Positions 1 to 64,000 of a stretch of DNA of 64,000 nucleotides are shown piece by piece. The stretch is taken from assembly GCF_027257155.1 (NCBI RefSeq), contig NZ_JAPWDU010000002.1, positions 372,001 to 436,000 of the forward strand. Direction: 5' to 3'. Within the stretch, counting starts at the first letter, position 1; the number at the start of each line of letters is the position of its first letter. The stretch comes from Cerasicoccus sp. TK19100. GTDB lineage: Bacteria; Verrucomicrobiota; Verrucomicrobiia; Opitutales; Cerasicoccaceae. The position numbers were made by a program, and so were the translations under genes. The notes beneath the pieces are model-generated. The model saw only the letters and a program-made list of their open reading frames with translations. It had not been told where the DNA came from and did no database searches.

Positions 1-433
1 AGTAGCGCTCAATGCGGTCTGTGCTCCAATAGTAATTACCCGTAAGCCCACTCACGTTGATGTCGAACTGGCTGTGCGCGTTCATCCCATTGAAATCGAT
101 CCAGGACACGTCATAAAGACGCAGCGTTTGCTGGGCACCGTTCCATTTGTCGCCCTCTTCAGCCTGCAGGGCGTCGATCGCGGCCTTATCGAGCGACCAG
201 TGAAGGTAGGCAAGACCGGCTTTTATCGGAACAAAGGCGAGATAATGCCCGGTTGGCGTTGGATTGAACTGCTGCCCGATTTTCCAGGCAACGGAGCGCA
301 TACGCTCCATGGTTTCGGTTCCAAGACTGGCTTCTTTCATGTGGTGGGACGTAGTGGGGACGCCAACATGAGCAAGTCCCGTGACAAGGTTCAAGGTAAA
401 AGGCTTTTTTGGTAAATTTACATGTTTTGGCAC
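1..433 (-). CDS. DUF4912 domain protein, 3' end outside the window
   Basis: Partial gene on the minus strand; the C-terminal part lies beyond base 1. The frame is open from a stop at 458-460 down to the window edge. The translated core contains LRLYDVSWIDFNG, then NAHSQFDI and NYYWSTDR, which is the pattern of DUF4912, a domain often found beside bacterial glucan enzymes. The GTG at 431-433 gives an N-terminus beginning MPKHVNLPKKPF; an ATG at 338-340 is the alternative, and neither has a clear ribosome binding site. It is transcribed away from a second DUF4912 gene at 507, so both may share the 73-bp intergenic region. The role is unknown; glycogen handling is inferred from the neighbours. 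The plus-strand open frame over the same bases (74-415) has no recognisable features and is a shadow. Confidence 0.75.
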   Translation of the reverse strand, partial: MPKHVNLPKKPFTLNLVTGLAHVGVPTTSHHMKEASLGTETMERMRSVAWKIGQQFNPTPTGHYLAFVPIKAGLAYLHWSLDKAAIDALQAEEGDKWNGAQQTLRLYDVSWIDFNGMNAHSQFDINVSGLTGNYYWSTDRIERY

Positions 434-506
434 AGGCTGGCACGCTGTGTGCGAGTAGGTTAATTCACTTGACTCAACTAAACCTCGAATCATCCTGAAC
501 GACCCA

Positions 507-1778
507 ATGTCCAGTTCGCAATCACGAGTTGATCAAGACAACGCAAAGGCCGCTGACGCCTTGTTGAATCTTGCCAATGTGATTGATGGAGAAAGACTTG
601 CGCCGTATACCGCCGCAATGGACCACCTCACTGTATTACCCGTCGCCCCGGGCCGTTTTCACGCACACTGGGAGCTGAACCCGCAAATGATCCACGAGGG
701 CCGAAATATGCTCGGGGTCGATAGTAACGGGGCAAAATTAGTCCTTCGGGCCTATGATTTCAGGGACCACGGCAGTAATTATGCCGCGGCAGAATCCTCT
801 TCTGATTACCCGATTAACGGACTGTGCAACTCAGGTTATTTCGACCTGAAAAGCACCCCAGCCCACGTTGGCGCAGTGCTTGGGTTGAAGAACGACCAAG
901 GGCACTTTCGCCCACTCATGCGCGCGGAAACCATCGCCCTGCCCCAGCCGGTCGCCAAATCAGCGCCCAAAGCAGAACCAAAGCCCGCCCATGAGCCCTC
1001 ACCCGTCCGCCAAGCAGCGCCGGAGGTTTCACTCTCGCCACTGGACGAGCAAGGTATCGTGGCGCGCCTGCCGCGTTTGGAAAATTTACCCGCCGAGCTG
1101 TTAAAGACACCAGATGAGCTGGCGTTTTTTGATCGTGAGCCGGACGCATCAGTCGTCGAGGCGGAGATCGTACCGCTCACCGGCAAGCTAATCCTCGACG
1201 AGTCCACAATTCACGAGGCGATCATCAGTGGCAATTGTCGCGTGCTGTCTGAGCCCAAAGCGAAGGCCTCCGCTGCCGACACCCCTGCCGCCGCGAAGAA
1301 CGCCGGCCTTCCTGAAAATGTGGGTGCCTCGGAGCTGTTTGCCAGCCAGTGGGCCGATTCGTGGGACGACAAGGCACCGATCAGCCTGCGCGCGGAGTTA
1401 ACCATTAACGGACGCCTAGGCCCAGGCATGAAGCTCGCCATCGGTAGCCAGGCGATCAAGCCCCTGCCCGGCGGATACTTTAAGATCACCCGCAAGCTAA
1501 GCGGCTTTGCCGAAGTTTGGCCACTGTTCCTGACCGCGAGCCTGAGTGAGCCCAGCAGCGACTCTTCGCTGGAACTGGCCAAGGACGCCGCAACCGGCGA
1601 AACCATGCTGGAGCTGCATGCATCCATTGCGATCGAAGGCCGGATCAATGATGAATCTTACCGTAAACTCCTGCCTCCGGGCGTCAGCACGGACGATCAG
1701 GGACGCTTCGAACTCCACCGCGCCTTGCCCAATGGCGCTCTGCTACTGCCGGGCTTAAGCCTGATTGCCGAAGCGTGA
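507..1778 (+). CDS. DUF4912-like protein with C-terminal repeated units
   Basis: 423 residues, no signal peptide and no membrane segment. Residues about 35-150 resemble a DUF4912 unit: a segment about extracting a value from its surroundings (FHAHWEL), then LVLRAYDF and NSGYFDL, then LGLKNDQGHFRPL. A Pro/Ala/Glu-rich linker follows at about 150-180. The C-terminal half holds at least two similar beta-type units, ELTINGRL with GGYFKITRKL and SIAIEGRI with GRFELHRALP, which look like an internal duplication. It overlaps the GH57 gene by four bases (GTGA), so the two are probably translationally coupled and the protein is likely to act with the glycogen enzymes. The biochemical function is unknown. 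ATG start chosen; no strong ribosome binding site. Confidence 0.8.
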   Translation: MSSSQSRVDQDNAKAADALLNLANVIDGERLAPYTAAMDHLTVLPVAPGRFHAHWELNPQMIHEGRNMLGVDSNGAKLVLRAYDFRDHGSNYAAAESSSDYPINGLCNSGYFDLKSTPAHVGAVLGLKNDQGHFRPLMRAETIALPQPVAKSAPKAEPKPAHEPSPVRQAAPEVSLSPLDEQGIVARLPRLENLPAELLKTPDELAFFDREPDASVVEAEIVPLTGKLILDESTIHEAIISGNCRVLSEPKAKASAADTPAAAKNAGLPENVGASELFASQWADSWDDKAPISLRAELTINGRLGPGMKLAIGSQAIKPLPGGYFKITRKLSGFAEVWPLFLTASLSEPSSDSSLELAKDAATGETMLELHASIAIEGRINDESYRKLLPPGVSTDDQGRFELHRALPNGALLLPGLSLIAEA

Positions 1779-3298
1779 GCAAGCCTCGAACCGTCAGCAT
1801 CCTACTGCATGCGCACCTGCCCTATGGTCTGCGCCCGGAGTTGCCCATTTCCATGGAGGAATGCTGGCTGCACGAGACCGTGCTCCAGTGCTATCTACCA
1901 CTGCTGGAGCTGATTGGCAGGCTGCCCAAAGCCAAAGAGCCGATGCTCGCCGTCTCGCTTTCGCCGACCTTGCTGGAGCTGTGGGCACACCACGAGTTCC
2001 CTGATCGCTTTGCCGCGCACCTCGACCGCTTTCAGGCCATCCTTCAGGCAGAGCAGGACAACGCAAAACACCCAGCCGAGCGACGAAAGCTGGCCGCCGC
2101 CATGAGCACCGACTTGGATGCGGCCCGGGATACCTTTTATCATACCCATCAGGCAAATCTGCCCCGCGCCTGGGCCCAACTAGCCAAGGCAGGCAAAGTC
2201 GAATTGCTAACGACCGCCGCGACACATGCATTTCTACCCGCGCACCAAAGCTCGCCCCTGAGCCGGCGACTACAGATCGAAGCCGGTGTTGACACCCTTC
2301 AGCGGCGCACCGGCGTCACCCCGCGCGGATTTTGGCTGCCGGAGTGCGCCTATTACCCGGGCCTTGAGAACGATTTGGAGAGCGCGAGCATCGAGTGGTT
2401 CGCCGTCGAGAACATGGGGCAGCCGATCATCACCGAGTGCCCGAATGGCGTCCGCGCCCTGGCCCGTAATCAAGCTTTGTCCCGCAAAGTATGGGATGCG
2501 CAAACCGGCTACCCCGGGCACGCGGCCTACCGTGAGTTTCACCACGACGCCACGCATGAGCTGTCCAGCGAGCAAGCTGGCCTCTACCGCCTGCCCGATG
2601 GCGGCAACCTCCCCCTTGGCCTCAAATACTGGCGCGTCACCGGCTCGGGTGACAAGGCTTGGTATGACGCCGCTGCGGCGAAGGCTCAGGCTGAAACGGA
2701 CGCCGCCGATTTTCTGGCCTCGCTGACCAAAGACGCGACCGGACTCATGTTTTTACCTTTCGATGCCGAGCTATTTGGCCACTGGTGGCATGAAGGTCCG
2801 CATTGGCTGGAGCAAGTCCTGCAAAATGGTGCGCAGATCCCGCAGTTGAATTTTTCCGCGCCCAGCGCCGCACTGGCAGACATTGAGGAGGCACCGGTTG
2901 AGCGCCCCCCTGCCTCCACGTGGGGCCGCCGCAGTGATTATTCGTTTTGGATCAACCCAGAGACGGACTGGATGTATCCGCTGCTCAAGGCCGCCGACCG
3001 CGCTCTGGCCGAGCTGATCGAAACCACGCCCGACGATACACTGCACCAACGCGCATTGCAGCAGTTGGCCCGCGAGCTTCTCTTGGCTCAGGCCTCCGAC
3101 TGGCCCTTTATGATCCGCGCCGGTGCGACCAAGCAATACGCCGAAGAGCGCTTGCGCCGCCACTTTGGGCGCTTTCAATACCTGGCCATGCAGATGCGCA
3201 GTGATTCAATTGACGAAATCAAGCTCGCCGCGCTGGAGCAATTGGACCCCGTTTTTACTACGATAGATTTTGAGCGCGTTCTTTACTTTAAAGCGTAA
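1775..3298 (+). CDS. GH57 family 1,4-alpha-glucan branching enzyme
   Basis: 507 residues, normal for a GH57 branching enzyme. The conserved GH57 motifs are in order: HAHLPY near the N-terminus, WLPECAYYPGL with the probable nucleophile E190, and FDAELFGHWWHEGP with the probable acid/base D330, followed by a YSFWINPETDWMYPLL segment typical of the C-terminal helical region. The enzyme forms alpha-1,6 branches in glycogen in the cytoplasm. The start is GTG at 1775, inside the stop of the preceding DUF4912 gene. No GH13-type GlgB is present in this window, so this is likely the branching activity of the cluster. GH57 also contains amylases and 4-alpha-glucanotransferases, but the motif set fits the branching subgroup best. 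Confidence 0.88.
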   Translation: MSKPRTVSILLHAHLPYGLRPELPISMEECWLHETVLQCYLPLLELIGRLPKAKEPMLAVSLSPTLLELWAHHEFPDRFAAHLDRFQAILQAEQDNAKHPAERRKLAAAMSTDLDAARDTFYHTHQANLPRAWAQLAKAGKVELLTTAATHAFLPAHQSSPLSRRLQIEAGVDTLQRRTGVTPRGFWLPECAYYPGLENDLESASIEWFAVENMGQPIITECPNGVRALARNQALSRKVWDAQTGYPGHAAYREFHHDATHELSSEQAGLYRLPDGGNLPLGLKYWRVTGSGDKAWYDAAAAKAQAETDAADFLASLTKDATGLMFLPFDAELFGHWWHEGPHWLEQVLQNGAQIPQLNFSAPSAALADIEEAPVERPPASTWGRRSDYSFWINPETDWMYPLLKAADRALAELIETTPDDTLHQRALQQLARELLLAQASDWPFMIRAGATKQYAEERLRRHFGRFQYLAMQMRSDSIDEIKLAALEQLDPVFTTIDFERVLYFKA

Positions 3299-3315
3299 TT
3301 CATCAACCTGAACGT

Positions 3316-5085
3316 ATGGCCAAGAAAAAGGCTCCCACCACAAAAGCTGCTGTCAAAAAGAAACCCGTTGCTGCAACTCCGGAAGTTTCGCCGATCCAAC
3401 CCACTGCGAAAGCGCCGAAAAAGACTACCGCGCCGCAAAAGAAGCCTGCGGCCGATCTGGTCGATTTTGAGGAAATGGCGCAGACCGTCGAGGCCACCTA
3501 CGAACAGGAGCAACTCAGCGCGCAGGAGGAGGCCTCGCCGATCAACGCAGACCCAACTCAGGCCGAAGGCATTGATCTGCACAACGTCTTTTTACATGAC
3601 TATATTCCGCCGCTGGACATCGTCCACATTACGCCGGAAATGTCCCCAGTGGCTAAGGTCGGCGGCTTGGCCGACGTTGTTTTCGGGCTGACCTGGGAGC
3701 TGCAAATCCGCGGTCACAACGTGGAAACCATTTTGCCCAAATACAACAACATGCGCTACGACCATGTGTATGGATTGGAGCGCTGTTATGACGACCTCTG
3801 GGTGCCATGGGGCGAAGGTGCAATTCATTGCTCGGTTTATTTTGGCTACGTCTACGGCCGCAAATGCTTCTTTATCGAGCCGCACTCGAATGATTGCTTT
3901 TTTGAACGCAACAAGTTCTACGGCGATCATGACGACGTGTTTCGCTTCGCCTTCTTCTCACGCGCGGCGATGGAGTTCCTGCTCAAGTCCGGCAAGCGGC
4001 CCAACATCATCCATTGCCACGATTGGCAGACCGGGCTCGTGCCCGTCCACCAGTGGGAGATTTACCACCGCCTGGGCATGCAAGACTGCCGTGTTTGCTA
4101 CACGATTCACAATTTCAAGCATCAAGGCGTTTGCGGCACGCAGGTGCTCGATGCAGCCGGCCTTTACCGCCACGACTATTATCAGTCCCACGATCGCCTG
4201 GGCGACTACAACCACCCCGGCGCGATTAACCTGATGAAGGGCGGCATCGTTTACTCCAACTTCGTCACCACGGTCTCGCCTACCCATGCTGGCGAAGCCA
4301 AGGACAAGGGTCAGGGCTTTGGTCTGGAGCCCGCACTCCACATCCATGGCGGCAAATACGGCGGTGTGCTCAACGGCATCGATTACGAAGTCTGGAACCC
4401 GGAGAGCGACAAGCACATTCCCTTCCACTATTCGCGTGAGGACATCAGCAAAAAATACGAAAATAAGCGCGCCCTGCGTGAGCGCCTGCTGATGGCCGAT
4501 AACGAGAAGCCGATCATTGCCTTCGTGGGCCGCCTGGACCCGCAAAAGGGCCTGGAGCTGGTGCGCCACGCGCTGTTCTACTGCGTGAACCACGGCGCGC
4601 AATTCGTCATGCTCGGCAGCAGCCCGGATCCGTCGATCGACAGCTATTTCTGGCGTCTCAAGGGCGAGATCAACGAAAACCCGGACAGCCATATCGAAGT
4701 CGGCTTCAACGAAGAGCTCGCGCACCTCATTTACGCCGGGGCAGACATGATGGTCGTTCCGAGTCGCTACGAGCCTTGCGGCCTCACGCAGCTCATCGCC
4801 ATGCGCTACGGCACGGTGCCGCTGGTGCGCAACGTTGGCGGCCTGGCCGACACCGTCTTCGACAAGGATTACTCCGAAAAGCCACTCGACGAGCGCAACG
4901 GCTACGTATTCCACAACGACGACTACGGCGGCATCGAAAGTGCCCTTTCCCGCGCCATCAGCTGTTATTACATGTTCCCGGATCACTTCCGCCAACTCAT
5001 GCTCAACGCCATGAAATGCGACTATTCCTGGAACGTCCCGGGCCAGCACTACCTAAACATTTACAACTACATCCGGGCCAAATAA
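3316..5085 (+). CDS. glgA: glycogen synthase (GT5) with Lys/Ala/Pro-rich N-terminal tail
   Basis: 589 residues against about 480 for a usual GlgA. Residues 1-60 are rich in Lys, Ala and Pro (begins MAKKKAPTTKAAVKKK), then an acidic linker to about 95, then the GT5 catalytic domain. The KxGGL substrate loop is PVAKVGGLAD with K114; the C-terminal Rossmann half has FVGRLDPQKGLEL and SRYEPCGLTQL, the E-x7-E type nucleotide-sugar site. It elongates alpha-1,4-glucan from ADP- or UDP-glucose. It follows the GH57 gene after 17 bases and precedes the GH13 gene, so it is part of a glycogen operon. The basic tail is not part of the catalytic fold; its role is unknown. No glgC is seen in the window. Confidence 0.95.
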   Translation: MAKKKAPTTKAAVKKKPVAATPEVSPIQPTAKAPKKTTAPQKKPAADLVDFEEMAQTVEATYEQEQLSAQEEASPINADPTQAEGIDLHNVFLHDYIPPLDIVHITPEMSPVAKVGGLADVVFGLTWELQIRGHNVETILPKYNNMRYDHVYGLERCYDDLWVPWGEGAIHCSVYFGYVYGRKCFFIEPHSNDCFFERNKFYGDHDDVFRFAFFSRAAMEFLLKSGKRPNIIHCHDWQTGLVPVHQWEIYHRLGMQDCRVCYTIHNFKHQGVCGTQVLDAAGLYRHDYYQSHDRLGDYNHPGAINLMKGGIVYSNFVTTVSPTHAGEAKDKGQGFGLEPALHIHGGKYGGVLNGIDYEVWNPESDKHIPFHYSREDISKKYENKRALRERLLMADNEKPIIAFVGRLDPQKGLELVRHALFYCVNHGAQFVMLGSSPDPSIDSYFWRLKGEINENPDSHIEVGFNEELAHLIYAGADMMVVPSRYEPCGLTQLIAMRYGTVPLVRNVGGLADTVFDKDYSEKPLDERNGYVFHNDDYGGIESALSRAISCYYMFPDHFRQLMLNAMKCDYSWNVPGQHYLNIYNYIRAK

Positions 5086-5100
5086 CGCCCGTACAACGCC

Positions 5101-7572
5101 ATGGCCAATTCTTCGCGCATTATCGCAGCCTACTGGACGGCGCCTGGCAAAGGCGTTGTGCTGATGAACCGCAATTGGACGTCTGCCGCGTTCCCCGACC
5201 TGTATCTCGATGCCGATGGCCTGGAGATCAAGACCGTGAAGCACATGGACCCGGTCGAGCTAGCAAAGTTCACCGGCTTCTACGAGCACAAGGGCGACAT
5301 CATTTTCTGCATCGATCCCAAGCGCTTTCCGCATGTGGATTTTGAGGCGAACCCCGTCCGCGTAGCCGGCCCGTTTAACAACTGGGGGCGCGATAATCAA
5401 TCGCGCTGGAACCTAACCGCGGACAAAGATGCCGCCGGTGAGACGATTTACACCGTTACAGTTCCACGTGGCGAAATCGGATCGGCCAGCAGTAAGCTGA
5501 TCTTTAAATTCGTCACGCAGGACTGGCATTGGCTAACGCCGCTGCGCTGCGCGCCCAACGTCGAATACGACAAGGCGGACAACGCCAACTACCGGCTCAA
5601 CCTCACCCGCAGTGGCAAGCACGCCTTCGAGTTCAAGCTCGCCAAGGGTGAGCGTGGCATGGACCGTGTTTGCCGCATCGGCTGGCGTGACGGCGGCTCC
5701 ATCCGCAACCTCCAGCTCATCAAGCCCGGCCTCAGTTTTTATGACTTGAAGACCGACGCCTTGCTCGGCCCGACTGTTCGCGGCAGGGAGACGACTTTTC
5801 GCATTTTCGCCCCGCGCGCCAAGGGGGTCATCCTGGAACTTTACGACGACCTCGATTGCGAGTTCGTCAACCAGTATGACATGGCGCTGACCAAGGACCA
5901 ACTGTGCTGGGAAGTCACGCTCAAAGGTAACATGCACGGCTGGTATTATTACTTTTACGTCGATGGCGAGAACGACGGCGTGACCACGGAGTTTGACTCC
6001 GATCGCCCGATCCTCGATCCCTACGCGATGGCCACCGTCTCGCATGAGGGCCCGGGCATTGTCATCAACACCAGCCAAACACCGAAGCCGCGCAAAGTCC
6101 ACGAAGCGCCGCCATGGCAGGATCTGGTCTTGCTGGAATGCCATGTGCGCGACATCGCGGCCAAGGCACCGATGAAAATTTCTCAGGACGACCGTCTAGG
6201 CTTTAAGGGCGTCACCCAGTTCCTGAAAAACGAGATGTGCTACCTGCGCACGCTTGGCGCGAATGTGCTGGAGTTCCAGCCATTGCAGCAGTTCGACTCG
6301 ACCAGCAAGGAGGAATACCACTGGGGCTACATGACAACGAACTACTTTTCGCCCTGCGCGTGGTATGGCTCCAACCCGGCCAAGGCCGCGCAGAACGATG
6401 AGTTTCTCGAATTGGTCGAGACCTGTCACTACCACGACTTGAGCGTGGTGGTGGACGTTGTTTACAACCATGTCGGCGTGCCCAACTTCCTGGGCTGCAT
6501 CGACAAAGCTTACTATTTTTACCTGGCTGACAGTGGCGAATACATCAACTGGAGCGGCTGTGGCAACACGCTCAATGCCGAGTCCGCCATGGCCAAGCGC
6601 CTGATGATCGACAGCCTGAAATACTTTGTAGAGGCCTACGATGTCGACGGCTTCCGTTTCGATTTGGCTGAGCTGCTCACCGTCGAAACCCTCAAGGAAA
6701 TCGGCGATGAGTTGAAGGCCGTCAAGGAGTCGATCATCCTGATCGCCGAGCCGTGGAGCTTCCGGGGCGGCATTCAGTGGGATACCCGCCTGGCCGGTTA
6801 CGCTTTTTGGAATGACGGCTATCGCAGCACCATTGCCGATTATGTGAAAGGCAACAGCAATGCCGACGCCCTCGCCTATTACATGAAGGGCTGCCTCGAC
6901 CACATGGCGGCCTGGCCCGCCCAAAGTGTCAACTACACCGCCTCGCACGATGATCGTTGTTGGATCGATAAAATCACCACCAATAACGACTACAACGGCG
7001 AGAACCCGAGTGAGCTGGACATCCAGCGCACCCACCTGATGGCAGCCATCACGCTGTGCGCCGTCGGTATGCCGATGTTCTCCGAGGGGCAGGATTTCCT
7101 CCGCAGCAAACAAGGGATCAACAACACCTATCAGCGCGGCGATATCAATGCCCTCGACTACGGTCGTCTGCAGCGTCACCAGAAAACGCACGAGTTTTTC
7201 CGCGAGCTGATCGGCCTGCGCCGCTCCGAATGGGGCGAATTACTCCGCCTCTGGGACAAGCCCTCACCCGGGTATCTGCGCGTCTTTAAATGCGACAACG
7301 GCGAACGCAGCGCCGCCGCCTTGCTCTTCAATGCCGACTGCGCCCTGGGCCCACGCCAGCTACTCTTCGCCGTGAACCCGCACCGTGAACCGCAGTCGAT
7401 CAATCTGCAGGACGTCGATGGCTTGCACTGGAAATGCGTAGCCAACAACACCGAGGTCATTTATCATGGCTTCGCCGATAACCGCATGGACGGCCATCAT
7501 CACCGTCTTAATCTGCGCGATATGGATGTCGGCATTTGGGTGCGCGAATTCCCGAAAGATATCTACGAGTAA
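5101..7572 (+). CDS. GH13 glycogen debranching/isoamylase-type enzyme
   Basis: 823 residues. The N-terminal 90 residues are not recognised; residues about 95-160 carry an FNNWG motif typical of CBM48/AMPK-type glycogen-binding modules, and a second early-set beta domain lies at about 215-320. The GH13 barrel follows with region I DVVYNH, region II GFRFDLAE (nucleophile D521), region III IAEPW (acid/base E550) and region IV ASHDD (H616, D617). Region IV reads SHDD where most relatives have NHD. This arrangement fits isoamylase, GlgX or pullulanase-type enzymes that hydrolyse alpha-1,6 branches. It sits 15 bases after glgA, in the same direction. Substrate choice cannot be settled from the sequence. 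No signal peptide, so cytoplasmic. Confidence 0.88.
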   Translation: MANSSRIIAAYWTAPGKGVVLMNRNWTSAAFPDLYLDADGLEIKTVKHMDPVELAKFTGFYEHKGDIIFCIDPKRFPHVDFEANPVRVAGPFNNWGRDNQSRWNLTADKDAAGETIYTVTVPRGEIGSASSKLIFKFVTQDWHWLTPLRCAPNVEYDKADNANYRLNLTRSGKHAFEFKLAKGERGMDRVCRIGWRDGGSIRNLQLIKPGLSFYDLKTDALLGPTVRGRETTFRIFAPRAKGVILELYDDLDCEFVNQYDMALTKDQLCWEVTLKGNMHGWYYYFYVDGENDGVTTEFDSDRPILDPYAMATVSHEGPGIVINTSQTPKPRKVHEAPPWQDLVLLECHVRDIAAKAPMKISQDDRLGFKGVTQFLKNEMCYLRTLGANVLEFQPLQQFDSTSKEEYHWGYMTTNYFSPCAWYGSNPAKAAQNDEFLELVETCHYHDLSVVVDVVYNHVGVPNFLGCIDKAYYFYLADSGEYINWSGCGNTLNAESAMAKRLMIDSLKYFVEAYDVDGFRFDLAELLTVETLKEIGDELKAVKESIILIAEPWSFRGGIQWDTRLAGYAFWNDGYRSTIADYVKGNSNADALAYYMKGCLDHMAAWPAQSVNYTASHDDRCWIDKITTNNDYNGENPSELDIQRTHLMAAITLCAVGMPMFSEGQDFLRSKQGINNTYQRGDINALDYGRLQRHQKTHEFFRELIGLRRSEWGELLRLWDKPSPGYLRVFKCDNGERSAAALLFNADCALGPRQLLFAVNPHREPQSINLQDVDGLHWKCVANNTEVIYHGFADNRMDGHHHRLNLRDMDVGIWVREFPKDIYE

Positions 7573-7582
7573 AACCGATTTT

Positions 7583-7677
7583 TGAACTACGAATAGTGTA
7601 GATAATCGCAGATAGCTAGTAGGATTGCGCAGTGTACCACTTCGCCATTCGCCTTTAGGCATTCGGCATTTTATGGA
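7583..7677. repeat. intergenic copy of AACTACGAAT repeat with CATTCG-type tail
   Basis: This convergent gap contains AACTACGAAT at 7585-7594, the same 10-mer as in the gaps at 11598 and 29438, followed by ATCGCAGATAG and, at 7657-7675, a CGCCATTCGC / GGCATTCGG series that resembles (in reverse complement) the gap at 11550-11580. It looks like a degenerate short intergenic repeat. Confidence 0.4.
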
Positions 7678-8850
7678 TCACCCCAAATAAGTGAGCACCT
7701 TGCCAACGGGGGCCGTGTAGATCGCGACGGTTTCAAGTTTGTGTTCATCAGTGGCAGCTTTCAGGGCGTCGATTACGCGATACATTTGGTCTCGTCCGAG
7801 GATGAACTGCATCGTGCCGAGTTCGCGGTTGATGCGCACGCCCGCGCCCGTCGTTTTGCATTCGCTCTCCATGAAGCGGCCGAGAATCGAAGTCGCGCCG
7901 GGCGCACCGGCCTCCAGTGCTGCATTGACGAGGATATCGATATTTTTGCGCTTCGTGGTGCAGGTGATTCGCTGCAGATCGTAAAGGTATTTACGAGAAC
8001 GCGACGGGCCTATGCCAAGGAAGCTCAGCGCACCGCCACTGCTTTTGCTGCTGTCGATCAGGTTGCTCGTAGCGCGCCAGTCTGCACAGCCCTTCAGGTC
8101 GTCAATGGCGTGGATGATCTGGTGAATGCTCGCCGCGTAGCGTGATGACTGTGTAACGCCGGGCAGCTTGATCATACCACGGTTAATTGGCATGGTGTAG
8201 ATGATGCCGCGCCCTGGCTCGGTCAATCGACCCGCCGTAGCCATGGCGTCGAAAACGGCATCGGCGTCCATATCGTCCACAATGACACGGATGATTTCCT
8301 TGTCCGGATTTTGCGTGAAGCGCAGGATGCCTAAACGGTCGCGCACACCACGGCCTTCGCAGTAGTGAATCGTCGGCCCGTGGGCACCGGCCTTGATCGC
8401 AGACCGCGCGACGGTTTCCGAGATCGAAGACTGAACTGTCGCCGCAATGCCGACCAAATTGCGCTTAAACTTGATCATGCTCAGCCCGGCCTCGGTATGC
8501 TCCCCGTTTTGCCAGACGGGGAAATCCGCGGTCGCTGTGAAGCTACTGCACTCATAGGTGAAGACCGCGCCTGCGCCAGCCAGCCTCAGCTGGCCCAACG
8601 CAACGATCTGCTCCATGATGATGTCCACCTCGTCATGCGGCAGGAGGAATTGAATAATCTCCTGCTCCGGGCTGATGATCGGTAATAAAAATTGATACCA
8701 ACGGTCCTTTACGACTGTTCCGCGCGCACCAAGCTCAAACATGAAACGCGCGGGCTTATCGAGCAGGAAGTCGGTGACTTCGTTACTCGTGCGGCGCGGC
8801 AAAATCGCCGTCACCACGTGGTGTCGTTTTTGGTCAACCCAGTTACTCAT
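7678..8850 (-). CDS. protein of three PII-like units, partner of DUF1538 transporter
   Basis: 390 residues, soluble. Three segments each look like a PII (GlnB) ferredoxin-like unit: about 10-105 (ends AGAGAVFTYEC), about 122-225 (GAHGPTIHYCEGRG in the loop position, ends GRGIIYTMPI) and about 290-388 (EAGAPGATSILGRF in the loop, ends VAIYTAPVGK). The middle and last units are closest to ordinary PII proteins. PII proteins are normally about 112 residues and work as trimers, so one chain could form a pseudo-trimer by itself. The start (8850) overlaps the stop of the DUF1538 gene by eight bases, which argues for coupled translation and for a regulatory role on that transporter. Ligand and uridylylation site are not evident. 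Confidence 0.75.
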   Translation of the reverse strand: MSNWVDQKRHHVVTAILPRRTSNEVTDFLLDKPARFMFELGARGTVVKDRWYQFLLPIISPEQEIIQFLLPHDEVDIIMEQIVALGQLRLAGAGAVFTYECSSFTATADFPVWQNGEHTEAGLSMIKFKRNLVGIAATVQSSISETVARSAIKAGAHGPTIHYCEGRGVRDRLGILRFTQNPDKEIIRVIVDDMDADAVFDAMATAGRLTEPGRGIIYTMPINRGMIKLPGVTQSSRYAASIHQIIHAIDDLKGCADWRATSNLIDSSKSSGGALSFLGIGPSRSRKYLYDLQRITCTTKRKNIDILVNAALEAGAPGATSILGRFMESECKTTGAGVRINRELGTMQFILGRDQMYRVIDALKAATDEHKLETVAIYTAPVGKVLTYLG

Positions 8851-10786
8851 CGACCAACGCTCCTTCTACGTGTTCAGCGGCTTCGGTGGTACGGCGCACG
8901 ATCAGGCCGACGGTCAGCACGGTGATAATCGGCCCCACTGAAGCAAGCGCGAGCACACCAAATCCGTCGATCACTCCCGGCACATTTGCCCCAATGCCAA
9001 GGCCCATGGCCAGCACCAGCGGTACGGTAATCGGCCCAGTCGTCACACCCGCGCTATCCCAGCCAAAGTTCACAAACTCCTCGGTCGAAATATACGTAAG
9101 AAACAGCAGGAAAACATACGGTGGAATAATCAACCAAGTCAGCGGCAGATTGTAGGCGATTTTGCAAACGCCGGTCGCGATGCCGATGCCCACCCCGATT
9201 GCCACGGACTGCATCAGCAGGTTTTTACGAAAAGCGCCTGCCGTGATTTTCTGGACGGTCACACCCAACGCGTTGAGCGCCGGCTCAGCCAGTGTAGCAC
9301 CGTAGCCGAGGAGGAAACCAAACAGCACCGCGAGGACCTTGCCCAAGTGCTCGGCCTGGATCAGCGGACCGAAGCTCGCCTCCATGCCCCAGGGCGATAT
9401 CGAGGCAAACGTCGCCGGAATATTGCTGCCGAGCTGCTCGCCCAATGGCGTGAGCCCCATCGTGATGCCGAGGCCAAACAAGGCCATACCCACCAACGAA
9501 AAAAAGATGCCGACACCCAGTTGGTCCAGGTCGCGGATGGGCTCCTTGACCAACAGTTTCAGGATGACGAAAAGGAAAATGACCAGCGGCACAATCGCCT
9601 GCAGTGCCCCGAAAAGCGCGGTCTTAAACTCGTGAGGAAAGTCCGCCTGCGGGTCCCATTCTTCCACATCGTGCGCCCAAAGCGAGGGGTCGATGTGGCG
9701 CTCGTAAACGATCTGCGCGCCGGATTGCACCAGGCGTCCATTGACCAAATCCGTCTCGCCTCCGACGAAGTGAACATCGACATCCTCCGGCAGTTCACCA
9801 GTCGCCAAAAAGCGCGCATACTCCTCGGCGGTAATGGGCTCTTCGGCCAAGAGCGGCGTCGCCTTAACGTCCTGCATCAGCGCCGGCGGAGGCTCAGCGG
9901 TTTCGATGTTATATTGCGGTAACGGGTCGACTTCAGCTTGCGCGGCAACGTAGTTCGGCGCACCGACATAATCCTGTGCAGCGTAGTGATAGAGGCCCAA
10001 CATCAGCACCGCGATGATCGGAAACAGCGAGGCCAGCGTCACGATACCAAAGCCCGCATTGCTGGAATCTTCGTCACCCACAATGCGGCAAACCCCGATG
10101 CCCAGCGCGAGCACAAGCGGCACCGTGACGGGGCCCGTCGTGACCGCGCCACAGTCCCAAGCCAGGCCAATGATAGGTGCCAGCACTTCATTATTATGCG
10201 CAATAAACGTGAGCACGCACAGCAGGCCGATCAGCGGCAAAATAAACATCTTCAGCGACCAGCCACGAAAAAAGCGCAACACGCCCAAAAGCACCGCGCA
10301 GCCCACGCCGACCGCGACACTCATCACGAGTTGCGTGGAAAAGTCGTTAAGCAGGCTGTAAAGCAGCGGCGCATCATCGGGCTTTACCCCGGCACCCGCC
10401 GCGCGCAGCACCGCAATCGCTGGCTCGGCAAACGTTGCGAGGCCACCGAGTATAAACGCAAAGCCCAATATCGCCGGTAGCTTCGCATTGCGCGGCAACA
10501 CGGCACCAATGATCTCGCCCAGTGGCATGAGGCCCAGGCGCAGGCCTTCCATGAAAAACATTAGCCCGAGCGCGACGACAAACACGCCTACGCCAATCAT
10601 CCCCGCGTAAACCAGCGGCACGCCAAGGATCAGAATCTGAAACGCAGCGAGGTAAACAATGATAAACCAGATGCTCTTGACCTGCTCAAAAAACTTATCG
10701 CGGAAATAGGGCGTGAGCAAACGCAGCGAGCCCCGAAGCCCCAGCTTCGGTCTGCTCCACGCCATCGTTTCCCCTTCGCCCGCCAT
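8843..10786 (-). CDS. DUF1538 family membrane transporter, duplicated halves
   Basis: 647 residues with many hydrophobic segments. It is an internal duplication: half one (about 20-290) and half two (about 375-640) share LGLMPLGE / MGLTPLGE, TFAEPAI / TLAEPAL, and WDCGAVTTGPVTVPLVLA / WDSAGVTTGPITVPLVLA. The segment between the halves (about 290-375) is hydrophilic. This is the DUF1538 architecture; family members are frequently paired with PII-like proteins, but the substrate is not known to me. The two-repeat layout with re-entrant-like TTGP segments suggests an ion or small-solute transporter. It is first in a two-gene operon with the triple PII-like gene. An in-frame ATG eight codons further on is a possible alternative start. 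Confidence 0.85.
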   Translation of the reverse strand: MAGEGETMAWSRPKLGLRGSLRLLTPYFRDKFFEQVKSIWFIIVYLAAFQILILGVPLVYAGMIGVGVFVVALGLMFFMEGLRLGLMPLGEIIGAVLPRNAKLPAILGFAFILGGLATFAEPAIAVLRAAGAGVKPDDAPLLYSLLNDFSTQLVMSVAVGVGCAVLLGVLRFFRGWSLKMFILPLIGLLCVLTFIAHNNEVLAPIIGLAWDCGAVTTGPVTVPLVLALGIGVCRIVGDEDSSNAGFGIVTLASLFPIIAVLMLGLYHYAAQDYVGAPNYVAAQAEVDPLPQYNIETAEPPPALMQDVKATPLLAEEPITAEEYARFLATGELPEDVDVHFVGGETDLVNGRLVQSGAQIVYERHIDPSLWAHDVEEWDPQADFPHEFKTALFGALQAIVPLVIFLFVILKLLVKEPIRDLDQLGVGIFFSLVGMALFGLGITMGLTPLGEQLGSNIPATFASISPWGMEASFGPLIQAEHLGKVLAVLFGFLLGYGATLAEPALNALGVTVQKITAGAFRKNLLMQSVAIGVGIGIATGVCKIAYNLPLTWLIIPPYVFLLFLTYISTEEFVNFGWDSAGVTTGPITVPLVLAMGLGIGANVPGVIDGFGVLALASVGPIITVLTVGLIVRRTTEAAEHVEGALVDE

Positions 10787-10877
10787 CGCGCATTAAACCA
10801 GCGGCAAAACGTCAATGCGCCAAGTTTAAAACACTTTTGCGCAACTGTTTTTTGTGCAAGGGATTACATTGATCGCC

Positions 10878-11549
10878 TCAGATGGCGCGAGGTATTCCGG
10901 CGGCGGCCAACACGCGGGGATTTTCCAGCTTGCCGATACCATCCATGATTCTTGCCGCTGCGGTGTCGTAGCGTTGGCTATCAGTTTTGCCCGGATCATA
11001 TTCGGCAACCGGAATCGGCGGGCCAAAACTCACGCCCAGATCTGCCGTCAGCCGTGGCAGCTTTTGGTGGCGGCTCCACATCTCGTAGCTGCCGAAAATT
11101 CTCGCCGGGACTACCGGCACTTGCGCACGGCAGGCGATCATACCAATGCCCTTCTTGCCCGCGTGCAGCTCACCATCCGGCGTGCGCGTGCCTTCAGGAA
11201 AAACCAGCAGCGAGCCACCCTCTTTTAACGCGGCGAACACTCGGCGGAATGACTGCAAGTCGCGCTCGCTGTTGCGGTCAATCGGGATCGCGTTAAGGCT
11301 GGAAATCAACGTGCCGAAATAGCCCTTCCATAAGGTATTGCGCGCAAAGAAATGGAGCTCCCGCGGACATGCCACGGCAAATACGGGCGGGTCGAGAAAG
11401 CTCGCGTGATTACACGCCAGCAAAAACGGCCCCTCGACCGGGACATGGTTTGCGCCGTGAACCTTGAGGTCATTAAACGAATAGAACCATCCCGCCAGCG
11501 CCGCCCGGCAGTTGCGATAAAATTGCTTCATTGGATATGACTGCGTCAT
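10878..11549 (-). CDS. plsC: 1-acyl-glycerol-3-phosphate acyltransferase (PlsC family)
   Basis: 223 residues. The acyltransferase motif NHASFLD gives the catalytic H48 and D53 (HX4D), and FPEGTRT at 117-123 is the glycerolphosphate-binding block III. It transfers an acyl group to lysophosphatidic acid at the membrane in phospholipid synthesis. It lies downstream of cmk on the same strand, a pairing common in bacteria. An in-frame ATG at residue 7 (MKQFYRN) is an alternative start. No membrane anchor is obvious beyond the hydrophobic N-terminal part, as usual for the family. Confidence 0.9.
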   Translation of the reverse strand: MTQSYPMKQFYRNCRAALAGWFYSFNDLKVHGANHVPVEGPFLLACNHASFLDPPVFAVACPRELHFFARNTLWKGYFGTLISSLNAIPIDRNSERDLQSFRRVFAALKEGGSLLVFPEGTRTPDGELHAGKKGIGMIACRAQVPVVPARIFGSYEMWSRHQKLPRLTADLGVSFGPPIPVAEYDPGKTDSQRYDTAAARIMDGIGKLENPRVLAAAGIPRAI

Positions 11550-11595
11550 TTTATAATAGCGAATGGCGAATGACTAATGGCGAAGTTTGGATTAG

Positions 11596-11607
11596 TTAAC
11601 TACGAAT
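11596..11607 (+). repeat. intergenic copy of TTAACTACGAAT repeat
   Basis: The plsC-cmk gap (11550-11677) carries TTAACTACGAAT, identical to 29436-29447, and like the 7.6-kb copy is followed by a CGCAGAT word. The upstream part GCGAATGGCGAATGACTAATGGCGAAG is mirrored in reverse complement near 7655-7675. Confidence 0.4.
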
Positions 11608-11677
11608 GGCCCAGTGGGTCGCAGATATTTGAATCCGTGCGAAATGGCATTAGGAAACCTGCGGAAATTGTCGTTGC

Positions 11678-12358
11678 TCAATTCTTGGTGGAACCCGCAG
11701 TTGACGTGCCAACTAAGTTCGAAATGGCATCGACAACCTCTTCCAGCGTCATTCCGGAGTTGTCGATTTTAATGGCACCTTCCGGGCAGGTTAGCGGAGC
11801 GGTTTTGCGCGATGAGTCGATCTTGTCGCGCTGCTCGATACTGTCGCTTTGGCCCTCGGCGGCGCGGCGCTCGGCGCGGGTGGCAGCATCGGCTTCCAGG
11901 AAAATACGAAGCGTGGCGTCGGGGAAAATAACTGAGCCGATATCGCGGCCTTCCATGATGAGCCCGGCGAAATTGTTTTGGCGCGCCACGTCGGCCTGGC
12001 TGCGCTGGAAATTAAACAAGAACTGCCGCACGGCAGGGACGGCGGCGTAAGGCGAGACCGCGGCGTTGACCGCATCACTGCGCAGCTCGTCATCGCTCGG
12101 CACTTTGCCATCCAACGAAATCCGGGCGCTACGGCCGTCCAGTTGCGTGTCGAGCGGCAGGCCCCGCAGTTGCGCGGCCACGGCAGCCTCGTCTTCCGGC
12201 GATACTCCAGCCTGTATCAACGCGAAAGTCACGGCGCGGTAATGCGAGCCGGTGTCGACATGCATCAGGTTCAGCCGCTCGGCCACCAGGCGCGAGGTGG
12301 ATGATTTACCGCTGGCGGCACCACCATCGACGGCGATAATTACAAAGTCGGGATTCAT
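11678..12358 (-). CDS. cmk: cytidylate kinase
   Basis: 226 residues from the ATG at 12356-12358, which gives MNPDFVIIAVDGG, the usual Cmk N-terminus. An upstream in-frame start at 12409 would add 17 residues with no family match. The P-loop is GGAASGKSS (12-20), followed by the conserved HVDTGSHYRA substrate block, and EGRDIGS with FLEADAATRAERR in the C-terminal half. The enzyme phosphorylates CMP and dCMP in the cytoplasm. It lies between rlmD upstream and plsC downstream on the same strand. A usual TGxMYRA motif reads TGSHYRA, so the Met is replaced by His. Confidence 0.93.
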   Translation of the reverse strand: MNPDFVIIAVDGGAASGKSSTSRLVAERLNLMHVDTGSHYRAVTFALIQAGVSPEDEAAVAAQLRGLPLDTQLDGRSARISLDGKVPSDDELRSDAVNAAVSPYAAVPAVRQFLFNFQRSQADVARQNNFAGLIMEGRDIGSVIFPDATLRIFLEADAATRAERRAAEGQSDSIEQRDKIDSSRKTAPLTCPEGAIKIDNSGMTLEEVVDAISNLVGTSTAGSTKN

Positions 12359-12410
12359 CGGCAAAGAGTCTGGAACAGGTTTAACCGTGAGGGCGATTGA
12401 AAACGGCAAT

Positions 12411-13631
12411 TTATTCCGCGCGGGAGAGCGTGGCGACGTTTTCGATGTGGCGCGTTTGCGGGAACAGGTCGAAGGGCTGGATGCGCTCGATGCGGTAGCC
12501 GCCTTCGCGGAGAATTTTCAAATCGCGGGCCTGCGTCGAGGGATCGCAGGACACATAGACCAGCCGCTTCGGGCCAAACTCCAAGAGCTGCCGCAAAAAC
12601 AGCTCATCGCAACCGGCGCGCGGTGGGTCAATGATCATTGCGGACTCATTACCCGGGAAGGTCAGGTTTTCAAAGATGGCCTCGGACTTACCAATGGTGA
12701 ACGTGCAGTTGACAATGCCGTTGGCTGCGGCGTTGAGGCGTGCCAGCTCGATGGCCTGGTGGTTGATTTCCACGCCGGCCACCTGCTCGAAATCACGCGC
12801 AGCGCTGAGCGCAAACACCCCTACCCCACAGTAGGCATCGACCAGATATCGCTGCGGATCACGGCCGATTTCCGCCAGCACGTAGTCGATCATTTCGGGT
12901 AGGATATACGGGTTGTTTTGGAAAAACTCGCCCGCCTTAAATTGAAATACGATGCCGCGCACTTTTTCCGAGACCGTCTCGCGCGGGTCCGTGATCACAC
13001 CCTCCAGCGTGTCCCGCAGGAGCAACGTGGAGCCGCGTTTGAACTTATCCTTCTTAGCGAGGATATTGGCCCGCTCGATCGGTAGGGCTTCGTTGATTGC
13101 TTCCGTGGCAATCGGGCATTGCTTAACGTCGATCAACGAATTGCGACGACCATAGCGCTGGAAGCCGATCTCGAACGTGCGCGCCTTTTTCCCAGGGTGA
13201 TGCGGCGTGAGCTTCGAGCGGTAGTGATACTCCTTGGGCGAGCCGTGGGTGGGTTCCACCGGGACATCCGAAATGCCGCCCAGACGCTCCATCAGCTCGG
13301 CGACCTGCCCGCGTTTCCACTCCTTTTGCCCCTCGTAATCAAAGTGCTGGTATTGGCAACCTCCGCAGTCGCCAAAGAGCGGACATGGCGGCTCAACGCG
13401 CTGGGGCGAAGGCTCCAGAACCTCGACCAGGTCGGCGTCGGAGTAATTTTTGTGATTGCGAAACACCCGCACACGCACGCGCTCACCCGGCAGCGCAAAC
13501 GGCGTCATGACGACCCAGCCATCGTCGCGAGCCAAGCCATGCCCCAGGTTAGTGAGGGTCTCGATGGTCAGCTCGAGCTCCTGATGGTATGCGTATGGCT
13601 CGGAGATAAAATTGCGCGGCGCGTCAGTCAT
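12411..13631 (-). CDS. rlmD: 23S rRNA (uracil-C5)-methyltransferase, RlmD/TrmA family
   Basis: 406 residues. A TRAM-type beta domain occupies about 15-75. The Fe-S cysteines are CPLFGDCGGC, with a fourth cysteine expected later in the chain. The methyltransferase domain has the SAM motif VDAYCGVGVFAL, an IIDPPRAG block and the catalytic cysteine in YVSCDPST. It methylates a uracil base in rRNA using S-adenosylmethionine. The Fe-S ligands are intact, unlike the zinc ribbons of AccD, IleS and the DksA-like protein here. RlmD (U1939) is the most likely assignment, but RlmCD or other RumA relatives cannot be excluded from sequence alone. Confidence 0.85.
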   Translation of the reverse strand: MTDAPRNFISEPYAYHQELELTIETLTNLGHGLARDDGWVVMTPFALPGERVRVRVFRNHKNYSDADLVEVLEPSPQRVEPPCPLFGDCGGCQYQHFDYEGQKEWKRGQVAELMERLGGISDVPVEPTHGSPKEYHYRSKLTPHHPGKKARTFEIGFQRYGRRNSLIDVKQCPIATEAINEALPIERANILAKKDKFKRGSTLLLRDTLEGVITDPRETVSEKVRGIVFQFKAGEFFQNNPYILPEMIDYVLAEIGRDPQRYLVDAYCGVGVFALSAARDFEQVAGVEINHQAIELARLNAAANGIVNCTFTIGKSEAIFENLTFPGNESAMIIDPPRAGCDELFLRQLLEFGPKRLVYVSCDPSTQARDLKILREGGYRIERIQPFDLFPQTRHIENVATLSRAE

Positions 13632-13766
13632 CCCGCAGTTTCTAGCGATGCATTGCGGCGAATCAACGTGTTTTTAAAGTTAGAAATAGTCTGATATGCG
13701 ACTGCGCTATCCGTAGTTTAAAAAAAACTCGTTTCCAAAGTCTCATTCGTTGTTAATCGCTTCCAC

Positions 13767-14573
13767 ATGAGTCGTTTTCCTCGCATTGAGTCGCGCCAGA
13801 ATCCGCGCATTAAGAACCTCGTCAAGCTGCGCACCACCAAGGAACGCCGCTCCCAAGGTCTGTGCTTGATCGAGGGTGAGCTGGAGCTGACGCGGGCCAT
13901 TGCTGCCGGGGTTCCCCTGCGAGAGCTGTATCTGTGCCCCGAGCATTGGCGTGACGAACGTGCGGCCAACGAATTGATCTCCCAAGCCGAGAGCCAACAG
14001 GCCAAGGTCTTCGAGCTGACCCGCGAATGCTTTGAGAAAATTTCCCTGCGCGAAGGCTCGGACGGATTGTTCGGCGTCGCGGAATTTGCCGAAGCCCGCC
14101 TGACATCGCTCAAGCTGCCGGACGAGCCACTGCTGGTTATCGTTGAGGGCATTGAAAAGCCGGGCAACCTCGGGGCCTTGATTCGCACGGCGGAAGCCGC
14201 CGGTGCCAATGCGCTGATTGCGTGCAATGCGGTCACGGATTTCTTTAACCCGCAAGTCATCCGCAATTCGCGCGGCCTGGTGTTCTCCCTACCCTGCCTG
14301 TCGGTCGATAGCGACGCCCTAAAAACCTTCCTCACCGAGAAAAGCATCCGCACCGCCGCCACTACACCTGCCGCCGATGCTACACACTGGGACGCCGATC
14401 TGCGCGGCCCACTGGCCATTCTCGCCGGCGCTGAGCATGAAGGCCTCAGCAATGAGTGGCTTGCCAAAGCCGACATCAAACTGCGCATCCCCATGCGCGG
14501 CGAAGCCGACAGCCTGAACGTCAACACCGCCACCGCCATCGTCCTCTTTGAAGCGCTAAGACAACGCTCGTAG
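13767..14573 (+). CDS. TrmH/SpoU family RNA 2'-O-methyltransferase
   Basis: 268 residues. The N-terminal 100 residues match the SpoU substrate-binding type (SRQNPRIK near the start, CLIEGELEL). The SPOUT domain has all three motifs: EGIEKPGNLGALIRTAEAAG, ILAGAEHEGLS and IPMRGEADSLNVNTATAIVLFE. These form the knotted SAM-binding site. It methylates ribose in tRNA or rRNA; the exact nucleotide is not readable. It is a single-gene unit divergent from rlmD, with a 135-bp gap between them, and its stop codon lies inside a terminator hairpin. Confidence 0.9.
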   Translation: MSRFPRIESRQNPRIKNLVKLRTTKERRSQGLCLIEGELELTRAIAAGVPLRELYLCPEHWRDERAANELISQAESQQAKVFELTRECFEKISLREGSDGLFGVAEFAEARLTSLKLPDEPLLVIVEGIEKPGNLGALIRTAEAAGANALIACNAVTDFFNPQVIRNSRGLVFSLPCLSVDSDALKTFLTEKSIRTAATTPAADATHWDADLRGPLAILAGAEHEGLSNEWLAKADIKLRIPMRGEADSLNVNTATAIVLFEALRQRS

Positions 14574-14590
14574 CGCGAGCCTTTTTCTTC
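14566..14590 (+). terminator. intrinsic terminator overlapping the SpoU gene stop
   Basis: GCTCG (14566-14570) and CGAGC (14576-14580) form a short stem whose loop contains the TAG stop codon, followed by CTTTTTCTTCTT. A modest but well-placed terminator. Confidence 0.55.
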
Positions 14591-14628
14591 TTGCTTAATT
14601 TTCGATAATTACTGAAAGTTCCTGCATT

Positions 14629-15384
14629 ATGAAAGATGCGATAACCGTTATTGACCCACAAACAGCACAGCAATGGGAAATACCGCGCCGCAAGGTAACC
14701 AGCATTTTTGCCGATGTGAGCGAGCGATGGGTTGTGAATGTTTTGGCGGACGAAGGCACTTGCCGAGAACTGGTTCCCGTTCCATTTCTAGAGCCCATTC
14801 CCGTTGCAGCAGGTTATGTGATTAGCCTCTGTGCGATTTTCATGCGGCACGCAGCACCGGACTGGGCACCACTTCAACTCGGGCCTGCCAGCCGTAATTG
14901 TGCCCTGCGCATCGCCTGCCGGGACACGCGCACTGGCGATCAGGCGGTTTGGGTGGACCACCGTTACAGCGACAGCATTTTGGTGACAGCATTGGCTAAG
15001 CTCGGATTTCCTGAAGTGCGATCCGACTTACGAGTGACAATGCAGCCCGACAACGATTGCCCTGAGCTGGTTGAGTTTAAAACGGCTGACAACGCACTCG
15101 CACTTCGCCTGAACCAGGCAAGCGCTCCGGCTGCCACTCGTGCTTTCGCTAACGTAGAGGACTTCGAGTGCTATTTCACCGCGGGCATTCGCAGTTACGG
15201 ACCTGCCGCCCATACCAGCACAGCCACTATCGTTGATTTACATAAACGCAGTGATAATCACTTCGAAGCCATGCCATACACTGGCGAGCTCGTAACAGAG
15301 TTTGGTGAATTCGCGGTGGATGGCGTTTACCGCACGGTCAACGGGCTCTACGAATGGCGGTACGAAGGAGATCTGCATTATTAG
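14629..15384 (+). CDS. hypothetical protein
   Basis: 251 residues, no signal peptide or membrane segment. I do not recognise it with confidence. The fold could be of the acetoacetate-decarboxylase/DUF2071 type, because it is beta-rich with blocks such as VPVPFLEPIPVAAGYV near 50-65 and a C-terminal GLYEWRYEG, but no catalytic lysine can be assigned. It is flanked by the SpoU gene and the cation exchanger on the same strand, with gaps of 55 and 79 bases. A GATAAT hexamer at 14604-14609 could be the -10 of its own promoter. Codon use is like the neighbours. Confidence 0.7.
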   Translation: MKDAITVIDPQTAQQWEIPRRKVTSIFADVSERWVVNVLADEGTCRELVPVPFLEPIPVAAGYVISLCAIFMRHAAPDWAPLQLGPASRNCALRIACRDTRTGDQAVWVDHRYSDSILVTALAKLGFPEVRSDLRVTMQPDNDCPELVEFKTADNALALRLNQASAPAATRAFANVEDFECYFTAGIRSYGPAAHTSTATIVDLHKRSDNHFEAMPYTGELVTEFGEFAVDGVYRTVNGLYEWRYEGDLHY

Positions 15385-15463
15385 ATGAGCAAAGCACAGT
15401 GTATTTTTATCGCTTTCTCCAAAACGCCGTTCAGTATGGGCAACCAAAGAAATTGCTCTTTCT

Positions 15464-16393
15464 ATGCTACTCATTTTAGCGGGCATTGTATTGCTGTATT
15501 TTGGCGCGGAAGGGTTGGTGCGTGGCAGCAGCAGCCTGGCGATCAGGGCGGGTATTCAGCCACTGGTGGTCGGCTTGACCGTGGTTGCCTTCGGGACGAG
15601 TGCGCCGGAGCTCACCGTCAGCATTTCAGCCGCTTTACAAGGCATGGGGCCGGTTGCCCTGGGTAATGTGCTGGGCTCAAATATCTTTAATATCGCCGTC
15701 ATTCTGGGCATCTCAGCGCTGATCCGCCCGTTGGAAATTCACATCAACCTTTTACGGCGGGACATTCCGATTATGATCGGGGTAAGCGTGATTGGCTTCG
15801 TGCTCTTGTTCTTCAGTGTGGTGACCCGTGTTTACGGCCTCGTTCTCATCGCACTACTGGTGGCCTATCTGCTCTTCACCATACGCGCATCCAAACGCGA
15901 AACGGCGGCAAGCGAAGCCGCCTTGGAAGACGTTTCACCACCCGCTGGCCCCTGGTGGCGCGATGCCATTTACGTGGCTGCGGGCCTGGGGCTCCTCGTG
16001 CTCGGTGCCAACTGGTTTGTCGACGGCTCCATCGCGATTGCGCGAAAGTTTGGCGTGCCTGAGGCCGTGATCGGCCTGACCATCGTTGCCGCCGGGACCA
16101 GCCTGCCCGAGCTAGCCACCAGCATCGTCGCCGCCGTGAAAAAACAGACCGATATTGCTGTCGGCAACGTCGTCGGATCGAACATTTTTAACATTCTGTG
16201 CATCTTGGGCGTTACGGCGACCGTGACTCCGATCCCCACTGCCGGCATCAGCCTCGTCGATGGCGGGGTGATGCTGCTTACGGCCGTCATCCTCCTACCC
16301 CTGGCCTTCACGCAGCGATCCATATCGCGTGCGGAGGGCATTTTGTTGCTCGGCGTTTATGGCGGCTATCTGGTGTGGCTCTGGCCCAAATAA
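15464..16393 (+). CDS. calcium/sodium antiporter, CaCA superfamily (YrbG type)
   Basis: 309 residues, about ten membrane segments in two inverted repeats. Alpha-1 repeat: AFGTSAPELTVS with GNVLGSNIFN; alpha-2 repeat: AAGTSLPELATS with GNVVGSNIFN. The Glu in each (S/L)PEL motif is the cation ligand in this family. A hydrophilic loop of about 25 residues (RETAASEAALED) joins the halves. It exchanges Na+ and Ca2+ across the cytoplasmic membrane. Single gene between two unrelated neighbours. Confidence 0.93.
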   Translation: MLLILAGIVLLYFGAEGLVRGSSSLAIRAGIQPLVVGLTVVAFGTSAPELTVSISAALQGMGPVALGNVLGSNIFNIAVILGISALIRPLEIHINLLRRDIPIMIGVSVIGFVLLFFSVVTRVYGLVLIALLVAYLLFTIRASKRETAASEAALEDVSPPAGPWWRDAIYVAAGLGLLVLGANWFVDGSIAIARKFGVPEAVIGLTIVAAGTSLPELATSIVAAVKKQTDIAVGNVVGSNIFNILCILGVTATVTPIPTAGISLVDGGVMLLTAVILLPLAFTQRSISRAEGILLLGVYGGYLVWLWPK

Positions 16394-16463
16394 GACGTTA
16401 CGGTTGTGCAGCGCGTAGATTACCAGTTGCGCGGCAGGCGCGAAACCTGCTAAGTTCGCCCCC

Positions 16464-17963
16464 ATGAAAGACCCGGAGCTGCCGACTAATGAACTGACTA
16501 CCAACCGCAAAGCCCTGCTCGTAAACCTCGATCAGGACGTTTACGGGACCTTTGCGGAAATTGGCGCGGGCCAGGAAGTCGCCCGTCACTTCTTTAAAGT
16601 AGGCGGTGCCGCGGGCACGATTGCCAAGAGCATGTCGGCCTACGACATGAAGTTCAGTGACTCGATCTACGGCAAGGCTGCGCGCTACGTTTCCCGCGAG
16701 CGCCTGCTTCAAATGCTCGAGCACGAGTATGAGCTGCTGCAGCAGCGTCTGGGCGAGCACCGCGGCGCTGAGACAACTTTTTTCGTATTTTCCAACACGG
16801 TGGCCACGGCGAGCTTTACCAACCGCAAGCCTGGCCATGGCTGGCTCGGCATGCGCTTCCAAATCGAGCCCGGCGGCCCACCGCACGACATCCTCGTGCA
16901 TGCGCGCTTGCTCGATAAGACGGCGCAGCTTCAGCAGGAGGCGCTCGGGATTTTTGGCGTGAATTTCATCTGGGCAGCCCTCGTCTATCACAACGATATC
17001 GACCGCTTCATCGCCTCGCTGCTGGACCACGTGGAAGACGACCGCATCGAGGTCGATATGCTGGAGTTCATCGGGCCAAAATTTGAGACGATCGAGAACC
17101 GCATTGTCGGCCTGAAGCTCGTCGAGCACGGTCTGACCAATGCCGTGCTCTTTAGCTCGGAGGGCGGTTATCTGCTGCCAATGGAGGCGTTTTACAAGAA
17201 GGCGGTGCTCGTGGAACGCGGTTCCTTCCGCCCGGTCACACACGTGAATGTGGACATGATTACCTGCGCGGGCAGCCAGTTTGTGCAGGAGGAGGCCATG
17301 CAGGATCAGACCGTCATGCCGCTGTTTGAGATCACCATGAAGAACCTCCTCGCAGGCGGTCAGGAGATCGACTACAATGACTTTCTAGCCCGGGTCGATA
17401 CCATCAATACGCTGGGCTATCCGGTGCTCGTTTCCAACTACCAGGAATACTACCGCCTCAGCCAGTATTTCAAGCGCTACACGGACCGCATGATCGGCCT
17501 GGTGCTCGGCATCAACCACCTGCAGGCCATCTTCAACGAGGAATATTACCAGCACCTGGATGGTGGCATCCTGGAATCCTTTGGTCGCTTGTTTAAGGAG
17601 AACGTGAAGCTGTATGTTTACCCGATGAAGGGTGCTGGCTACCACGCCTACCTCGCTGGCCAGGGCGACAAGCTGCGGGAGACCAATGCCGGCTTCGAGA
17701 GCCAAATGATGATCACCGCGGACAACCTTCGTGTGAAAAACCATTTGCGCCACCTTTACGCTTACCTGCTTGAAAACCACTACCTGATCCCGGTTGTCGG
17801 CGCGAACCCAAACATCCTCAATATCTTCTCGCGCGACATCATTCGCCGTATCCAGGAAGGCAAGGACGACTGGGAAGAAGCCGTGCCCGCGGAGGTCGCC
17901 AAGAAGATCAAGGATGAGGGCCTTTGGGCGATCCAGGCGGCACCCGAGCCGGTCGAAAGATAA
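16464..17963 (+). CDS. conserved 499-residue protein of unknown function
   Basis: The N-terminus KALLVNLDQDVYGTFAEIGAGQEVARHFFKVGGAAGTIAKS is strongly conserved in a widespread bacterial family that I recall in databases under unrelated labels (TonB receptor, nicotinate-nucleotide adenylyltransferase). The sequence supports neither: there is no signal peptide, no beta-barrel pattern and no HxGH nucleotidyltransferase motif. It is soluble, about 56 kDa. Other conserved-looking blocks are SAYDMKFSDSIYG (about 55-67), FSSEGGYLLPMEAFYK (about 228-243) and VDMITCAGSQFVQEEAM (about 262-278). Single gene, 70 bases after the exchanger and 85 before metY. Function unknown. Confidence 0.8.
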   Translation: MKDPELPTNELTTNRKALLVNLDQDVYGTFAEIGAGQEVARHFFKVGGAAGTIAKSMSAYDMKFSDSIYGKAARYVSRERLLQMLEHEYELLQQRLGEHRGAETTFFVFSNTVATASFTNRKPGHGWLGMRFQIEPGGPPHDILVHARLLDKTAQLQQEALGIFGVNFIWAALVYHNDIDRFIASLLDHVEDDRIEVDMLEFIGPKFETIENRIVGLKLVEHGLTNAVLFSSEGGYLLPMEAFYKKAVLVERGSFRPVTHVNVDMITCAGSQFVQEEAMQDQTVMPLFEITMKNLLAGGQEIDYNDFLARVDTINTLGYPVLVSNYQEYYRLSQYFKRYTDRMIGLVLGINHLQAIFNEEYYQHLDGGILESFGRLFKENVKLYVYPMKGAGYHAYLAGQGDKLRETNAGFESQMMITADNLRVKNHLRHLYAYLLENHYLIPVVGANPNILNIFSRDIIRRIQEGKDDWEEAVPAEVAKKIKDEGLWAIQAAPEPVER

Positions 17964-18048
17964 GCGGCAAATTGGGTCGGAGCATCTGATTGGGGAAAAG
18001 ACAGATTTGCCTTTAACCGGCATCAGTTAATCTTTAGCTTCCCGTGCC

Positions 18049-19347
18049 ATGAAATCACCCGGCATTGGAACCCTATCCCTTCACGCAGGCCACCAGCCTG
18101 ATTCCGACACCTCTTCGCGAGCGGTCCCGATTTACCAGACGACCAGCTACGTATTCCGCGACACCGAGCACGCGGCCAATCTCTTTGGCCTCAAAGAACT
18201 GGGCAACATCTACACCCGCTTGATGAACCCCACCTCCGACGTGCTCGAAAAGCGCATCGCGGCGCTGGAAGGCGGCACGGCCGGCCTGGCCCACGCCTCG
18301 GGCTCGGCGGCCATCACCAATTGCATCCTCAACCTCGCCAGCGCGGGTGATCACATTGTCTCCGTATCCCAGCTTTATGGCGGCACTTACAATCTTTTTC
18401 ACCACACCCTGCCCAAGCTCGGCATCGAGGTGAGCTTCGTCGATGGCGAGAACCCGGAGAACTTCCGCGCCGCCATTAAAGACAACACCAAGGCCATCTT
18501 TGGTGAGTCCATTGGCAACCCGAAGCTAAACATCTTTAAGTTCGAGGAAGTCGGAAAAATCGCCGCCGAAAACGGCCTGCCGCTCATCATCGACAACACC
18601 TCGCTATCCCCCGCCCTCTGCCGCCCACTGGAGCACGGGGCGAACATCGTCGTCCACTCGACCACAAAATTCCTCGGCGGCCATGGTGTCGCAATCGGCG
18701 GAATGGTCGTCGACGGTGGTAACTTCGATTGGGGCCAAGGCCGCCATCCCGGCTTCACCTCGCCCGACCCCAGCTACCACGGCCTGGTCCACTGGGACGC
18801 GTTTAAGGCCTTTGAGCCAGCCGGCGGTGCCAACATCGCTTTTGCAATGAAGATGCGCCTGCAGCTGTTACGCGACACCGGCGGCTGCGCCTCCCCGCAC
18901 AACAGCTTTCTGACGCTGCTTGGCGTGGAGACCCTTCACCTGCGCATGAAGCAGCACTCGACCAACGCGATGAAGGTCGCTGAGTTCCTGCGTGACCAAG
19001 ACAAGGTGAGCTGGGTCAATTACCCGGGCCTGCCCGACCACCCGAGCCACGACCTCGCCAAAAAATACCTCGTTGGAGGCGCGGGTGCGTTGCTCGGCTT
19101 CGGCGTAAAGGGCGGCAAGGAAGCCGGCCGCAAGTTTATTGAGTCGCTGGAGCTCTTTAGCCATCTGGCCAACATTGGCGACGCCAAGAGCTTGGCGATT
19201 CACCCGGCCAGCACGACGCACAGCCAGCTGACACCCGAGGAGCAGCAAACGACCGGCGTCACCGACGACTTTGTCCGGCTGTCCATCGGCATCGAGGAGC
19301 CGGAAGACATCATTGCCGACCTGGATCAGGCACTGGGCAAGGCCTAG
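18049..19347 (+). CDS. metY: O-acetylhomoserine sulfhydrylase / aminocarboxypropyltransferase
   Basis: 432 residues, the usual length for MetY and longer than MetB or MetC (about 390). PLP-binding lysine K207 is in [11 protein letters not shown], preceded by the IIDNTSLSP block that carries the PLP-pyridine Asp. The N-terminus has [11 protein letters not shown] and [10 protein letters not shown], and YTRLMNPT for the substrate phosphate site. It makes homocysteine from O-acetylhomoserine and sulfide in methionine synthesis. Methionine gamma-lyase is a less likely alternative. I saw no SAM riboswitch in the 85-bp upstream gap. It ends just before a long hairpin at 19363-19409. Confidence 0.88.
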
Positions 19348-19362
19348 CACCCAGTCATCGGC

Positions 19363-19409
19363 GGGAATCTTTGTCATTGCGCGCACCGGCGCAATGACAA
19401 AGATTTCCC
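19363..19409 (+). terminator. 20-bp hairpin between metY and the next gene
   Basis: Arms GGGAATCTTTGTCATTGCGC (19363-19382) and its complement at 19389-19409 (one extra T) enclose a 6-base loop. There is no U-tract. Its 3' foot is seven bases from the ATG of the next gene, so it could both end metY transcription and hold the ribosome-binding region of 19417. Confidence 0.6.
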
Positions 19410-19416
19410 GTACCCG

Positions 19417-21006
19417 ATGATATTAACGAGGATCATAGGCACATTGGCGCTCAGCGCGGCAACCGCTTTTGCGCAGACCAAACTGACCAAGGCCAATCGC
19501 TATGTCGTGATCGAAAGTGCGCGCGTTGGCGAAGCGAAGTTTCAGGACGGCCATCCCTTTTTGATTTCGCAACCGCTGGTCGATTATTCATCGCTGCGCA
19601 CGTTACCGGTCGATAATAGTAACGACCCCGTGGCACAGAAAATACAGACGTGGTTCGATGAAGGCACCGCAGCGGGCAACGTGGGTGATTGCTATGAAAA
19701 CCGCGATGGCAACCACTCTCGCCTGAATCTGGATCGCCTTCAGCAATTCGCCGAAATTAAATACAGTGAGGAGTTCATCGCTAAAAAGGCCGACTTCGGT
19801 GCCAAACTGAACATCGCCAATGACCGCCCGACCATCGTGAACGCATCGCTGGCCATGGTGAACACCGCCATGGCCCGGAGCATGGCGCGCCTCATTTTAC
19901 ACAACCCGGAGTTTAATCCGCAGTTGTATTCTTTTTACCGGATGGGTGACATCATCTGCTACCCCGAGCACAATGATTACGACCGGGCAGACCTGTTTGC
20001 GGTCAATACACCGTATTTAATCATCAGCCAAGGCTCCTCCGGCACGGACCAGCCTTTTATGATCGCCGTTGCCCAGACGCTGGCCAGTTTTCACCCCGCC
20101 GTTAAGGAGCGGCTGCATCAATATGGCCTGATCGCGCCGACCGTGCAGATGATCATGCGGTGGAATTACCAGGGCATCGGCAATGCGGAGAATTACCTGA
20201 CCGGAGCCGCGCACCCAACCGTTTTTGACAGCAACAAGCTTAACCGCGACGCCATGGCCGAAATGGCGCACAACATGAAGTTCGGCTGCCTGCCCCCATT
20301 GGCGTTGATTAAGATGATCGAGGAGGAAACACCCGTAAATGGTGTGGATTATTTCGACGCCGGGGCCAGTGAAGTGCTGATCGATACCCCCTGCGCGATT
20401 GGCCGCATTGCCCGTAGCTTAGACTATACCCGCACCTTTCGCGTCTCGGCGGCAGACAGCTTAGATGTGCAAAAGCTTCCCCTTAGCTATCATTGGCGCG
20501 TGTTGCGTGGCGATGAGTCATTGATCACGATCACGCCACTCAATGAAGCAAAAACCGAGGTGGAGATTTCTGTGGACTACCAGCCAACAACGACGGTGCC
20601 GGATCAGCCCACCATGAAAAGCCACCGAGTCGATATCGGTGCCTTCGTGGACAATGGCACGTATTATTCGGCACCTGCGTTTATCTCGATCTGGTATCCG
20701 CCGAACGAGCAGCGCAAATACGACCGCAACGAGCGCATCGAATCCGTCACTTATCTGGATCCGCGCGATGTCGGGCCCACCGCCGACCTAAAGCTGGCTT
20801 ACCATAAACCCTGGCGAGACACGTTCGACTACGACGGCAGTCAGCTGACCGGATGGACACGCACCATGAACAACGGCGACAGCTACGAGTTCAACGCCGC
20901 TGGCGAGCGGACGGAGTCCAGCTGGTTCAGCGAAGACAAAGTCGCGCCGGTCACCTATGAAATTGAGACCTCCAGCGAGGGCTACCAAACCGTCGAGTTC
21001 AACTGA
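19417..21006 (+). CDS. secreted protein of unknown function
   Basis: 529 residues. A Sec signal peptide is clear: charged start MILTR, hydrophobic core, and a likely cut after TAFA (about residue 19). No lipobox cysteine. I recognise no enzyme motif. The middle (about 150-320) is helical in character and includes GLIAPTVQMIMRWNYQG; the last 200 residues are beta-rich with WHWR-like and DFDYDGSQLTGW segments, suggesting a C-terminal beta-sandwich. Likely periplasmic or surface-located. It starts seven bases after a 20-bp hairpin and is two bases from the downstream ComF-type gene. Confidence 0.7.
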   Translation: MILTRIIGTLALSAATAFAQTKLTKANRYVVIESARVGEAKFQDGHPFLISQPLVDYSSLRTLPVDNSNDPVAQKIQTWFDEGTAAGNVGDCYENRDGNHSRLNLDRLQQFAEIKYSEEFIAKKADFGAKLNIANDRPTIVNASLAMVNTAMARSMARLILHNPEFNPQLYSFYRMGDIICYPEHNDYDRADLFAVNTPYLIISQGSSGTDQPFMIAVAQTLASFHPAVKERLHQYGLIAPTVQMIMRWNYQGIGNAENYLTGAAHPTVFDSNKLNRDAMAEMAHNMKFGCLPPLALIKMIEEETPVNGVDYFDAGASEVLIDTPCAIGRIARSLDYTRTFRVSAADSLDVQKLPLSYHWRVLRGDESLITITPLNEAKTEVEISVDYQPTTTVPDQPTMKSHRVDIGAFVDNGTYYSAPAFISIWYPPNEQRKYDRNERIESVTYLDPRDVGPTADLKLAYHKPWRDTFDYDGSQLTGWTRTMNNGDSYEFNAAGERTESSWFSEDKVAPVTYEIETSSEGYQTVEFN

Positions 21007-21008
21007 CC

Positions 21009-21749
21009 ATGCCGCCCTTTTCCCGGCAGTTGCAAAATTGGAGTAACGGCATCCTCGACCTGCTCTACCCGCGCGAATGCCTGATCACCGGCGACCCCGT
21101 CGAAAGCAATTCGCCGTGCCGGTTTTTGTCCTCAAGCGCGCTGGAGATGATCTGGTTTATCGATGAACCACATTGCCACACCTGCGGGGCACCGTTCTTC
21201 GGCGATTTGCTGGCCTTGCGCGAGTGCCCGCATTGCCGGGAGCTGAATCCCGCCTTCGAACGCGGTCGCTCGCTATTTCTTTTGCGGGATGCCGGCCGGG
21301 AAATCGTCCACGAGATCAAATACCGTAAAGGCCGTCATTTGCTACCGGACTTGCAGCCGATCCTGAAGCGACGGGCGAAATTCAGGAGTTTTCTCTGCGA
21401 TGCGGTGCTAATCCCTATTCCGCTGCATCCCACCCGCCAACGCGAACGCGGCTACAACCAAAGCGAACTTATTGCGCGTGAGCTAAGCGCCGCTTCTGGC
21501 AGCCCGATGGCGGATATTTTGCGCCGCACGAAGTTTACGGAGACGCAAACACGACTCGATCGCGCGGCGCGACAGGCCAATTTGCGCGGCGCGTTCGAGC
21601 TGGCCAAAGGCGCGCAACTCGCTCCTGATCAGCGCTACATCCTGGTCGACGACGTTTTCACCACTGGTGCCACGCTCAACTCTGCCGCCAAAACATTACT
21701 CCAATGCGGCGCGGAACAGATTGATGTGGTGACCCTAGGCCATGGTTGA
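21009..21749 (+). CDS. ComF family phosphoribosyltransferase-like protein
   Basis: 246 residues. An N-terminal double zinc-knuckle-like part has CHTCGAPFF and CPHC, with both CxxC pairs intact. The C-terminal PRT fold has RQRERGYNQSELIA and the PRPP-loop ILVDDVFTTGATL. ComF proteins are linked to DNA uptake and related functions in some bacteria, but their biochemical role is not established. It starts two bases after the secreted protein gene, so the two are probably co-transcribed. The intact cysteines contrast with AccD directly downstream. Confidence 0.88.
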   Translation: MPPFSRQLQNWSNGILDLLYPRECLITGDPVESNSPCRFLSSSALEMIWFIDEPHCHTCGAPFFGDLLALRECPHCRELNPAFERGRSLFLLRDAGREIVHEIKYRKGRHLLPDLQPILKRRAKFRSFLCDAVLIPIPLHPTRQRERGYNQSELIARELSAASGSPMADILRRTKFTETQTRLDRAARQANLRGAFELAKGAQLAPDQRYILVDDVFTTGATLNSAAKTLLQCGAEQIDVVTLGHG

Positions 21750-21775
21750 CGAATCCGTTTTCACCTGCCTAGAAT
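21746..21775 (+). promoter_or_regulatory. candidate sigma-70 promoter of accD
   Basis: TTGACG (21746-21751), an 18-base spacer and TAGAAT (21770-21775), about 35 bases before the accD start. The -35 begins inside the end of the ComF-type gene. Confidence 0.5.
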
Positions 21776-21810
21776 ACGCGTTTATTCACAAAAGAGTAAC
21801 CTGACTTAGC

Positions 21811-22665
21811 ATGGCAATTTTCCGCAGACCGCAGTATTCCACCGTTCGCGTTAAGAAGAAAGACATCCCCGCCGGGCTCTGGACCAAGTGCCCCGAGAGC
21901 GGCGAAATCGTCTATAACAAAGAACTGGAAGAAAACTGGATGGTAGTGCCCAAGAGCGGCTACCACTTTCAGCTCAAGGCGCGCCGCCGCGCCGAACTGC
22001 TCATCGACGATGGCACCTTCGTCGAGCACGACGCCAATTTGACCAGCGTTGACCCGCTGGAGTTTGTCGACAACAAGCCCTACCCGCAGCGCATTGAGGC
22101 CGCCCAGGCCAAGACCGGCGAAAAAGACGCCCTGCTCAGCGGCACTGGTGAGCTCAACGGCATGCCGGTTTCCTTGGCAGTCATGGACTTTTCTTTCAAT
22201 GGCGGCAGCATGGGCTCCGTCGTCGGCGAGAAAATCGCCCGCGCCATCGAGCGCGCCACCGAAGGCGGCATGCCCGTGATCATCGTTTGCGCATCCGGTG
22301 GTGCCCGCATGCAGGAGGGCATTCTCAGCCTGATGCAAATGGCCAAGACCTCTGCCGCACTCGCCCGCCACAGCGAAGCCGGCCTACCCTACATCGCCGT
22401 GCTGACCAATCCGACGATGGCTGGCGTTATGGCGAGCTTTGCCTCTCTGGGAGACGTGATTATTGCTGAACCCAAGGCACTGATCGGCTTTGCCGGACCA
22501 CGCGTCATTAAAGAAACCACACAGCAAGACCTGCCCTCGGGTTTCCAGACCTCGGAGTTTCTGCTGGAGCACGGCTTGGTCGACCAGATCGTCCCGCGCT
22601 TGGAGATGAAGAACCGCCTCTCGGTGTTACTCAAGGCGTTCATGGCAGGCAAAAAGGCGGGCTAG
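21811..22665 (+). CDS. accD: acetyl-CoA carboxylase carboxyltransferase beta subunit, degenerate zinc ribbon
   Basis: 284 residues, full length. The carboxyltransferase (crotonase-like) core is normal: [28 protein letters not shown] and IGFAGPRVI. The N-terminal zinc ribbon, normally CPxC ... CPxC at positions 27, 30, 46 and 49, reads KCPES and VVPKS: only C27 remains, with S30, V46 and S49. The spacing and the rest of the ribbon ([13 protein letters not shown]) are conserved, so this is substitution within a kept fold, not loss. With AccA it transfers the carboxyl group from carboxybiotin to acetyl-CoA in fatty acid synthesis. The zinc domain normally helps bind substrate or mRNA. No accA in this window. 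Confidence 0.95.
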
Positions 22666-22673
22666 TCCGCCTT
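22652..22673 (-). terminator. terminator between accD and the TerB-like gene
   Basis: AAGGCGG (22654-22660) and CCGCCTT (22667-22673) form a 7-bp stem. On the minus strand the stem is followed by a T-run (TTTTT), so it terminates the TerB-like gene; its loop includes the accD stop codon. Confidence 0.6.
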
Positions 22674-23610
22674 ATTGTTCCACGATCAAAGCAGGTTCGG
22701 CTTCGTCCACTCCCATGACGCTGCGGCGCACTCCGCTGGCGATATCCAACCCTTGGGCGATGGATTCAAGGACCTGCTGCTCGCTCTTGGTCACATGATG
22801 ATCAACTCGGGCCAGCTTGCCGAGCATGAGATACACTTGCTGACGCTCGTCGTAGGTCGAAAGCTCAACATAGCGGCCACAGAAAGCCGGGATTTGCTCT
22901 ACCGCGCACTCCCGGCAAAGTGCCATTGTCAGGATGCTCTCAGCGGCAAGGTCCTTTAGCTCCCAATTTTTCATCAAGTAGTCGGTGATCAGCGTAAGCT
23001 CTTCCGGCAGAAGGATTTGGTCAGCATAAACCACCAAGCTGACGAGCGACATTTCCAGCGAAAGCTTTTCTACCTTGCGGTGAGAAAGCTTCAGATCAGT
23101 GAACGTGTCGCCATAGCGCACTTTGAGACGGAAAAACAGGGGATTGGAGCGGTAATCCTGCAAAAATGCCTCTCGCCCCAAATCGGTTATTTTGGCGGGA
23201 AACGGCGTACCGGTCAGCTTGTATTTCACCTTCCGCATCAAATTGATCTGATCCTCGACCAACGCTTCCTTGATTTCCTGCACCGCCATCGTTTTGCGCA
23301 TGCTCTGGCCTTGCGGAGGCAACAGTGTCTCAATTTGCTTCGTCACCTCCAACCGATCCTCAGGTCGGGTATAGGTTTGAGCGAAGCGCCGGGAGAGACG
23401 ACGGCGCTCCATCGGCTCGATCGCGTATTCCTGATACAAATTGAACGAATGCTTATCTGACTCGTTCATGCGCAAAGCGCCGTTGAGATATTTTTGAATC
23501 TTTAGAACATCCTCATGTGCCAGCTTCCCAACCGACCACGCGACAGCCAGCATAAGCTTTGCGATCGCTAAAGGCCGGGGATCGGCAAATAAGGCTGCAG
23601 ATTCAGACAT
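22672..23610 (-). CDS. TerB-like helical protein
   Basis: 312 residues, soluble and helical. The N-terminal part (about 10-130: AKLMLAVAWSVGKLAHEDVLKIQKYL) and C-terminal part (about 190-300: MSLVSLVVYADQILLPEELTLITDYL, then LMLGKLARVDHHVTKSEQQVL) resemble TerB/DjlA-type acidic helical units, with the second containing the ADxxxxxxE pattern. TerB domains are often linked to metal or membrane stress, but no specific role can be assigned here. Single gene convergent with accD. A possible promoter (TTGACA, 23646-23641) puts the start of transcription very close to the ATG. Confidence 0.65.
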   Translation of the reverse strand: MSESAALFADPRPLAIAKLMLAVAWSVGKLAHEDVLKIQKYLNGALRMNESDKHSFNLYQEYAIEPMERRRLSRRFAQTYTRPEDRLEVTKQIETLLPPQGQSMRKTMAVQEIKEALVEDQINLMRKVKYKLTGTPFPAKITDLGREAFLQDYRSNPLFFRLKVRYGDTFTDLKLSHRKVEKLSLEMSLVSLVVYADQILLPEELTLITDYLMKNWELKDLAAESILTMALCRECAVEQIPAFCGRYVELSTYDERQQVYLMLGKLARVDHHVTKSEQQVLESIAQGLDIASGVRRSVMGVDEAEPALIVEQ

Positions 23611-23616
23611 TTCATT

Positions 23617-23646
23617 ACATTAGTGCAACCGGGGTGATTCTGTCAA
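23617..23646 (-). promoter_or_regulatory. candidate promoter of the TerB-like gene
   Basis: On the minus strand TTGACA (23646-23641), 18-base spacer, TAATGT (23622-23617). Predicted transcription start is about base 23610, where the ATG begins, implying a leaderless or near-leaderless mRNA. The -10 is weak. Confidence 0.35.
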
Positions 23647-23714
23647 GCACATGCTAGTATAACCCCTAAAATTAATACGGAATATGCACTACAAGAATAA
23701 GAGGCCATCTGCCT

Positions 23715-24746
23715 TTAAACGGATATTTGATGCAAGTGGCAGCTGTGCGCGGCAAAACCTGCACCAAAACTGGTCAACCACAGTGATTCCGTCTGACTTT
23801 CTCTGTTCAAACGCTCTTCAAGAGCAAACATCACCGAGGGGCTGCTCATATTGCCGTATTGGCGCAGCACCGACTGGCTATCGGCCAACGCCTCACCGGG
23901 CAACACCTTGCGCAGCGCCTCGATGACATCCCGGCCACCCGCATGCGCAACGACTTCACCCGCAGACTCACGCCGCTGATGCAAAGCCGACACTGCCTCT
24001 GCCGCATGCTCGGGCACGGACAAGTCCAACTGGTTACGGAGCAAGCCCTCGTGATTAACAAAGCGTAGTAGTTCGCGGTTTTCCGGCTGGTGAATGGTGT
24101 CAAAGCCCGACATCCGCCAGGCCGCGCCTGCCGGCACTTGGCCCGTCCAGATACTGGCGCTGGCACCATCACCAAACAGACACATCGACACGAGAACGCC
24201 CGGGTCGTCATTGATAAAGAATGCTGCCGAGCAGATTTCAACTGCCACCACGGCTACCTTGGCTGACGGGTTTGCCGCTAATACGCCCGCCGCATTGCGC
24301 AAGCTTGGGACCGCAGCGCCACAGCCAAGGCCAACCAGGTCCTGCAAATAACAATCTCTGCGCAGGCCCAAAGTTTCCGCAACATAGCTGGTGACTCCCG
24401 GGCAAAGGTAGCCCGTACACGTGCAAATAATCAGCGCATCGAGCTCATGCGCCTTAAGCGACGCGCGGTCCAGCGCCGTCTGCAACGCTTGCCCTGCCAG
24501 TTTGGGTGCCTCGCGCTGAAAGTCGTGGTTCAGCGCTTCGGCGGAGCGAGAAAAGAGGCTGTGTATGTCTTCCACGGCAAAATGCCGCTTATCGATGCCG
24601 TTCTGGTTGTTGAGAATTTTTCGAAGCAGTAGCTTGCTGCGGTCGGTCAACCCGTCGAGCGCTGCGGACTGCTGGAGAATATCCCAGCACTCCGGCTGCG
24701 TGTAGGATTGAGGGGGTGCCTGACTGGCAATGGATAATAAATACAT
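23715..24746 (-). CDS. type III polyketide synthase
   Basis: 343 residues, normal for the chalcone/stilbene synthase family. The catalytic triad is present: C142 in VGLGCGAAVPSL, H268 in VVAHAGGRDVI and N299 in RQYGNMSSPSV. It condenses malonyl-CoA units onto an acyl-CoA starter to give pyrones or resorcinols; the starter cannot be read from the sequence. It is the last gene of a three-gene minus-strand operon with a FAD-dependent oxidoreductase (12 bases upstream) and a methyltransferase. The trio matches clusters that make modified alkylpyrones or alkylresorcinols in other bacteria. Confidence 0.9.
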   Translation of the reverse strand: MYLLSIASQAPPQSYTQPECWDILQQSAALDGLTDRSKLLLRKILNNQNGIDKRHFAVEDIHSLFSRSAEALNHDFQREAPKLAGQALQTALDRASLKAHELDALIICTCTGYLCPGVTSYVAETLGLRRDCYLQDLVGLGCGAAVPSLRNAAGVLAANPSAKVAVVAVEICSAAFFINDDPGVLVSMCLFGDGASASIWTGQVPAGAAWRMSGFDTIHQPENRELLRFVNHEGLLRNQLDLSVPEHAAEAVSALHQRRESAGEVVAHAGGRDVIEALRKVLPGEALADSQSVLRQYGNMSSPSVMFALEERLNRESQTESLWLTSFGAGFAAHSCHLHQISV

Positions 24747-24758
24747 CGGAATGAGCGA

Positions 24759-25775
24759 CTAATGAGTTAGCCGGAAGAGCGTAGCAAAAGGCAAGAGTCC
24801 ACTCCGAGCAAGTAGAGCCAGCAGTTTTTGGCGGTTCGGTTGCAGAATCCAGGGATGCATCATGCCGGCGATTTGGCGACGACGGCGAAACCTCCGAACC
24901 ATGCTCGTGTTGGCTTGATAAACCGCGGTAGGCCAATCGATTCGCCCGTGGGCAAAGTCCGTTAGCGGGTCCAGCGCCAGGGCCGCACTGCTCAAGGCCA
25001 GCGCCATGCCATTGCCGGTAAAGGGTGCGATTAAGCCAGACTGATCCCCGAGCCGAATCGCCTGATCGGGAGCCTGCTCCGCGTAGCTAAGCGCCGTCAC
25101 GCCGACCGCGCTTAGCCTGTCGGGCTGGCCATCCCTCACGCGCTGGGCCAGCTCATTCAAACCGCTAGCATCAAGATACGCCGGGAGTTGCTCCTCGCGG
25201 CTGTCGGCCTTAGCCGGGCGTCGTCGAAACAGCCCGCAAATATTCACCCGGCCATTCTCAACCGAGGCCACGCCAACGTATCCATGCCGCCCGAGATGCA
25301 CCTCCAGATCGGCCTGAGAGTCCATCGCCAGGCAATGCATTTTCAAGCCGATCCACTGGCTTTCGCTGCGTTGTCGGCCCTGTGCCCAGACGACGCCTGG
25401 CCGCAGTTGCGAATCGGTTATGCGCGAACCGGTGCGCAATTCGCCTCCCGCATCGGTAAATTTTTCAGCCAGTTGCGCATCAAGCAGATAGCGTGAAACG
25501 CCATAGGCCACGCAGGGTAATTTTTGCTGATAAACCACTTTGCTGAAATGACTCCATTGAGTCGTTTGCAGCGAGCGGGCACTGGTTATTTCACTCGCGA
25601 TTCCGAGCTGTTCCAGATCATCGATTGCGGCCCCGGCAATGAATTCACCACACACGCGGTGACGTGGATAGCTACTGGCTTCGTGGAGAATGACAGGGAC
25701 CCCGCGCCGCCTCAGACCAATGCCCAAAGACAGCCCCGCCAGCCCACCGCCAACGATCTCGATATGCTGCGTCAC
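24759..25775 (-). CDS. FAD-dependent oxidoreductase of the polyketide operon
   Basis: 338 residues. The N-terminal dinucleotide-binding motif is IVGGGLAGLSLGIGLRRRG, followed by RHRVCGEF, and the second FAD motif is IRLGDQSGLIAPFTGNGMALAL, as in geranylgeranyl-reductase/aromatic hydroxylase-like flavoproteins. It may hydroxylate or reduce the polyketide product. The start is GTG at 25775, overlapping the methyltransferase stop by four bases (GTGA), and it ends 12 bases before the polyketide synthase start, so all three are co-transcribed. Reaction not known. Confidence 0.85.
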   Translation of the reverse strand: MTQHIEIVGGGLAGLSLGIGLRRRGVPVILHEASSYPRHRVCGEFIAGAAIDDLEQLGIASEITSARSLQTTQWSHFSKVVYQQKLPCVAYGVSRYLLDAQLAEKFTDAGGELRTGSRITDSQLRPGVVWAQGRQRSESQWIGLKMHCLAMDSQADLEVHLGRHGYVGVASVENGRVNICGLFRRRPAKADSREEQLPAYLDASGLNELAQRVRDGQPDRLSAVGVTALSYAEQAPDQAIRLGDQSGLIAPFTGNGMALALSSAALALDPLTDFAHGRIDWPTAVYQANTSMVRRFRRRRQIAGMMHPWILQPNRQKLLALLARSGLLPFATLFRLTH

Positions 25776-26431
25776 GCAGAGCCTTTCCGCTCGGCAATCA
25801 GCCGGTAAGCCCCGAGAAATGTCTGGCTAATGCGGACGTCCCATGCGTCATCCAGTCCGAGTAAATCCGCCAGTTCGCGACCACGAAATCCGGCCTGTAT
25901 GCTTACCCGCCCGTCATGGCGCGACACGTCGCAAATGATGGGGTATATCAGCCGCAATTGCCATACGTGCAGCTGACTGCGGGCAGTTTCATTAAAGGCC
26001 AGCATCCGGATATTCGATTCGCGAATACGGGTGCCCAGACGGGCGAGTTCATCATCTTGAAACTGGTGCAAAATGAAATTCCCCATCAGGACGTTCACGC
26101 CGGATAAATCGGCGGTCAAAATATCTTCGCACCGCCAACGCAAATTCTGTGGAAGGTCCACTGGCCGTGGTGCCAGGTCCAGGCCGATATAGTCCGCCCC
26201 TACAGCAGCGTGCTGAGCAAAAACGCCCGCCAGTATCCCCTCGCCTGCGCCCAACTCCATAACGCAATCACTCGCATCGATCTCGGGGAATACCTTTTCC
26301 TTAAACCAGAAAGCATTGCCCAAGAGCCAGTTAATGAGGCGTAAATCCCGTCGATTTTTCAACGCACGCTCATCATCATGAGCTAATGAATCTAGTATCT
26401 CCGGTTGGACCAGTCTTTGCATTTCTCTCAT
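25772..26431 (-). CDS. SAM-dependent methyltransferase of the polyketide operon
   Basis: 219 residues from the ATG at 26431; a GTG at 26446 would add five residues. Motif I is CVMELGAGEGILAGVF, followed by an acidic position in DYIGLDLAP and LRWRCEDI. This is a class I methyltransferase fold, likely acting on the polyketide or its starter. It overlaps the flavoprotein gene by four bases. The 165-bp AT-rich gap upstream is shared with the divergent pseudopilin gene, so the operon promoter lies there. Confidence 0.8.
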   Translation of the reverse strand: MREMQRLVQPEILDSLAHDDERALKNRRDLRLINWLLGNAFWFKEKVFPEIDASDCVMELGAGEGILAGVFAQHAAVGADYIGLDLAPRPVDLPQNLRWRCEDILTADLSGVNVLMGNFILHQFQDDELARLGTRIRESNIRMLAFNETARSQLHVWQLRLIYPIICDVSRHDGRVSIQAGFRGRELADLLGLDDAWDVRISQTFLGAYRLIAERKGSA

Positions 26432-26574
26432 GAGTAGTAGAATCACCCCTTCACGCTATACAGCTTAAAGCTTACGAATTTATAAATAAACACCTCTTTA
26501 CTGGAATTATTTAGTCACTGTTCGTGAAACAATTATCAAAAACAGGAATAGGGCCTATCCGACCAATTAATAAC

Positions 26575-26602
26575 TTCATCATTTATAAAAATAGGCTATA
26601 AT
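26575..26602 (+). promoter_or_regulatory. candidate promoter of the pseudopilin gene
   Basis: A perfect -10 TATAAT (26597-26602) with a weak -35 TTCATC (26575-26580, spacer 16). The expected start of transcription is only about three bases before the ATG at 26612. Confidence 0.45.
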
Positions 26603-26611
26603 ACTATATGT

Positions 26612-27085
26612 ATGAGAAGGCCATCCTCATTCCGTGTCGGCTTCACTTTGATTGAAATCATGGTGACTGTGGTTTTGATCGGCATTTTAGCGGTGATGGC
26701 CATGCCAGCGTTCATGCGTGTGCGACAATCTGCGCAAAATACGCGCTTTATCAATGATGCACGGCAGTTTAGCGCGGCGATCGACACCTACATGATGGAG
26801 GAAGGTCTTCCGCCCTCTGATTCCGGATCCGGTCAACTGGATTCACCCATGGATGAATACATAAAGCCATCAGATTTCACGGCGCGCCCCAGTATCGGCG
26901 GCGTGTGGGACATCGAGGGCGATACGGGCGGCCTTTTCTACGCAGCGGTCGGAGTCGATGGATTTGTCTGCGACGTGGAGCAAATCGAGATGATTGACGC
27001 GAACTTCGACGATGGCGACACCAGCACGGGTAAGCTTCAACTTGCCGATAGCGGCAGCCGCTATTATTGGGTGATTGAGGAGTAA
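26612..27085 (+). CDS. type II secretion / type IV pseudopilin
   Basis: 157 residues. Prepilin leader and N-terminal helix: short basic start, then GFTLIEIMVTVVLIGILAVMAMPAF, with prepilin peptidase cutting after the Gly and methylating the Phe, and Glu at +5. The body has no cysteine pair typical of major pilins; it is a short beta-type domain with a DDGDTSTG loop. It is a minor or orphan pseudopilin: no secretion genes flank it. It is convergent with the sodium:solute symporter gene, eight bases away. A second pseudopilin gene lies at 38773. Confidence 0.88.
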   Translation: MRRPSSFRVGFTLIEIMVTVVLIGILAVMAMPAFMRVRQSAQNTRFINDARQFSAAIDTYMMEEGLPPSDSGSGQLDSPMDEYIKPSDFTARPSIGGVWDIEGDTGGLFYAAVGVDGFVCDVEQIEMIDANFDDGDTSTGKLQLADSGSRYYWVIEE

Positions 27086-27092
27086 CGCGATT

Positions 27093-28700
27093 TCACACCA
27101 AGCTGAGCCCGACACCGATCAATACACCGTAAATCGCCAGGATCGCAACTTGCCGCTTTGTCTTTGAGCTCAATTCCAAGCGAAAGTTTTGCTGTCGCGT
27201 ATATTCGTTCGGTTTTTGCCGGTCTATCATCGCAAATAGGGAAGCAATTACCCACGCAACAACGAAGCCAAACACATTCCACCAGAGCCAGGAAACATCC
27301 TCGGCAAATTTCCACAGTAATCCGTTGCTAACCAAACCTGCGATCAGGCCGACCACCGCTGCGCGTGCCCCGATAAATTTCGTCAACAGCCCCATGGTAA
27401 ACAATGCCAACAACGGGCCATTGAGCAGCGAGCCGATCTTGTTCACCGACTCGACCACCGTGTCCGAGATGCCGCCCACCACGAAGGAGAACGCCAAACA
27501 CGCAACGCCCCACAGAACCGTGGTCAGCTTGGAAAGTATCAACTCCTGCTTGTCGCTCAGTTGACGCGGAGTCAGCCGGTGAATGAAGTCCTGCATCGTC
27601 ACCGCGCTCATGGAATTCAGCGTGGAGTCCAGCGACGACATCGCCGCGCCCAACACCCCAACAAGCACCAAACCAATTAGTCCGGTGGGAAACTGATGCA
27701 GGATAAAGACTGGCACCGCGAGGTTCAGGTCCGGCTCGCCCGGTTTGTCGGGGTTGATTTTCAGTTGCTCTAGAAACTCCGGGTGATACGCGGCAAATGA
27801 GCCAATCGCCACCCCCAGCAAACAGTAAGTCACCACGAGCGGGAACCGTAGCAGACCACCGATAAACAAGGCCTTATTGGTGTCTCCCACGCTTCGCGTT
27901 GCGAGGCTTCGCTGGGCCTGCGTCTGGTCGCAACCGTAGTAAGCCAGATAGAGAAAAAATCCGCCCAGCAGCATTGGCCAAAAGGCAAAAGTCTGCCCAT
28001 CACCCAGCCCCGTGCCCGAAAAATCGATAGCCTGCTTTCGCTCTGGCGGGAAAATGGCCAGGGTATCGCCGATGCCTCCATTGATGTTCACCGCCACCAC
28101 CACTGCTGCGATCACCGAGCCAAATATCAGGACGATCTGGATCACGTCCGACCAAATCACGGCCTTCATGCCGCCGAGAAAATCGTAAATAATCGTCGCC
28201 GCCATCAGGATCAGCACAGCCATGAGAAAATCCACCTGTAGCACGCGCGCGATCATCAGGCCGACGCCAAAGATCGTCACCCCGGTCGCAAAGGCGCGCA
28301 GGATCAGAAACAAGCCCGAGAGCAGCAGACGCGCCCGCAGGTCGAACCGGTCTTCCACGTATTGATAAACCGAAATAAGGTTCAGGCTGCGAAGCGCGGG
28401 CATGATCAGCAGCATCAGCCCGATCATCGCAAACGGCACGCCCAGCTCATACTGCAGCCAGACCAAGCCTCCGTTGAAGGCGACAAAGGCCGGCACGCCG
28501 AGCAGGCTATTCGTCGAGCATTGCGTCGCCATCGTCGATAAGGCGATCGCCAGCGGCCCCGAGCTGTTGCCGCCCAAGTAGTAGTCCTTCCGGTTGTGCT
28601 GACCGCGCGACAACCAGGCGCTCATGGCAATCAAACCAATCAGATAGGCGAATATAATCACCCAATCAAGCGGCCCGAAATTACCGTTCTCCGATGGCAT
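27093..28700 (-). CDS. sodium:solute symporter (SSS family)
   Basis: 535 residues from the ATG at 28698-28700; a TTG at 28736 would add 12. About 13 membrane segments. The family pattern is visible: DWVIIFAYLIGLIAMSAWLS, KDYYLGGNSSGPLAIALSTMATQCS, and the conserved Na+-site region GVLGAAMSSLDSTLNSMSAVTMQDFI. It imports a solute with Na+ across the cytoplasmic membrane; members transport sugars, sialic acid, proline and others, and the substrate is not readable here. It is downstream of a small conserved gene and ruvX on the same strand. Confidence 0.9.
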   Translation of the reverse strand: MPSENGNFGPLDWVIIFAYLIGLIAMSAWLSRGQHNRKDYYLGGNSSGPLAIALSTMATQCSTNSLLGVPAFVAFNGGLVWLQYELGVPFAMIGLMLLIMPALRSLNLISVYQYVEDRFDLRARLLLSGLFLILRAFATGVTIFGVGLMIARVLQVDFLMAVLILMAATIIYDFLGGMKAVIWSDVIQIVLIFGSVIAAVVVAVNINGGIGDTLAIFPPERKQAIDFSGTGLGDGQTFAFWPMLLGGFFLYLAYYGCDQTQAQRSLATRSVGDTNKALFIGGLLRFPLVVTYCLLGVAIGSFAAYHPEFLEQLKINPDKPGEPDLNLAVPVFILHQFPTGLIGLVLVGVLGAAMSSLDSTLNSMSAVTMQDFIHRLTPRQLSDKQELILSKLTTVLWGVACLAFSFVVGGISDTVVESVNKIGSLLNGPLLALFTMGLLTKFIGARAAVVGLIAGLVSNGLLWKFAEDVSWLWWNVFGFVVAWVIASLFAMIDRQKPNEYTRQQNFRLELSSKTKRQVAILAIYGVLIGVGLSLV

Positions 28701-28748
28701 GCAATAAGCCGTAAGGACGAATGTCGCCGCCGACAATGACCTTTTCGG

Positions 28749-28955
28749 CTAAGCCTCGCCCAAACGCCAAATTTGTGCGCGCCCCTTGCGCTGACTACGG
28801 TCCAGCCGGATGTCACTTTGCAACTGCTTTGCCCACTCCGGGCAAGGGCGCTCGTAAGGCAAGTCTGCTGATTCCTTCAATTCCCGCCAAGTCAAGCCAC
28901 CGGGCGTTTGCCGGAGTTGGGTTTGGATACGTTCCCTGAATTCCACGTAGGTCAC
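28749..28955 (-). CDS. small conserved protein between ruvX and the symporter
   Basis: 68 residues: MTYVEFRERIQTQLRQTPGG, then LTWRELKESADLPYERPCPEWAKQL. The pattern of an N-terminal helix, a GGLTWxELK turn and LPYxRPCPxW is one I recall from conserved small proteins in several bacteria, and looks like a short DNA- or RNA-binding wedge. It overlaps ruvX by four bases (28952-28955). Function unknown. Confidence 0.65.
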   Translation of the reverse strand: MTYVEFRERIQTQLRQTPGGLTWRELKESADLPYERPCPEWAKQLQSDIRLDRSQRKGRAQIWRLGEA

Positions 28956-29422
28956 TCATCCGAAGGTAACAGCACGGGCTGCCCGCCGTCGAGAAAATCC
29001 TGCAAGATCAGCGCCGCAGCGCGGGAGTCGAGATTGCCACTACGGCGCTCCTGCTGCTTGGCCTTCACCGACTTTTTGGAGCGGCTTTTTTGCGGCTTGT
29101 TGGTGCGCATCTGAGACTCGGCAGCCTGCGAGGTCAGGCGTTCGTCAGTGCGGTGAACCGGCAGGCCAAACTTGGCCTCCAACTCCGCAATAAAGGCGTC
29201 GACCTCCTTGGCCTTAAAGCCGACCGAGCCGTCCATATTAAAGGGATAGCCCACAACCAGCTCGCCAATGCGCCGCTGCTGAATCTCGCGCCCGATATGC
29301 GCCAATCGCGCCTCCCGGGTCGGCTCCACTGCCGCCGGGATCGGCACCGCCAGGCGCACGTCGCCATCGCCCGTGCTCAAGCCAATGCGTTTCTCACCGT
29401 AGTCTATACCCAGGTAGTTCAT
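28952..29422 (-). CDS. ruvX: RuvX/YqgF family RNase H-like nuclease
   Basis: 156 residues, normal length. N-terminal motif YLGIDYGEKRIGLS with the first catalytic Asp, then VVGYPFNMDGS, and DERLTS before a late Asp in LDSRAAALILQDFL. Family members resolve Holliday junctions or trim 16S rRNA ends. There is a basic insertion NKPQKSRSKKSVKAKQQERR at about residues 108-128, where family members usually have a shorter linker. First gene of a three-gene minus-strand operon. Confidence 0.9.
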   Translation of the reverse strand: MNYLGIDYGEKRIGLSTGDGDVRLAVPIPAAVEPTREARLAHIGREIQQRRIGELVVGYPFNMDGSVGFKAKEVDAFIAELEAKFGLPVHRTDERLTSQAAESQMRTNKPQKSRSKKSVKAKQQERRSGNLDSRAAALILQDFLDGGQPVLLPSDE

Positions 29423-29435
29423 GCGTTATTCAGGA

Positions 29436-29447
29436 TTAACTACGAAT
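29436..29447 (+). repeat. intergenic copy of TTAACTACGAAT repeat
   Basis: TTAACTACGAAT as at 11596, followed here by ATCGCGAATGCACGCGGATTC, a series of CGAATGCACG-type words seen as short intergenic repeats in other environmental genomes. It lies in the 141-bp gap upstream of ruvX. Nothing else was found in the gap. Confidence 0.4.
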
Positions 29448-29563
29448 ATCGCGAATGCACGCGGATTCTTTGCACGTCACGATAAGCCGTGCGGAAACGC
29501 TCTGTCGTTTCCACCCGGCAACTCAACCGCATACTTTCGCGATACTCCTGGTGCTCAACTTGC

Positions 29564-30658
29564 CTACATCAACTTCTGCCAAGTCGCATCAGCGCCAAGT
29601 TGCTTGACTAGCTTCTTGATCTCCTGGGCCTTGTCCTTGGGGCACACGAGGGTCGCGTCCTTGGTGCGGACTACGATCATGTCGTCCACGCCGACGAGGG
29701 CCAACAGGTGGCCGTCGCCGTTTTCGCTGAGGACAATGTTACCACTGCCCTGCTCGACCCAGCCATCGCCCTTGATGACATTTTCGGCGGCGTCCTTGTC
29801 GTGGTGGCGGGCTATTGCGGGCCACGCACCAACGTCATCCCAGTCAAAAGCCGAGGGCAGCGTTACCACGTTGTCAGCCTTTTCCATGAGGGCGAAGTCG
29901 ATGGAGATCTTCTCGAAAGTCGGGTATTCGCGGGCCAGCAACTCGTCGATGGGCTCCTTGGCGGCCAGGGCGGTCTTCACCTTCTCCAGCGAGGCGTAGA
30001 GTGAGGGTGAGTGCTGCGCAAAAGCGGCGTCAACCGTGTTAACGGTCCACACAAACATGCCGGCATTCCAATAATACTCGCCGGATTCCACGTACTGCTT
30101 GGCGGTCTCCAAGTCGGGCTTTTCGACGAAGCGCTGCACCTTAAATACCGGCAAGCCGTCGAGCTCGTCATACTGCTCGCCCTTATGAACGTAGCCAAAG
30201 CCGGTCGCCGGATACTGCGGCTCAATGCCGACGGTAACGAGTACCGACTGCTTCGCGGCGGCCTCAAAGGCGGCCCCCAATACGCGGCGAAAGCCCGCGC
30301 CATCGTGAATCACGTGGTCGGCTGGCAACATGGCAAAAACGCCCTCCGGGTCACGTGCGCGGACGAGCTCCATGGCCAGACCAACGGCAGGCGCGGTGTC
30401 ACGGCCAACGGGCTCGGCGATCACGTTGTCCGCCGGCAGCATCGGGCATACGTCGATCACTGCGTCGCGCTGCTCGGCATTGGTAATGATCAACACGTTG
30501 GCCATCGGGACCAATCCCTCGAGGCGTTCCACGGTCTGCGTGAGCATCGGCTTTTCGCCAACGATCGGCAGCAGGTGCTTTGGGCGGCGTAAACGGCTTT
30601 GTGGCCAGAAGCGCTCACCGCGCCCCCCAGCCATGATAACGACGAATTTTTCGGGCAT
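29564..30658 (-). CDS. manC: mannose-1-phosphate guanylyltransferase
   Basis: 364 residues from the ATG at 30658 (MPEKFVVIMAGGRGERFW); an upstream start at 30685 would add nine unrelated residues. GxGxR-type pyrophosphorylase motif AGGRGERFWPQSR, FVEKPD for the sugar-phosphate site and YYWNAGMFVW. This is a monofunctional GDP-mannose pyrophosphorylase making GDP-mannose for surface polysaccharide; there is no C-terminal isomerase domain. Single gene divergent from the SHD1-like secreted protein gene. Confidence 0.9.
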   Translation of the reverse strand: MPEKFVVIMAGGRGERFWPQSRLRRPKHLLPIVGEKPMLTQTVERLEGLVPMANVLIITNAEQRDAVIDVCPMLPADNVIAEPVGRDTAPAVGLAMELVRARDPEGVFAMLPADHVIHDGAGFRRVLGAAFEAAAKQSVLVTVGIEPQYPATGFGYVHKGEQYDELDGLPVFKVQRFVEKPDLETAKQYVESGEYYWNAGMFVWTVNTVDAAFAQHSPSLYASLEKVKTALAAKEPIDELLAREYPTFEKISIDFALMEKADNVVTLPSAFDWDDVGAWPAIARHHDKDAAENVIKGDGWVEQGSGNIVLSENGDGHLLALVGVDDMIVVRTKDATLVCPKDKAQEIKKLVKQLGADATWQKLM

Positions 30659-30779
30659 GAAGATCAGCATGTCCAAGCCATCCACAAGTTCAATCCCGTT
30701 CCTTGTTTTTTACTCGCTCTGAGGGAACATAATCGACAATTAATTATGTTTATATTATAAAAACATGGGAACTCTGTAA

Positions 30780-30807
30780 TTGAATTGGGGTTTCAATCTG
30801 CTAGAAT
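30780..30807 (+). promoter_or_regulatory. candidate promoter of the SHD1-like secreted protein gene
   Basis: TTGAAT (30780-30785), 16-base spacer, TAGAAT (30802-30807). Predicted transcription start is about four bases before the ATG at 30818. Confidence 0.4.
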
Positions 30808-30817
30808 CACTCCTGTT

Positions 30818-31516
30818 ATGAACAAAGCCATCATTCGCTCCCTCTTTACTTTTCTGCTTTTCTGCGGCCTTGCACAAGCCAAAGAGGAGTTTCGCGAATT
30901 CACCAGCGCCAGCGGCCAAACCATGATTGCCCGACCGGTTGCGGTTATTGGGAGCAATGTTCGCATTGAGCGCGAGGACGGCTCGGAGTTCAATGTCGAC
31001 GTCACCATATTTTCCAAGGAAGACCAGGCCTACCTCAAGAGTTGGACGCTGAAGTTTTTGGTCGACCAAGGGCGTTTGTTGAAAATTAACGCCAAGGGCT
31101 CCAGCAGCAATCCCGAGAAATCCCAAACCGAATCCACCAAAATGAAAACCTGGGAGGGCTTTTACTTGGTCAATGTTGAAAACATCAGCGACATTGATAT
31201 CGACGACCTGCGAATCGAATACGAACTCTTTGTTTACGACGACCTTGCCGCAGCGGACAAGAGAAGAGCCGGCGACATTGATTCGAAGACCGGCACCTTT
31301 GATGTTAAACGACTTTCCGCGCGCAAATCCGTCGATTTCGAATCCGAGCACGTCAAAATGATGGAGACCGAACTCAAATCGGGCTGGCGTTACATCAATG
31401 GCGGCGACGAGGAATCCAAGGACAAGCTGGAAGGCATTCGCATGAAAATCTATTCCGGCAAGGAGCTGCTCATGCGCTACGCCACTACCGACAACCTCTG
31501 GAGCAAATACAAGTAA
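30818..31516 (+). CDS. secreted protein with SHD1-like N-terminal domain
   Basis: 232 residues from the ATG at 30818; an upstream TTG at 30785 would add 11 before the signal peptide. Signal peptide MNKAIIRSLFTFLLFCGLAQA, cut before KEEF. Residues about 22-75 (REFTSASGQTMIARPVAVIG, then FSKEDQAYLKSW) resemble the SLA1-homology-domain-1 unit common in Planctomycetes and Verrucomicrobia secreted proteins. The rest is a beta-type domain with no motif I recognise. Likely periplasmic. Confidence 0.75.
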   Translation: MNKAIIRSLFTFLLFCGLAQAKEEFREFTSASGQTMIARPVAVIGSNVRIEREDGSEFNVDVTIFSKEDQAYLKSWTLKFLVDQGRLLKINAKGSSSNPEKSQTESTKMKTWEGFYLVNVENISDIDIDDLRIEYELFVYDDLAAADKRRAGDIDSKTGTFDVKRLSARKSVDFESEHVKMMETELKSGWRYINGGDEESKDKLEGIRMKIYSGKELLMRYATTDNLWSKYK

Positions 31517-31575
31517 GCCGCCGCGAAGTAAGAAATCGCTTTGCAATGTGAGCCGCGGGCGATTCTCTGTCAGGC

Positions 31576-32721
31576 ATGTCCCTGACACCGGAGCAAATTT
31601 CCCGTTACTCGCGCCACGTGCGCCTGCCTCAAGTCGGCCTCGAAGGCCAGGAAAAGCTGGCCAAGGCCCGCGTGCTAATAGTCGGCCTCGGCGGTCTGGG
31701 CAGCCCGGCTTCACTCTACTTGGCGGCAGCGGGCATCGGCACCTTGGGGCTGGCGGAATTCGACGCCGTCGAGCCGCATAATCTCCAGCGCCAAATCCTG
31801 CATGGTGACGCCGATTCCGGCCGCTCCAAACTGGAATCGGGTATGGAGAGCCTGCGCGCCATCAACCCGGGTATCCAATTAATCCCCCATCCTGAGGGTG
31901 TCCAGGCCGACAACGCGGTGGACCTCTTTAGCCAGTACGACGTCATCGTTGACGGCACAGACAATTTCCCCACGCGTTACTTAAATAACGACGCCGCATT
32001 CTTCGCCGGCAAGCCGCTGGTTTATGGCAGCGTATTCCAGTTCGAGGGGCAGGTCTCGCTTTTTGAACCGCGTGCTGGTGGCCCTTGCTACCGTTGCCTG
32101 TTCCCGCAAATGCCGGAGCCCGGCACGGTGCCCAATTGTGAGGAGGCTGGTGTCTTCGGCGCGCTATGCGGCGTAATCGGCAGCTACCAGGCAATGGAGG
32201 CGATCAAGCGCATCGTGGGCATTGGCGAGAGCTTACAGGGCCGCCTGCTGGTCGTTGACAGCCTGGCTCAGCGCCACCGCACACTCAAGCTCAAGCCCGA
32301 TCCGCAGTGCCCGCTTTGTGGTGAGGCCCCCGCGATTACAGAAATCAAGGCGGACACCTACGAGTGGTCTTGCGCCGAGCCGGAAACTCCGGCAGAAGAG
32401 TCCCCCATGGAAGTTACCGTTCAAGATGCGCACAGCTTGCTCCAGCACGAGAACCCGCCCGCCTTGCTCGACGTCCGCGAGGACTTCGAGGTCGCGATCT
32501 GCAAGATCGACGGTGCCCGCGTCATCCCACTCGGCGAACTTCCCGAGCGCTACACCGAGCTCGACGCCAAGCAACCGCTGCTCGTTTACTGCCACCACGG
32601 CATGCGCAGCCTGAAGGCCGCCCACTTCTTACGTTCCAAGGGAGTTGAAACCGCCACGAGTATCGCCGGCGGCATCGATGCCTGGGCCCGCGAAATCGAG
32701 CCCGGCATAGCGCGGTATTAA
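31576..32721 (+). CDS. MoeB/ThiF-type adenylyltransferase fused to rhodanese
   Basis: 381 residues. N-terminal E1-like domain (about 1-250): GLGGLGSPASLYLAAAGIG for ATP binding, the NLQRQ motif, CYRC and CPLC zinc pairs, both intact. C-terminal rhodanese (about 280-381) with the active-site C339 in LVYCHHGMRS. This is the MoeZ architecture: it activates the C-terminus of ThiS or MoaD-like carriers by adenylation and then transfers sulfur. It serves molybdopterin, thiamine or thiolation pathways; the carrier is not in this window. Convergent with the haem ABC gene 20 bases away. Confidence 0.9.
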   Translation: MSLTPEQISRYSRHVRLPQVGLEGQEKLAKARVLIVGLGGLGSPASLYLAAAGIGTLGLAEFDAVEPHNLQRQILHGDADSGRSKLESGMESLRAINPGIQLIPHPEGVQADNAVDLFSQYDVIVDGTDNFPTRYLNNDAAFFAGKPLVYGSVFQFEGQVSLFEPRAGGPCYRCLFPQMPEPGTVPNCEEAGVFGALCGVIGSYQAMEAIKRIVGIGESLQGRLLVVDSLAQRHRTLKLKPDPQCPLCGEAPAITEIKADTYEWSCAEPETPAEESPMEVTVQDAHSLLQHENPPALLDVREDFEVAICKIDGARVIPLGELPERYTELDAKQPLLVYCHHGMRSLKAAHFLRSKGVETATSIAGGIDAWAREIEPGIARY

Positions 32722-32741
32722 GCGTAGCCGCTAAGGTTAAT

Positions 32742-33527
32742 TTACTTCGGCAAGGTCGCCAGAACGCGCTGACCGTCTTGCTCGATGAGCGTCGCTTTGA
32801 CGCCGAAAACATCGCTAACCACCTCGGGCGAAAGGGCTTTTACCACGGGGCCACTGGCGCGGACCATGCCATCGTAAATCACCACACAACTATCGGCATA
32901 AGCCAGTGCGAGGTTGAAATCGTGGAGGATGCAGGCCACGCCAACGCCTTTGTCCGCCAGGCGGCGGGCTTCCCGCAGGCAAGTGTGCTGGTGCGAAATG
33001 TCGAGGTTGTTCGTTGGCTCGTCGAGTAGCAGGTAGGACGTTTCCTTCGCCGCGCCGTCGCCCGGCCAAACCTGCGCCAGGCAGCGCGCAAGCTGCACGC
33101 GCTGACGCTCACCGCCGGACAGGCTCAGATAATGCCGGTTCGCGAAATTCGTGATGTCGGCCCACTCCATGGCGAGGTCGACCACCTTTTCTTCGTCCAT
33201 GCTCACATCAGCCTTGGCGTGCGGCAGACGCCCCATTTCAACGACTTCGCGCACGGTAAAATTAAAGCCCAGTTGCGAGGTCTGCGGCAGCACCGAGCGA
33301 CGGCGCGCCAAGGCGTCCGCGCTGTAGTCTTTCAGCGGTTTGCCGTCGAGCGTTACCTTGCCGGTCTCGGGCGATACGCTGCCGCTGAGCAGGCGAAAGA
33401 GCGAGGTCTTGCCCGCACCATTTGGGCCCAAAATGGCGATCACCTTGCCCGGCTCGACGTCTACCGAAACGTTGTCCACCACCGTGTGGCGACCGTAGGA
33501 CATGGAAACTTTTTCCGCGCGCAGCAT
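32742..33527 (-). CDS. hmuV: haemin ABC transporter ATP-binding protein
   Basis: 261 residues. The ATG at 33527 is used; 51 residues that would precede it in frame are the upstream permease read out of frame. Walker A LGPNGAGKTSLFRL, signature LSLSGGERQRVQLA and Walker B YLLLDEPTNNLDI, with the H-loop in ILHDFNLAL. It energises haem import. It is last of hmuTUV, two bases after hmuU. Confidence 0.9.
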   Translation of the reverse strand: MLRAEKVSMSYGRHTVVDNVSVDVEPGKVIAILGPNGAGKTSLFRLLSGSVSPETGKVTLDGKPLKDYSADALARRRSVLPQTSQLGFNFTVREVVEMGRLPHAKADVSMDEEKVVDLAMEWADITNFANRHYLSLSGGERQRVQLARCLAQVWPGDGAAKETSYLLLDEPTNNLDISHQHTCLREARRLADKGVGVACILHDFNLALAYADSCVVIYDGMVRASGPVVKALSPEVVSDVFGVKATLIEQDGQRVLATLPK

Positions 33528-33529
33528 GG

Positions 33530-34588
33530 CTAAATACTCATCTCCTTTCGTGATTTCAGCAAGAGCATCAGGAAGAATGGTCCGCCGATCAGCGCCGTGA
33601 GGATGCCGATCTGCAGCTCTGCCGGGGACACAATCGTGCGCGCCAGCGAGTCGGCGATTAGCAGAAGAATGGCCCCGCACAGCGCGCTCGCCGGTAGCAA
33701 AAAACGATGGTCCGGCCCGAAGCCCAGGCGGATAATGTGCGGTGCCACCAGCCCGACAAAGCCAATGCCACCCGTGAAGCCGACCGTCACGCCGACCATC
33801 AGCGCACTGACCACGATGGCGATACGCTTGACCTTGGGGACGTCCACGCCGAGGTGATAGGCCTCCAGCTCACCGAACAGAAATGCATTGAGCGGCTTGC
33901 CCAGCGCGAGCGACAGGCCCAGACAAGGCAACAGCACCAGCGCGGTAATGCCCACGACCGGCCACATGACGCCATTGAGGCTGCCCAGGCTCCAAAACGT
34001 AAAGGACTGCAGTTGATCCGCCGTCGCAATCCGCGTCACCGCCAGACCGATCAGGGCGCCGCCAATGGCGTTAATCGCAATGCCGGTCAGAAGCATGGAG
34101 GCAACATGAATACGACCGCCCACGCGTGACAGTTGATAAATAAGAAACGTGATGCCAACCCCGCCTGCCATAGCGCAGATCGGCGTCGCGGCATAGACCA
34201 GCCAGTCACCACTAAGCCCAAAATACGGCATCACGATAATCGACACCACCGCGCCCATCGCCGAGCCGCTGGAGACACCAATCAGCCCTGGGTCCGCCAA
34301 AGGGTTGCGAAACAGACCCTGCATCAGCGCGCCCGCGACCGCCAGCCCCGCCCCAACCAGCATCGCCATTACGATGCGCGGGAAGCGAAGATTCCAGATG
34401 GTCGGATCGGCCCAGGTACGATCATCCGCCGCCGCGAACAGCAAGCGGTCTTTCAAGACCGTGAATACCTCGCCACAGGTCGTGTCGAGGGGGCCTATAT
34501 CAAGCGCCGCCACCCCAATCGCGAGCATGAGAACGACTAGGGCGGCCAGTATATAAATACGGCGCTTGGCAGGAATGCGCAGTGGCAT
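33530..34588 (-). CDS. hmuU: haemin ABC transporter permease (FecCD family)
   Basis: 352 residues with about ten membrane segments. FecCD signature RFPRIVMAMLVGAGLAVAGALMQGLFRNPLADPGLIG and the late GFTGGIGFVGLVAPHIIR coupling region. It forms the membrane channel for haem or iron-complex import. Co-transcribed with hmuT and hmuV. Confidence 0.92.
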   Translation of the reverse strand: MPLRIPAKRRIYILAALVVLMLAIGVAALDIGPLDTTCGEVFTVLKDRLLFAAADDRTWADPTIWNLRFPRIVMAMLVGAGLAVAGALMQGLFRNPLADPGLIGVSSGSAMGAVVSIIVMPYFGLSGDWLVYAATPICAMAGGVGITFLIYQLSRVGGRIHVASMLLTGIAINAIGGALIGLAVTRIATADQLQSFTFWSLGSLNGVMWPVVGITALVLLPCLGLSLALGKPLNAFLFGELEAYHLGVDVPKVKRIAIVVSALMVGVTVGFTGGIGFVGLVAPHIIRLGFGPDHRFLLPASALCGAILLLIADSLARTIVSPAELQIGILTALIGGPFFLMLLLKSRKEMSI

Positions 34589-34628
34589 GTCAGCTAGCTA
34601 GAACGTGCAGTTTGGCTTTGGCAAAGGC

Positions 34629-35498
34629 TTAATTGGCGGCAGTGGCCAAATGACTACTCCAGCGGTTAACTGCTTCTCCCAGGCGCGGCCCGAAAGACAG
34701 ATCATCCATCGGCACTGCGTAGATTGTTCCGTTTTTCACCGCCTTGGTGTTGGCCAACCCAGGCAGCGTTTTCATGGCTTCCACGCTTTCTGGTGAAGCA
34801 CCATGGCTGTCGGAAACACCGACAAAAATAACGTCGGGATCGGTCTTGATCAGCGATTCGATCGACATGCCCTGGAAGTTCTTGAACTCGACCGCATTCG
34901 CGCCACCAGCCAATGAAATGAGCTCATCCGACCGTGTCCCCTCGCCACCGGCACGTCCACCACCTGCGCCGGTGGGCGGAGTGATGAAGAACACCGCAGT
35001 CGGCTTGCTGCTCCAGGCGCTTGCGGCTTCCTGGGTAGCGGCGATGGAGGCCTTAACCTCGGCGATAATTTCGTTTGCCTGTTCGGTTTTGCCGAGCTTC
35101 TGGCCAATGTCAGTCAGGCCCTGCTCCAGCGCTTCTACGCTGTTGGGCTCGGGAATCCAGACGATCGGTGCACCCATTTGCTTGAGCATTTTCTTGGCGG
35201 CTGGCGGCCCAAGCGTCTCGGTAGCGACAATGAGACTCGGACGCATCGACATGATACCCTCCGGCGTAATGTTGCGAATGTAACCGACCTGTGGCAGGTC
35301 GCGGACCGCCGCCGGATACTGGCTGGAAAGGTCAACCGCGACCACGTCATCGCCGGAACCCAGCGCAAATACGATCTCCGTCGCGGCACCGCCCACGGTG
35401 ACAATCCGGTTCTTGGATTCCGCTTGCAGCGAAATGGCCGTGAGCGTGACCGCGAGGATCAGGCTGAATTGGATTCGAATAGCATGAAATTGAGACAT
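34629..35498 (-). CDS. hmuT: haemin ABC transporter substrate-binding protein
   Basis: 289 residues from the ATG at 35498; an upstream start at 35540 would add 14. Signal peptide ends in SLQA before ESKNR. The body is a class III binding fold: VTVGGAATEIVFALGSGDDVVAVD at the N-lobe, PPAAKKMLKQMGAPIVWIPEP at the hinge helix. It captures haem in the periplasm for HmuUV. Divergent from hmuS; the 93-bp gap has no clear Fur box. Confidence 0.9.
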   Translation of the reverse strand: MSQFHAIRIQFSLILAVTLTAISLQAESKNRIVTVGGAATEIVFALGSGDDVVAVDLSSQYPAAVRDLPQVGYIRNITPEGIMSMRPSLIVATETLGPPAAKKMLKQMGAPIVWIPEPNSVEALEQGLTDIGQKLGKTEQANEIIAEVKASIAATQEAASAWSSKPTAVFFITPPTGAGGGRAGGEGTRSDELISLAGGANAVEFKNFQGMSIESLIKTDPDVIFVGVSDSHGASPESVEAMKTLPGLANTKAVKNGTIYAVPMDDLSFGPRLGEAVNRWSSHLATAAN

Positions 35499-35591
35499 AA
35501 TTTCAAAAAGTTGCTTTTTCGTGTTGACGCGGGCAAGCATTTTTTAGCTGATGGGACTCGTTCTCACTTGTTTGCGAACATTTATTTTTCA

Positions 35592-36629
35592 ATGAGCACT
35601 TCCACACCCACACTTGCCGAGCGTTACGCCGAGCTGAAAGAAGCCGAGCCCAAGCTGCGTATGCGCGATTTCGCGGACCGCCTTGGCGTCACCGAATGCG
35701 AACTGGTTTCCGCTGACTGCGGTTGCGAATCCGTCCGCCTGAACGCCGAAAGCTGGATCGGCTTTATTGAAGAGCTCAAGCCGCTGGGCCGCGTCATGGT
35801 GCTGACCCGCAATGACTACTGCGTCCACGAGCGCAAGGGGTGCTACGAGCAAATTTCCTCTCACAACGGCAAAATCGGCCTCGTCGTCGGTAAAGACATC
35901 GACCTGCGCTTCTTTTTCGCCGACTGGGCATTCGCCTTCGCTGTCACCGCGCAAAGCCGCGGCCAGGAAATGAAGTCCATTCAGTTCTTTGACCGCTACG
36001 GTGTGGCCATTCACAAGGTTTACCCGAAAGAAGAGTCAAAGATGAGCGTTTACGACGAGCTCGTTGCGAAATATCGCCACGAAGACCAAAACCCGGAGCT
36101 CGCCATCGAAACTGCCCCAGCCAAGGAAGCACCGCAGCCGGTTGACGAAGAGCGCAAGGCCAAGTTTCTCAAGGGCTGGGAAGAGCTCAAGGACACGCAC
36201 GACTTCTTCATGCTGATGGCCAAAAACAAGGTTAGCCGTCTGCAAGCCATGGAAATTGGCGAAGGCAAATTTACCCGTCGCCTGGAAAACGATGCCGCCC
36301 GCCGCGTGCTCGAACAGGCCCGCGACAAGGAAATGCCGATCATGGTATTCGTCGGCAACGACTCGGCGATCCAGATCCACACCGGCACGGTTAGCAAGTT
36401 GGTCATCTTCGAAGACTGGTTCAACGTCCTCGACCCCGACTTTAACCTCCACCTGAAGGAAAGCGGCATCGCCAGTAGCTGGCACGTCGTCAAGCCAACC
36501 GTCGATGGCGACGTGAACGCCGTCGAACTCTACGACGCCGAAGGCGAGATCATCGCTCAATTCTTTGGTGCCCGCAAGCCCGGCATACCCGAGCGCGAGG
36601 ACTGGAGAGAGCTGGCCGCCGGCCTGTAA
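35592..36629 (+). CDS. hmuS: haemin-degrading factor (HemS/ChuS family)
   Basis: 345 residues from the ATG at 35592; the frame is open further upstream but that part reads out of the haem transporter and is not used. Two homologous halves (about 20-170 and 180-340), as in HemS. The VAIHKVYP segment carries H141, the candidate haem ligand in the N-terminal half, and the C-terminal half has EDWFNVLDPDFNLHL. It receives haem after import and may degrade it or hand it on. Divergent from hmuTUV. Confidence 0.9.
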   Translation: MSTSTPTLAERYAELKEAEPKLRMRDFADRLGVTECELVSADCGCESVRLNAESWIGFIEELKPLGRVMVLTRNDYCVHERKGCYEQISSHNGKIGLVVGKDIDLRFFFADWAFAFAVTAQSRGQEMKSIQFFDRYGVAIHKVYPKEESKMSVYDELVAKYRHEDQNPELAIETAPAKEAPQPVDEERKAKFLKGWEELKDTHDFFMLMAKNKVSRLQAMEIGEGKFTRRLENDAARRVLEQARDKEMPIMVFVGNDSAIQIHTGTVSKLVIFEDWFNVLDPDFNLHLKESGIASSWHVVKPTVDGDVNAVELYDAEGEIIAQFFGARKPGIPEREDWRELAAGL

Positions 36630-36637
36630 CAACTTTT

Positions 36638-36673
36638 GGGAGCGCCCTGCCTCGCCGTTGGGCGTCTCTTTTT
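36638..36673 (+). terminator. intrinsic terminator after hmuS
   Basis: GGGAGCGCCC (36638-36647) and GGGCGTCTC (36660-36668) pair with one bulge, followed by TTTTT. Confidence 0.65.
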
Positions 36674-36682
36674 GAGAACAAA

Positions 36683-36710
36683 TTGAGACTGAATCCCAAT
36701 CCTTTAGAAT
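36683..36710 (+). promoter_or_regulatory. candidate promoter of the PEP-CTERM gene
   Basis: TTGAGA (36683-36688), 16-base spacer, TAGAAT (36705-36710); ATG follows at 36736, about 19 bases after the predicted start. Confidence 0.45.
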
Positions 36711-36735
36711 TAGAATAATTCCAAATAACCTAACA

Positions 36736-37410
36736 ATGAACAAGCAAGCGATACTCACACTGGCCACACTTGGCGCGGCTACCGCCGCCACGGCAGCACT
36801 GGACATCAATCTACCGGGTAACTCGACTCAATCTGTCTGGTCCGATATGAACAGCTCGACGCTAACCGTAGGCGAAGGATACAACAACTTCGGCACAAAC
36901 ACAGCAGGATGGTCCACTCCGGTTTCTCCGAATAGCGGAACGGCCACCTTTGACAAGGTTGCCGGTACTGGTGGCTACCCCGGCACTGATTCGATCTACA
37001 ATTTCGATACTCCCGGCTCATTCTTCATTACCGAGAACAGCCCGCTGGCCAATCTGGAGACCGTTGTTTTCCAATCAGATGCTGTTGGCGGTATGATGGT
37101 AGCGCCGACATTGAGCTACAATGGAGGCTCTCAGGCTCTGGCCGCTATCAATACATTTGTTGTCGGCGGTGACTTCAGCGGCATGGGCTCCAACTCAACT
37201 ATTTTCGGTTACCAATGGGACCTATCTGGCATTGTTGATCCAATTTCCGACTTCACGATCAATTGGACTAGTGTCGTGCATAACGGCAATTACGAAATGC
37301 AGCTCAACCAAGGTGACACTTTTCAAGTGGTTCCCGAACCTTCCACCTATGCGCTGATGGCAGGCATAGCCTGTGGTGCCCTGATTTTGATGCGTCGTCA
37401 GAGACGTTAG
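36736..37410 (+). CDS. PEP-CTERM sorted surface protein
   Basis: 224 residues. Signal peptide up to TAATA. The C-terminus is a classic PEP-CTERM tripartite signal: VPEPSTYALMAGIACGALILMRRQRR, i.e. the VPEP motif, a hydrophobic helix and a basic tail, recognised by an exosortase (EpsH/XrtA type). No exosortase gene is in this window. The body (about 25-195) is a beta-sandwich-like domain with paired GSFFITENSPL and WDLSGIVD segments; the downstream gene at 37487 encodes a larger protein with a similar domain. Likely exported to the cell surface or matrix. Possible start of a three-gene surface operon, though a terminator separates it from the next gene. Confidence 0.85.
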   Translation: MNKQAILTLATLGAATAATAALDINLPGNSTQSVWSDMNSSTLTVGEGYNNFGTNTAGWSTPVSPNSGTATFDKVAGTGGYPGTDSIYNFDTPGSFFITENSPLANLETVVFQSDAVGGMMVAPTLSYNGGSQALAAINTFVVGGDFSGMGSNSTIFGYQWDLSGIVDPISDFTINWTSVVHNGNYEMQLNQGDTFQVVPEPSTYALMAGIACGALILMRRQRR

Positions 37411-37432
37411 TTAAAGCCAAGCAAGAAAAACT

Positions 37433-37480
37433 GCCCGCTGACGGATGCCAATCCGTTGGCGGGCTACTTTGCTTTTTATC
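37433..37480 (+). terminator. intrinsic terminator after the PEP-CTERM gene
   Basis: A 14-bp stem, GCCCGCTGACGGAT (37433-37446) with ATCCGTTGGCGGGC (37451-37464), with two G-U pairs and a 4-base loop, followed by a T-rich tract. Confidence 0.75.
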
Positions 37481-37486
37481 ATAACA

Positions 37487-38773
37487 ATGAAGCTTAATTT
37501 CTCCATTTTCGCCCTATGCCTGACAACTAGCTTGTCAGCGCAGTTTCTAGAGCCGACCTATCGTCTCGGTGACGACGACGCCAACTTCGCCTACTGGGAT
37601 GGTTTTGACGTCGGCTATACCGACGCCGAGCCGCCATATGCCGGTTTGGGAGAATTTGAGGTCAACCACCCTTTTCGTGGCGGCAATCTCAACGCGCGCA
37701 TGGGGCAGTATGGAGCACCGGGTGCCTTCATTACATCCAGTAACGGCATCTACAGCTTCGGAGAACCCACAGCATTCAAGGTTTACGACAACCCGCTCTA
37801 TGACCCGGGCGAAATCCTGTTTCAGACGATGACATTGAGCGGCAGCCAGAGCTTGCCGGACTTTTCATCAATCAAACTTTTTTACCGGTCCGATGAAAAC
37901 GGCGCATGGGAAGAAGCAGCATTCCCCGTAACCGCCGCCATTGAATCCTCCGACAGTAACGGTAACATCTTTACCGCTTGGGAGTGGGATGTCAGCGGCA
38001 TTACTATAGCAGATTACTACATCCAGTTCTCTTACGAGCTGATTCACTCCAGTATTATTGAAGCCCAACTGGATACCAACGAAACCTTCCAGCAGCAATT
38101 GAGCGGTTTTGGTGTGAGCGTCGACACCAATGTCCCCTTTGGCCTACTGTTTGGCACGATCAACCGAACGCCGGAAAAGCTGATCTATAATGACGGTGAA
38201 ACGGTCACTATTGAAGTTAGCCCGAGCCCAAGCTTTGTTTTCGTGAAATGGGTAGGCCCATTTGGCGAGTCGACCGACAATCCTCTGGTATTGAGCGTCA
38301 CGGACAATCTGGAAATCCGAGCCATCCTCGCCACCAAAGAATATGGCGTTTGGCGGCAGGTATCATTTGAGTCCAACCACGGCGGCGGCATCAGTGCGTC
38401 CGATTGGGCAGCCTCGAATGACTACGATAAAGATGGCCTGATCAATGCCATGGAATATGCCATCGGCTCCAATCCGGAATCCGGCATTCAGGAGAAGAGA
38501 TTTTCTCAGGCACTAGTTGAGATCGACGGCGTGCTCTACCCTACGCTCACCTTTTCGCAGCAGATTGCTGCCGAGGATTTGGTCTATGATGTCTGCGTCA
38601 GCACAGACCTTGAAAGCTGGCATAGTAACTCCGATCCGGGCGGCCCCTACGTCTCGGAGCCAGAGGTGCTGCACACTAATGACGACGGCACTCAGCAGGT
38701 CGTCGTGCGCTCTCTCACCCCTTTCGATGCTAACAATCCCCAGTTCATGAACCTTAAAATCAGCCTGAACTAA
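37487..38773 (+). CDS. secreted multidomain protein related to the PEP-CTERM neighbour
   Basis: 428 residues from the ATG at 37487 (a start at 37445 would add 14 before the signal peptide). Signal peptide MKLNFSIFALCLTTSLSA. The N-terminal domain (about 20-200) shares an ordered set of motifs with the preceding PEP-CTERM protein: YSFGEPTAFKVYDNPL, a later WDVSGITI and a TNETFQQQL end, against NFDTPGSFFITENSPL, WDLSGIVD and QGDTFQVV. Next comes an InlB-like repeat ending VKWVGPFGESTDNPLVLSV (about 205-280), then a Ca-type DYDKDGLINAMEYAIGSNP segment (about 310-330) seen in many Verrucomicrobia surface proteins, then a C-terminal beta domain. It ends with TAATG overlapping the pseudopilin start. 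Confidence 0.75.
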   Translation: MKLNFSIFALCLTTSLSAQFLEPTYRLGDDDANFAYWDGFDVGYTDAEPPYAGLGEFEVNHPFRGGNLNARMGQYGAPGAFITSSNGIYSFGEPTAFKVYDNPLYDPGEILFQTMTLSGSQSLPDFSSIKLFYRSDENGAWEEAAFPVTAAIESSDSNGNIFTAWEWDVSGITIADYYIQFSYELIHSSIIEAQLDTNETFQQQLSGFGVSVDTNVPFGLLFGTINRTPEKLIYNDGETVTIEVSPSPSFVFVKWVGPFGESTDNPLVLSVTDNLEIRAILATKEYGVWRQVSFESNHGGGISASDWAASNDYDKDGLINAMEYAIGSNPESGIQEKRFSQALVEIDGVLYPTLTFSQQIAAEDLVYDVCVSTDLESWHSNSDPGGPYVSEPEVLHTNDDGTQQVVVRSLTPFDANNPQFMNLKISLN

Positions 38774-39609
38774 TGATGAAAAAGCATAGTATTAACAAAG
38801 CGTTCACCTTGATCGAACTCCTTGTCTCGGTTAGCGTGGTTGGGATTCTCGGGGCCATTACGGTGGCATCCGTCGGCAAGGTTCGCGAAAGCGCCTACAA
38901 GACGAACGACATCACGTCCGCGCGCCAAATCGTCAACGCTTATCAATTATACGCCAATGATCACAATGGCCGATTGCTGGCCTCCGTTCCAAGCCAAGGC
39001 TACTTACAGTCAAACAGTGTTTTGGACTATAACGGCATTGCGATCACCCAACGCCAGGCAGCTGAGCGCTATGTCTTCCGCTTACTTCCCTACGTCGAGG
39101 ATTTGCGCGTATTTTATCCGGGACCGTCTCAAGAGCACTTGGAAAAGCTGATTAAAGACAATGATGTTTACGAAATTTCGATTTCCCCATCCTTTGGTCT
39201 GAACCAGGAGTATATCGGCGGCTACTTTGGTGCTGGTCGTTACACGCAGGAAGACTTCCCTGTCGCGCTGACTACGATTGCACAATCACCCAATCCCAGC
39301 CAGCAGATTGTGGTCGCATCCGCGTGGTCAAAGATCGACTCGGATGAGGCCATTGGCGCTCCGTACAAGGGCTACTTCCGCGTGGCTCCCCCCAATGGCC
39401 TGCGCAATTCCTGGCTGGGTGACACCTACGATGAGTCGGACCCCTCGGTAATGGGTTACAACCATCTGCGTTATGAGGGCCATGCCGTCGTCGGCAACCT
39501 TGATGGCAGCGTGGAGTTACTCAATAAAGAACAATTGTCCGACATGCGTCGCTGGTCATATCAGGCCCAGTTGCAGGGCAATGAGAACTTCATCCCCGCT
39601 CGCCGCTAA
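38773..39609 (+). CDS. type II pseudopilin (prepilin-type N-terminus)
   Basis: 278 residues. The prepilin sequence is basic N-terminus then AFTLIELLVSVSVVGILGAITVASV; the cut follows the Ala before the Phe, and Glu at +5 is present. The body has YRYVFRLL-like and YIGGYFGAG segments of the DUF1559-type pseudopilins common in this phylum, ending with GHAVVGNLDGSVELL, the usual C-terminal block. The start codon ATG shares its A with the TAA stop of the preceding gene (TAATG), so translation is coupled to it. Confidence 0.85.
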   Translation: MMKKHSINKAFTLIELLVSVSVVGILGAITVASVGKVRESAYKTNDITSARQIVNAYQLYANDHNGRLLASVPSQGYLQSNSVLDYNGIAITQRQAAERYVFRLLPYVEDLRVFYPGPSQEHLEKLIKDNDVYEISISPSFGLNQEYIGGYFGAGRYTQEDFPVALTTIAQSPNPSQQIVVASAWSKIDSDEAIGAPYKGYFRVAPPNGLRNSWLGDTYDESDPSVMGYNHLRYEGHAVVGNLDGSVELLNKEQLSDMRRWSYQAQLQGNENFIPARR

Positions 39610-39640
39610 TTTTTCAGCCATAATCCATATACCATCAAGA

Positions 39641-39675
39641 AAGCCCCGGCGTCACTGCCGGGGCTTATTGTTGAG
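39641..39675 (+). terminator. intrinsic terminator after the pseudopilin gene
   Basis: AAGCCCCGGC (39641-39650) and GCCGGGGCTT (39657-39666), a 10-bp perfect stem with a 6-base loop, followed by ATTGTT. It immediately precedes the 39694-39920 inverted-repeat element. Confidence 0.7.
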
Positions 39676-39693
39676 AGATTGGCTGGATAGGCT

Positions 39694-39920
39694 CTAGGGC
39701 CAACGGACATTCAACTTTCAGCAAATTTGCCCCAACGGGGCTACGCAACCATAGCCCAGGGTTGGCTTGAGGCCGCAGAGCGGCTGAACGCCTACCCTGG
39801 GAATACGAATACGTACATTGCCTATCCCAACGGGATTGCGCAAAAACGACATCTTGCGTAGCCCCGTTGGGGCAGTATTTGCAGCAATCAAGATACAAAA
39901 TGAATGTCCGTTAGCCCTAG
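39694..39920. mobile_element. 227-bp multi-hairpin inverted-repeat element (MITE/REP-like)
   Basis: Terminal inverted repeats of 20 bp: CTAGGGCCAACGGACATTCA (39694-39713) against the complement of 39901-39920 (19 of 20 match). Nested inside is a perfect 20-bp repeat GCCCCAACGGGGCTACGCAA (39729-39748 and 39854-39873), then AGCCCAGGGT/ACCCTGGG and the small palindrome ATCCCAACGGGAT. No coding sequence. The CTAG at each end may be the terminus or a target duplication. It fits non-autonomous REP or RAYT-type elements. Confidence 0.75.
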
Positions 39921-40897
39921 TAAACCTGTGGGACGAACATGCTCTTAGGCACCGGGTGGCGCTGGTAACTGGCGTGGTGGACGCGCTCCGGCAGCACGAT
40001 GGGCTCCTTATCCACGCGCTCGTAGGGCACCTGTTGCAGCAGGTGGCTGATGCAGTTGAGGCGGGCGCGTTTCTTGTCGATCGCGCTAACGACGTTCCAG
40101 GGCGCAAAGTCAAAATTCGTCCGGGCGAAGGTTTCCTCTTTCGCCGCGGTGTAGTCTTCCCAGCGGATGCGGGACTGCAAATCCATCGGGCTGAGCTTCC
40201 ACTGCTTGAGCGGATCCGTGATGCGGCATTGGAAGCGAAACTCTTGCTCCTCGTCGGTGATGGAGAACCAGTATTTGATCAGCTTGATGCCGGAATTGAC
40301 CAGCATTTCCTCGAAGTGGGGTACGTCGTTGAAATACTGCTCCACCTGCTCCTCGCTACTAAAGCCCATAACGCGCTCCACGCCACTGCGGTTATACCAG
40401 CTCCGGTCAAAGAGCACAATCTCGCCAGCGGCTGGCAAATGTGGCACATAGCGCTGAAAATACCACTGCGTCTTCTCGCGCTCGGTGGGTGCCGGGAGGG
40501 CCACGGTGCGGCAGACACGGGGATTCGTGCGCTGCGTGATGCGTTTGATCACCCCACCCTTGCCAGCTGCGTCCCGGCCTTCGAAAATGACCACTAGCTT
40601 ATAGCCGGTCTTCATCACCCAGTCCTGTAGGCGTACCAGCTCGATCTGGAGGCGGCGAAGTTCCTTAAAATAGAATGCGCGGAATTTCTTGCGATCCTCA
40701 GCGCTGGGCAACGGCTTGCCGACCTTTCCCGCATGCTGCTCCTCGAAGAGGTCCTCAAGGTCATATTCCATTTCCTCTTCCAAGTCGTCGAAGATCTCGG
40801 CCTCCAGGCGATCGCGAAATTCCTGGTTGGCAGCGGCGTATTCGATCACGCGCTGGAGCTCTTCTTCGGACGGTTCGGGCGAATTTTCTTCGGGCAT
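39917..40897 (-). CDS. ppk2: polyphosphate kinase 2 family protein
   Basis: 326 residues from the ATG at 40897; a start at 40975 would add 26 unrelated residues. The PPK2 P-loop FEGRDAAGKGGVIK is at about 118-131, with RTVALPAPTEREKTQWYFQRYV and FDRSWYNRSGVERVMGF following. It transfers phosphate between polyphosphate and nucleotides; the subclass cannot be read. An acidic N-terminal region (about 20-60) precedes the core. Its TAG stop (39917-39919) lies in the CTAG end of the adjoining inverted-repeat element, so the element reaches to the last codon. Confidence 0.9.
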   Translation of the reverse strand: MPEENSPEPSEEELQRVIEYAAANQEFRDRLEAEIFDDLEEEMEYDLEDLFEEQHAGKVGKPLPSAEDRKKFRAFYFKELRRLQIELVRLQDWVMKTGYKLVVIFEGRDAAGKGGVIKRITQRTNPRVCRTVALPAPTEREKTQWYFQRYVPHLPAAGEIVLFDRSWYNRSGVERVMGFSSEEQVEQYFNDVPHFEEMLVNSGIKLIKYWFSITDEEQEFRFQCRITDPLKQWKLSPMDLQSRIRWEDYTAAKEETFARTNFDFAPWNVVSAIDKKRARLNCISHLLQQVPYERVDKEPIVLPERVHHASYQRHPVPKSMFVPQVY

Positions 40898-40980
40898 AGT
40901 GCTTGTGGCTTTAGAATGACTGATAGCCCGCAACAGGCGCAGGTCAAAGCTTCTGCTGTTGCATTTATGCAACATTTGGG

Positions 40981-41070
40981 GCGGTCAAGTGAGCCAATGA
41001 ATGGGTTAAAGAGGAAAACCATAGCCTAATGACCGCTGCAAAGCGAATTTCCTCTTTAATTGGCTCACTT
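40981..41070. repeat. interlocked inverted repeats between ppk2 and pyrD
   Basis: AAGTGAGCCAAT (40987-40998) and TTAAAGAGGAAA (41006-41017) both pair with the single arm TTTCCTCTTTAA-TTGGCTCACTT (41048-41070), so the arm is the two left pieces joined. A separate GCGGTC (40981-40986) pairs with GACCGC (41031-41036). The two pairings cross each other. It lies 18 bases beyond the end of pyrD and upstream of ppk2. A perfect GTTGCAT/ATGCAAC palindrome lies at 40958-40973. Confidence 0.6.
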
Positions 41071-41087
41071 TAACGCATGCACCCCGC

Positions 41088-42152
41088 CTACACCCAGTCG
41101 CGATTGCGCCAGCTGAAGCCCTGCGCCAAGTCCTTTGCGAAAAACGGGCCACGATAAACCATGCCCGTGTAGACCTGAATCATCTTGGCACCGGCATCAA
41201 AGAAGTTACCCGCTGTGCGCTCGTCATGAATGCCTCCTACGCCGATGATCGGCAGCTTGTCGCCGACGCTGCGGTAGATGTAGTTGACGATGTTCACGGC
41301 GCGCTGGTGGATCGGCGCGCCACTGAGGCCGCCGGTCTGGTCTTTGTCACCGAGGTCGACCGGACGCTCGATCAGTGTATTCGTCGCAATGAGGCCGTCT
41401 GCGCCCACATCGATAGCGGCGGCGAGAATGTCGTCAATTTGGCGGTAAGTCAGATCTGGTGCGATTTTAACGAGAATCGGAATACGCCCCTTGCCAAGCT
41501 TGCGCGCGCGCTCGCGGTCGGCGGCGATCACCGCGCCGACCAGGTCGCTCAACAGGTGTTTTTCCTGCAATTGACGCAGATCCTGGGTATTCGGGCTGCT
41601 GACATTAATCGTGAAATAATCCGCGTAGTCCGCCAGCTTCTCGTAAGAGGCCAGATAATCCCCAACGGCTTGATCGATGGGCGTAACGCGGCTTTTACCG
41701 ATATTAATACCTAGCGGGATACGGCGCTTGCGCGACGAAGGTGCCTTCGAAAGGCGCTTGGCCACGGCTTCTGCGCCGTCATTGGGGAAGCCCATACGGT
41801 TGATCAGCGCCTCATGCTGTGGGTAGCGGAATACGCGCGGCTTTTGGTTGCCGGGCTGCTCCAGCTTGGTCACGGTGCCAATTTCCACGTGGCCGAAGCC
41901 CAGGGCAGCCATAGCCTGCCAGCAGTGGGCGTTTTTATCAAACCCGGCCGCCAAACCCACGGGATTGGGAAAAGTAAGGCCAAAAAGTTCTAAAGGCTCA
42001 CTGCGTGCCGGCCGATTATAGGCTTCCATGATACGCAATGCGGGCCCCATGCCCGAAAGCATGCGCAGCCAGCCAATAGCGCGATCGTGCGCTTCCTCCG
42101 GGTCGCCCCGGAATAAATAGGGTCGCACCAGTTTCTCGTAAAAGTCTCCCAT
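41088..42152 (-). CDS. pyrD: dihydroorotate dehydrogenase, class 2
   Basis: 354 residues from the ATG at 42152 (MGDFYEKLVRP); an upstream start at 42191 would add 13. The N-terminal helical membrane-contact part FYEKLVRPYLFRGDPEEAHDRAI is typical of class 2 enzymes. FMN region ENVGLAAGFDKNAHC-like LAAGFDKNA, catalytic Ser in FTINVSSPNT, and IIGVGGIHDERTAGNFFDAGA for phosphate binding. It oxidises dihydroorotate with quinone in pyrimidine synthesis at the inner membrane. Single gene. Confidence 0.92.
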   Translation of the reverse strand: MGDFYEKLVRPYLFRGDPEEAHDRAIGWLRMLSGMGPALRIMEAYNRPARSEPLELFGLTFPNPVGLAAGFDKNAHCWQAMAALGFGHVEIGTVTKLEQPGNQKPRVFRYPQHEALINRMGFPNDGAEAVAKRLSKAPSSRKRRIPLGINIGKSRVTPIDQAVGDYLASYEKLADYADYFTINVSSPNTQDLRQLQEKHLLSDLVGAVIAADRERARKLGKGRIPILVKIAPDLTYRQIDDILAAAIDVGADGLIATNTLIERPVDLGDKDQTGGLSGAPIHQRAVNIVNYIYRSVGDKLPIIGVGGIHDERTAGNFFDAGAKMIQVYTGMVYRGPFFAKDLAQGFSWRNRDWV

Positions 42153-42337
42153 GATGAAAATAGCAGATTCTCTGACAGCCCGTAAGCTCAAGAAAAATCC
42201 CCCACCTGTCCACTTTTAACTTGGAATGCGAAAAATATCTCCATCAATCCTTGACGACGGGCAAAACTCTCTCAACGTCCCTTTTTAAATTAGCGAAAAA
42301 CCCTAAGCTATCACGAAACCCGTTTCTCTAGAACAAC

Positions 42338-43126
42338 ATGCCTAAATCAGCTCCAAAACTTGAGTGGTGCATCGTCCGACTGGGCGAAGACATGAACTGG
42401 TGGGTCGAAGAAATCAGCGACGAAGTCCATTGGGACGTCGATGGTCTCAGCATCATCGACCCACGTCAGGTCGGACACATCATGGACTTGCTCGATCCCC
42501 TGCGCGACTACGACTTCCAACCGTCCGTATTCGAAGACGCATTTTTCAAGTTCCGTATTGATAAGAAAATGGATGACCATCGTCTGCGCCTGGTGCGGAC
42601 GAACGAAAGCCTCTTCGAGTCCGAAGAGCTCCTCTTCGCCCTGCCCGACGTCATCGACGAAGAAAAAGGTCCATTTGCCGACTGTATCGACCACGTTACC
42701 GCTTTACGCGTGAAACTACTGAACGACCTCATTGAGTTCGAACAGAAGTTCACCATCGAAGAGCTGGAAGACGACATTCGTGAAGAGCAAAACGCCGACT
42801 TCATGGAAGGCCGCGCCGTCCACTGCTTCCGCGAGCTGCTCGACATCCTCGAGTACGTGCCCGAAGGCTACGAACTCGACGGCGACGAAGACTCCTCCAG
42901 TAACGATGAAGACATCGAAGAATCGTTCCCCGACCTCGACGAAGAAGACGAAAAGATCGAGGAAGACGAGACGATGAAGTGGGACGAAGACGACGACGAG
43001 GAAGAAGAGGACGAAGAAGGCTTCGACGAAGATGGCGATGATGACCTCGGCGACGAGGATGAAGACGAAGACGACGAGGATGAGGAAGAAGACGAAAAGC
43101 CCTCCCGTCGTGCTCGCAAAAAGTAA
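42338..43126 (+). CDS. protein with an acidic low-complexity C-terminal tail
   Basis: 262 residues. The first about 175 residues form an unrecognised folded domain (WCIVRLGEDMNWWVEEISDEVHW, then FALPDVIDEE). The last about 80 are almost all Asp and Glu, with a short basic end PSRRARKK. Acidic tails of this kind are often chaperone-like or ion-binding, but nothing specific is supported. Single gene with its own terminator; the upstream 185 bp hold no clear promoter. The acidic stretch is repeat-like in protein but not an exact DNA repeat. Confidence 0.75.
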   Translation: MPKSAPKLEWCIVRLGEDMNWWVEEISDEVHWDVDGLSIIDPRQVGHIMDLLDPLRDYDFQPSVFEDAFFKFRIDKKMDDHRLRLVRTNESLFESEELLFALPDVIDEEKGPFADCIDHVTALRVKLLNDLIEFEQKFTIEELEDDIREEQNADFMEGRAVHCFRELLDILEYVPEGYELDGDEDSSSNDEDIEESFPDLDEEDEKIEEDETMKWDEDDDEEEEDEEGFDEDGDDDLGDEDEDEDDEDEEEDEKPSRRARKK

Positions 43127-43151
43127 GCGCCTCCAAACCTAAAGCATTTCA

Positions 43152-43188
43152 AACGTCGCCCGACTTCAACAGTGGGCGACGTTTTTTT
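43152..43188 (+). terminator. intrinsic terminator after the acidic-tailed protein
   Basis: AACGTCGCCC (43152-43161) and GGGCGACGTT (43174-43183), a 10-bp stem with a 12-base loop, followed by a run of seven T. It lies between convergent genes. Confidence 0.8.
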
Positions 43189-43191
43189 GGC

Positions 43192-45579
43192 CTATTTCGC
43201 GGCCTCTTCCACCACGGGTACCACTACCGGCGCTTGGTCGGAATTACGGGCCCGCGTCGCACTGTATTCGTAGGTAAACCACCACAGGGATCCACCAATC
43301 AGGATGGAGCCGAGCGCGAACCACGCCCAAAAGCGACGGCGGCGCGTACGCCCGTCCTCGCTCAGGTATTCATAGTGGACACGGGTCGAGCCCTTGGGGA
43401 ACTTGCCCACATGGGTTAGATCATGCGCGAGCTTTAAATTTATGCGCATGCGGCCATTGATCGCCCAGCCCGAGGCCTCCAGAATCATCCCGATGTCGCG
43501 CGCGCGCAACTTGAAAAAGCCTAGCAGCACGGATGGCGCGACGACGAAGAAAATAATCAGCAGCGCCGTATAAACGAAGTAGATATCCGGCAGATTGCGC
43601 ACTTGTTGGGCGATGTAGGCGAAAGAGGACGACAAAGCCGCAATCGCAACACCGCCGCCAGCGAGCATACCGCCCATGCCCATACCGCCGCCGCTGCTCT
43701 TGGTTTCAGTCTCCTTGGGCGGTTGTTGCGCGACGTTCTGGTCCATCGCCGTTAGGCTACTGGAGATTTCCTTCTCAATCGCCTTTTGTCGCGACTGTGT
43801 GATCTTCTCAATCTGCGAGGTGATCAAGTCGCCAATCGCCCGAAACGGTGCCCAGGCGGCCTCACGCAGGCTGATTGGGTTCACGATCACCTTGGTCACC
43901 TTCGCATCCCAGTCGCGCCCCTTGCGGTCGTAAAACACGCCGTTCTTGCCAACAGAAATACGCCCAGCGCTGCGACTGGTCACGGCGGCACACACATTAA
44001 TCGGCGCTGGCTGGTCCTTGCGCTTCGCTTCCAGATAAACCAGGTAGATGCCGGACTTTTCCGCAATGACCGGGTGCGCGACCTTATCAATGACCTCCAC
44101 GCACATCGTCAGCTCGCAACCGTCGATAATCAACGAACCGGTCTGAAAAATCGCCTGCTTGTCGGTGTCGTAAAACTCCGGAAAACTGATCACGTTGTTG
44201 AGCAAACGGAACAAATCGCGGTGATAACGCAGCAGCTTCTCCACCTCCTCGACGGCTTTGATCTCGCCCGCCAGCGCGGAGTCCACCTGAATCAGCGCCT
44301 CAATGGCCGCCTTTTCCGGCCCGCTCAGAATTGCGCCCAAACGCGCGGCACCCAGGCTTTCCACCGCCGCGCCTTTCTTGGCGTTAATCCAGTTGGCATA
44401 GCCTTGGAGTTTGTCCTGTAGCTCAGACCAAGTGGTGGGCGTTAGCTTGTCCAAATCGCCGAGTAACGGCCTCACTGCGCGTAGTTTCAGCGCGAGCAAA
44501 GCATCGGCATAGACGGGGTTCACGCCTTGCTCCAGCGGCAAATCCGCGTCCGCCGACACATGAGCCAGCGGCAACTCACGCATGACTTCCTGCAAGCTGG
44601 CTTGATCACGCTTGCCTCCCTCGATCAAGTCGCTTTCGCGGAAATTCAAAAACGTCACCGCCTTGGAATCAAATGCCGCGATGCGTTTTTGCGCGAAAAA
44701 TTCATTAATCTTCCCCCGCAGCGCCTCCACCGCGCCGTAGGCGGCAGGCGTATCGGCTCCAAGCGGGAAAATCGCCGGATCACGCTCTGGCAGTTGCGGG
44801 TCTGCAGGCTTCTGGGTATCCGCATCGGCCTCAACCGCAGCCTCGGCTTCGCTGCCTTTTTCGATGGCGTCTTCGAGCGACAACTCGGTCGACTCCTTCA
44901 CTGGCGGCACGTAGCCCGGTTGGTGAACCGTGTCCGCCGGGTAGCCTTGGACCCACCAATCGAGAAATTCCTGCGCGGCCTTATAAAACTCGTTCACTTT
45001 GTCCGCGGTAACTCCCTGAGCACCGCCCAGGTCCGCCACGCCACCAATCGTCTTAATAATGTCGCGGATGACTTGCTTGGTCTCTTCTGTCTCGGCGGCT
45101 TCTTCCGGGATCACGCCATCACCGTTACTCTTTACCTGGGCAAAAATCCCGCTGCGATCCAAGGCGTCCGCCAGTGCGATTTTTTCCGACTCCGGTCGCC
45201 CGAGATTGGCCAGAATTCGCTGGGCAGATTTCTTTAATGCCGCCCCTCTTTCGTCGGCTTCATTAAGTTGCCCGAGCTCGATCCAGTCCCGGCCTTCCAC
45301 CAGGCTGCTGTAGTCAGCCATCACTTCGCTCAGCCAACGAATCGCGCCCTTAATCTCGGGCGGGCGGATGCGCCCATCGGTGTCGGAATCGATCAGCGCC
45401 AGGGTGCGTTCGTCGATATCCAAGCCCTTGACCGGACAACTCGACGCCACCCAAAGCGTCTCGTCCAAGTCTAGAACCAGACGGATGTCTTCCGCTTTTT
45501 CCAGGCAAAGTTGATTAAACCCGCCTGCCTTAAAAAATCGTAGCGCTGTGTCCGAAGTTGCAGTATCCACGAGCTCCAC
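43192..45579 (-). CDS. large membrane protein with EF-hand-like loops
   Basis: 795 residues. Two loops match EF-hand calcium sites: DSDTDGRIRPPE at 64-75 (D64, D66, D68, E75) and KSNGDGVIPEEA at about 153-164. A Glu/Ala-rich linker lies at about 230-265. The C-terminal part has two strong membrane helices (VYTALLIIFFVVAPSVLLGF and WAWFALGSILIGGSLWWF) and probably a weaker one before them. I do not recognise the family or an enzyme motif. Single gene, convergent with the acidic-tailed protein. Confidence 0.7.
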   Translation of the reverse strand: MELVDTATSDTALRFFKAGGFNQLCLEKAEDIRLVLDLDETLWVASSCPVKGLDIDERTLALIDSDTDGRIRPPEIKGAIRWLSEVMADYSSLVEGRDWIELGQLNEADERGAALKKSAQRILANLGRPESEKIALADALDRSGIFAQVKSNGDGVIPEEAAETEETKQVIRDIIKTIGGVADLGGAQGVTADKVNEFYKAAQEFLDWWVQGYPADTVHQPGYVPPVKESTELSLEDAIEKGSEAEAAVEADADTQKPADPQLPERDPAIFPLGADTPAAYGAVEALRGKINEFFAQKRIAAFDSKAVTFLNFRESDLIEGGKRDQASLQEVMRELPLAHVSADADLPLEQGVNPVYADALLALKLRAVRPLLGDLDKLTPTTWSELQDKLQGYANWINAKKGAAVESLGAARLGAILSGPEKAAIEALIQVDSALAGEIKAVEEVEKLLRYHRDLFRLLNNVISFPEFYDTDKQAIFQTGSLIIDGCELTMCVEVIDKVAHPVIAEKSGIYLVYLEAKRKDQPAPINVCAAVTSRSAGRISVGKNGVFYDRKGRDWDAKVTKVIVNPISLREAAWAPFRAIGDLITSQIEKITQSRQKAIEKEISSSLTAMDQNVAQQPPKETETKSSGGGMGMGGMLAGGGVAIAALSSSFAYIAQQVRNLPDIYFVYTALLIIFFVVAPSVLLGFFKLRARDIGMILEASGWAINGRMRINLKLAHDLTHVGKFPKGSTRVHYEYLSEDGRTRRRRFWAWFALGSILIGGSLWWFTYEYSATRARNSDQAPVVVPVVEEAAK

Positions 45580-45635
45580 AGTGTCCTAAATAGCCATTTT
45601 AACAAGTTTTTATGAAAGTTAGGCCAGTGCGGTGA

Positions 45636-45665
45636 TTGACACTGTCGCCGAATATTATGTTAACT
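45636..45665 (+). promoter_or_regulatory. candidate promoter/operator of the TetR gene
   Basis: TTGACA (45636-45641), 18-base spacer, TTAACT (45660-45665), overlapping the palindrome GTTAAC, which could be part of an autoregulatory operator. Confidence 0.35.
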
Positions 45666-45676
45666 AGTATCCGCAC

Positions 45677-46234
45677 ATGAAGCGAAACCGCCAGCATACC
45701 GAAAAGCGAATCGTCGACGCGGCAATCGACCTTCTGGCGGAGGAAGGATTCCAGAGTTTTGGGGTCAACGCCGTCGCCGCACGCGCTGGCGTGGACAAAG
45801 TTTTAATCTACCGCTACTTTGACGGGCTTGATGGCTTGTTGCAGTTCATTGGCGAAACCCAGGTTTTCTTTCCCTCAGCCGTGGCGATGCTCGATAGCGA
45901 TGCCCTCGGCTTTTATAGCAGGCTTTGCGAGAAGCTTGAAAGCGAACCTTTGGTGATCTGCGTGCAAAACTGGGAGCGCGTCGCGGACAACCCGCTCACG
46001 CAGGCCTATCGCCGTCAGCGCGATCTATTCTGGCGCGACGCCGCCTCGCTGCTGCAGCCGCAAAGTGACACCGCACGCTCCCTGCTCAGCGTTTTATCCG
46101 CGCTACCAATCAAGAGCGTCGGCCTGGATGACGTCTCCCCGCTCCTGCTCGCAACGGAGTTCTCCCCGGTTGATCCACCTGCCGCAGAAAGCGCCCAGGA
46201 ACCCCAGGAACGACTCGCCGACAACCTGCTTTAA
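45677..46234 (+). CDS. TetR family transcriptional regulator
   Basis: 185 residues. The N-terminal helix-turn-helix (about 8-55) reads RIVDAAIDLLAEEGFQSFGVNAVAARAGVDKVLIYRYF, typical of TetR. The rest is the ligand-binding and dimer domain; ligand unknown. It lies 69 bases before uvrA on the same strand, but nothing shows it controls uvrA. Confidence 0.85.
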   Translation: MKRNRQHTEKRIVDAAIDLLAEEGFQSFGVNAVAARAGVDKVLIYRYFDGLDGLLQFIGETQVFFPSAVAMLDSDALGFYSRLCEKLESEPLVICVQNWERVADNPLTQAYRRQRDLFWRDAASLLQPQSDTARSLLSVLSALPIKSVGLDDVSPLLLATEFSPVDPPAAESAQEPQERLADNLL

Positions 46235-46303
46235 GCGGGCCGCAAAAATTATTTCACTGCCCAGACTTGCGTCGTTCGGCTTTCTGGTAAATGGTGCACA
46301 TAT

Positions 46304-49300
46304 ATGCCCATCCCCGACGCATCCATGATCCGCCTGCGCGGCGCTCGCCAAAACAACCTGCAAGGTGTCGACCTCGACCTACCACTGGGTAAGCTGATCG
46401 TGGTGACGGGGCTCAGTGGCGCGGGAAAAAGTTCGCTGGTATTCGATACGCTCCACGCCGAGGGTCAGCGGCGCTACGTCGAAACGTTTTCGCCCTACAC
46501 GCGCCAATTCCTCGAAATGCTCGACCGCCCCAAGGTCGACTCGATCGAGAATATCCGGCCGTCCATCGCGATTCGCCAAAGCAACACGGTGAAGACTTCG
46601 CGCTCGACCGTGGGCACGATGACCGAGCTTTGCGACTACTTCAAAGTGTGGTTCGGCCAAGTCAGCCAACTTATCGATCCCGCCTCCGGCAAACCCATCC
46701 ACGATGACAACCCGCAAAGCATTTGGCGGCAGGCTCTGAAGGCGCACGCCGATGCCAGCGCCCTCGTCGCCTTCGATGTCCAGCGCCCCGGCAAGCTCAA
46801 ATGGAAGCAGATTATTGACTCCGTCAGCAGTCAGGGATTCACGCGCGTGCTCCATGGAAATGCCATTACGCGCCTCGATACACTCGACACGAATACGCTG
46901 CCTGACGACGCGACGCTGACCATCATTGTGGACAAGATACGCCTCGCGCAAAACCAGCGTGCGCGCTTTATCGACGCAGCCACGACGGCGTTAAAATTCG
47001 GTCAAGGCGAGCTGGTGCTCGGCGTGTTGGACGGCGACGCACCGACTGACTTGGAGCGCTTCACCGAAGGCCTTCACTCGCCCGTAACTGGCGAAACATT
47101 TAACCCCGCCACGGCAAACCTGTTTTCCTTTAACTCCCCCGTGGGTGCATGCCCGCGATGCCGGGGCTTTGGCCGCGTAATCGAAATCGATTACCGTCTG
47201 GTTGTCCCCGACGAAACGCTCAGCTTGGCCGAAGGTGCGATCAAGCCGTTTCAGGGAGATGTTTACAGCGAGTCCCTGCGCGACCTCAAAAAAGCCGCAA
47301 AATCGCACGGCGTGCCCATGGATATTCCTTGGCACGAACTTAGCAAAGAGCACCGCCAGTTCGTCCTGGATGGCGAGCCCGGCTATGGCGAGGGCGACCG
47401 CGAATGGCCCAAAGCCTGGTATGGCGTGCGCCGCTTTTTCAATTGGCTCGAAGGCAACACCTACAAAATGCACGTGCGCGTATTTCTCTCGCGATTTCGC
47501 TCCTATACGACCTGCCCAGACTGTGAGGGCGCGCGCCTGGTCCCCGCCGCACTCAACTGGAAATGGCGCGGACACACGCTGCCCGATCTCTACCGCATGC
47601 CCATTGGCGAGCTGCATGCCCTCATCCAATCGTCGCCGGAAATCGACGAGGAAAACAAGCCCGCCCAACTCGCGTTAGACAATATTTTGACCCGTCTCAA
47701 TTACCTGACGCAAGTCGGTCTGGAATACCTGACGCTTGACCGCACGAGCCGCACGCTTTCCGGTGGTGAAACGCAACGCGTCAACCTGACTTCCTGCCTC
47801 GGCGCATCCTTGGTCGACACACTCTTCGTGCTCGATGAGCCGTCCATCGGCTTGCACGCGCGCGACATTGATCGCCTGATTCGCATCCTGCGCAACCTCA
47901 CTGAGCAAGGCAACACCGTGGTCGTCGTCGAGCACGACGAGAGCGTCATGCGTGCAGCGGATTGGTTGGTTGAAATCGGGCCGCAGCCGGGCAGCGGTGG
48001 CGGGCGCGTCGTTTACCAGGGCCCGGCCAAGCAGATCGCCACGGCAGCCGAAAGCATCACCGGCAAATACCTGTCGGGCGCGGAGTCGATCAAGCCACCA
48101 ACTTTGCGTCGCAAAGTAAACCGCAAGCAGAATCAACTGCAAATCAAAGCCGCCACCAAGCACAACCTTGATGGCGTCGATGTTAGCATCCCACTCGGGC
48201 GTTTTGTTTCACTGACTGGCGTTTCTGGTTCCGGCAAATCCACGCTGCTGAACAATGTGGTCCACCAGGGTGTTTTAACTTTGCGCGGCAAAGTAAGTGA
48301 CGACCCCGCGCAGTTTAAGAGCATCACCGGCGGTGATCAATTTGGCGACATCGTGCTCGTCGACCAATCACCAATCAGCAAAACGCCGCGCTCCAATCCC
48401 GCGCTGTTCGCTGATGCGTGGGACGGCATTCGCAACCTTTTCGCCGCCACGGAGCAGGCGCGCCAAGCAGGGCTCACGGCGTCGCACTTTTCGTTTAACT
48501 CCGGTCAGGGTCGTTGCGAACATTGCCAGGGCCTCGGCTTTGAGCGCGTGGAAATGCAGTTTCTCTCGGACGTTTATGTGCCCTGCCCGATTTGCGAATC
48601 CAAACGCTTCAAGCCCGAGGTGCTCGCGATTCGCTGGAAAGAGATGACCGTGCACGAGGTGCTTTCACTCACTGTGAGCGACGCGCGCCAATTCTTTAAG
48701 GGCCAACGCAAGATCGAGCCCAAGCTCTCCGCACTGCAAGATGTGGGGCTTGGCTACTTACCACTTGGCCAACCCCTCAACACGCTATCCGGTGGGGAAT
48801 CCCAACGTTTGAAACTGGTTAAATACCTGAGTGGCTTCGACCAGGAGAAAGAGCTGCCCGCGCTGCTACTCCTCGATGAGCCGACCACCGGTCTGCACCG
48901 CGACGATGTGAAACGCCTGATCGCCGTGCTGCAAAAGCTTGTGGATCACGGGCATAGCCTGGTCGTGATCGAGCACCAGCTCGACATGATTTTCGCGGCC
49001 GATTGGCTGATCGAGATGGGGCCCGGAGCCGGCGACAAGGGAGGCCAAGTCGTCTTTACCGGCACACCCGATCAAGCTGCGAAAAAGAAAACCGAAACCG
49101 CCCCCTACCTGCTGGAAGCGCTCGAATTCAGCAGCGACAAGGTTGTCGACTTTGCAGTGCAAAGTATGGCACTAGAAGCCGCCGAACCAAGCCCAACTCT
49201 GCGCAGCGAAGGAGCTGTCATTGTCACCGGCGCGCGTGAGCACAATTTAAAGAACCTCGATGTGCGCATCCCGCACGGAGTGTTTAACGTCGTGACCGGC

Positions 49301-51901
49301 GTCTCCGGGTCGGGCAAATCCTCGCTCGCGTTCGACATCATTTTCGCCGAGGGCCAACGCCGTTTCATGGAGTCGATGTCGTCCTATGCGCGCCAATTTG
49401 TCGAGCAATTGCCACGCCCCGACATCGACGACCTGCGCGGCATTCCGCCCACGGTGGCGATCGAGCAGCGCATCACCCGCGGCACGCGCAAATCGACAGT
49501 GGCGACCATTACTGAAGTCGCTCAATACCTGCGCCTGCTCTTTGCCAAGGTGGGCATCCAGCACAGCCCGACCACGGGTGAACCCGTTGCCGCGCAAAGC
49601 CTGACGGCTATCAAAAAACGCCTGAACGATGCCGTCAGTTCCCCCGAGGCAAAGAAGGCCAAAGCGCTTTACCTGTGTGCGCCGTTGATTCGCTCGCGCA
49701 AGGGCCACCACCAACCATTGGCCAATTGGGCGGCTGACCACGGCTATGATTTGCTGCGGTGCGACGGCCAACTGGTCGAGGTGGCGAAGTTTGAAAAACT
49801 AGACCGCTATCGGGAGCACGATATCGAGCTCGCACTGGATCTCGGCAAAACCAAAGCGCGGGCGGACAAAGCCAACACGCTGCTCGATGAAGCGCTCAAA
49901 CTCGGCAAAGGCTCCTGTTTTCTGCTCACTAACGACGGCAACACGCTGGCCTGGTTTTCGACTAGTCGGACGGACCCGGCCACCGGCGAGGCGTTCCCCG
50001 AATTGGACCCCAAGCACTTCTCGTGGAACTCACCCAAAGGCTGGTGCGAGACCTGTCGCGGCCATGGTGTGATTCATGAATGGATGCTGGAACACGAGGA
50101 CTACGAGGAAATTCCAGACGACGTGGAAGGCGGCCAGGATTGCCCGGATTGTCATGGCGAGCGCCTTCACCCGATTGCACGCGCAGTCCGTATTCCGGTG
50201 AAGAAATCCACGGCCCGCAAACTGCTTGGCGAAAATGCAGAGTCCATTTCTTTGCCCGAACTGTTGGCGCTGCCGCCCTCGGCGACGCTCGCGATTTTGG
50301 CCAATCTCAAACTCGATCAGCGCGGCAAGCAAATCGCGGCCGAGATCATTCCCGAAGTCGAGGAACGCCTGCGCTTCATGGACCGCGTGGGCCTTAGCTA
50401 CCTGACGCTTGATCGCGCGACCGCCACGCTCTCCGGCGGCGAGGCTCAGCGCATCCGCCTGGCAGCACAGTTGGGGTCCAATCTGGCTGGTGTGCTCTAC
50501 GTGCTCGATGAGCCGTCGATCGGCTTGCATGCCAGAGATAACGACGACCTCATCAAGTCGCTCAAACAGCTGCGCGATCAGGGCAACACGCTGCTCGTAG
50601 TCGAGCATGACGACGAGACTATGCGCGCGGCGGACAACATCATCGACCTCGGGCCCGGTGCCGGCGTCAACGGTGGGCAGTTGCTCGCTCAAGGCGACTA
50701 CCCAACAATTACCAAGGCCGAAAAAAGCTTAACCGGCCGCCTGCTGCGCGACGGCATCCCCCATCCGCTGCGCGGCAGCTATCGCGAACTACCGAAAAAG
50801 TGGACGCCGCGTTCTCGCGCAAAAGAGCCGAGTTGGCTGGTTTTGCGCGAACCCAAATTGCGCAATCTCAAAGGCGGCGAACTACGCTTGCCGTTGGAGC
50901 GGTTGATCATGGTTTCCGGCGTATCCGGAGCGGGCAAAAGCACCCTGCTCCGCGACTTGCTGCATCCTGCCGTCGATGCTGCCATCGAGAAAAATGAACG
51001 TAAGCTGACGCCCACGGCATTACCCAAAAAATCGGTACTTTCGACGCTCGATGCACCATTCAAGGAGCTCTTTAACGGCAACGAATTCCGTAAGGTGATC
51101 GAGGTCGACCAGGCACCCATCGGCAAGACCCCGCGCTCGACACCCGCCACTTATATTGGCGCGTTCGACATCATTCGCGATGTATTCTCCACGCTGCCCG
51201 AGGCACGTATGCGCGGTCTCACACCGGGGGCATTTTCCTTCAACACCAAGGGCGGACGCTGTGAGACATGTAAGGGCGCTGGCCGCATCAAGCTGGAGAT
51301 GGCCTTTCTTCCCAACAGCTACCAGCCATGCGACGAGTGTGGTGGCAAACGCTACGGCAAGGAGCTGCTCGACTTGCATTGGAACGGCAAAAACATCGCT
51401 GATGTGCTCGAAATGACCTTCGACGAAGCAGCGGTATTTTTCGAGTTCCATTCGCGCCTGAGCGACCTCATGAAGCTGATGGTAGAAACCGGCCTCGGCT
51501 ATTTAACCCTTGGCCAAAGCAGCCCTACGCTTTCCGGTGGCGAGGCCCAGCGGCTAAAGCTGGTCAGCGAGCTCGCGGCTGGGTTGCCGAGCTTCAAGGA
51601 GAAGTCGCGCAACATCCTGCGTCGCAATTTGTACATCCTTGAGGAGCCGACGATTGGCCTGCATTTGAGCGATTGCCAACGTCTGATTGAGCTGCTCCAT
51701 CGTCTCGTGGATCAGCGACATTCCGTGATTGTGATCGAACACAATCTGGACCTGATTGCCGAGGCCGATTACGCGATCGAGATCGGGCCGCAAGGGGGTG
51801 AAAATGGCGGCGAAATCCTTTACCAGGGTAACGTCAAGGGGCTGGCGGAGCAGGCGAATTGCCCGACGTCGAAATATTTGAAGTCCTTGCTACGCGGATG
51901 A
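46304..51901 (+). CDS. uvrA: tandem double UvrA, excinuclease ABC subunit A
   Basis: 1865 residues, about twice normal. Two complete UvrA units joined head to tail (about 1-925 and 960-1865), so four ATPase domains. Walker A motifs GLSGAGKSS, GVSGSGKST, GVSGSGKSS and GVSGAGKST at about 36, 638, 1000 and 1538. Signature motifs LSGGETQR, LSGGESQR, LSGGEAQR and LSGGEAQR. Zinc modules all intact: CPRC/CPDC, CEHC/CPIC, CETC/CPDC and CETC/CDEC. The fourth Walker B reads YILEEPT, with E1780 where Asp is normal. It recognises DNA damage and loads UvrB. The 3' end overlaps the convergent DUF1573 gene by 68 bases. Confidence 0.93.
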   Translation: MPIPDASMIRLRGARQNNLQGVDLDLPLGKLIVVTGLSGAGKSSLVFDTLHAEGQRRYVETFSPYTRQFLEMLDRPKVDSIENIRPSIAIRQSNTVKTSRSTVGTMTELCDYFKVWFGQVSQLIDPASGKPIHDDNPQSIWRQALKAHADASALVAFDVQRPGKLKWKQIIDSVSSQGFTRVLHGNAITRLDTLDTNTLPDDATLTIIVDKIRLAQNQRARFIDAATTALKFGQGELVLGVLDGDAPTDLERFTEGLHSPVTGETFNPATANLFSFNSPVGACPRCRGFGRVIEIDYRLVVPDETLSLAEGAIKPFQGDVYSESLRDLKKAAKSHGVPMDIPWHELSKEHRQFVLDGEPGYGEGDREWPKAWYGVRRFFNWLEGNTYKMHVRVFLSRFRSYTTCPDCEGARLVPAALNWKWRGHTLPDLYRMPIGELHALIQSSPEIDEENKPAQLALDNILTRLNYLTQVGLEYLTLDRTSRTLSGGETQRVNLTSCLGASLVDTLFVLDEPSIGLHARDIDRLIRILRNLTEQGNTVVVVEHDESVMRAADWLVEIGPQPGSGGGRVVYQGPAKQIATAAESITGKYLSGAESIKPPTLRRKVNRKQNQLQIKAATKHNLDGVDVSIPLGRFVSLTGVSGSGKSTLLNNVVHQGVLTLRGKVSDDPAQFKSITGGDQFGDIVLVDQSPISKTPRSNPALFADAWDGIRNLFAATEQARQAGLTASHFSFNSGQGRCEHCQGLGFERVEMQFLSDVYVPCPICESKRFKPEVLAIRWKEMTVHEVLSLTVSDARQFFKGQRKIEPKLSALQDVGLGYLPLGQPLNTLSGGESQRLKLVKYLSGFDQEKELPALLLLDEPTTGLHRDDVKRLIAVLQKLVDHGHSLVVIEHQLDMIFAADWLIEMGPGAGDKGGQVVFTGTPDQAAKKKTETAPYLLEALEFSSDKVVDFAVQSMALEAAEPSPTLRSEGAVIVTGAREHNLKNLDVRIPHGVFNVVTGVSGSGKSSLAFDIIFAEGQRRFMESMSSYARQFVEQLPRPDIDDLRGIPPTVAIEQRITRGTRKSTVATITEVAQYLRLLFAKVGIQHSPTTGEPVAAQSLTAIKKRLNDAVSSPEAKKAKALYLCAPLIRSRKGHHQPLANWAADHGYDLLRCDGQLVEVAKFEKLDRYREHDIELALDLGKTKARADKANTLLDEALKLGKGSCFLLTNDGNTLAWFSTSRTDPATGEAFPELDPKHFSWNSPKGWCETCRGHGVIHEWMLEHEDYEEIPDDVEGGQDCPDCHGERLHPIARAVRIPVKKSTARKLLGENAESISLPELLALPPSATLAILANLKLDQRGKQIAAEIIPEVEERLRFMDRVGLSYLTLDRATATLSGGEAQRIRLAAQLGSNLAGVLYVLDEPSIGLHARDNDDLIKSLKQLRDQGNTLLVVEHDDETMRAADNIIDLGPGAGVNGGQLLAQGDYPTITKAEKSLTGRLLRDGIPHPLRGSYRELPKKWTPRSRAKEPSWLVLREPKLRNLKGGELRLPLERLIMVSGVSGAGKSTLLRDLLHPAVDAAIEKNERKLTPTALPKKSVLSTLDAPFKELFNGNEFRKVIEVDQAPIGKTPRSTPATYIGAFDIIRDVFSTLPEARMRGLTPGAFSFNTKGGRCETCKGAGRIKLEMAFLPNSYQPCDECGGKRYGKELLDLHWNGKNIADVLEMTFDEAAVFFEFHSRLSDLMKLMVETGLGYLTLGQSSPTLSGGEAQRLKLVSELAAGLPSFKEKSRNILRRNLYILEEPTIGLHLSDCQRLIELLHRLVDQRHSVIVIEHNLDLIAEADYAIEIGPQGGENGGEILYQGNVKGLAEQANCPTSKYLKSLLRG

Positions 51902-52562
51902 TCGCAAAGCAGTAGGAATCAGCAATCAAATTTCCCTCAGCATCGAAGGCACCGACCTTAAACTTCGCCCGGCCCGGCTGGCTGGTCTTTGGCAAAACCG
52001 TCACTGTATAATCGGCGGCATCCGATGCGGCGGGGGTCAATGAAATATCGAAATCCTCCGGCAGATCACCGACCAGCTTCACTTCGCCTTCCACGCCTTC
52101 ACCCAGGGTAATTTGAAATTCCTTGGGGCCGATTTCTTCAGCACCGACATTCCAGAAAACCACACGCGGCTGAATGCTCAGAATCTCCGGGATCGTGACT
52201 GACAAGCGAAGCGTAATCCGCTGCGGCTCGCCATCGGTCACGACAGCAATGCTCTTTTGCTGGCGACCCGTGCGCGCACCGAAGTCGAAGGTCGCCATGA
52301 TTTCACCGGACTCACCTGGCGCATAAACGTCCTTGCTCAACGCGGGCACCGTGCAACCGCAGGAGGAATTAGCCGACAGAATTTTAATGGTGCTGTCACC
52401 GGTGTTCTTAAAAGGGAATTTCGCCACAAACTGCTTCTGCTCGTGGCCGACCGTGCCGCCGTTTACGCTGGTCGTTTCAAATTCAAGCGCCGCCCAAAGG
52501 CCGGGTGCCATTAACAACCACGCCATAAGCGCCTGAAGCTTCATGAGGTTTTTCGTAAACAT
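51834..52562 (-). CDS. DUF1573 secreted protein
   Basis: 242 residues. A signal peptide ends at about GLWA; an internal ATG (MKLQALM) may be the start. DUF1573 core with ANSSCGCTVPAL, the SCGC motif of the family, followed by two beta domains. A conserved Verrucomicrobia and Planctomycetes gene, often beside rhodanese and MauE-like genes as here. Likely periplasmic; role unknown. Its 3' end lies antisense to the last 68 bases of uvrA. Confidence 0.8.
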   Translation of the reverse strand: MFTKNLMKLQALMAWLLMAPGLWAALEFETTSVNGGTVGHEQKQFVAKFPFKNTGDSTIKILSANSSCGCTVPALSKDVYAPGESGEIMATFDFGARTGRQQKSIAVVTDGEPQRITLRLSVTIPEILSIQPRVVFWNVGAEEIGPKEFQITLGEGVEGEVKLVGDLPEDFDISLTPAASDAADYTVTVLPKTSQPGRAKFKVGAFDAEGNLIADSYCFAIIRVARTSNISTSGNSPAPPAP

Positions 52563-52957
52563 AATTTATCTATAAAAAATACTCCGGCTAGCGCTGCAAG
52601 CAGGAAGCCATTGCGCACCAGTGCAAAGGTGACGCTCGTTCCGCTGCCGCCCGTGCAGCCACAGTCGATATCCAAGCCGCGCATTAGTGCGGACAACAGC
52701 GCTACAATGAAAACCGCCAGCATGCCGGCGAGCCAAAACAGGCCTCCTTTGCGCGTTGCAGGCAGCATCAAGCCGAGCCCGGCAAACACTTCCAGCCAGG
52801 GGAGAAACATTGCCACCCACCAGGACAAGTCAGCGCCGATAAGCTGGTAGTTTAAAACGTTCTGAAAAAAGTCCACCGGCACCGCTATTTTCACGACCCC
52901 AGTCCAGATGAAAAACCCACCGACCAAAAGGCAAAGTATGTGCGAGACCCACTTCAC
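52541..52957 (-). CDS. MauE/DoxX-like membrane protein
   Basis: 138 residues with four membrane segments. The conserved CGC motif is in IDCGCTGGSG (about 98-107), as in MauE/DoxX-type proteins that handle thiols or quinones. Overlaps the rhodanese gene by four bases (52954-52957) and the DUF1573 gene by 22. Probably part of a small redox or sulfur-handling operon in the envelope. Confidence 0.8.
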   Translation of the reverse strand: MKWVSHILCLLVGGFFIWTGVVKIAVPVDFFQNVLNYQLIGADLSWWVAMFLPWLEVFAGLGLMLPATRKGGLFWLAGMLAVFIVALLSALMRGLDIDCGCTGGSGTSVTFALVRNGFLLAALAGVFFIDKLCLRKTS

Positions 52958-53406
52958 TGCTGGTACCCCTCCCAGGCTTCGATTCCTCCCTGCAGCCAGT
53001 AGATTTGATCATCAGCCAAATCGGTGCGGAGTTTCTCAGCCGTCTCGCGACTAAGCTGGCATCCCTCTCCATCGCAATAAACCACCACGACTTCGCCGGG
53101 CATCCAAACGGTCAACAGGTCGCCCAGACCGGCGTCCCAATTTTCCAATGAAACATTAACCGCGCCATCAATGTGACCAGCCGCGAATACTTCCGCCCTG
53201 CGCGCGTCCACCCAGATAACACCCGGCATGCTGGCAACATCGTCCGCCGTGCGCATCCAGGCATCCGTGTTGAGAGCGGCTGGAGCCGGTTGCTCATTCA
53301 TGATCGCACTGCCCATCGCACCCGCGAGGGCGAGACCAAGGATCAACAAAACCTGAATCCAAGCTGGCATGAATCGTAAAGCTGATGCTTTCGCTAAACC
53401 TTGCAA
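52954..53406 (-). CDS. membrane-anchored rhodanese
   Basis: 150 residues. An N-terminal hydrophobic segment (about 14-35) anchors the protein or is an uncleaved signal; the rhodanese domain follows with WVDARR and the active-site C111 in VVVYCDGEGCQLSR. It faces the periplasm if the anchor is standard. First of a three-gene operon with MauE-like and DUF1573 genes. Starts 15 bases after the malic enzyme stop on the same strand, so it could be co-transcribed with it. Confidence 0.85.
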   Translation of the reverse strand: MQGLAKASALRFMPAWIQVLLILGLALAGAMGSAIMNEQPAPAALNTDAWMRTADDVASMPGVIWVDARRAEVFAAGHIDGAVNVSLENWDAGLGDLLTVWMPGEVVVVYCDGEGCQLSRETAEKLRTDLADDQIYWLQGGIEAWEGYQQ

Positions 53407-53421
53407 GTGACTAAACCACTT

Positions 53422-55131
53422 TTACGCCGGACGATACGGCAGGTAGTCGGCGTTCCAGATTTTACCGCGTACGAGTGACTCCAGCTCGTCGGCCGAGCCG
53501 ACCGTAGCGAGCCCTTCCTCGTAGGCCTTGGCACCGACGGCGAGCGCGATGGCGTGGCAAACTTCCCGGGCTTTCTCCAATGGCGGCAACAGGCGCGCAG
53601 TTGGGTCTTCCAAAGATGGCGCATGCGCAGCCAGGCATTCGACCGCCGCGAAGATCATCCCGTCGCTGACGGCGGTCGGCTTCGTGGCAACGACACCCAG
53701 GCCGATACCCGGGAAAATGAACGCGTTGTTACACTGGGTGACAGGGATGGTTTTGCCCTGATAAATCGCGTCGTCGAACGGGCTGCCGGTGGCAACCACG
53801 GCGCGGCCTTCTGTCCAGTTAATGACGTCCTGCGGCACGGCCTCGCACTTGCTGGTCGGGTTGCTCAGCGGCATGACAATCGGTCGCTCCGTGCGATCGG
53901 CCATGGAGCGGATAATCGCCTCCGTAAAGGCCCCCGTTTGTGAAGACACGCCAAAGAGCACAGTTGGTGCCGCATGCTTCACAACCTCCGCCAGCGTGAT
54001 GTTCGCCTTGTCCTGAACATCCCATTCGTCGAGCGTCCCGGCTGCCTTCGCGTAAGGCTGCTGGAAGTCTGCGAGGTCTTGGCCTTCTTGCAACAGGCCG
54101 TTAATATCGACGAGGAAAAATCGGCTGTAGGCTTCCTCCTCGGAGAGGCCCTGCTGCTGCATCATCAGGCGGATTTTGTCTGCGATGCCCACGCCCGCCG
54201 TGCCCCCGCCAAGGAAGGCCACGCGTTGATCTTTCAGGTCCTGCCCGGTTGTTTTCAGCGCTGCAAGCAAAGTCGAGAGCGCAACTGCCCCGGTGCCCTG
54301 AATATCGTCGTTAAAGGTGCACAACTGAGGGCGATAGGTATTTAAGATGCGCGTCGCGTTGGCTTTGCCGAAGTCCTCCCAATGCAAAAACACGTGCGGG
54401 AACTTGCGCTTCACGGTGTCGACAAACTGCGCAATAAAGTCGTCGTAGTCTTTGCCGCGCACGCGCTCGTGACGCCAGCCAATGTATTCCGGGTCGTTGA
54501 GCAACGATTCGTTATTCGTGCCAACATCAAGGCCGATAGGCAGGCAGCTGCTCGGGTTCACCCCAGCGCAAATCGTGTAGAGCGCGAGTTTACCCACGGT
54601 GATGCCGATGCCGCCGGCACCTTCATCGCCCAGGCCGAGAATGCGCTCGCCGTCCGTCACGCAAATGACGTCCACGTGCTCGAAGGCACGGTGGTCGAGT
54701 ATCTCTTCCATCCGGTCCCGGTCGGGATAGCTCAGATAGATGCCGCGCGGTTGGTTAAAATTGTGGCTGTAATTGGCAATGGCTTCACCGACGACCGGCG
54801 TGTAAATCAGCGGCACCATCTCACTCACGTGATCCTGCACGAGGCGGTAGAACAGCGTTTCATTGCGATCGAGGAGGTTGTTGAGGAAAATGTTTTTATC
54901 GAGATCACTCGGCTGGCGGTCCAGCTCATCAATCACATCGGTGAGTTGCAGCTCGATGGTTCGCTCCGCGGATGGTAGCAGGCCCTTCAAGCCCAGCTGA
55001 AAACGCTCTTCCCCCGTGAAAGCCAGACCTTTGTTGAGGAACGGATGATGCAGCAGAGGCAGGCCTCGCAGCGGCACGCTCAGGTATTGTTCGCCGGTGG
55101 CGGGATGTGTTTTGGGCAACGCGTCAATCAT
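53422..55131 (-). CDS. maeA: NAD-dependent malic enzyme
   Basis: 569 residues, the usual length of the long NAD-type. YTPVVGEA contains the catalytic Tyr; CTFNDDIQGTG binds metal; AFLGGGTAGVGIAD is the NAD site. It converts malate to pyruvate and CO2. Co-directional with the rhodanese operon; upstream lies the 375-bp regulatory gap at 55132-55506, divergent from the ABC exporter. Confidence 0.93.
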   Translation of the reverse strand: MIDALPKTHPATGEQYLSVPLRGLPLLHHPFLNKGLAFTGEERFQLGLKGLLPSAERTIELQLTDVIDELDRQPSDLDKNIFLNNLLDRNETLFYRLVQDHVSEMVPLIYTPVVGEAIANYSHNFNQPRGIYLSYPDRDRMEEILDHRAFEHVDVICVTDGERILGLGDEGAGGIGITVGKLALYTICAGVNPSSCLPIGLDVGTNNESLLNDPEYIGWRHERVRGKDYDDFIAQFVDTVKRKFPHVFLHWEDFGKANATRILNTYRPQLCTFNDDIQGTGAVALSTLLAALKTTGQDLKDQRVAFLGGGTAGVGIADKIRLMMQQQGLSEEEAYSRFFLVDINGLLQEGQDLADFQQPYAKAAGTLDEWDVQDKANITLAEVVKHAAPTVLFGVSSQTGAFTEAIIRSMADRTERPIVMPLSNPTSKCEAVPQDVINWTEGRAVVATGSPFDDAIYQGKTIPVTQCNNAFIFPGIGLGVVATKPTAVSDGMIFAAVECLAAHAPSLEDPTARLLPPLEKAREVCHAIALAVGAKAYEEGLATVGSADELESLVRGKIWNADYLPYRPA

Positions 55132-55223
55132 GCGAAAAGGGTTATAGCGCGTCGCCGAAATTAGCGAACGGAAAATATTTTCACTTTTATAGCGGCGTCA
55201 TTAATCTGTGACAAAAAGAGGGG

Positions 55224-55252
55224 TTGACGCTGGAAAATTTTGCGCCATGTTC
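55224..55252 (+). promoter_or_regulatory. candidate promoter of the leader ORF
   Basis: TTGACG (55224-55229) followed 17 bases later by a weak -10 at about 55247-55252. It precedes a small ORF with a good ribosome site. Confidence 0.35.
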
Positions 55253-55279
55253 TTATTTTTTACGAAAGGACCCAGAGCC

Positions 55280-55399
55280 ATGATAAAGAATCCACCGCAC
55301 CATATTTCCGGCCAACAGCTAGCCAACGACTGCGGTTTTATGATTCTTATCGCATCGATGAATGCTCTCGCCGCTCCGGGTCTTCGCCGCAACGACTGA
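55280..55399 (+). CDS. small leader ORF before an intrinsic terminator
   Basis: 39 residues, beginning MIKNPPHHISGQQ and ending LRRND, from an ATG with a strong ribosome binding site AAAGGA (55265-55270) at good spacing, which is unusual in this window. It ends 26 bases before a terminator hairpin. It has no runs of one amino acid as in classic biosynthetic attenuators. It may be a leader peptide that controls the terminator, or a small RNA. Annotated as a possible gene only. Confidence 0.45.
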   Translation: MIKNPPHHISGQQLANDCGFMILIASMNALAAPGLRRND

Positions 55400-55425
55400 T
55401 CGTAAACGATCCATCTGCGACACGC

Positions 55426-55460
55426 GCCCGGGACTCACTAAGCCCGGGCCTTTTTGTTTT
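55426..55460 (+). terminator. terminator between the leader ORF and the ABC exporter
   Basis: GCCCGGG (55426-55432) and CCCGGGC (55443-55449), 10-base loop, followed by CTTTTTGTTTT. A CCGGG word within the leader ORF (about 55376-55380) could compete with the left arm, giving an alternative structure. Confidence 0.7.
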
Positions 55461-55506
55461 CTAATTTTCCAACTGAACGCTGAATCATTGTAACTGACTG
55501 CACGCC

Positions 55507-57795
55507 ATGTCCTCCGAGACTCAATCACGCCACCAAATGGACCGCCAGATCGTCGAACGATACGCGGGCCAACCTTCGCAAATCCCCAAAGCGCTCATCG
55601 ACCGGGTAAAATCACTGAACAACGGCCGCGGGCCGCTGCTGTATGCCTTGGCCGACCTCGACGCGATGGGCAAGCTGCAGCAGGGCTGGCTGGTGCTCGG
55701 GCATGACGAGGTATTTTACTTTTCCTCGGAAAACGACACCGATCCCGACCGCATCAAGCGCAATGAGGTCGAGGCCGTCACTGAGCTGCCCGGCCTTAGC
55801 TCCAGCGCCCTGCTCTTCCTGCGCAACGACTCGCGCCTGCCGCTGATGCAGGTCAATTACTCCCGCCGGCAAAAGCAGGCCATGGAGAACATTCGCTTCG
55901 TTGTCGATCAGCAGCTCAAGGGGCACAGCGTCTCGCCTGAGGATGCCGACCGTGCCTATGTGCAGGCTGTCAGCGCCAAGATCAAGGACTCGCAGTCCTC
56001 GGTCATGTCGGACCAGTTTCAGATCATTAAGCGGCTCATGGGCTACGTGTTGCCTTACCGCAAGGAGGTCATCATCGGCTTTGTTTGCGCACTGATCTAT
56101 ACCGCGATCAACCTCGTCACGCCTTACGCGACGAAGTATCTGATCGATCAGGTGCTCAACCCGCTGGACACGGGGGAGATCACCAGCGAAACCGCGGGCA
56201 AGGTGGGCGTCATCATCCTTGTCGCCCTGGCCGTGCTTTATCTGGTGCGCGAAGTTTGCGTGTGGATCCGCCTCAAGTGGCTGGCCTACCTGGGCGAATA
56301 CGTGGCGCACGATTTGCGACGCGATCTTTACGGCCACTTGCAAAAGCTGAGCCTGACCTTCTTTTCCAAGAAGCAAACGGGCAGCATCATCAGCCGTGTC
56401 AGTTCGGATACCGACCGGCTGTGGGACTTCATTGCCTTCGGTGTGGTGGAATCTACGCTGGCGATCATCATGCTCATTGGCTTGGGCGCGATGCTGATCG
56501 GCATGGACTGGCAGCTCGGCCTAATCCTGGTGCTGCCAATCCCCGCCTACCTGTATGCGTTTTACCGCCACAGTAAGCACATCAACCAATACTTCCTGAA
56601 GGCCTGGCGCAAGTGGTCGGACGTGACCGCGGTGCTCTCGGACACCATCCCGGGCATGCGCGTAGTCAAGGCCTTCGGCCAGGAAAGCCGTGAGGTAAAC
56701 CGCTTTGGCGAACGCAATGACAAGGCCTTCGAGAGCTTTAAGTCCGTGCACGATGTGTGGACGAAATTCTGGCCCTTGCTGATGGGCACGGTGCACTTCG
56801 TGACGCTGATTGTGTGGGCCGTCGCCCTGCCCCGTGTCATGGGTGAATGGGGGCAACCGCTCTCGATCGGCACCTTCGTCGCTTACCTGATGTATATGGG
56901 CTTGTTCTTCCAGCCGCTGCAAACGCTGGGGCAGCTTACGCGCATGCTCAACCGCGCGGTCAGCTCGGCACACCGTGTTTTCGAGATCATGGACACCGAG
57001 CCCGATCCAGCCCTCTCCGGCGAACGCAGCCACGTGGATGACGTCAAAGGCGACATCGTCGTCGACAACGTCAACTTCTCCTACGATGGCGTCCACGAAA
57101 CGTTGCGGAATATTAATTTCCACATCAAGCCGGGTGAAATGATCGGCCTCGTCGGCCCCTCGGGTGCCGGCAAAAGCACGATTACCAACCTCATTGCGGG
57201 CTTTTATCAAGCCACGGGTGGCAAGGTGCTCGTCGATGGCCGGGACTTGTCAGAAGTGGACATTTCCAGCTACCGCCACCACCTCGGCATGGTGCTGCAG
57301 GAGTCGTTCTTGTTTCACGGCTCGTTGTTGGAAAACATCCGCTACGGCCAGCGCGACGCCAGTTATGAGGACGTGATCGCCGCCTCCCGCGCGGCTAACG
57401 CCCACGACTTCATCTGCCGTTTGCCACTGGGTTACGATACCGTGGTCGGCGAGCGCGGGCACACGCTCTCCGGCGGGGAGCGCCAACGCATTTCCATCGC
57501 GCGCGCCATCCTGCACAACCCGAAGATTCTCATCCTCGACGAGGCCACGAGTAACGTCGACACCGAGACCGAGCGGAAAATCCAGGAAGCGCTGAACCAC
57601 CTCGTCCGCGGACGCACGGTGATCGCGATTGCCCACCGCCTGAGCACACTCAAGCAGGCTGACCGCCTGCTCGTAATGAAAGATGGCCAGCTCGTTGAAG
57701 AAGGCACGCATCAAGAACTGCTTGAGCTAGAAGACGGCGTTTACCGCAAACTACACGACATGCAAACCGAGCTGCACGAGCAGTTCGCGATCTAA
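55507..57795 (+). CDS. ABC exporter fused to an N-terminal domain, DUF1854 partner type
   Basis: 762 residues. Residues 1-170 are a soluble N-terminal domain not found in ordinary exporters (GPLLYALADLDAMGKLQQGWLVLGHDEVFYFS). Then six membrane helices (about 175-460) and an ATPase: Walker A GLVGPSGAGKST with K556, signature HTLSGGERQRIS, Walker B LILDEATSN. The family is annotated in databases as a cyanophycin-metabolism-associated ABC transporter, always beside a DUF1854 protein as here; no cyanophycin gene is in this window. Substrate unknown. Confidence 0.85.
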   Translation: MSSETQSRHQMDRQIVERYAGQPSQIPKALIDRVKSLNNGRGPLLYALADLDAMGKLQQGWLVLGHDEVFYFSSENDTDPDRIKRNEVEAVTELPGLSSSALLFLRNDSRLPLMQVNYSRRQKQAMENIRFVVDQQLKGHSVSPEDADRAYVQAVSAKIKDSQSSVMSDQFQIIKRLMGYVLPYRKEVIIGFVCALIYTAINLVTPYATKYLIDQVLNPLDTGEITSETAGKVGVIILVALAVLYLVREVCVWIRLKWLAYLGEYVAHDLRRDLYGHLQKLSLTFFSKKQTGSIISRVSSDTDRLWDFIAFGVVESTLAIIMLIGLGAMLIGMDWQLGLILVLPIPAYLYAFYRHSKHINQYFLKAWRKWSDVTAVLSDTIPGMRVVKAFGQESREVNRFGERNDKAFESFKSVHDVWTKFWPLLMGTVHFVTLIVWAVALPRVMGEWGQPLSIGTFVAYLMYMGLFFQPLQTLGQLTRMLNRAVSSAHRVFEIMDTEPDPALSGERSHVDDVKGDIVVDNVNFSYDGVHETLRNINFHIKPGEMIGLVGPSGAGKSTITNLIAGFYQATGGKVLVDGRDLSEVDISSYRHHLGMVLQESFLFHGSLLENIRYGQRDASYEDVIAASRAANAHDFICRLPLGYDTVVGERGHTLSGGERQRISIARAILHNPKILILDEATSNVDTETERKIQEALNHLVRGRTVIAIAHRLSTLKQADRLLVMKDGQLVEEGTHQELLELEDGVYRKLHDMQTELHEQFAI

Positions 57796-57821
57796 ACAAG
57801 CTTCTAAAAAAGGACACAACC

Positions 57822-58298
57822 ATGACCACTCATACCGCCCCCCTCCAACTAGCCTCCTGCGGTGCGGGCCGACTGACCGCCTGGCGCGAAGGCGTGGACG
57901 CCGTCGTCGTGCGGCCCGTTAAGTGCTTTCCGCTCAGCGAGCCCGGGCACTACCTGTCACTGCGCAATGACAAAAACGAGGAAATCGCCTTCATCGCCAG
58001 TCCGGCCGAGCTGGACAAGGCCTCAGCCCAAGCTCTGAACGAGGCAATTACCGCCGGCAGCTTCACCTTTGACGTGACAGCGATTATCGAGATCAAAACG
58101 GATTTCGAGCTTCGTGCCTGGAAGGTGGAAACCGCAGCCGGTCCCCGGGACTTCCAAACCGCGCTCGATGCCTGGCCCCGCAATGTCGATGCTGGTGGCT
58201 ATCTGGTAGAGGACGTTTTCGGCGATCTTTATCGAATTCCCGCCATTGACAAGCTGGACAAGGCTAGCGCCAAGCAACTTTGGATGTTCGTCGGGTAA
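57822..58298 (+). CDS. DUF1854 protein, partner of the ABC exporter
   Basis: 158 residues, soluble. The N-terminal part AGRLTAWREGVDAVVVRPVKCFPLSEPGHYLSLRNDKNEEIAF matches the DUF1854 family, which is found with the exporter upstream; the gap is 26 bases. A ribosome site AAGGA lies before the ATG. Likely a regulator or accessory of the transporter. Confidence 0.85.
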   Translation: MTTHTAPLQLASCGAGRLTAWREGVDAVVVRPVKCFPLSEPGHYLSLRNDKNEEIAFIASPAELDKASAQALNEAITAGSFTFDVTAIIEIKTDFELRAWKVETAAGPRDFQTALDAWPRNVDAGGYLVEDVFGDLYRIPAIDKLDKASAKQLWMFVG

Positions 58299-58300
58299 CC

Positions 58301-58603
58301 CTAAGCGATGCCGAGATTGACGTGGCTCAGATACAGTTGATCAATGAAACGCTGGACTGAGTCGCGCCCCTCGAAATCGTAAAGTTTCGCACTTGATGGC
58401 AGCGTTCCGCCAATAATGAGCAAAAAAAGCATGCACTCTTTGGCGTCTTTGTATTTTAACTCCAGATGATACGAAAATTTTAGCACCTCATTGTGAACCT
58501 GAGTGCTTGTCGCATCGTATAGATAAGTCAGTTTAGCCCGAAGGGTTTCAATCTTATCGCTCACATCTGTGAGGTTACATTCTTTAACTAAAGCTTTTTC
58601 CAC
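58301..58603 (-). CDS. small AT-rich ORF, possible Spo0E-like
   Basis: 100 residues. The central helices SDKIETLRAKLTYLYDATSTQVHNEVLKFSYHLELKY resemble the two-helix pattern of Spo0E-type phosphatases, but the SQELD signature reads SYHLE, so identity is doubtful. The ORF is more AT-rich than all neighbours, which suggests foreign origin. Convergent with the DUF1854 gene, two bases away. No clear promoter. May be a real small gene. Confidence 0.45.
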   Translation of the reverse strand: MEKALVKECNLTDVSDKIETLRAKLTYLYDATSTQVHNEVLKFSYHLELKYKDAKECMLFLLIIGGTLPSSAKLYDFEGRDSVQRFIDQLYLSHVNLGIA

Positions 58604-59018
58604 AGAAATATAGGTGAAATATACTACTAGCCTACCAACTTCCCCCTCATAATCAAGGTGAATTTGTAAAAAAATTCTTTAGTTTTACAAATCGCATCAT
58701 CGCCACAGCAATCAATCAAACAATTAACTCATCAAAAGATGGGCAAAACGGTAAAATTCATTTACCGACACCAAACAGGCAAAATGCATTAGATTTTCCT
58801 GACAAATTTGACACAAAAACCAAACAACAGCATTCGCTGAAGTTAATCACACACTCAGATCACCCAATCCGCTTCGTAATGCATTTTGGCATTCAGAAAA
58901 AGTTGAGCATCGCCAACGGACAAAAGGGCTAAAACCGCCCTTGACTTGTTGGTCCCGTTCAGCAGACTCCCCGCCTTTTGCAAATGTGAGCGCCAACCGG
59001 CGTAAAGGCCGACAGGCA
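58604..59018. other. AT-rich intergenic region with a hairpin before ileS
   Basis: 415 bases, much more AT-rich than the surroundings up to about 58900. It holds a perfect 10-bp inverted repeat ATTTGTAAAA/TTTTACAAAT (58662-58671, 58683-58692). A possible ileS promoter TTGACT is near 58941. No T-box signature (the AGGGTGGNACCGCG block and terminator pair) was seen. No other gene found. Confidence 0.5.
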
Positions 59019-61811
59019 ATGGAATTAAAAGACACTCTAAATCTCCCGGACACCAATTTTCCCATGCGGGGAAATCTGGTAAAACGCGAACCGTCTCGCC
59101 TCGATCATTGGCGCAAAATGGGGCTCTATGAAAAGATTCAGGAGCAGAACGCCAACGGTCCGTCCTTTATTTTACACGATGGCCCCCCGTTCACCAATGG
59201 GGACGTCCATATCGGCACCGCGCTGAACAAGATCCTCAAGGACTCGATTCTTCGCTACAAGTCCATGCAGGGATTCCGCTCACCTTACGTGCCCGGCTGG
59301 GATTGCCATGGCTTGCCGATCGAGTTCAAGGTCACCAAGGAGCTTCGCGAAAAAGGCAAAGATCTCTCCCCCGCCGAACTGCGTAAAGCCTGCGCCGACT
59401 TCTCCGCCTCCTTCATCGAGACGCAACGCGGCCAGTTTAAGCGCTTGGGCGTCCTCGCCGACTGGGATGAGGAATATAAGACCATGAAGCCCGAATACGA
59501 GGCCACGATCCTGCGCACCTTTGCCTCGTTCGTGGAGCAAGGGCTCGTCTATCGCAGCAAGAAGCCAGTCTATTGGTCGATCCCTTGCGAAACCGCCCTC
59601 GCCGAGGCCGAAGTCGAATATCACGACCACGTCAGCCCGTCAATCTGGGTGCGCTTCGAAATCCCCGGCCATCAGTTCCTGCACGTCGACGGCCCGCTGT
59701 ATATCGTCATCTGGACGACGACTCCCTGGACGCTGCCTGCGAACCTCGCCGTCGCCGTCCACCCGGACTTGGAATACGTCGAGGTAAAGCACAACGGCGC
59801 GACCTACCTGGTTGTGGCTCAGCTGGCCGAGAATTTCATCGAAAATTGCGAGCTAGAAGGCGCGACCCAGGGTGAGAAGCACCTTGGCCGCAAGCTGGAA
59901 AGCCTACAGGCCAACCACCCCTTCATCGACCGCAAGAGCCCGGTCGTGTTGGCGGACTATGTCACCACCGAATCCGGCACCGGCTGCGTCCACACCGCCC
60001 CGGGTCACGGTCTGGAAGACTACCTTACCGGCCTCAAATACGACCTCGAAATCTACTGCCCGCTGGACGACAAGGGCTGCTACGTCGACGACGGCCAAGT
60101 CCCGGCAGAGCTCGTTGGCGTAACGGTTCTGGAAACCAAGGGTAAGTGTCCGGCGAACATCGAAGTCCTGAAGATTCTCGAAGAGAAGCAAGCGCTAATG
60201 AAGTGCAAGCGCTACGAGCACAGCTACCCGCATTGCTGGCGCTCGAAGACGCCCGTGATTTTCCGTGCGATGGACCAGTGGTTCGTTTCGCTCGATGCGC
60301 ACCACATGCGCGATAAAGTCCTCCAGCAGATCGACGAAGTTAAGTGGTCGCCGGAAGCCGGCATCAAGCGCATCCGCGGTGCCGTGGAAACCCGGCCCGA
60401 CTGGTGCATCAGCCGCCAGCGATCCTGGGGCGTACCGATCCCCGTCTTCTACGACGAGGACAAGAACCCGCTGCTCGACCAAAAAGTCATCTGCGCACTG
60501 GCCGACAAGGTCGCTGAGCAAGGTACCAATATCTGGTTCGAGCAATCCGCCGCCGAGTTGCTCGATGGCATCGATCTGCCCGCCGACTTCGCTGGCAAGG
60601 AGCTGACCAAGGGCGGCGACACACTCGATGTGTGGATCGACTCAGGCTGCTCGCACCGCGCCGTGCTGCAGCAGAGCGAAAAGCTCAGCTGGCCGGCCGA
60701 CCTTTACCTCGAAGGCAGCGACCAGCATCGCGGCTGGTTCCAAAGCTCGATCTGGACCGGTGTGATCGCCGACGGCAAGGCACCTTATAAGAGCGTCGTC
60801 ACCCACGGCTTCATCGTCGACGAAAAGGGCGAAAAAATCTCCAAGTCCAAGGGCGCGATGAGCTCCGATGGCTGGGTGAAGAAATTTGGCGCGGACATCA
60901 TGCGCCTGTGGGTCGCCTCGCAGGACTACCGTGGAGACATCCGCCTGTCCGAGAACCACTTCAAGCTCGTATCGAACGTCTATCGTGGCGTCCGCAATAC
61001 GTTGATGTATCAGCTCGGCAACCTCGCAGGTTTTAATTACGAGACCGACGCCGTAAAACCCGCGGACCTGACTCCCATCGATCAATGGGCGCTGATGCAG
61101 ACCGCAGGCTTCGTTGAGCGCGTCACGGCCGCCATGGAAACGTATGAATTCCACAAGGCCTATCAGGAGATCGACCGCTTTGTCGGCGTGACTCTGTCGC
61201 GTTTTTACCACGCGATCCTCAAGGACCGCCTGTACACTTTTGCCCCGACCTGGACCGAACGCGCGTCCTCGCAAACCGCAATCTACCAAATCTTCCGTGC
61301 TTTGGCCCGCGTGATCGCGCCAGTGCTGACCTTTACCTCCGACGAAGCCTGGAGCTTCCACGTAAGCGGTGAGGAACTAGCCGACGACAGCATCCACCTA
61401 CAGCCCTGGCCCAAGGCGAGCGACTTCCAGTTTGACGCCCAAGTTGCGGCCGATATCGACGCGATTATCAACTTCCGCGAAGAAAAGGTGAACCTGCCGC
61501 TTGAAAAATTGCGCGAAGACAAGGTAATTGGCGCGAATCTTGAAGCAAAGGTTTCGATCAGCGCCATGGAAGAAGACGCGCTGCTCAAACTTCTCAAGCA
61601 GTATGAAACCGAATTGCCGGAACTATTTATCGTCTCACAAGTCACCTTGGACACCAAAGCCGAGGGTGAGCCCGAAGTGACCGCAGCCCATGCGGATGGT
61701 GAACGTTGCCCACGCTCCTGGCGCTGGGTTCCCGAGCTGGTTTCAGCCGGGGATTTTGGCAACGTCTCTCCCCGCGACCGCGACGCACTTAAGGCGTTGA
61801 ATCTCATTTAA
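59019..61811 (+). CDS. ileS: isoleucyl-tRNA synthetase, degenerate C-terminal zinc site
   Basis: 930 residues from the ATG at 59019; the frame is open upstream to 58941 but that part has no match. Signature HIGH reads H64-I-G-T67 in GPPFTNGDVHIGTALNK; KMSKS reads K606-I-S-K-S610. The editing domain is present (TTTPWTLPANLA). The C-terminal zinc finger, normally CxxC ... CxxC, reads CPRS at 897-900 and SPRD at 917-920, keeping only the first cysteine, with normal spacing. It charges tRNA-Ile. First gene of the ileS-dksA-lspA operon. Confidence 0.95.
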   Translation: MELKDTLNLPDTNFPMRGNLVKREPSRLDHWRKMGLYEKIQEQNANGPSFILHDGPPFTNGDVHIGTALNKILKDSILRYKSMQGFRSPYVPGWDCHGLPIEFKVTKELREKGKDLSPAELRKACADFSASFIETQRGQFKRLGVLADWDEEYKTMKPEYEATILRTFASFVEQGLVYRSKKPVYWSIPCETALAEAEVEYHDHVSPSIWVRFEIPGHQFLHVDGPLYIVIWTTTPWTLPANLAVAVHPDLEYVEVKHNGATYLVVAQLAENFIENCELEGATQGEKHLGRKLESLQANHPFIDRKSPVVLADYVTTESGTGCVHTAPGHGLEDYLTGLKYDLEIYCPLDDKGCYVDDGQVPAELVGVTVLETKGKCPANIEVLKILEEKQALMKCKRYEHSYPHCWRSKTPVIFRAMDQWFVSLDAHHMRDKVLQQIDEVKWSPEAGIKRIRGAVETRPDWCISRQRSWGVPIPVFYDEDKNPLLDQKVICALADKVAEQGTNIWFEQSAAELLDGIDLPADFAGKELTKGGDTLDVWIDSGCSHRAVLQQSEKLSWPADLYLEGSDQHRGWFQSSIWTGVIADGKAPYKSVVTHGFIVDEKGEKISKSKGAMSSDGWVKKFGADIMRLWVASQDYRGDIRLSENHFKLVSNVYRGVRNTLMYQLGNLAGFNYETDAVKPADLTPIDQWALMQTAGFVERVTAAMETYEFHKAYQEIDRFVGVTLSRFYHAILKDRLYTFAPTWTERASSQTAIYQIFRALARVIAPVLTFTSDEAWSFHVSGEELADDSIHLQPWPKASDFQFDAQVAADIDAIINFREEKVNLPLEKLREDKVIGANLEAKVSISAMEEDALLKLLKQYETELPELFIVSQVTLDTKAEGEPEVTAAHADGERCPRSWRWVPELVSAGDFGNVSPRDRDALKALNLI

Positions 61812-61835
61812 CCTTTACTTAAACTCACACACATC

Positions 61836-62717
61836 ATGCCCGCAAAAAAGAAAACCGCATCCAAAAAGGTCGCCAAGAAAGCCGATAACAAAGCCACCAA
61901 GACAGCGACAGATAAGTCCAACGGTAAAACGGATGCGCCTGCGGCGAAAAAAGCCCCCGACGAGAAGACTAAGGCACTGGTGCTCGGTGCCCGTCGCCGC
62001 AGCAACACACCATCCATGTTTAAGGTGAAGAAGGGCAAGACGCCCGTCGTCTTCACCATGGAGGACGTGGCCCAGATTCTCGAAACCAAGAAGCCGGAAA
62101 CCCAGGAAGACAAGCCCAAGGTAGCCAAAAAGGCCGCCAAAAGCGTTCCCGAAGTTGACGATGCGCCGGTCGAAAACCGCGCCCACAATGCCGCCTCCCT
62201 GGCAGACATTCTCGGCTTCAACCCGACCGAGCGTAAGGCCAGTGATGTGCCACCCGGCCGCCAGGTTCCCAAGAAGTGGCAGAAGCACTACAAGCTCCTC
62301 TTGGAGCTGCGCCAGCACGTCACCGAAGAGCTGGAAATCCACACCGCTGACACCCTCAAGCGCTCCAACCGCGATGACTCCGGCGACCTTTCCGGCTACG
62401 GTCAACACATGGCCGACGCTGGCACCGACACTTTCGACCGCGACTTCGCGCTGAGCCTCGTATCCAACGAACAGGAAGCGCTTTACGAAATCGAAGAAGC
62501 CATTCAGCGCATTTTCGACGACGAATATGGCGTCTGCGAGCACACCGGTGAACCCATTGACAAGGAGCGCCTGCTGGCCGTGCCATTTACCCGTTTCTCC
62601 TTGGAAGGCCAGCGCCAGATGGAGCGCACCCGCAAGCAAAAAAGTCATCGCGGCGGCGTCTTCAGCAACAACGACGACAACGACCTCTCACTCGGCGGCG
62701 ACGACGACGACAATTAA
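61836..62717 (+). CDS. DksA/TraR-like regulator with basic N-terminal extension and degenerate zinc finger
   Basis: 293 residues, about twice the usual DksA. The first 50 residues are Lys/Ala-rich (MPAKKKTASKKVAKKADNK); the DksA-like coiled coil and finger are at about 150-275. The usual CxxC ... CxxC finger reads CEHT (234-237) and SLEG (255-258): only the first cysteine is kept, in the right spacing, as in cysteine-poor DksA paralogues. DksA proteins bind RNA polymerase in the secondary channel and act with ppGpp. It is cotranscribed with ileS (24 bases) and lspA (TAATG overlap). Confidence 0.85.
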   Translation: MPAKKKTASKKVAKKADNKATKTATDKSNGKTDAPAAKKAPDEKTKALVLGARRRSNTPSMFKVKKGKTPVVFTMEDVAQILETKKPETQEDKPKVAKKAAKSVPEVDDAPVENRAHNAASLADILGFNPTERKASDVPPGRQVPKKWQKHYKLLLELRQHVTEELEIHTADTLKRSNRDDSGDLSGYGQHMADAGTDTFDRDFALSLVSNEQEALYEIEEAIQRIFDDEYGVCEHTGEPIDKERLLAVPFTRFSLEGQRQMERTRKQKSHRGGVFSNNDDNDLSLGGDDDDN

Positions 62718-63286
62718 TGCCTGACACCAACCAGGCTGCGCGCAGCACTGCAGGTAAAGACGCTGCCCCGGCCCGAGTCAGCTATGCCCGGTTGTGGATC
62801 ATCGCCGTCACGGTGCTGATCCTCGACCAGGTCACCAAGCTGTGGATCGTCAATGCCGTGCCTGCCGGCGCTAATCCTTACCAAGGGGGGATGATCGAGG
62901 TCATCCCCAACTTCTTCTACATCATCCACGTGTATAACGACGGCGCGGCGTGGAGCATTTTCTCGGGCTATTCGTTTATTTTAGGCCTACTGGGCTTCGT
63001 CGCACTGGGGGCAATTTACTTTTTCCGCAAACAGCTGGAGCTGCAACGGCCCTTCGTGCAGATCATCTTTGGTCTGCTAACTGGTGGCATCGTTGGCAAT
63101 ATGATCGATCGCTTTGCCTACGGCCACGTGGTCGATTTCCTCGACTTCCACTTCGGCGACTACCGCTACCCCGCCTTCAACGTGGCGGACTGCGGAATCA
63201 CCATTGGCGTGGGCCTCTATATCGTCCTGTCGGTGATTGAGGCGATCAAAGAACACCGGGCCAAGACCGCAGCTCAAAAGCAGTAA
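62717..63286 (+). CDS. lspA: signal peptidase II (lipoprotein)
   Basis: 189 residues. Four membrane segments; the catalytic Asp pair is D131 in GNMIDRFAYG and D158 in FNVADCGI, 27 apart as in E. coli (D114, D141). It cuts prolipoproteins after lipid attachment. Start shares a base with the DksA-like stop (TAATG). The N-terminus is about 25 residues longer than usual. Confidence 0.93.
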   Translation: MPDTNQAARSTAGKDAAPARVSYARLWIIAVTVLILDQVTKLWIVNAVPAGANPYQGGMIEVIPNFFYIIHVYNDGAAWSIFSGYSFILGLLGFVALGAIYFFRKQLELQRPFVQIIFGLLTGGIVGNMIDRFAYGHVVDFLDFHFGDYRYPAFNVADCGITIGVGLYIVLSVIEAIKEHRAKTAAQKQ

Positions 63287-64000
63287 GCGATCAGCCCGAA
63301 AATCAGCAAACCGCCGTCCGCATAGCTCCGGCGTAGCTCGATATTGCGTGGCCATTCGGTTAAATCCAGCGCCAGCAAGTAGAAACCGTATAGCCCCAGC
63401 AGCAGTGGAATTCCCGTCAACCGCTTAGGCGCAGCAAGAGCCAACAACAGGCCGGCGACTCCCGTCGTCAGCGCCCAATACTTCAGTTGCGAGGCCCGGT
63501 CACCAAGCGCCAATGGCAGGGATTTACGGCCTAGGACGCGGTCGACATCCATTTCCCAGCGGGCCAACAAAATGCAATTAACGAAGCACGCCAGCCCAAA
63601 CAAGGCCAAGAGCAACGCCAGCCAGAGTAGCGACTGCGTTGATAGTGATTCGCCCCAGAAAAAGGCTCCCACCCCAACCAAGAAAATTGCCGCCACCTGC
63701 AGCTCTTTCGTCCGCCGGATCGCAACGCGTCGCTGAATGCCGACTGTGTAAATCAGGCTAAAAACCAGCACCACCAGCCCAGCCTGAAACTGCGCTGACG
63801 TCAGCCCGGTTATCGCCAGGCATACATCCACAACCAGCACCACCGCCCAGAGCACAAGGAACGGCACTCGATATTGCGCGAGCAGGCGGTGACGCTGCGT
63901 AGGCAGTGCGCTGGGGGCCTTCCCCCGGGCATCCAACCAACGATCTCCAACATAAACCAGCCAGACGGATAACCCCAAAACCCAGAGCGATGAACCACTG
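63274..64000 (-). CDS. UbiA-like membrane protein, 5' end outside the window
   Basis: At least 240 residues visible; the frame is open to the window edge, so the start is missing. About seven to eight hydrophobic segments. YVGDRWLDARGK near the visible N-terminus has the Asp-rich prenyltransferase-type pattern, and LARWEMDVDRVLGRKSLPLALGDR could be the second Asp motif. UbiA enzymes attach prenyl or similar groups to aromatic rings, but the motifs here are weak. Convergent with lspA, overlapping by 13 bases. Confidence 0.65.
   Translation of the reverse strand, partial: SGSSLWVLGLSVWLVYVGDRWLDARGKAPSALPTQRHRLLAQYRVPFLVLWAVVLVVDVCLAITGLTSAQFQAGLVVLVFSLIYTVGIQRRVAIRRTKELQVAAIFLVGVGAFFWGESLSTQSLLWLALLLALFGLACFVNCILLARWEMDVDRVLGRKSLPLALGDRASQLKYWALTTGVAGLLLALAAPKRLTGIPLLLGLYGFYLLALDLTEWPRNIELRRSYADGGLLIFGLIAYCF

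Follow-up and report, generated by a model that had tools for sequence, protein, structure and literature searches.

Proteins of the PII superfamily are model symmetric trimers, normally built from three separate identical chains, and the ligand clefts lie between neighbouring units of the trimer. In the classical proteins GlnB and GlnK, the ATP phosphates are held by K90, R101, and R103. The PII-like protein SbtB binds cAMP and AMP and has an R-loop, and NifI1 and NifI2 form a hetero-oligomeric PII pair. The T-loops of the SbtB trimer enter SbtA, and bicarbonate uptake is inhibited (PMC8352866). The DUF1538 proteins UmpA and UmpB of Halomonas zhaodongensis, a split pair, constitute a Na+(Li+,K+)/H+ antiporter in which both halves are needed and K0.5 is 0.26-0.46 mM at pH 9 (PMC5484666). 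A preliminary description of the locus studied here had called the substrate of DUF1538 unknown, and this characterization of UmpAB corrects it. DUF1538 is also listed among the pH-adaptation and growth-pH features of a 2026 machine-learning study (PMC13255231), and the antiporter family is tied to salt and alkaline-pH tolerance. PII is mentioned neither in PMC5484666 nor in PMC13255231; our literature search found no paper connecting DUF1538 to PII, and a search on tandem or pseudo-trimeric PII found nothing relevant.

We analysed a window of 64,000 nucleotides from Cerasicoccus sp. TK19100, in which a DUF1538 gene is followed by a gene for one chain with three PII units. The pair represents a real, conserved, and apparently undescribed variant in which a DUF1538 antiporter has a PII regulator made of a single chain, with a mechanism that we propose by analogy.

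The DUF1538 gene and its overlap with the PII gene

The two genes and the parts of the DUF1538 protein are located as follows.

8843-10786, minus strand: membrane protein of two fused DUF1538 halves, 647 aa when read from the first ATG (PF07556)
9992-10663, minus strand: DUF1538 half 1, UmpA-like (PF07556, 6.6e-56)
9632-9970, minus strand: acidic linker between the halves, about 113 residues (22 D/E vs 4 K/R)
8900-9583, minus strand: DUF1538 half 2, UmpB-like (PF07556, 2.5e-57)
8843-8850, minus strand: gene overlap of 8 bp, ATGAGTAA, with the DUF1538 stop within the PII gene start
7678-8850, minus strand: three-unit PII protein, 390 aa (ORF list, Pfam, alignment, AlphaFold2)

The overlap between the two genes, reported in the preliminary description, was recovered at these positions and is identical in the Cerasicoccus relatives L025 and L026; the proteins of genomes from this genus are 77-84% identical to those of the window. 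Translational coupling of the two genes through the overlap is likely. AGGGG lies upstream of the internal ATG at 10762, and on that reading the DUF1538 gene would more likely start at this codon, giving a protein of 639 aa. A promoter and terminator scan produced counts no higher than those in shuffled sequence. Two convergent neighbours lie on the plus strand: 3316-5085, which resembles a glycogen/starch synthase when judged by eye, and 5101-7572, an alpha-amylase-family protein with CBM48 (Pfam), ending approximately 100 bp from the end of the PII gene.

The DUF1538 protein matches PF07556 in two copies (1.6e-111, 371.1 bits; Pfam cut-off 22.6), and each half scores more than 190 bits. In an alignment of 49 sequences, both halves show the motifs WD(C/S)(G/A)(A/G)VTTGP and E-P-A with little or no variation. 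The AlphaFold2 model consists of two helical halves (pLDDT 78, pTM 0.78), and a PDB fold search with this model returned nothing usable (Foldseek best E 0.2, VIA best Z 5.1). By analogy with the Halomonas pair, the protein is a probable fused UmpA-UmpB-type monovalent cation/H+ antiporter. It scores 217.8 bits against the UmpA equivalog NF041627 (cut-off 490) and 191.3 bits against the UmpB equivalog NF041628 (cut-off 500), and we therefore only infer the exact substrate. These scores, and the fact that just one member of the family is characterised, leave some room for a DUF1538 protein that transports something besides Na+, K+, or H+, such as another ion, for which UmpAB would be a poor guide; however, the very strong PF07556 match and the near-invariance of the motifs in both halves make such a substrate unlikely.

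The linker between the two halves measures 70-238 aa in systems with three-unit PII partners versus 29-43 aa in all others. According to the positive-inside rule, the acidic linker is probably located outside the cytoplasm. Because it is acidic and probably external, the long linker may merely be a clade marker.

Three PII units of unequal conservation

The PII units and conserved elements of the 390-aa protein are located as follows.

8530-8823, minus strand: PII unit 1, residues 10-107 (PDB profile 9.9e-05; match to 3l7p)
8167-8463, minus strand: PII unit 2, residues 130-228, best conserved of the three (Pfam P-II 3.9e-07; match to 3bzq)
8296-8355, minus strand: T-loop of unit 2, GRGVRDRLGILRFTQNPDKE (alignment of 57)
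8206-8217, minus strand: B-loop of unit 2, PGRG, residues 212-215 (P212, G213, and G215 invariant)
8074-8121, minus strand: linker motif Q244...D250...G254...W258-R259, diagnostic of three-unit chains
7687-7986, minus strand: PII unit 3, residues 289-388, the most divergent (PDB profile 0.0028; matches to SbtB)

Pfam recognises P-II in unit 2 alone (residues 135-223, 30.8 bits; cut-off 25). The presence of three units, as the preliminary description had proposed, is nevertheless established by independent profiles and by the structural model. The E-values listed above for units 1 and 3 are those of the best PII chain in the PDB, and neither profile reached a non-PII chain of the PDB at E < 0.5. 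HHalign comparison with stand-alone DUF1538-associated PIIs gave probabilities of 98.6, 99.7, and 98.5% for units 1, 2, and 3, respectively. Across the family, P-II is detected at E <= 0.01 in 56 of the 57 members; among 27 relatives, unit 1 is detected in 17 and unit 3, the weakest, in 6 at E <= 0.1. The AlphaFold2 model, computed with 57 aligned relatives, folds all three units as PII (b-a-b-b-a-b), with a mean pLDDT of 83 and a pTM of 0.80. Unit 1 resembles Streptococcus mutans PII 3l7p (rmsd 2.0 over 87 residues), unit 2 resembles Mycobacterium tuberculosis PII 3bzq (91 columns, 27% identity, rmsd 2.2) and also matches a second structure from that species, 3lf0, and unit 3 resembles SbtB 5o3p and 7obj (rmsd 1.9-2.2). 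The structure matches of single units are middling (Z of approximately 6) and become convincing through the sequence evidence. Whole-chain matches to aspartate kinase, chlorite dismutase, and AcrB have low TM or middling Z, and we take them as common ferredoxin-like pieces. On profiles and model together, the chain contains three PII units, which likely close into a ring.

The units are conserved to very different degrees. Columns conserved at 90% or more number 12 of 96 in unit 1, 21 of 99 in unit 2, and 6 of 100 in unit 3. Unit 1 retains R43-G44 and G94. In unit 2, the T-loop follows the pattern G-x-G-x-R-D....L..T.....E, with G166, G168, R170, D171, L176, T179, and E185 invariant in 57 of 57 sequences. 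In unit 3, the B-loop PGRG and the conserved T-loop are both gone. The asymmetry that the preliminary description attributed to the chain is thus real at the level of the units, unit 2 keeping the loops that unit 3 has lost, but its term "asymmetric ligand sites" is perhaps too strong because a search for ligand-binding residues showed that even unit 2 lacks the classical ATP-phosphate residues. Residues 216 (I/F), 227 (I/F/V), and 229 (L/V/I) of this unit, which correspond to K90, R101, and R103, are hydrophobic. Because of these replacements, nucleotide binding by the three-unit chain is doubtful, and classical Mg-ATP/2-oxoglutarate sensing by unit 2 is unlikely. Unit 2 also lacks the GlnB-type T-loop (GRQKGHTE..YRG..Y, with the uridylylated Tyr51) and has its own sequence in that place. 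Unit 2 may bind adenine nucleotides in an SbtB-like mode or have no ligand at all.

The linker between units 2 and 3, approximately 60 residues long and partly of low pLDDT, carries a motif with the pattern Q[ILVM]2xx[ILVMA]D-x(5-9)-WR. This motif is present in every three-unit chain whose region was readable and in none of the single-unit, 1+1, or true two-unit systems or 10,496 other ORFs. Of the 21 residues that are invariant in the family, five belong to this motif (Q244, D250, G254, W258, and R259). That the motif touches the antiporter is a guess.

Linkage to DUF1538 and origin of the asymmetry

Among the 84,980 species genomes that were scanned, three-unit homologues occur at 76 loci, comprising 43 in Verrucomicrobiota, 31 in Pseudomonadota (28 placed in Gammaproteobacteria), and 2 in Planctomycetota. 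DUF1538 is the gene directly upstream in 74 of the 74 loci with enough upstream sequence, which bears out the tight genetic coupling of the preliminary description. No flanking genes recur between phyla around these loci, and they provide no functional clue; because the neighbours are not common to different phyla, we regard the pair itself as the unit.

The linkage is general and reaches past three-unit chains. Our DUF1538 survey covered 288 Verrucomicrobiota, 398 Pseudomonadota, and 199 Planctomycetota genomes together with a hand-picked divergent set, and 21, 126, and 7 genomes of these phyla, respectively, were positive. In this non-random sample of mostly top-scoring loci, a PII gene lies directly 3′ in 73 of the 75 distinct DUF1538 systems for which 600 bp or more of downstream sequence was available. 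The exceptions are G185, which ends at a contig edge (73/74 when it is set aside), and G604, without PII within 1.2 kb. By a rough estimate that assumes five PII genes per genome of approximately 5 Mb, a PII gene would adjoin a given gene by chance about once in a thousand. The G604 locus (contig 58) carries a DUF1538 pair. At the G185 locus (contig 44), a 987-codon open frame starts with a DUF1538 half and contains an odd long insertion or fusion, and a second DUF1538 piece then follows at the contig edge.

The linkage bears on whether this is an ordinary nitrogen-regulatory PII that stands beside a transporter by accident and acts on other targets. The Pfam name P-II speaks for this reading, which we nonetheless consider very improbable: the linkage is strict in three phyla, the residues and T-loop of the GlnB type are absent, and the window genome has four PII genes besides the three-unit one that are available for ordinary nitrogen control.

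The number of PII units differs among DUF1538 systems. In split umpA/umpB pairs, the PII gene comes next and encodes one unit (30 of 30 split systems in the tree, as far as read); in fused systems there are one, 1+1, two, or three units, the 1+1 systems having two tandem PII genes and the two- and three-unit systems a single chain. The idea that UmpA-UmpB fusion drove PII multiplication was set aside: the tree contains just one fused/split change, and the test is without power. Lone DUF1538 genes of approximately 235-264 codons, each with a single PII gene behind it, occur in G207, G279, and G313 and are a possible homo-oligomeric minimal version.

In the unit tree, which has 100 columns and long branches such that deeper joins are unsure, the units 2 of both three-unit subtypes group at 98/91 and the units 1 at 83/89, and the units 3 group weakly (77/43). 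The three-unit chain therefore likely arose once, as far as such a tree can suggest. At L018 (882-1590), L175, L176, L194-L201, and L205, two single-unit PII genes stand in tandem behind a fused DUF1538 gene; the second gene of these pairs is fast-evolving and branches inside the clade formed by the first genes (98/87). Such pairs likely represent a hetero-PII regulator that originated independently of the three-unit chain. At L105, L121, L171, and L172, the chain carries exactly two PII units and lacks the linker motif, a puzzling stoichiometry for a trimeric fold; these two-unit chains are placed apart from the three-unit chains. On these placements, PII asymmetry probably arose at least three times.

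These architectures also matter for the assembly of the 390-aa protein. Instead of a single closed pseudo-trimer, the chains could form larger rings or stacks or pair their units between chains, and both the long linkers, partly of low pLDDT, and the related two-unit chains, which cannot close a trimer alone, are compatible with this. The chain has exactly three units in one conserved order, a single likely origin, and a model with a pTM of 0.80, however, and we consider non-closure quite unlikely.

Proposed regulation of the antiporter and comparison with known systems

We believe that the dedicated one-chain, pseudo-heterotrimeric PII regulator and the cation/H+ antiporter rather probably form a two-gene antiport module. 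In this proposal, the 390-aa protein would be a PII trimer made as one chain with specialised units, the drifted units 1 and 3 most likely completing the trimer and positioning unit 2, which retains the effector loops (T-loop and B-loop). The protein would dock on the antiporter from the cytoplasmic side, and the T-loop of unit 2 would open or close the transporter in the manner of SbtB on SbtA and GlnK on AmtB. A small-molecule state would set the switch; the molecule would probably be an adenine nucleotide, sensed otherwise than in classical ATP/2-oxoglutarate control. Antiport is proposed here by analogy with UmpAB, and docking and gating by analogy with SbtB and GlnK. We favour the module because the three PII folds are supported by a confident model and independent sequence profiles; because PII and DUF1538 are adjacent in nearly every system; because UmpAB antiport, the pH-adaptation listing, and the SbtB-SbtA precedent agree with it; because the unit tree joins the units 2, and likewise the units 1, of both three-unit subtypes and the linker motif is confined to three-unit chains; and because other PII genes are available for nitrogen control. 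Against it stand the replaced K90/R101/R103, the DUF1538 model without a convincing PDB fold match, the scores below the UmpA/UmpB equivalog cut-offs, and G604 without PII.

The loss of the phosphate-binding residues, the degeneration of units 1 and 3, and the almost absolute linkage would also suit a structural or assembly subunit that stabilises the fused halves without sensing a ligand, its PII fold being a docking scaffold. The invariant B-loop residues and hyper-conserved T-loop of unit 2, however, exceed the needs of a scaffold, and we judge such a role improbable. A more specific form of the regulatory module, which we put forward tentatively, is a symmetry-broken switch, in which the three units were fused and specialised to fit an asymmetric antiporter, unit 2 carries the gating T-loop and the sole surviving ligand pocket, and the helical Q..D..WR linker makes a further transporter contact; other lineages would have reached asymmetry separately via tandem genes and two-unit chains.

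The gene pair suggests that ion and pH balance may be controlled by a lopsided switch built into the regulator. In a one-chain PII with one conserved site, sites can be altered separately, which is impossible in homotrimers, and the near-constant PII partner offers a regulatory handle on a widespread antiporter family, as its frequency among the sampled Pseudomonadota genomes illustrates.

Among known systems, UmpAB shares the Pfam family and two DUF1538 halves that act together, but its halves are split, whereas those of the window are fused, joined by a long acidic linker, and under the equivalog cut-offs. The GlnB/GlnK-AmtB system shares the fold of all three units, and unit 2 passes the Pfam P-II cut-off; it differs in that the present chain has three units, lacks K90/R101/R103 and the GlnB-type T-loop, and is dedicated to an antiporter. 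PDB 9p1x contains two different P-II chains, G and H (6 and 12 copies), of which chain H is the best PDB match of the unit 1 profile; it is possibly a hetero-PII complex and a useful template. That it is a structure of DUF1538-associated PIIs is not supported, since both L018 PII proteins fail to match it. Like the 1+1 DUF1538 systems, 9p1x and NifI1/NifI2 combine differing PII subunits in one assembly, but on separate chains. The SbtA-SbtB system likewise pairs a transporter with a PII-like gene in an operon, with gating by the T-loop proposed, and unit 3 matches SbtB structures; SbtB, however, is a homotrimer of one-unit chains acting with SbtA, whereas here three units share one chain and the partner is DUF1538.
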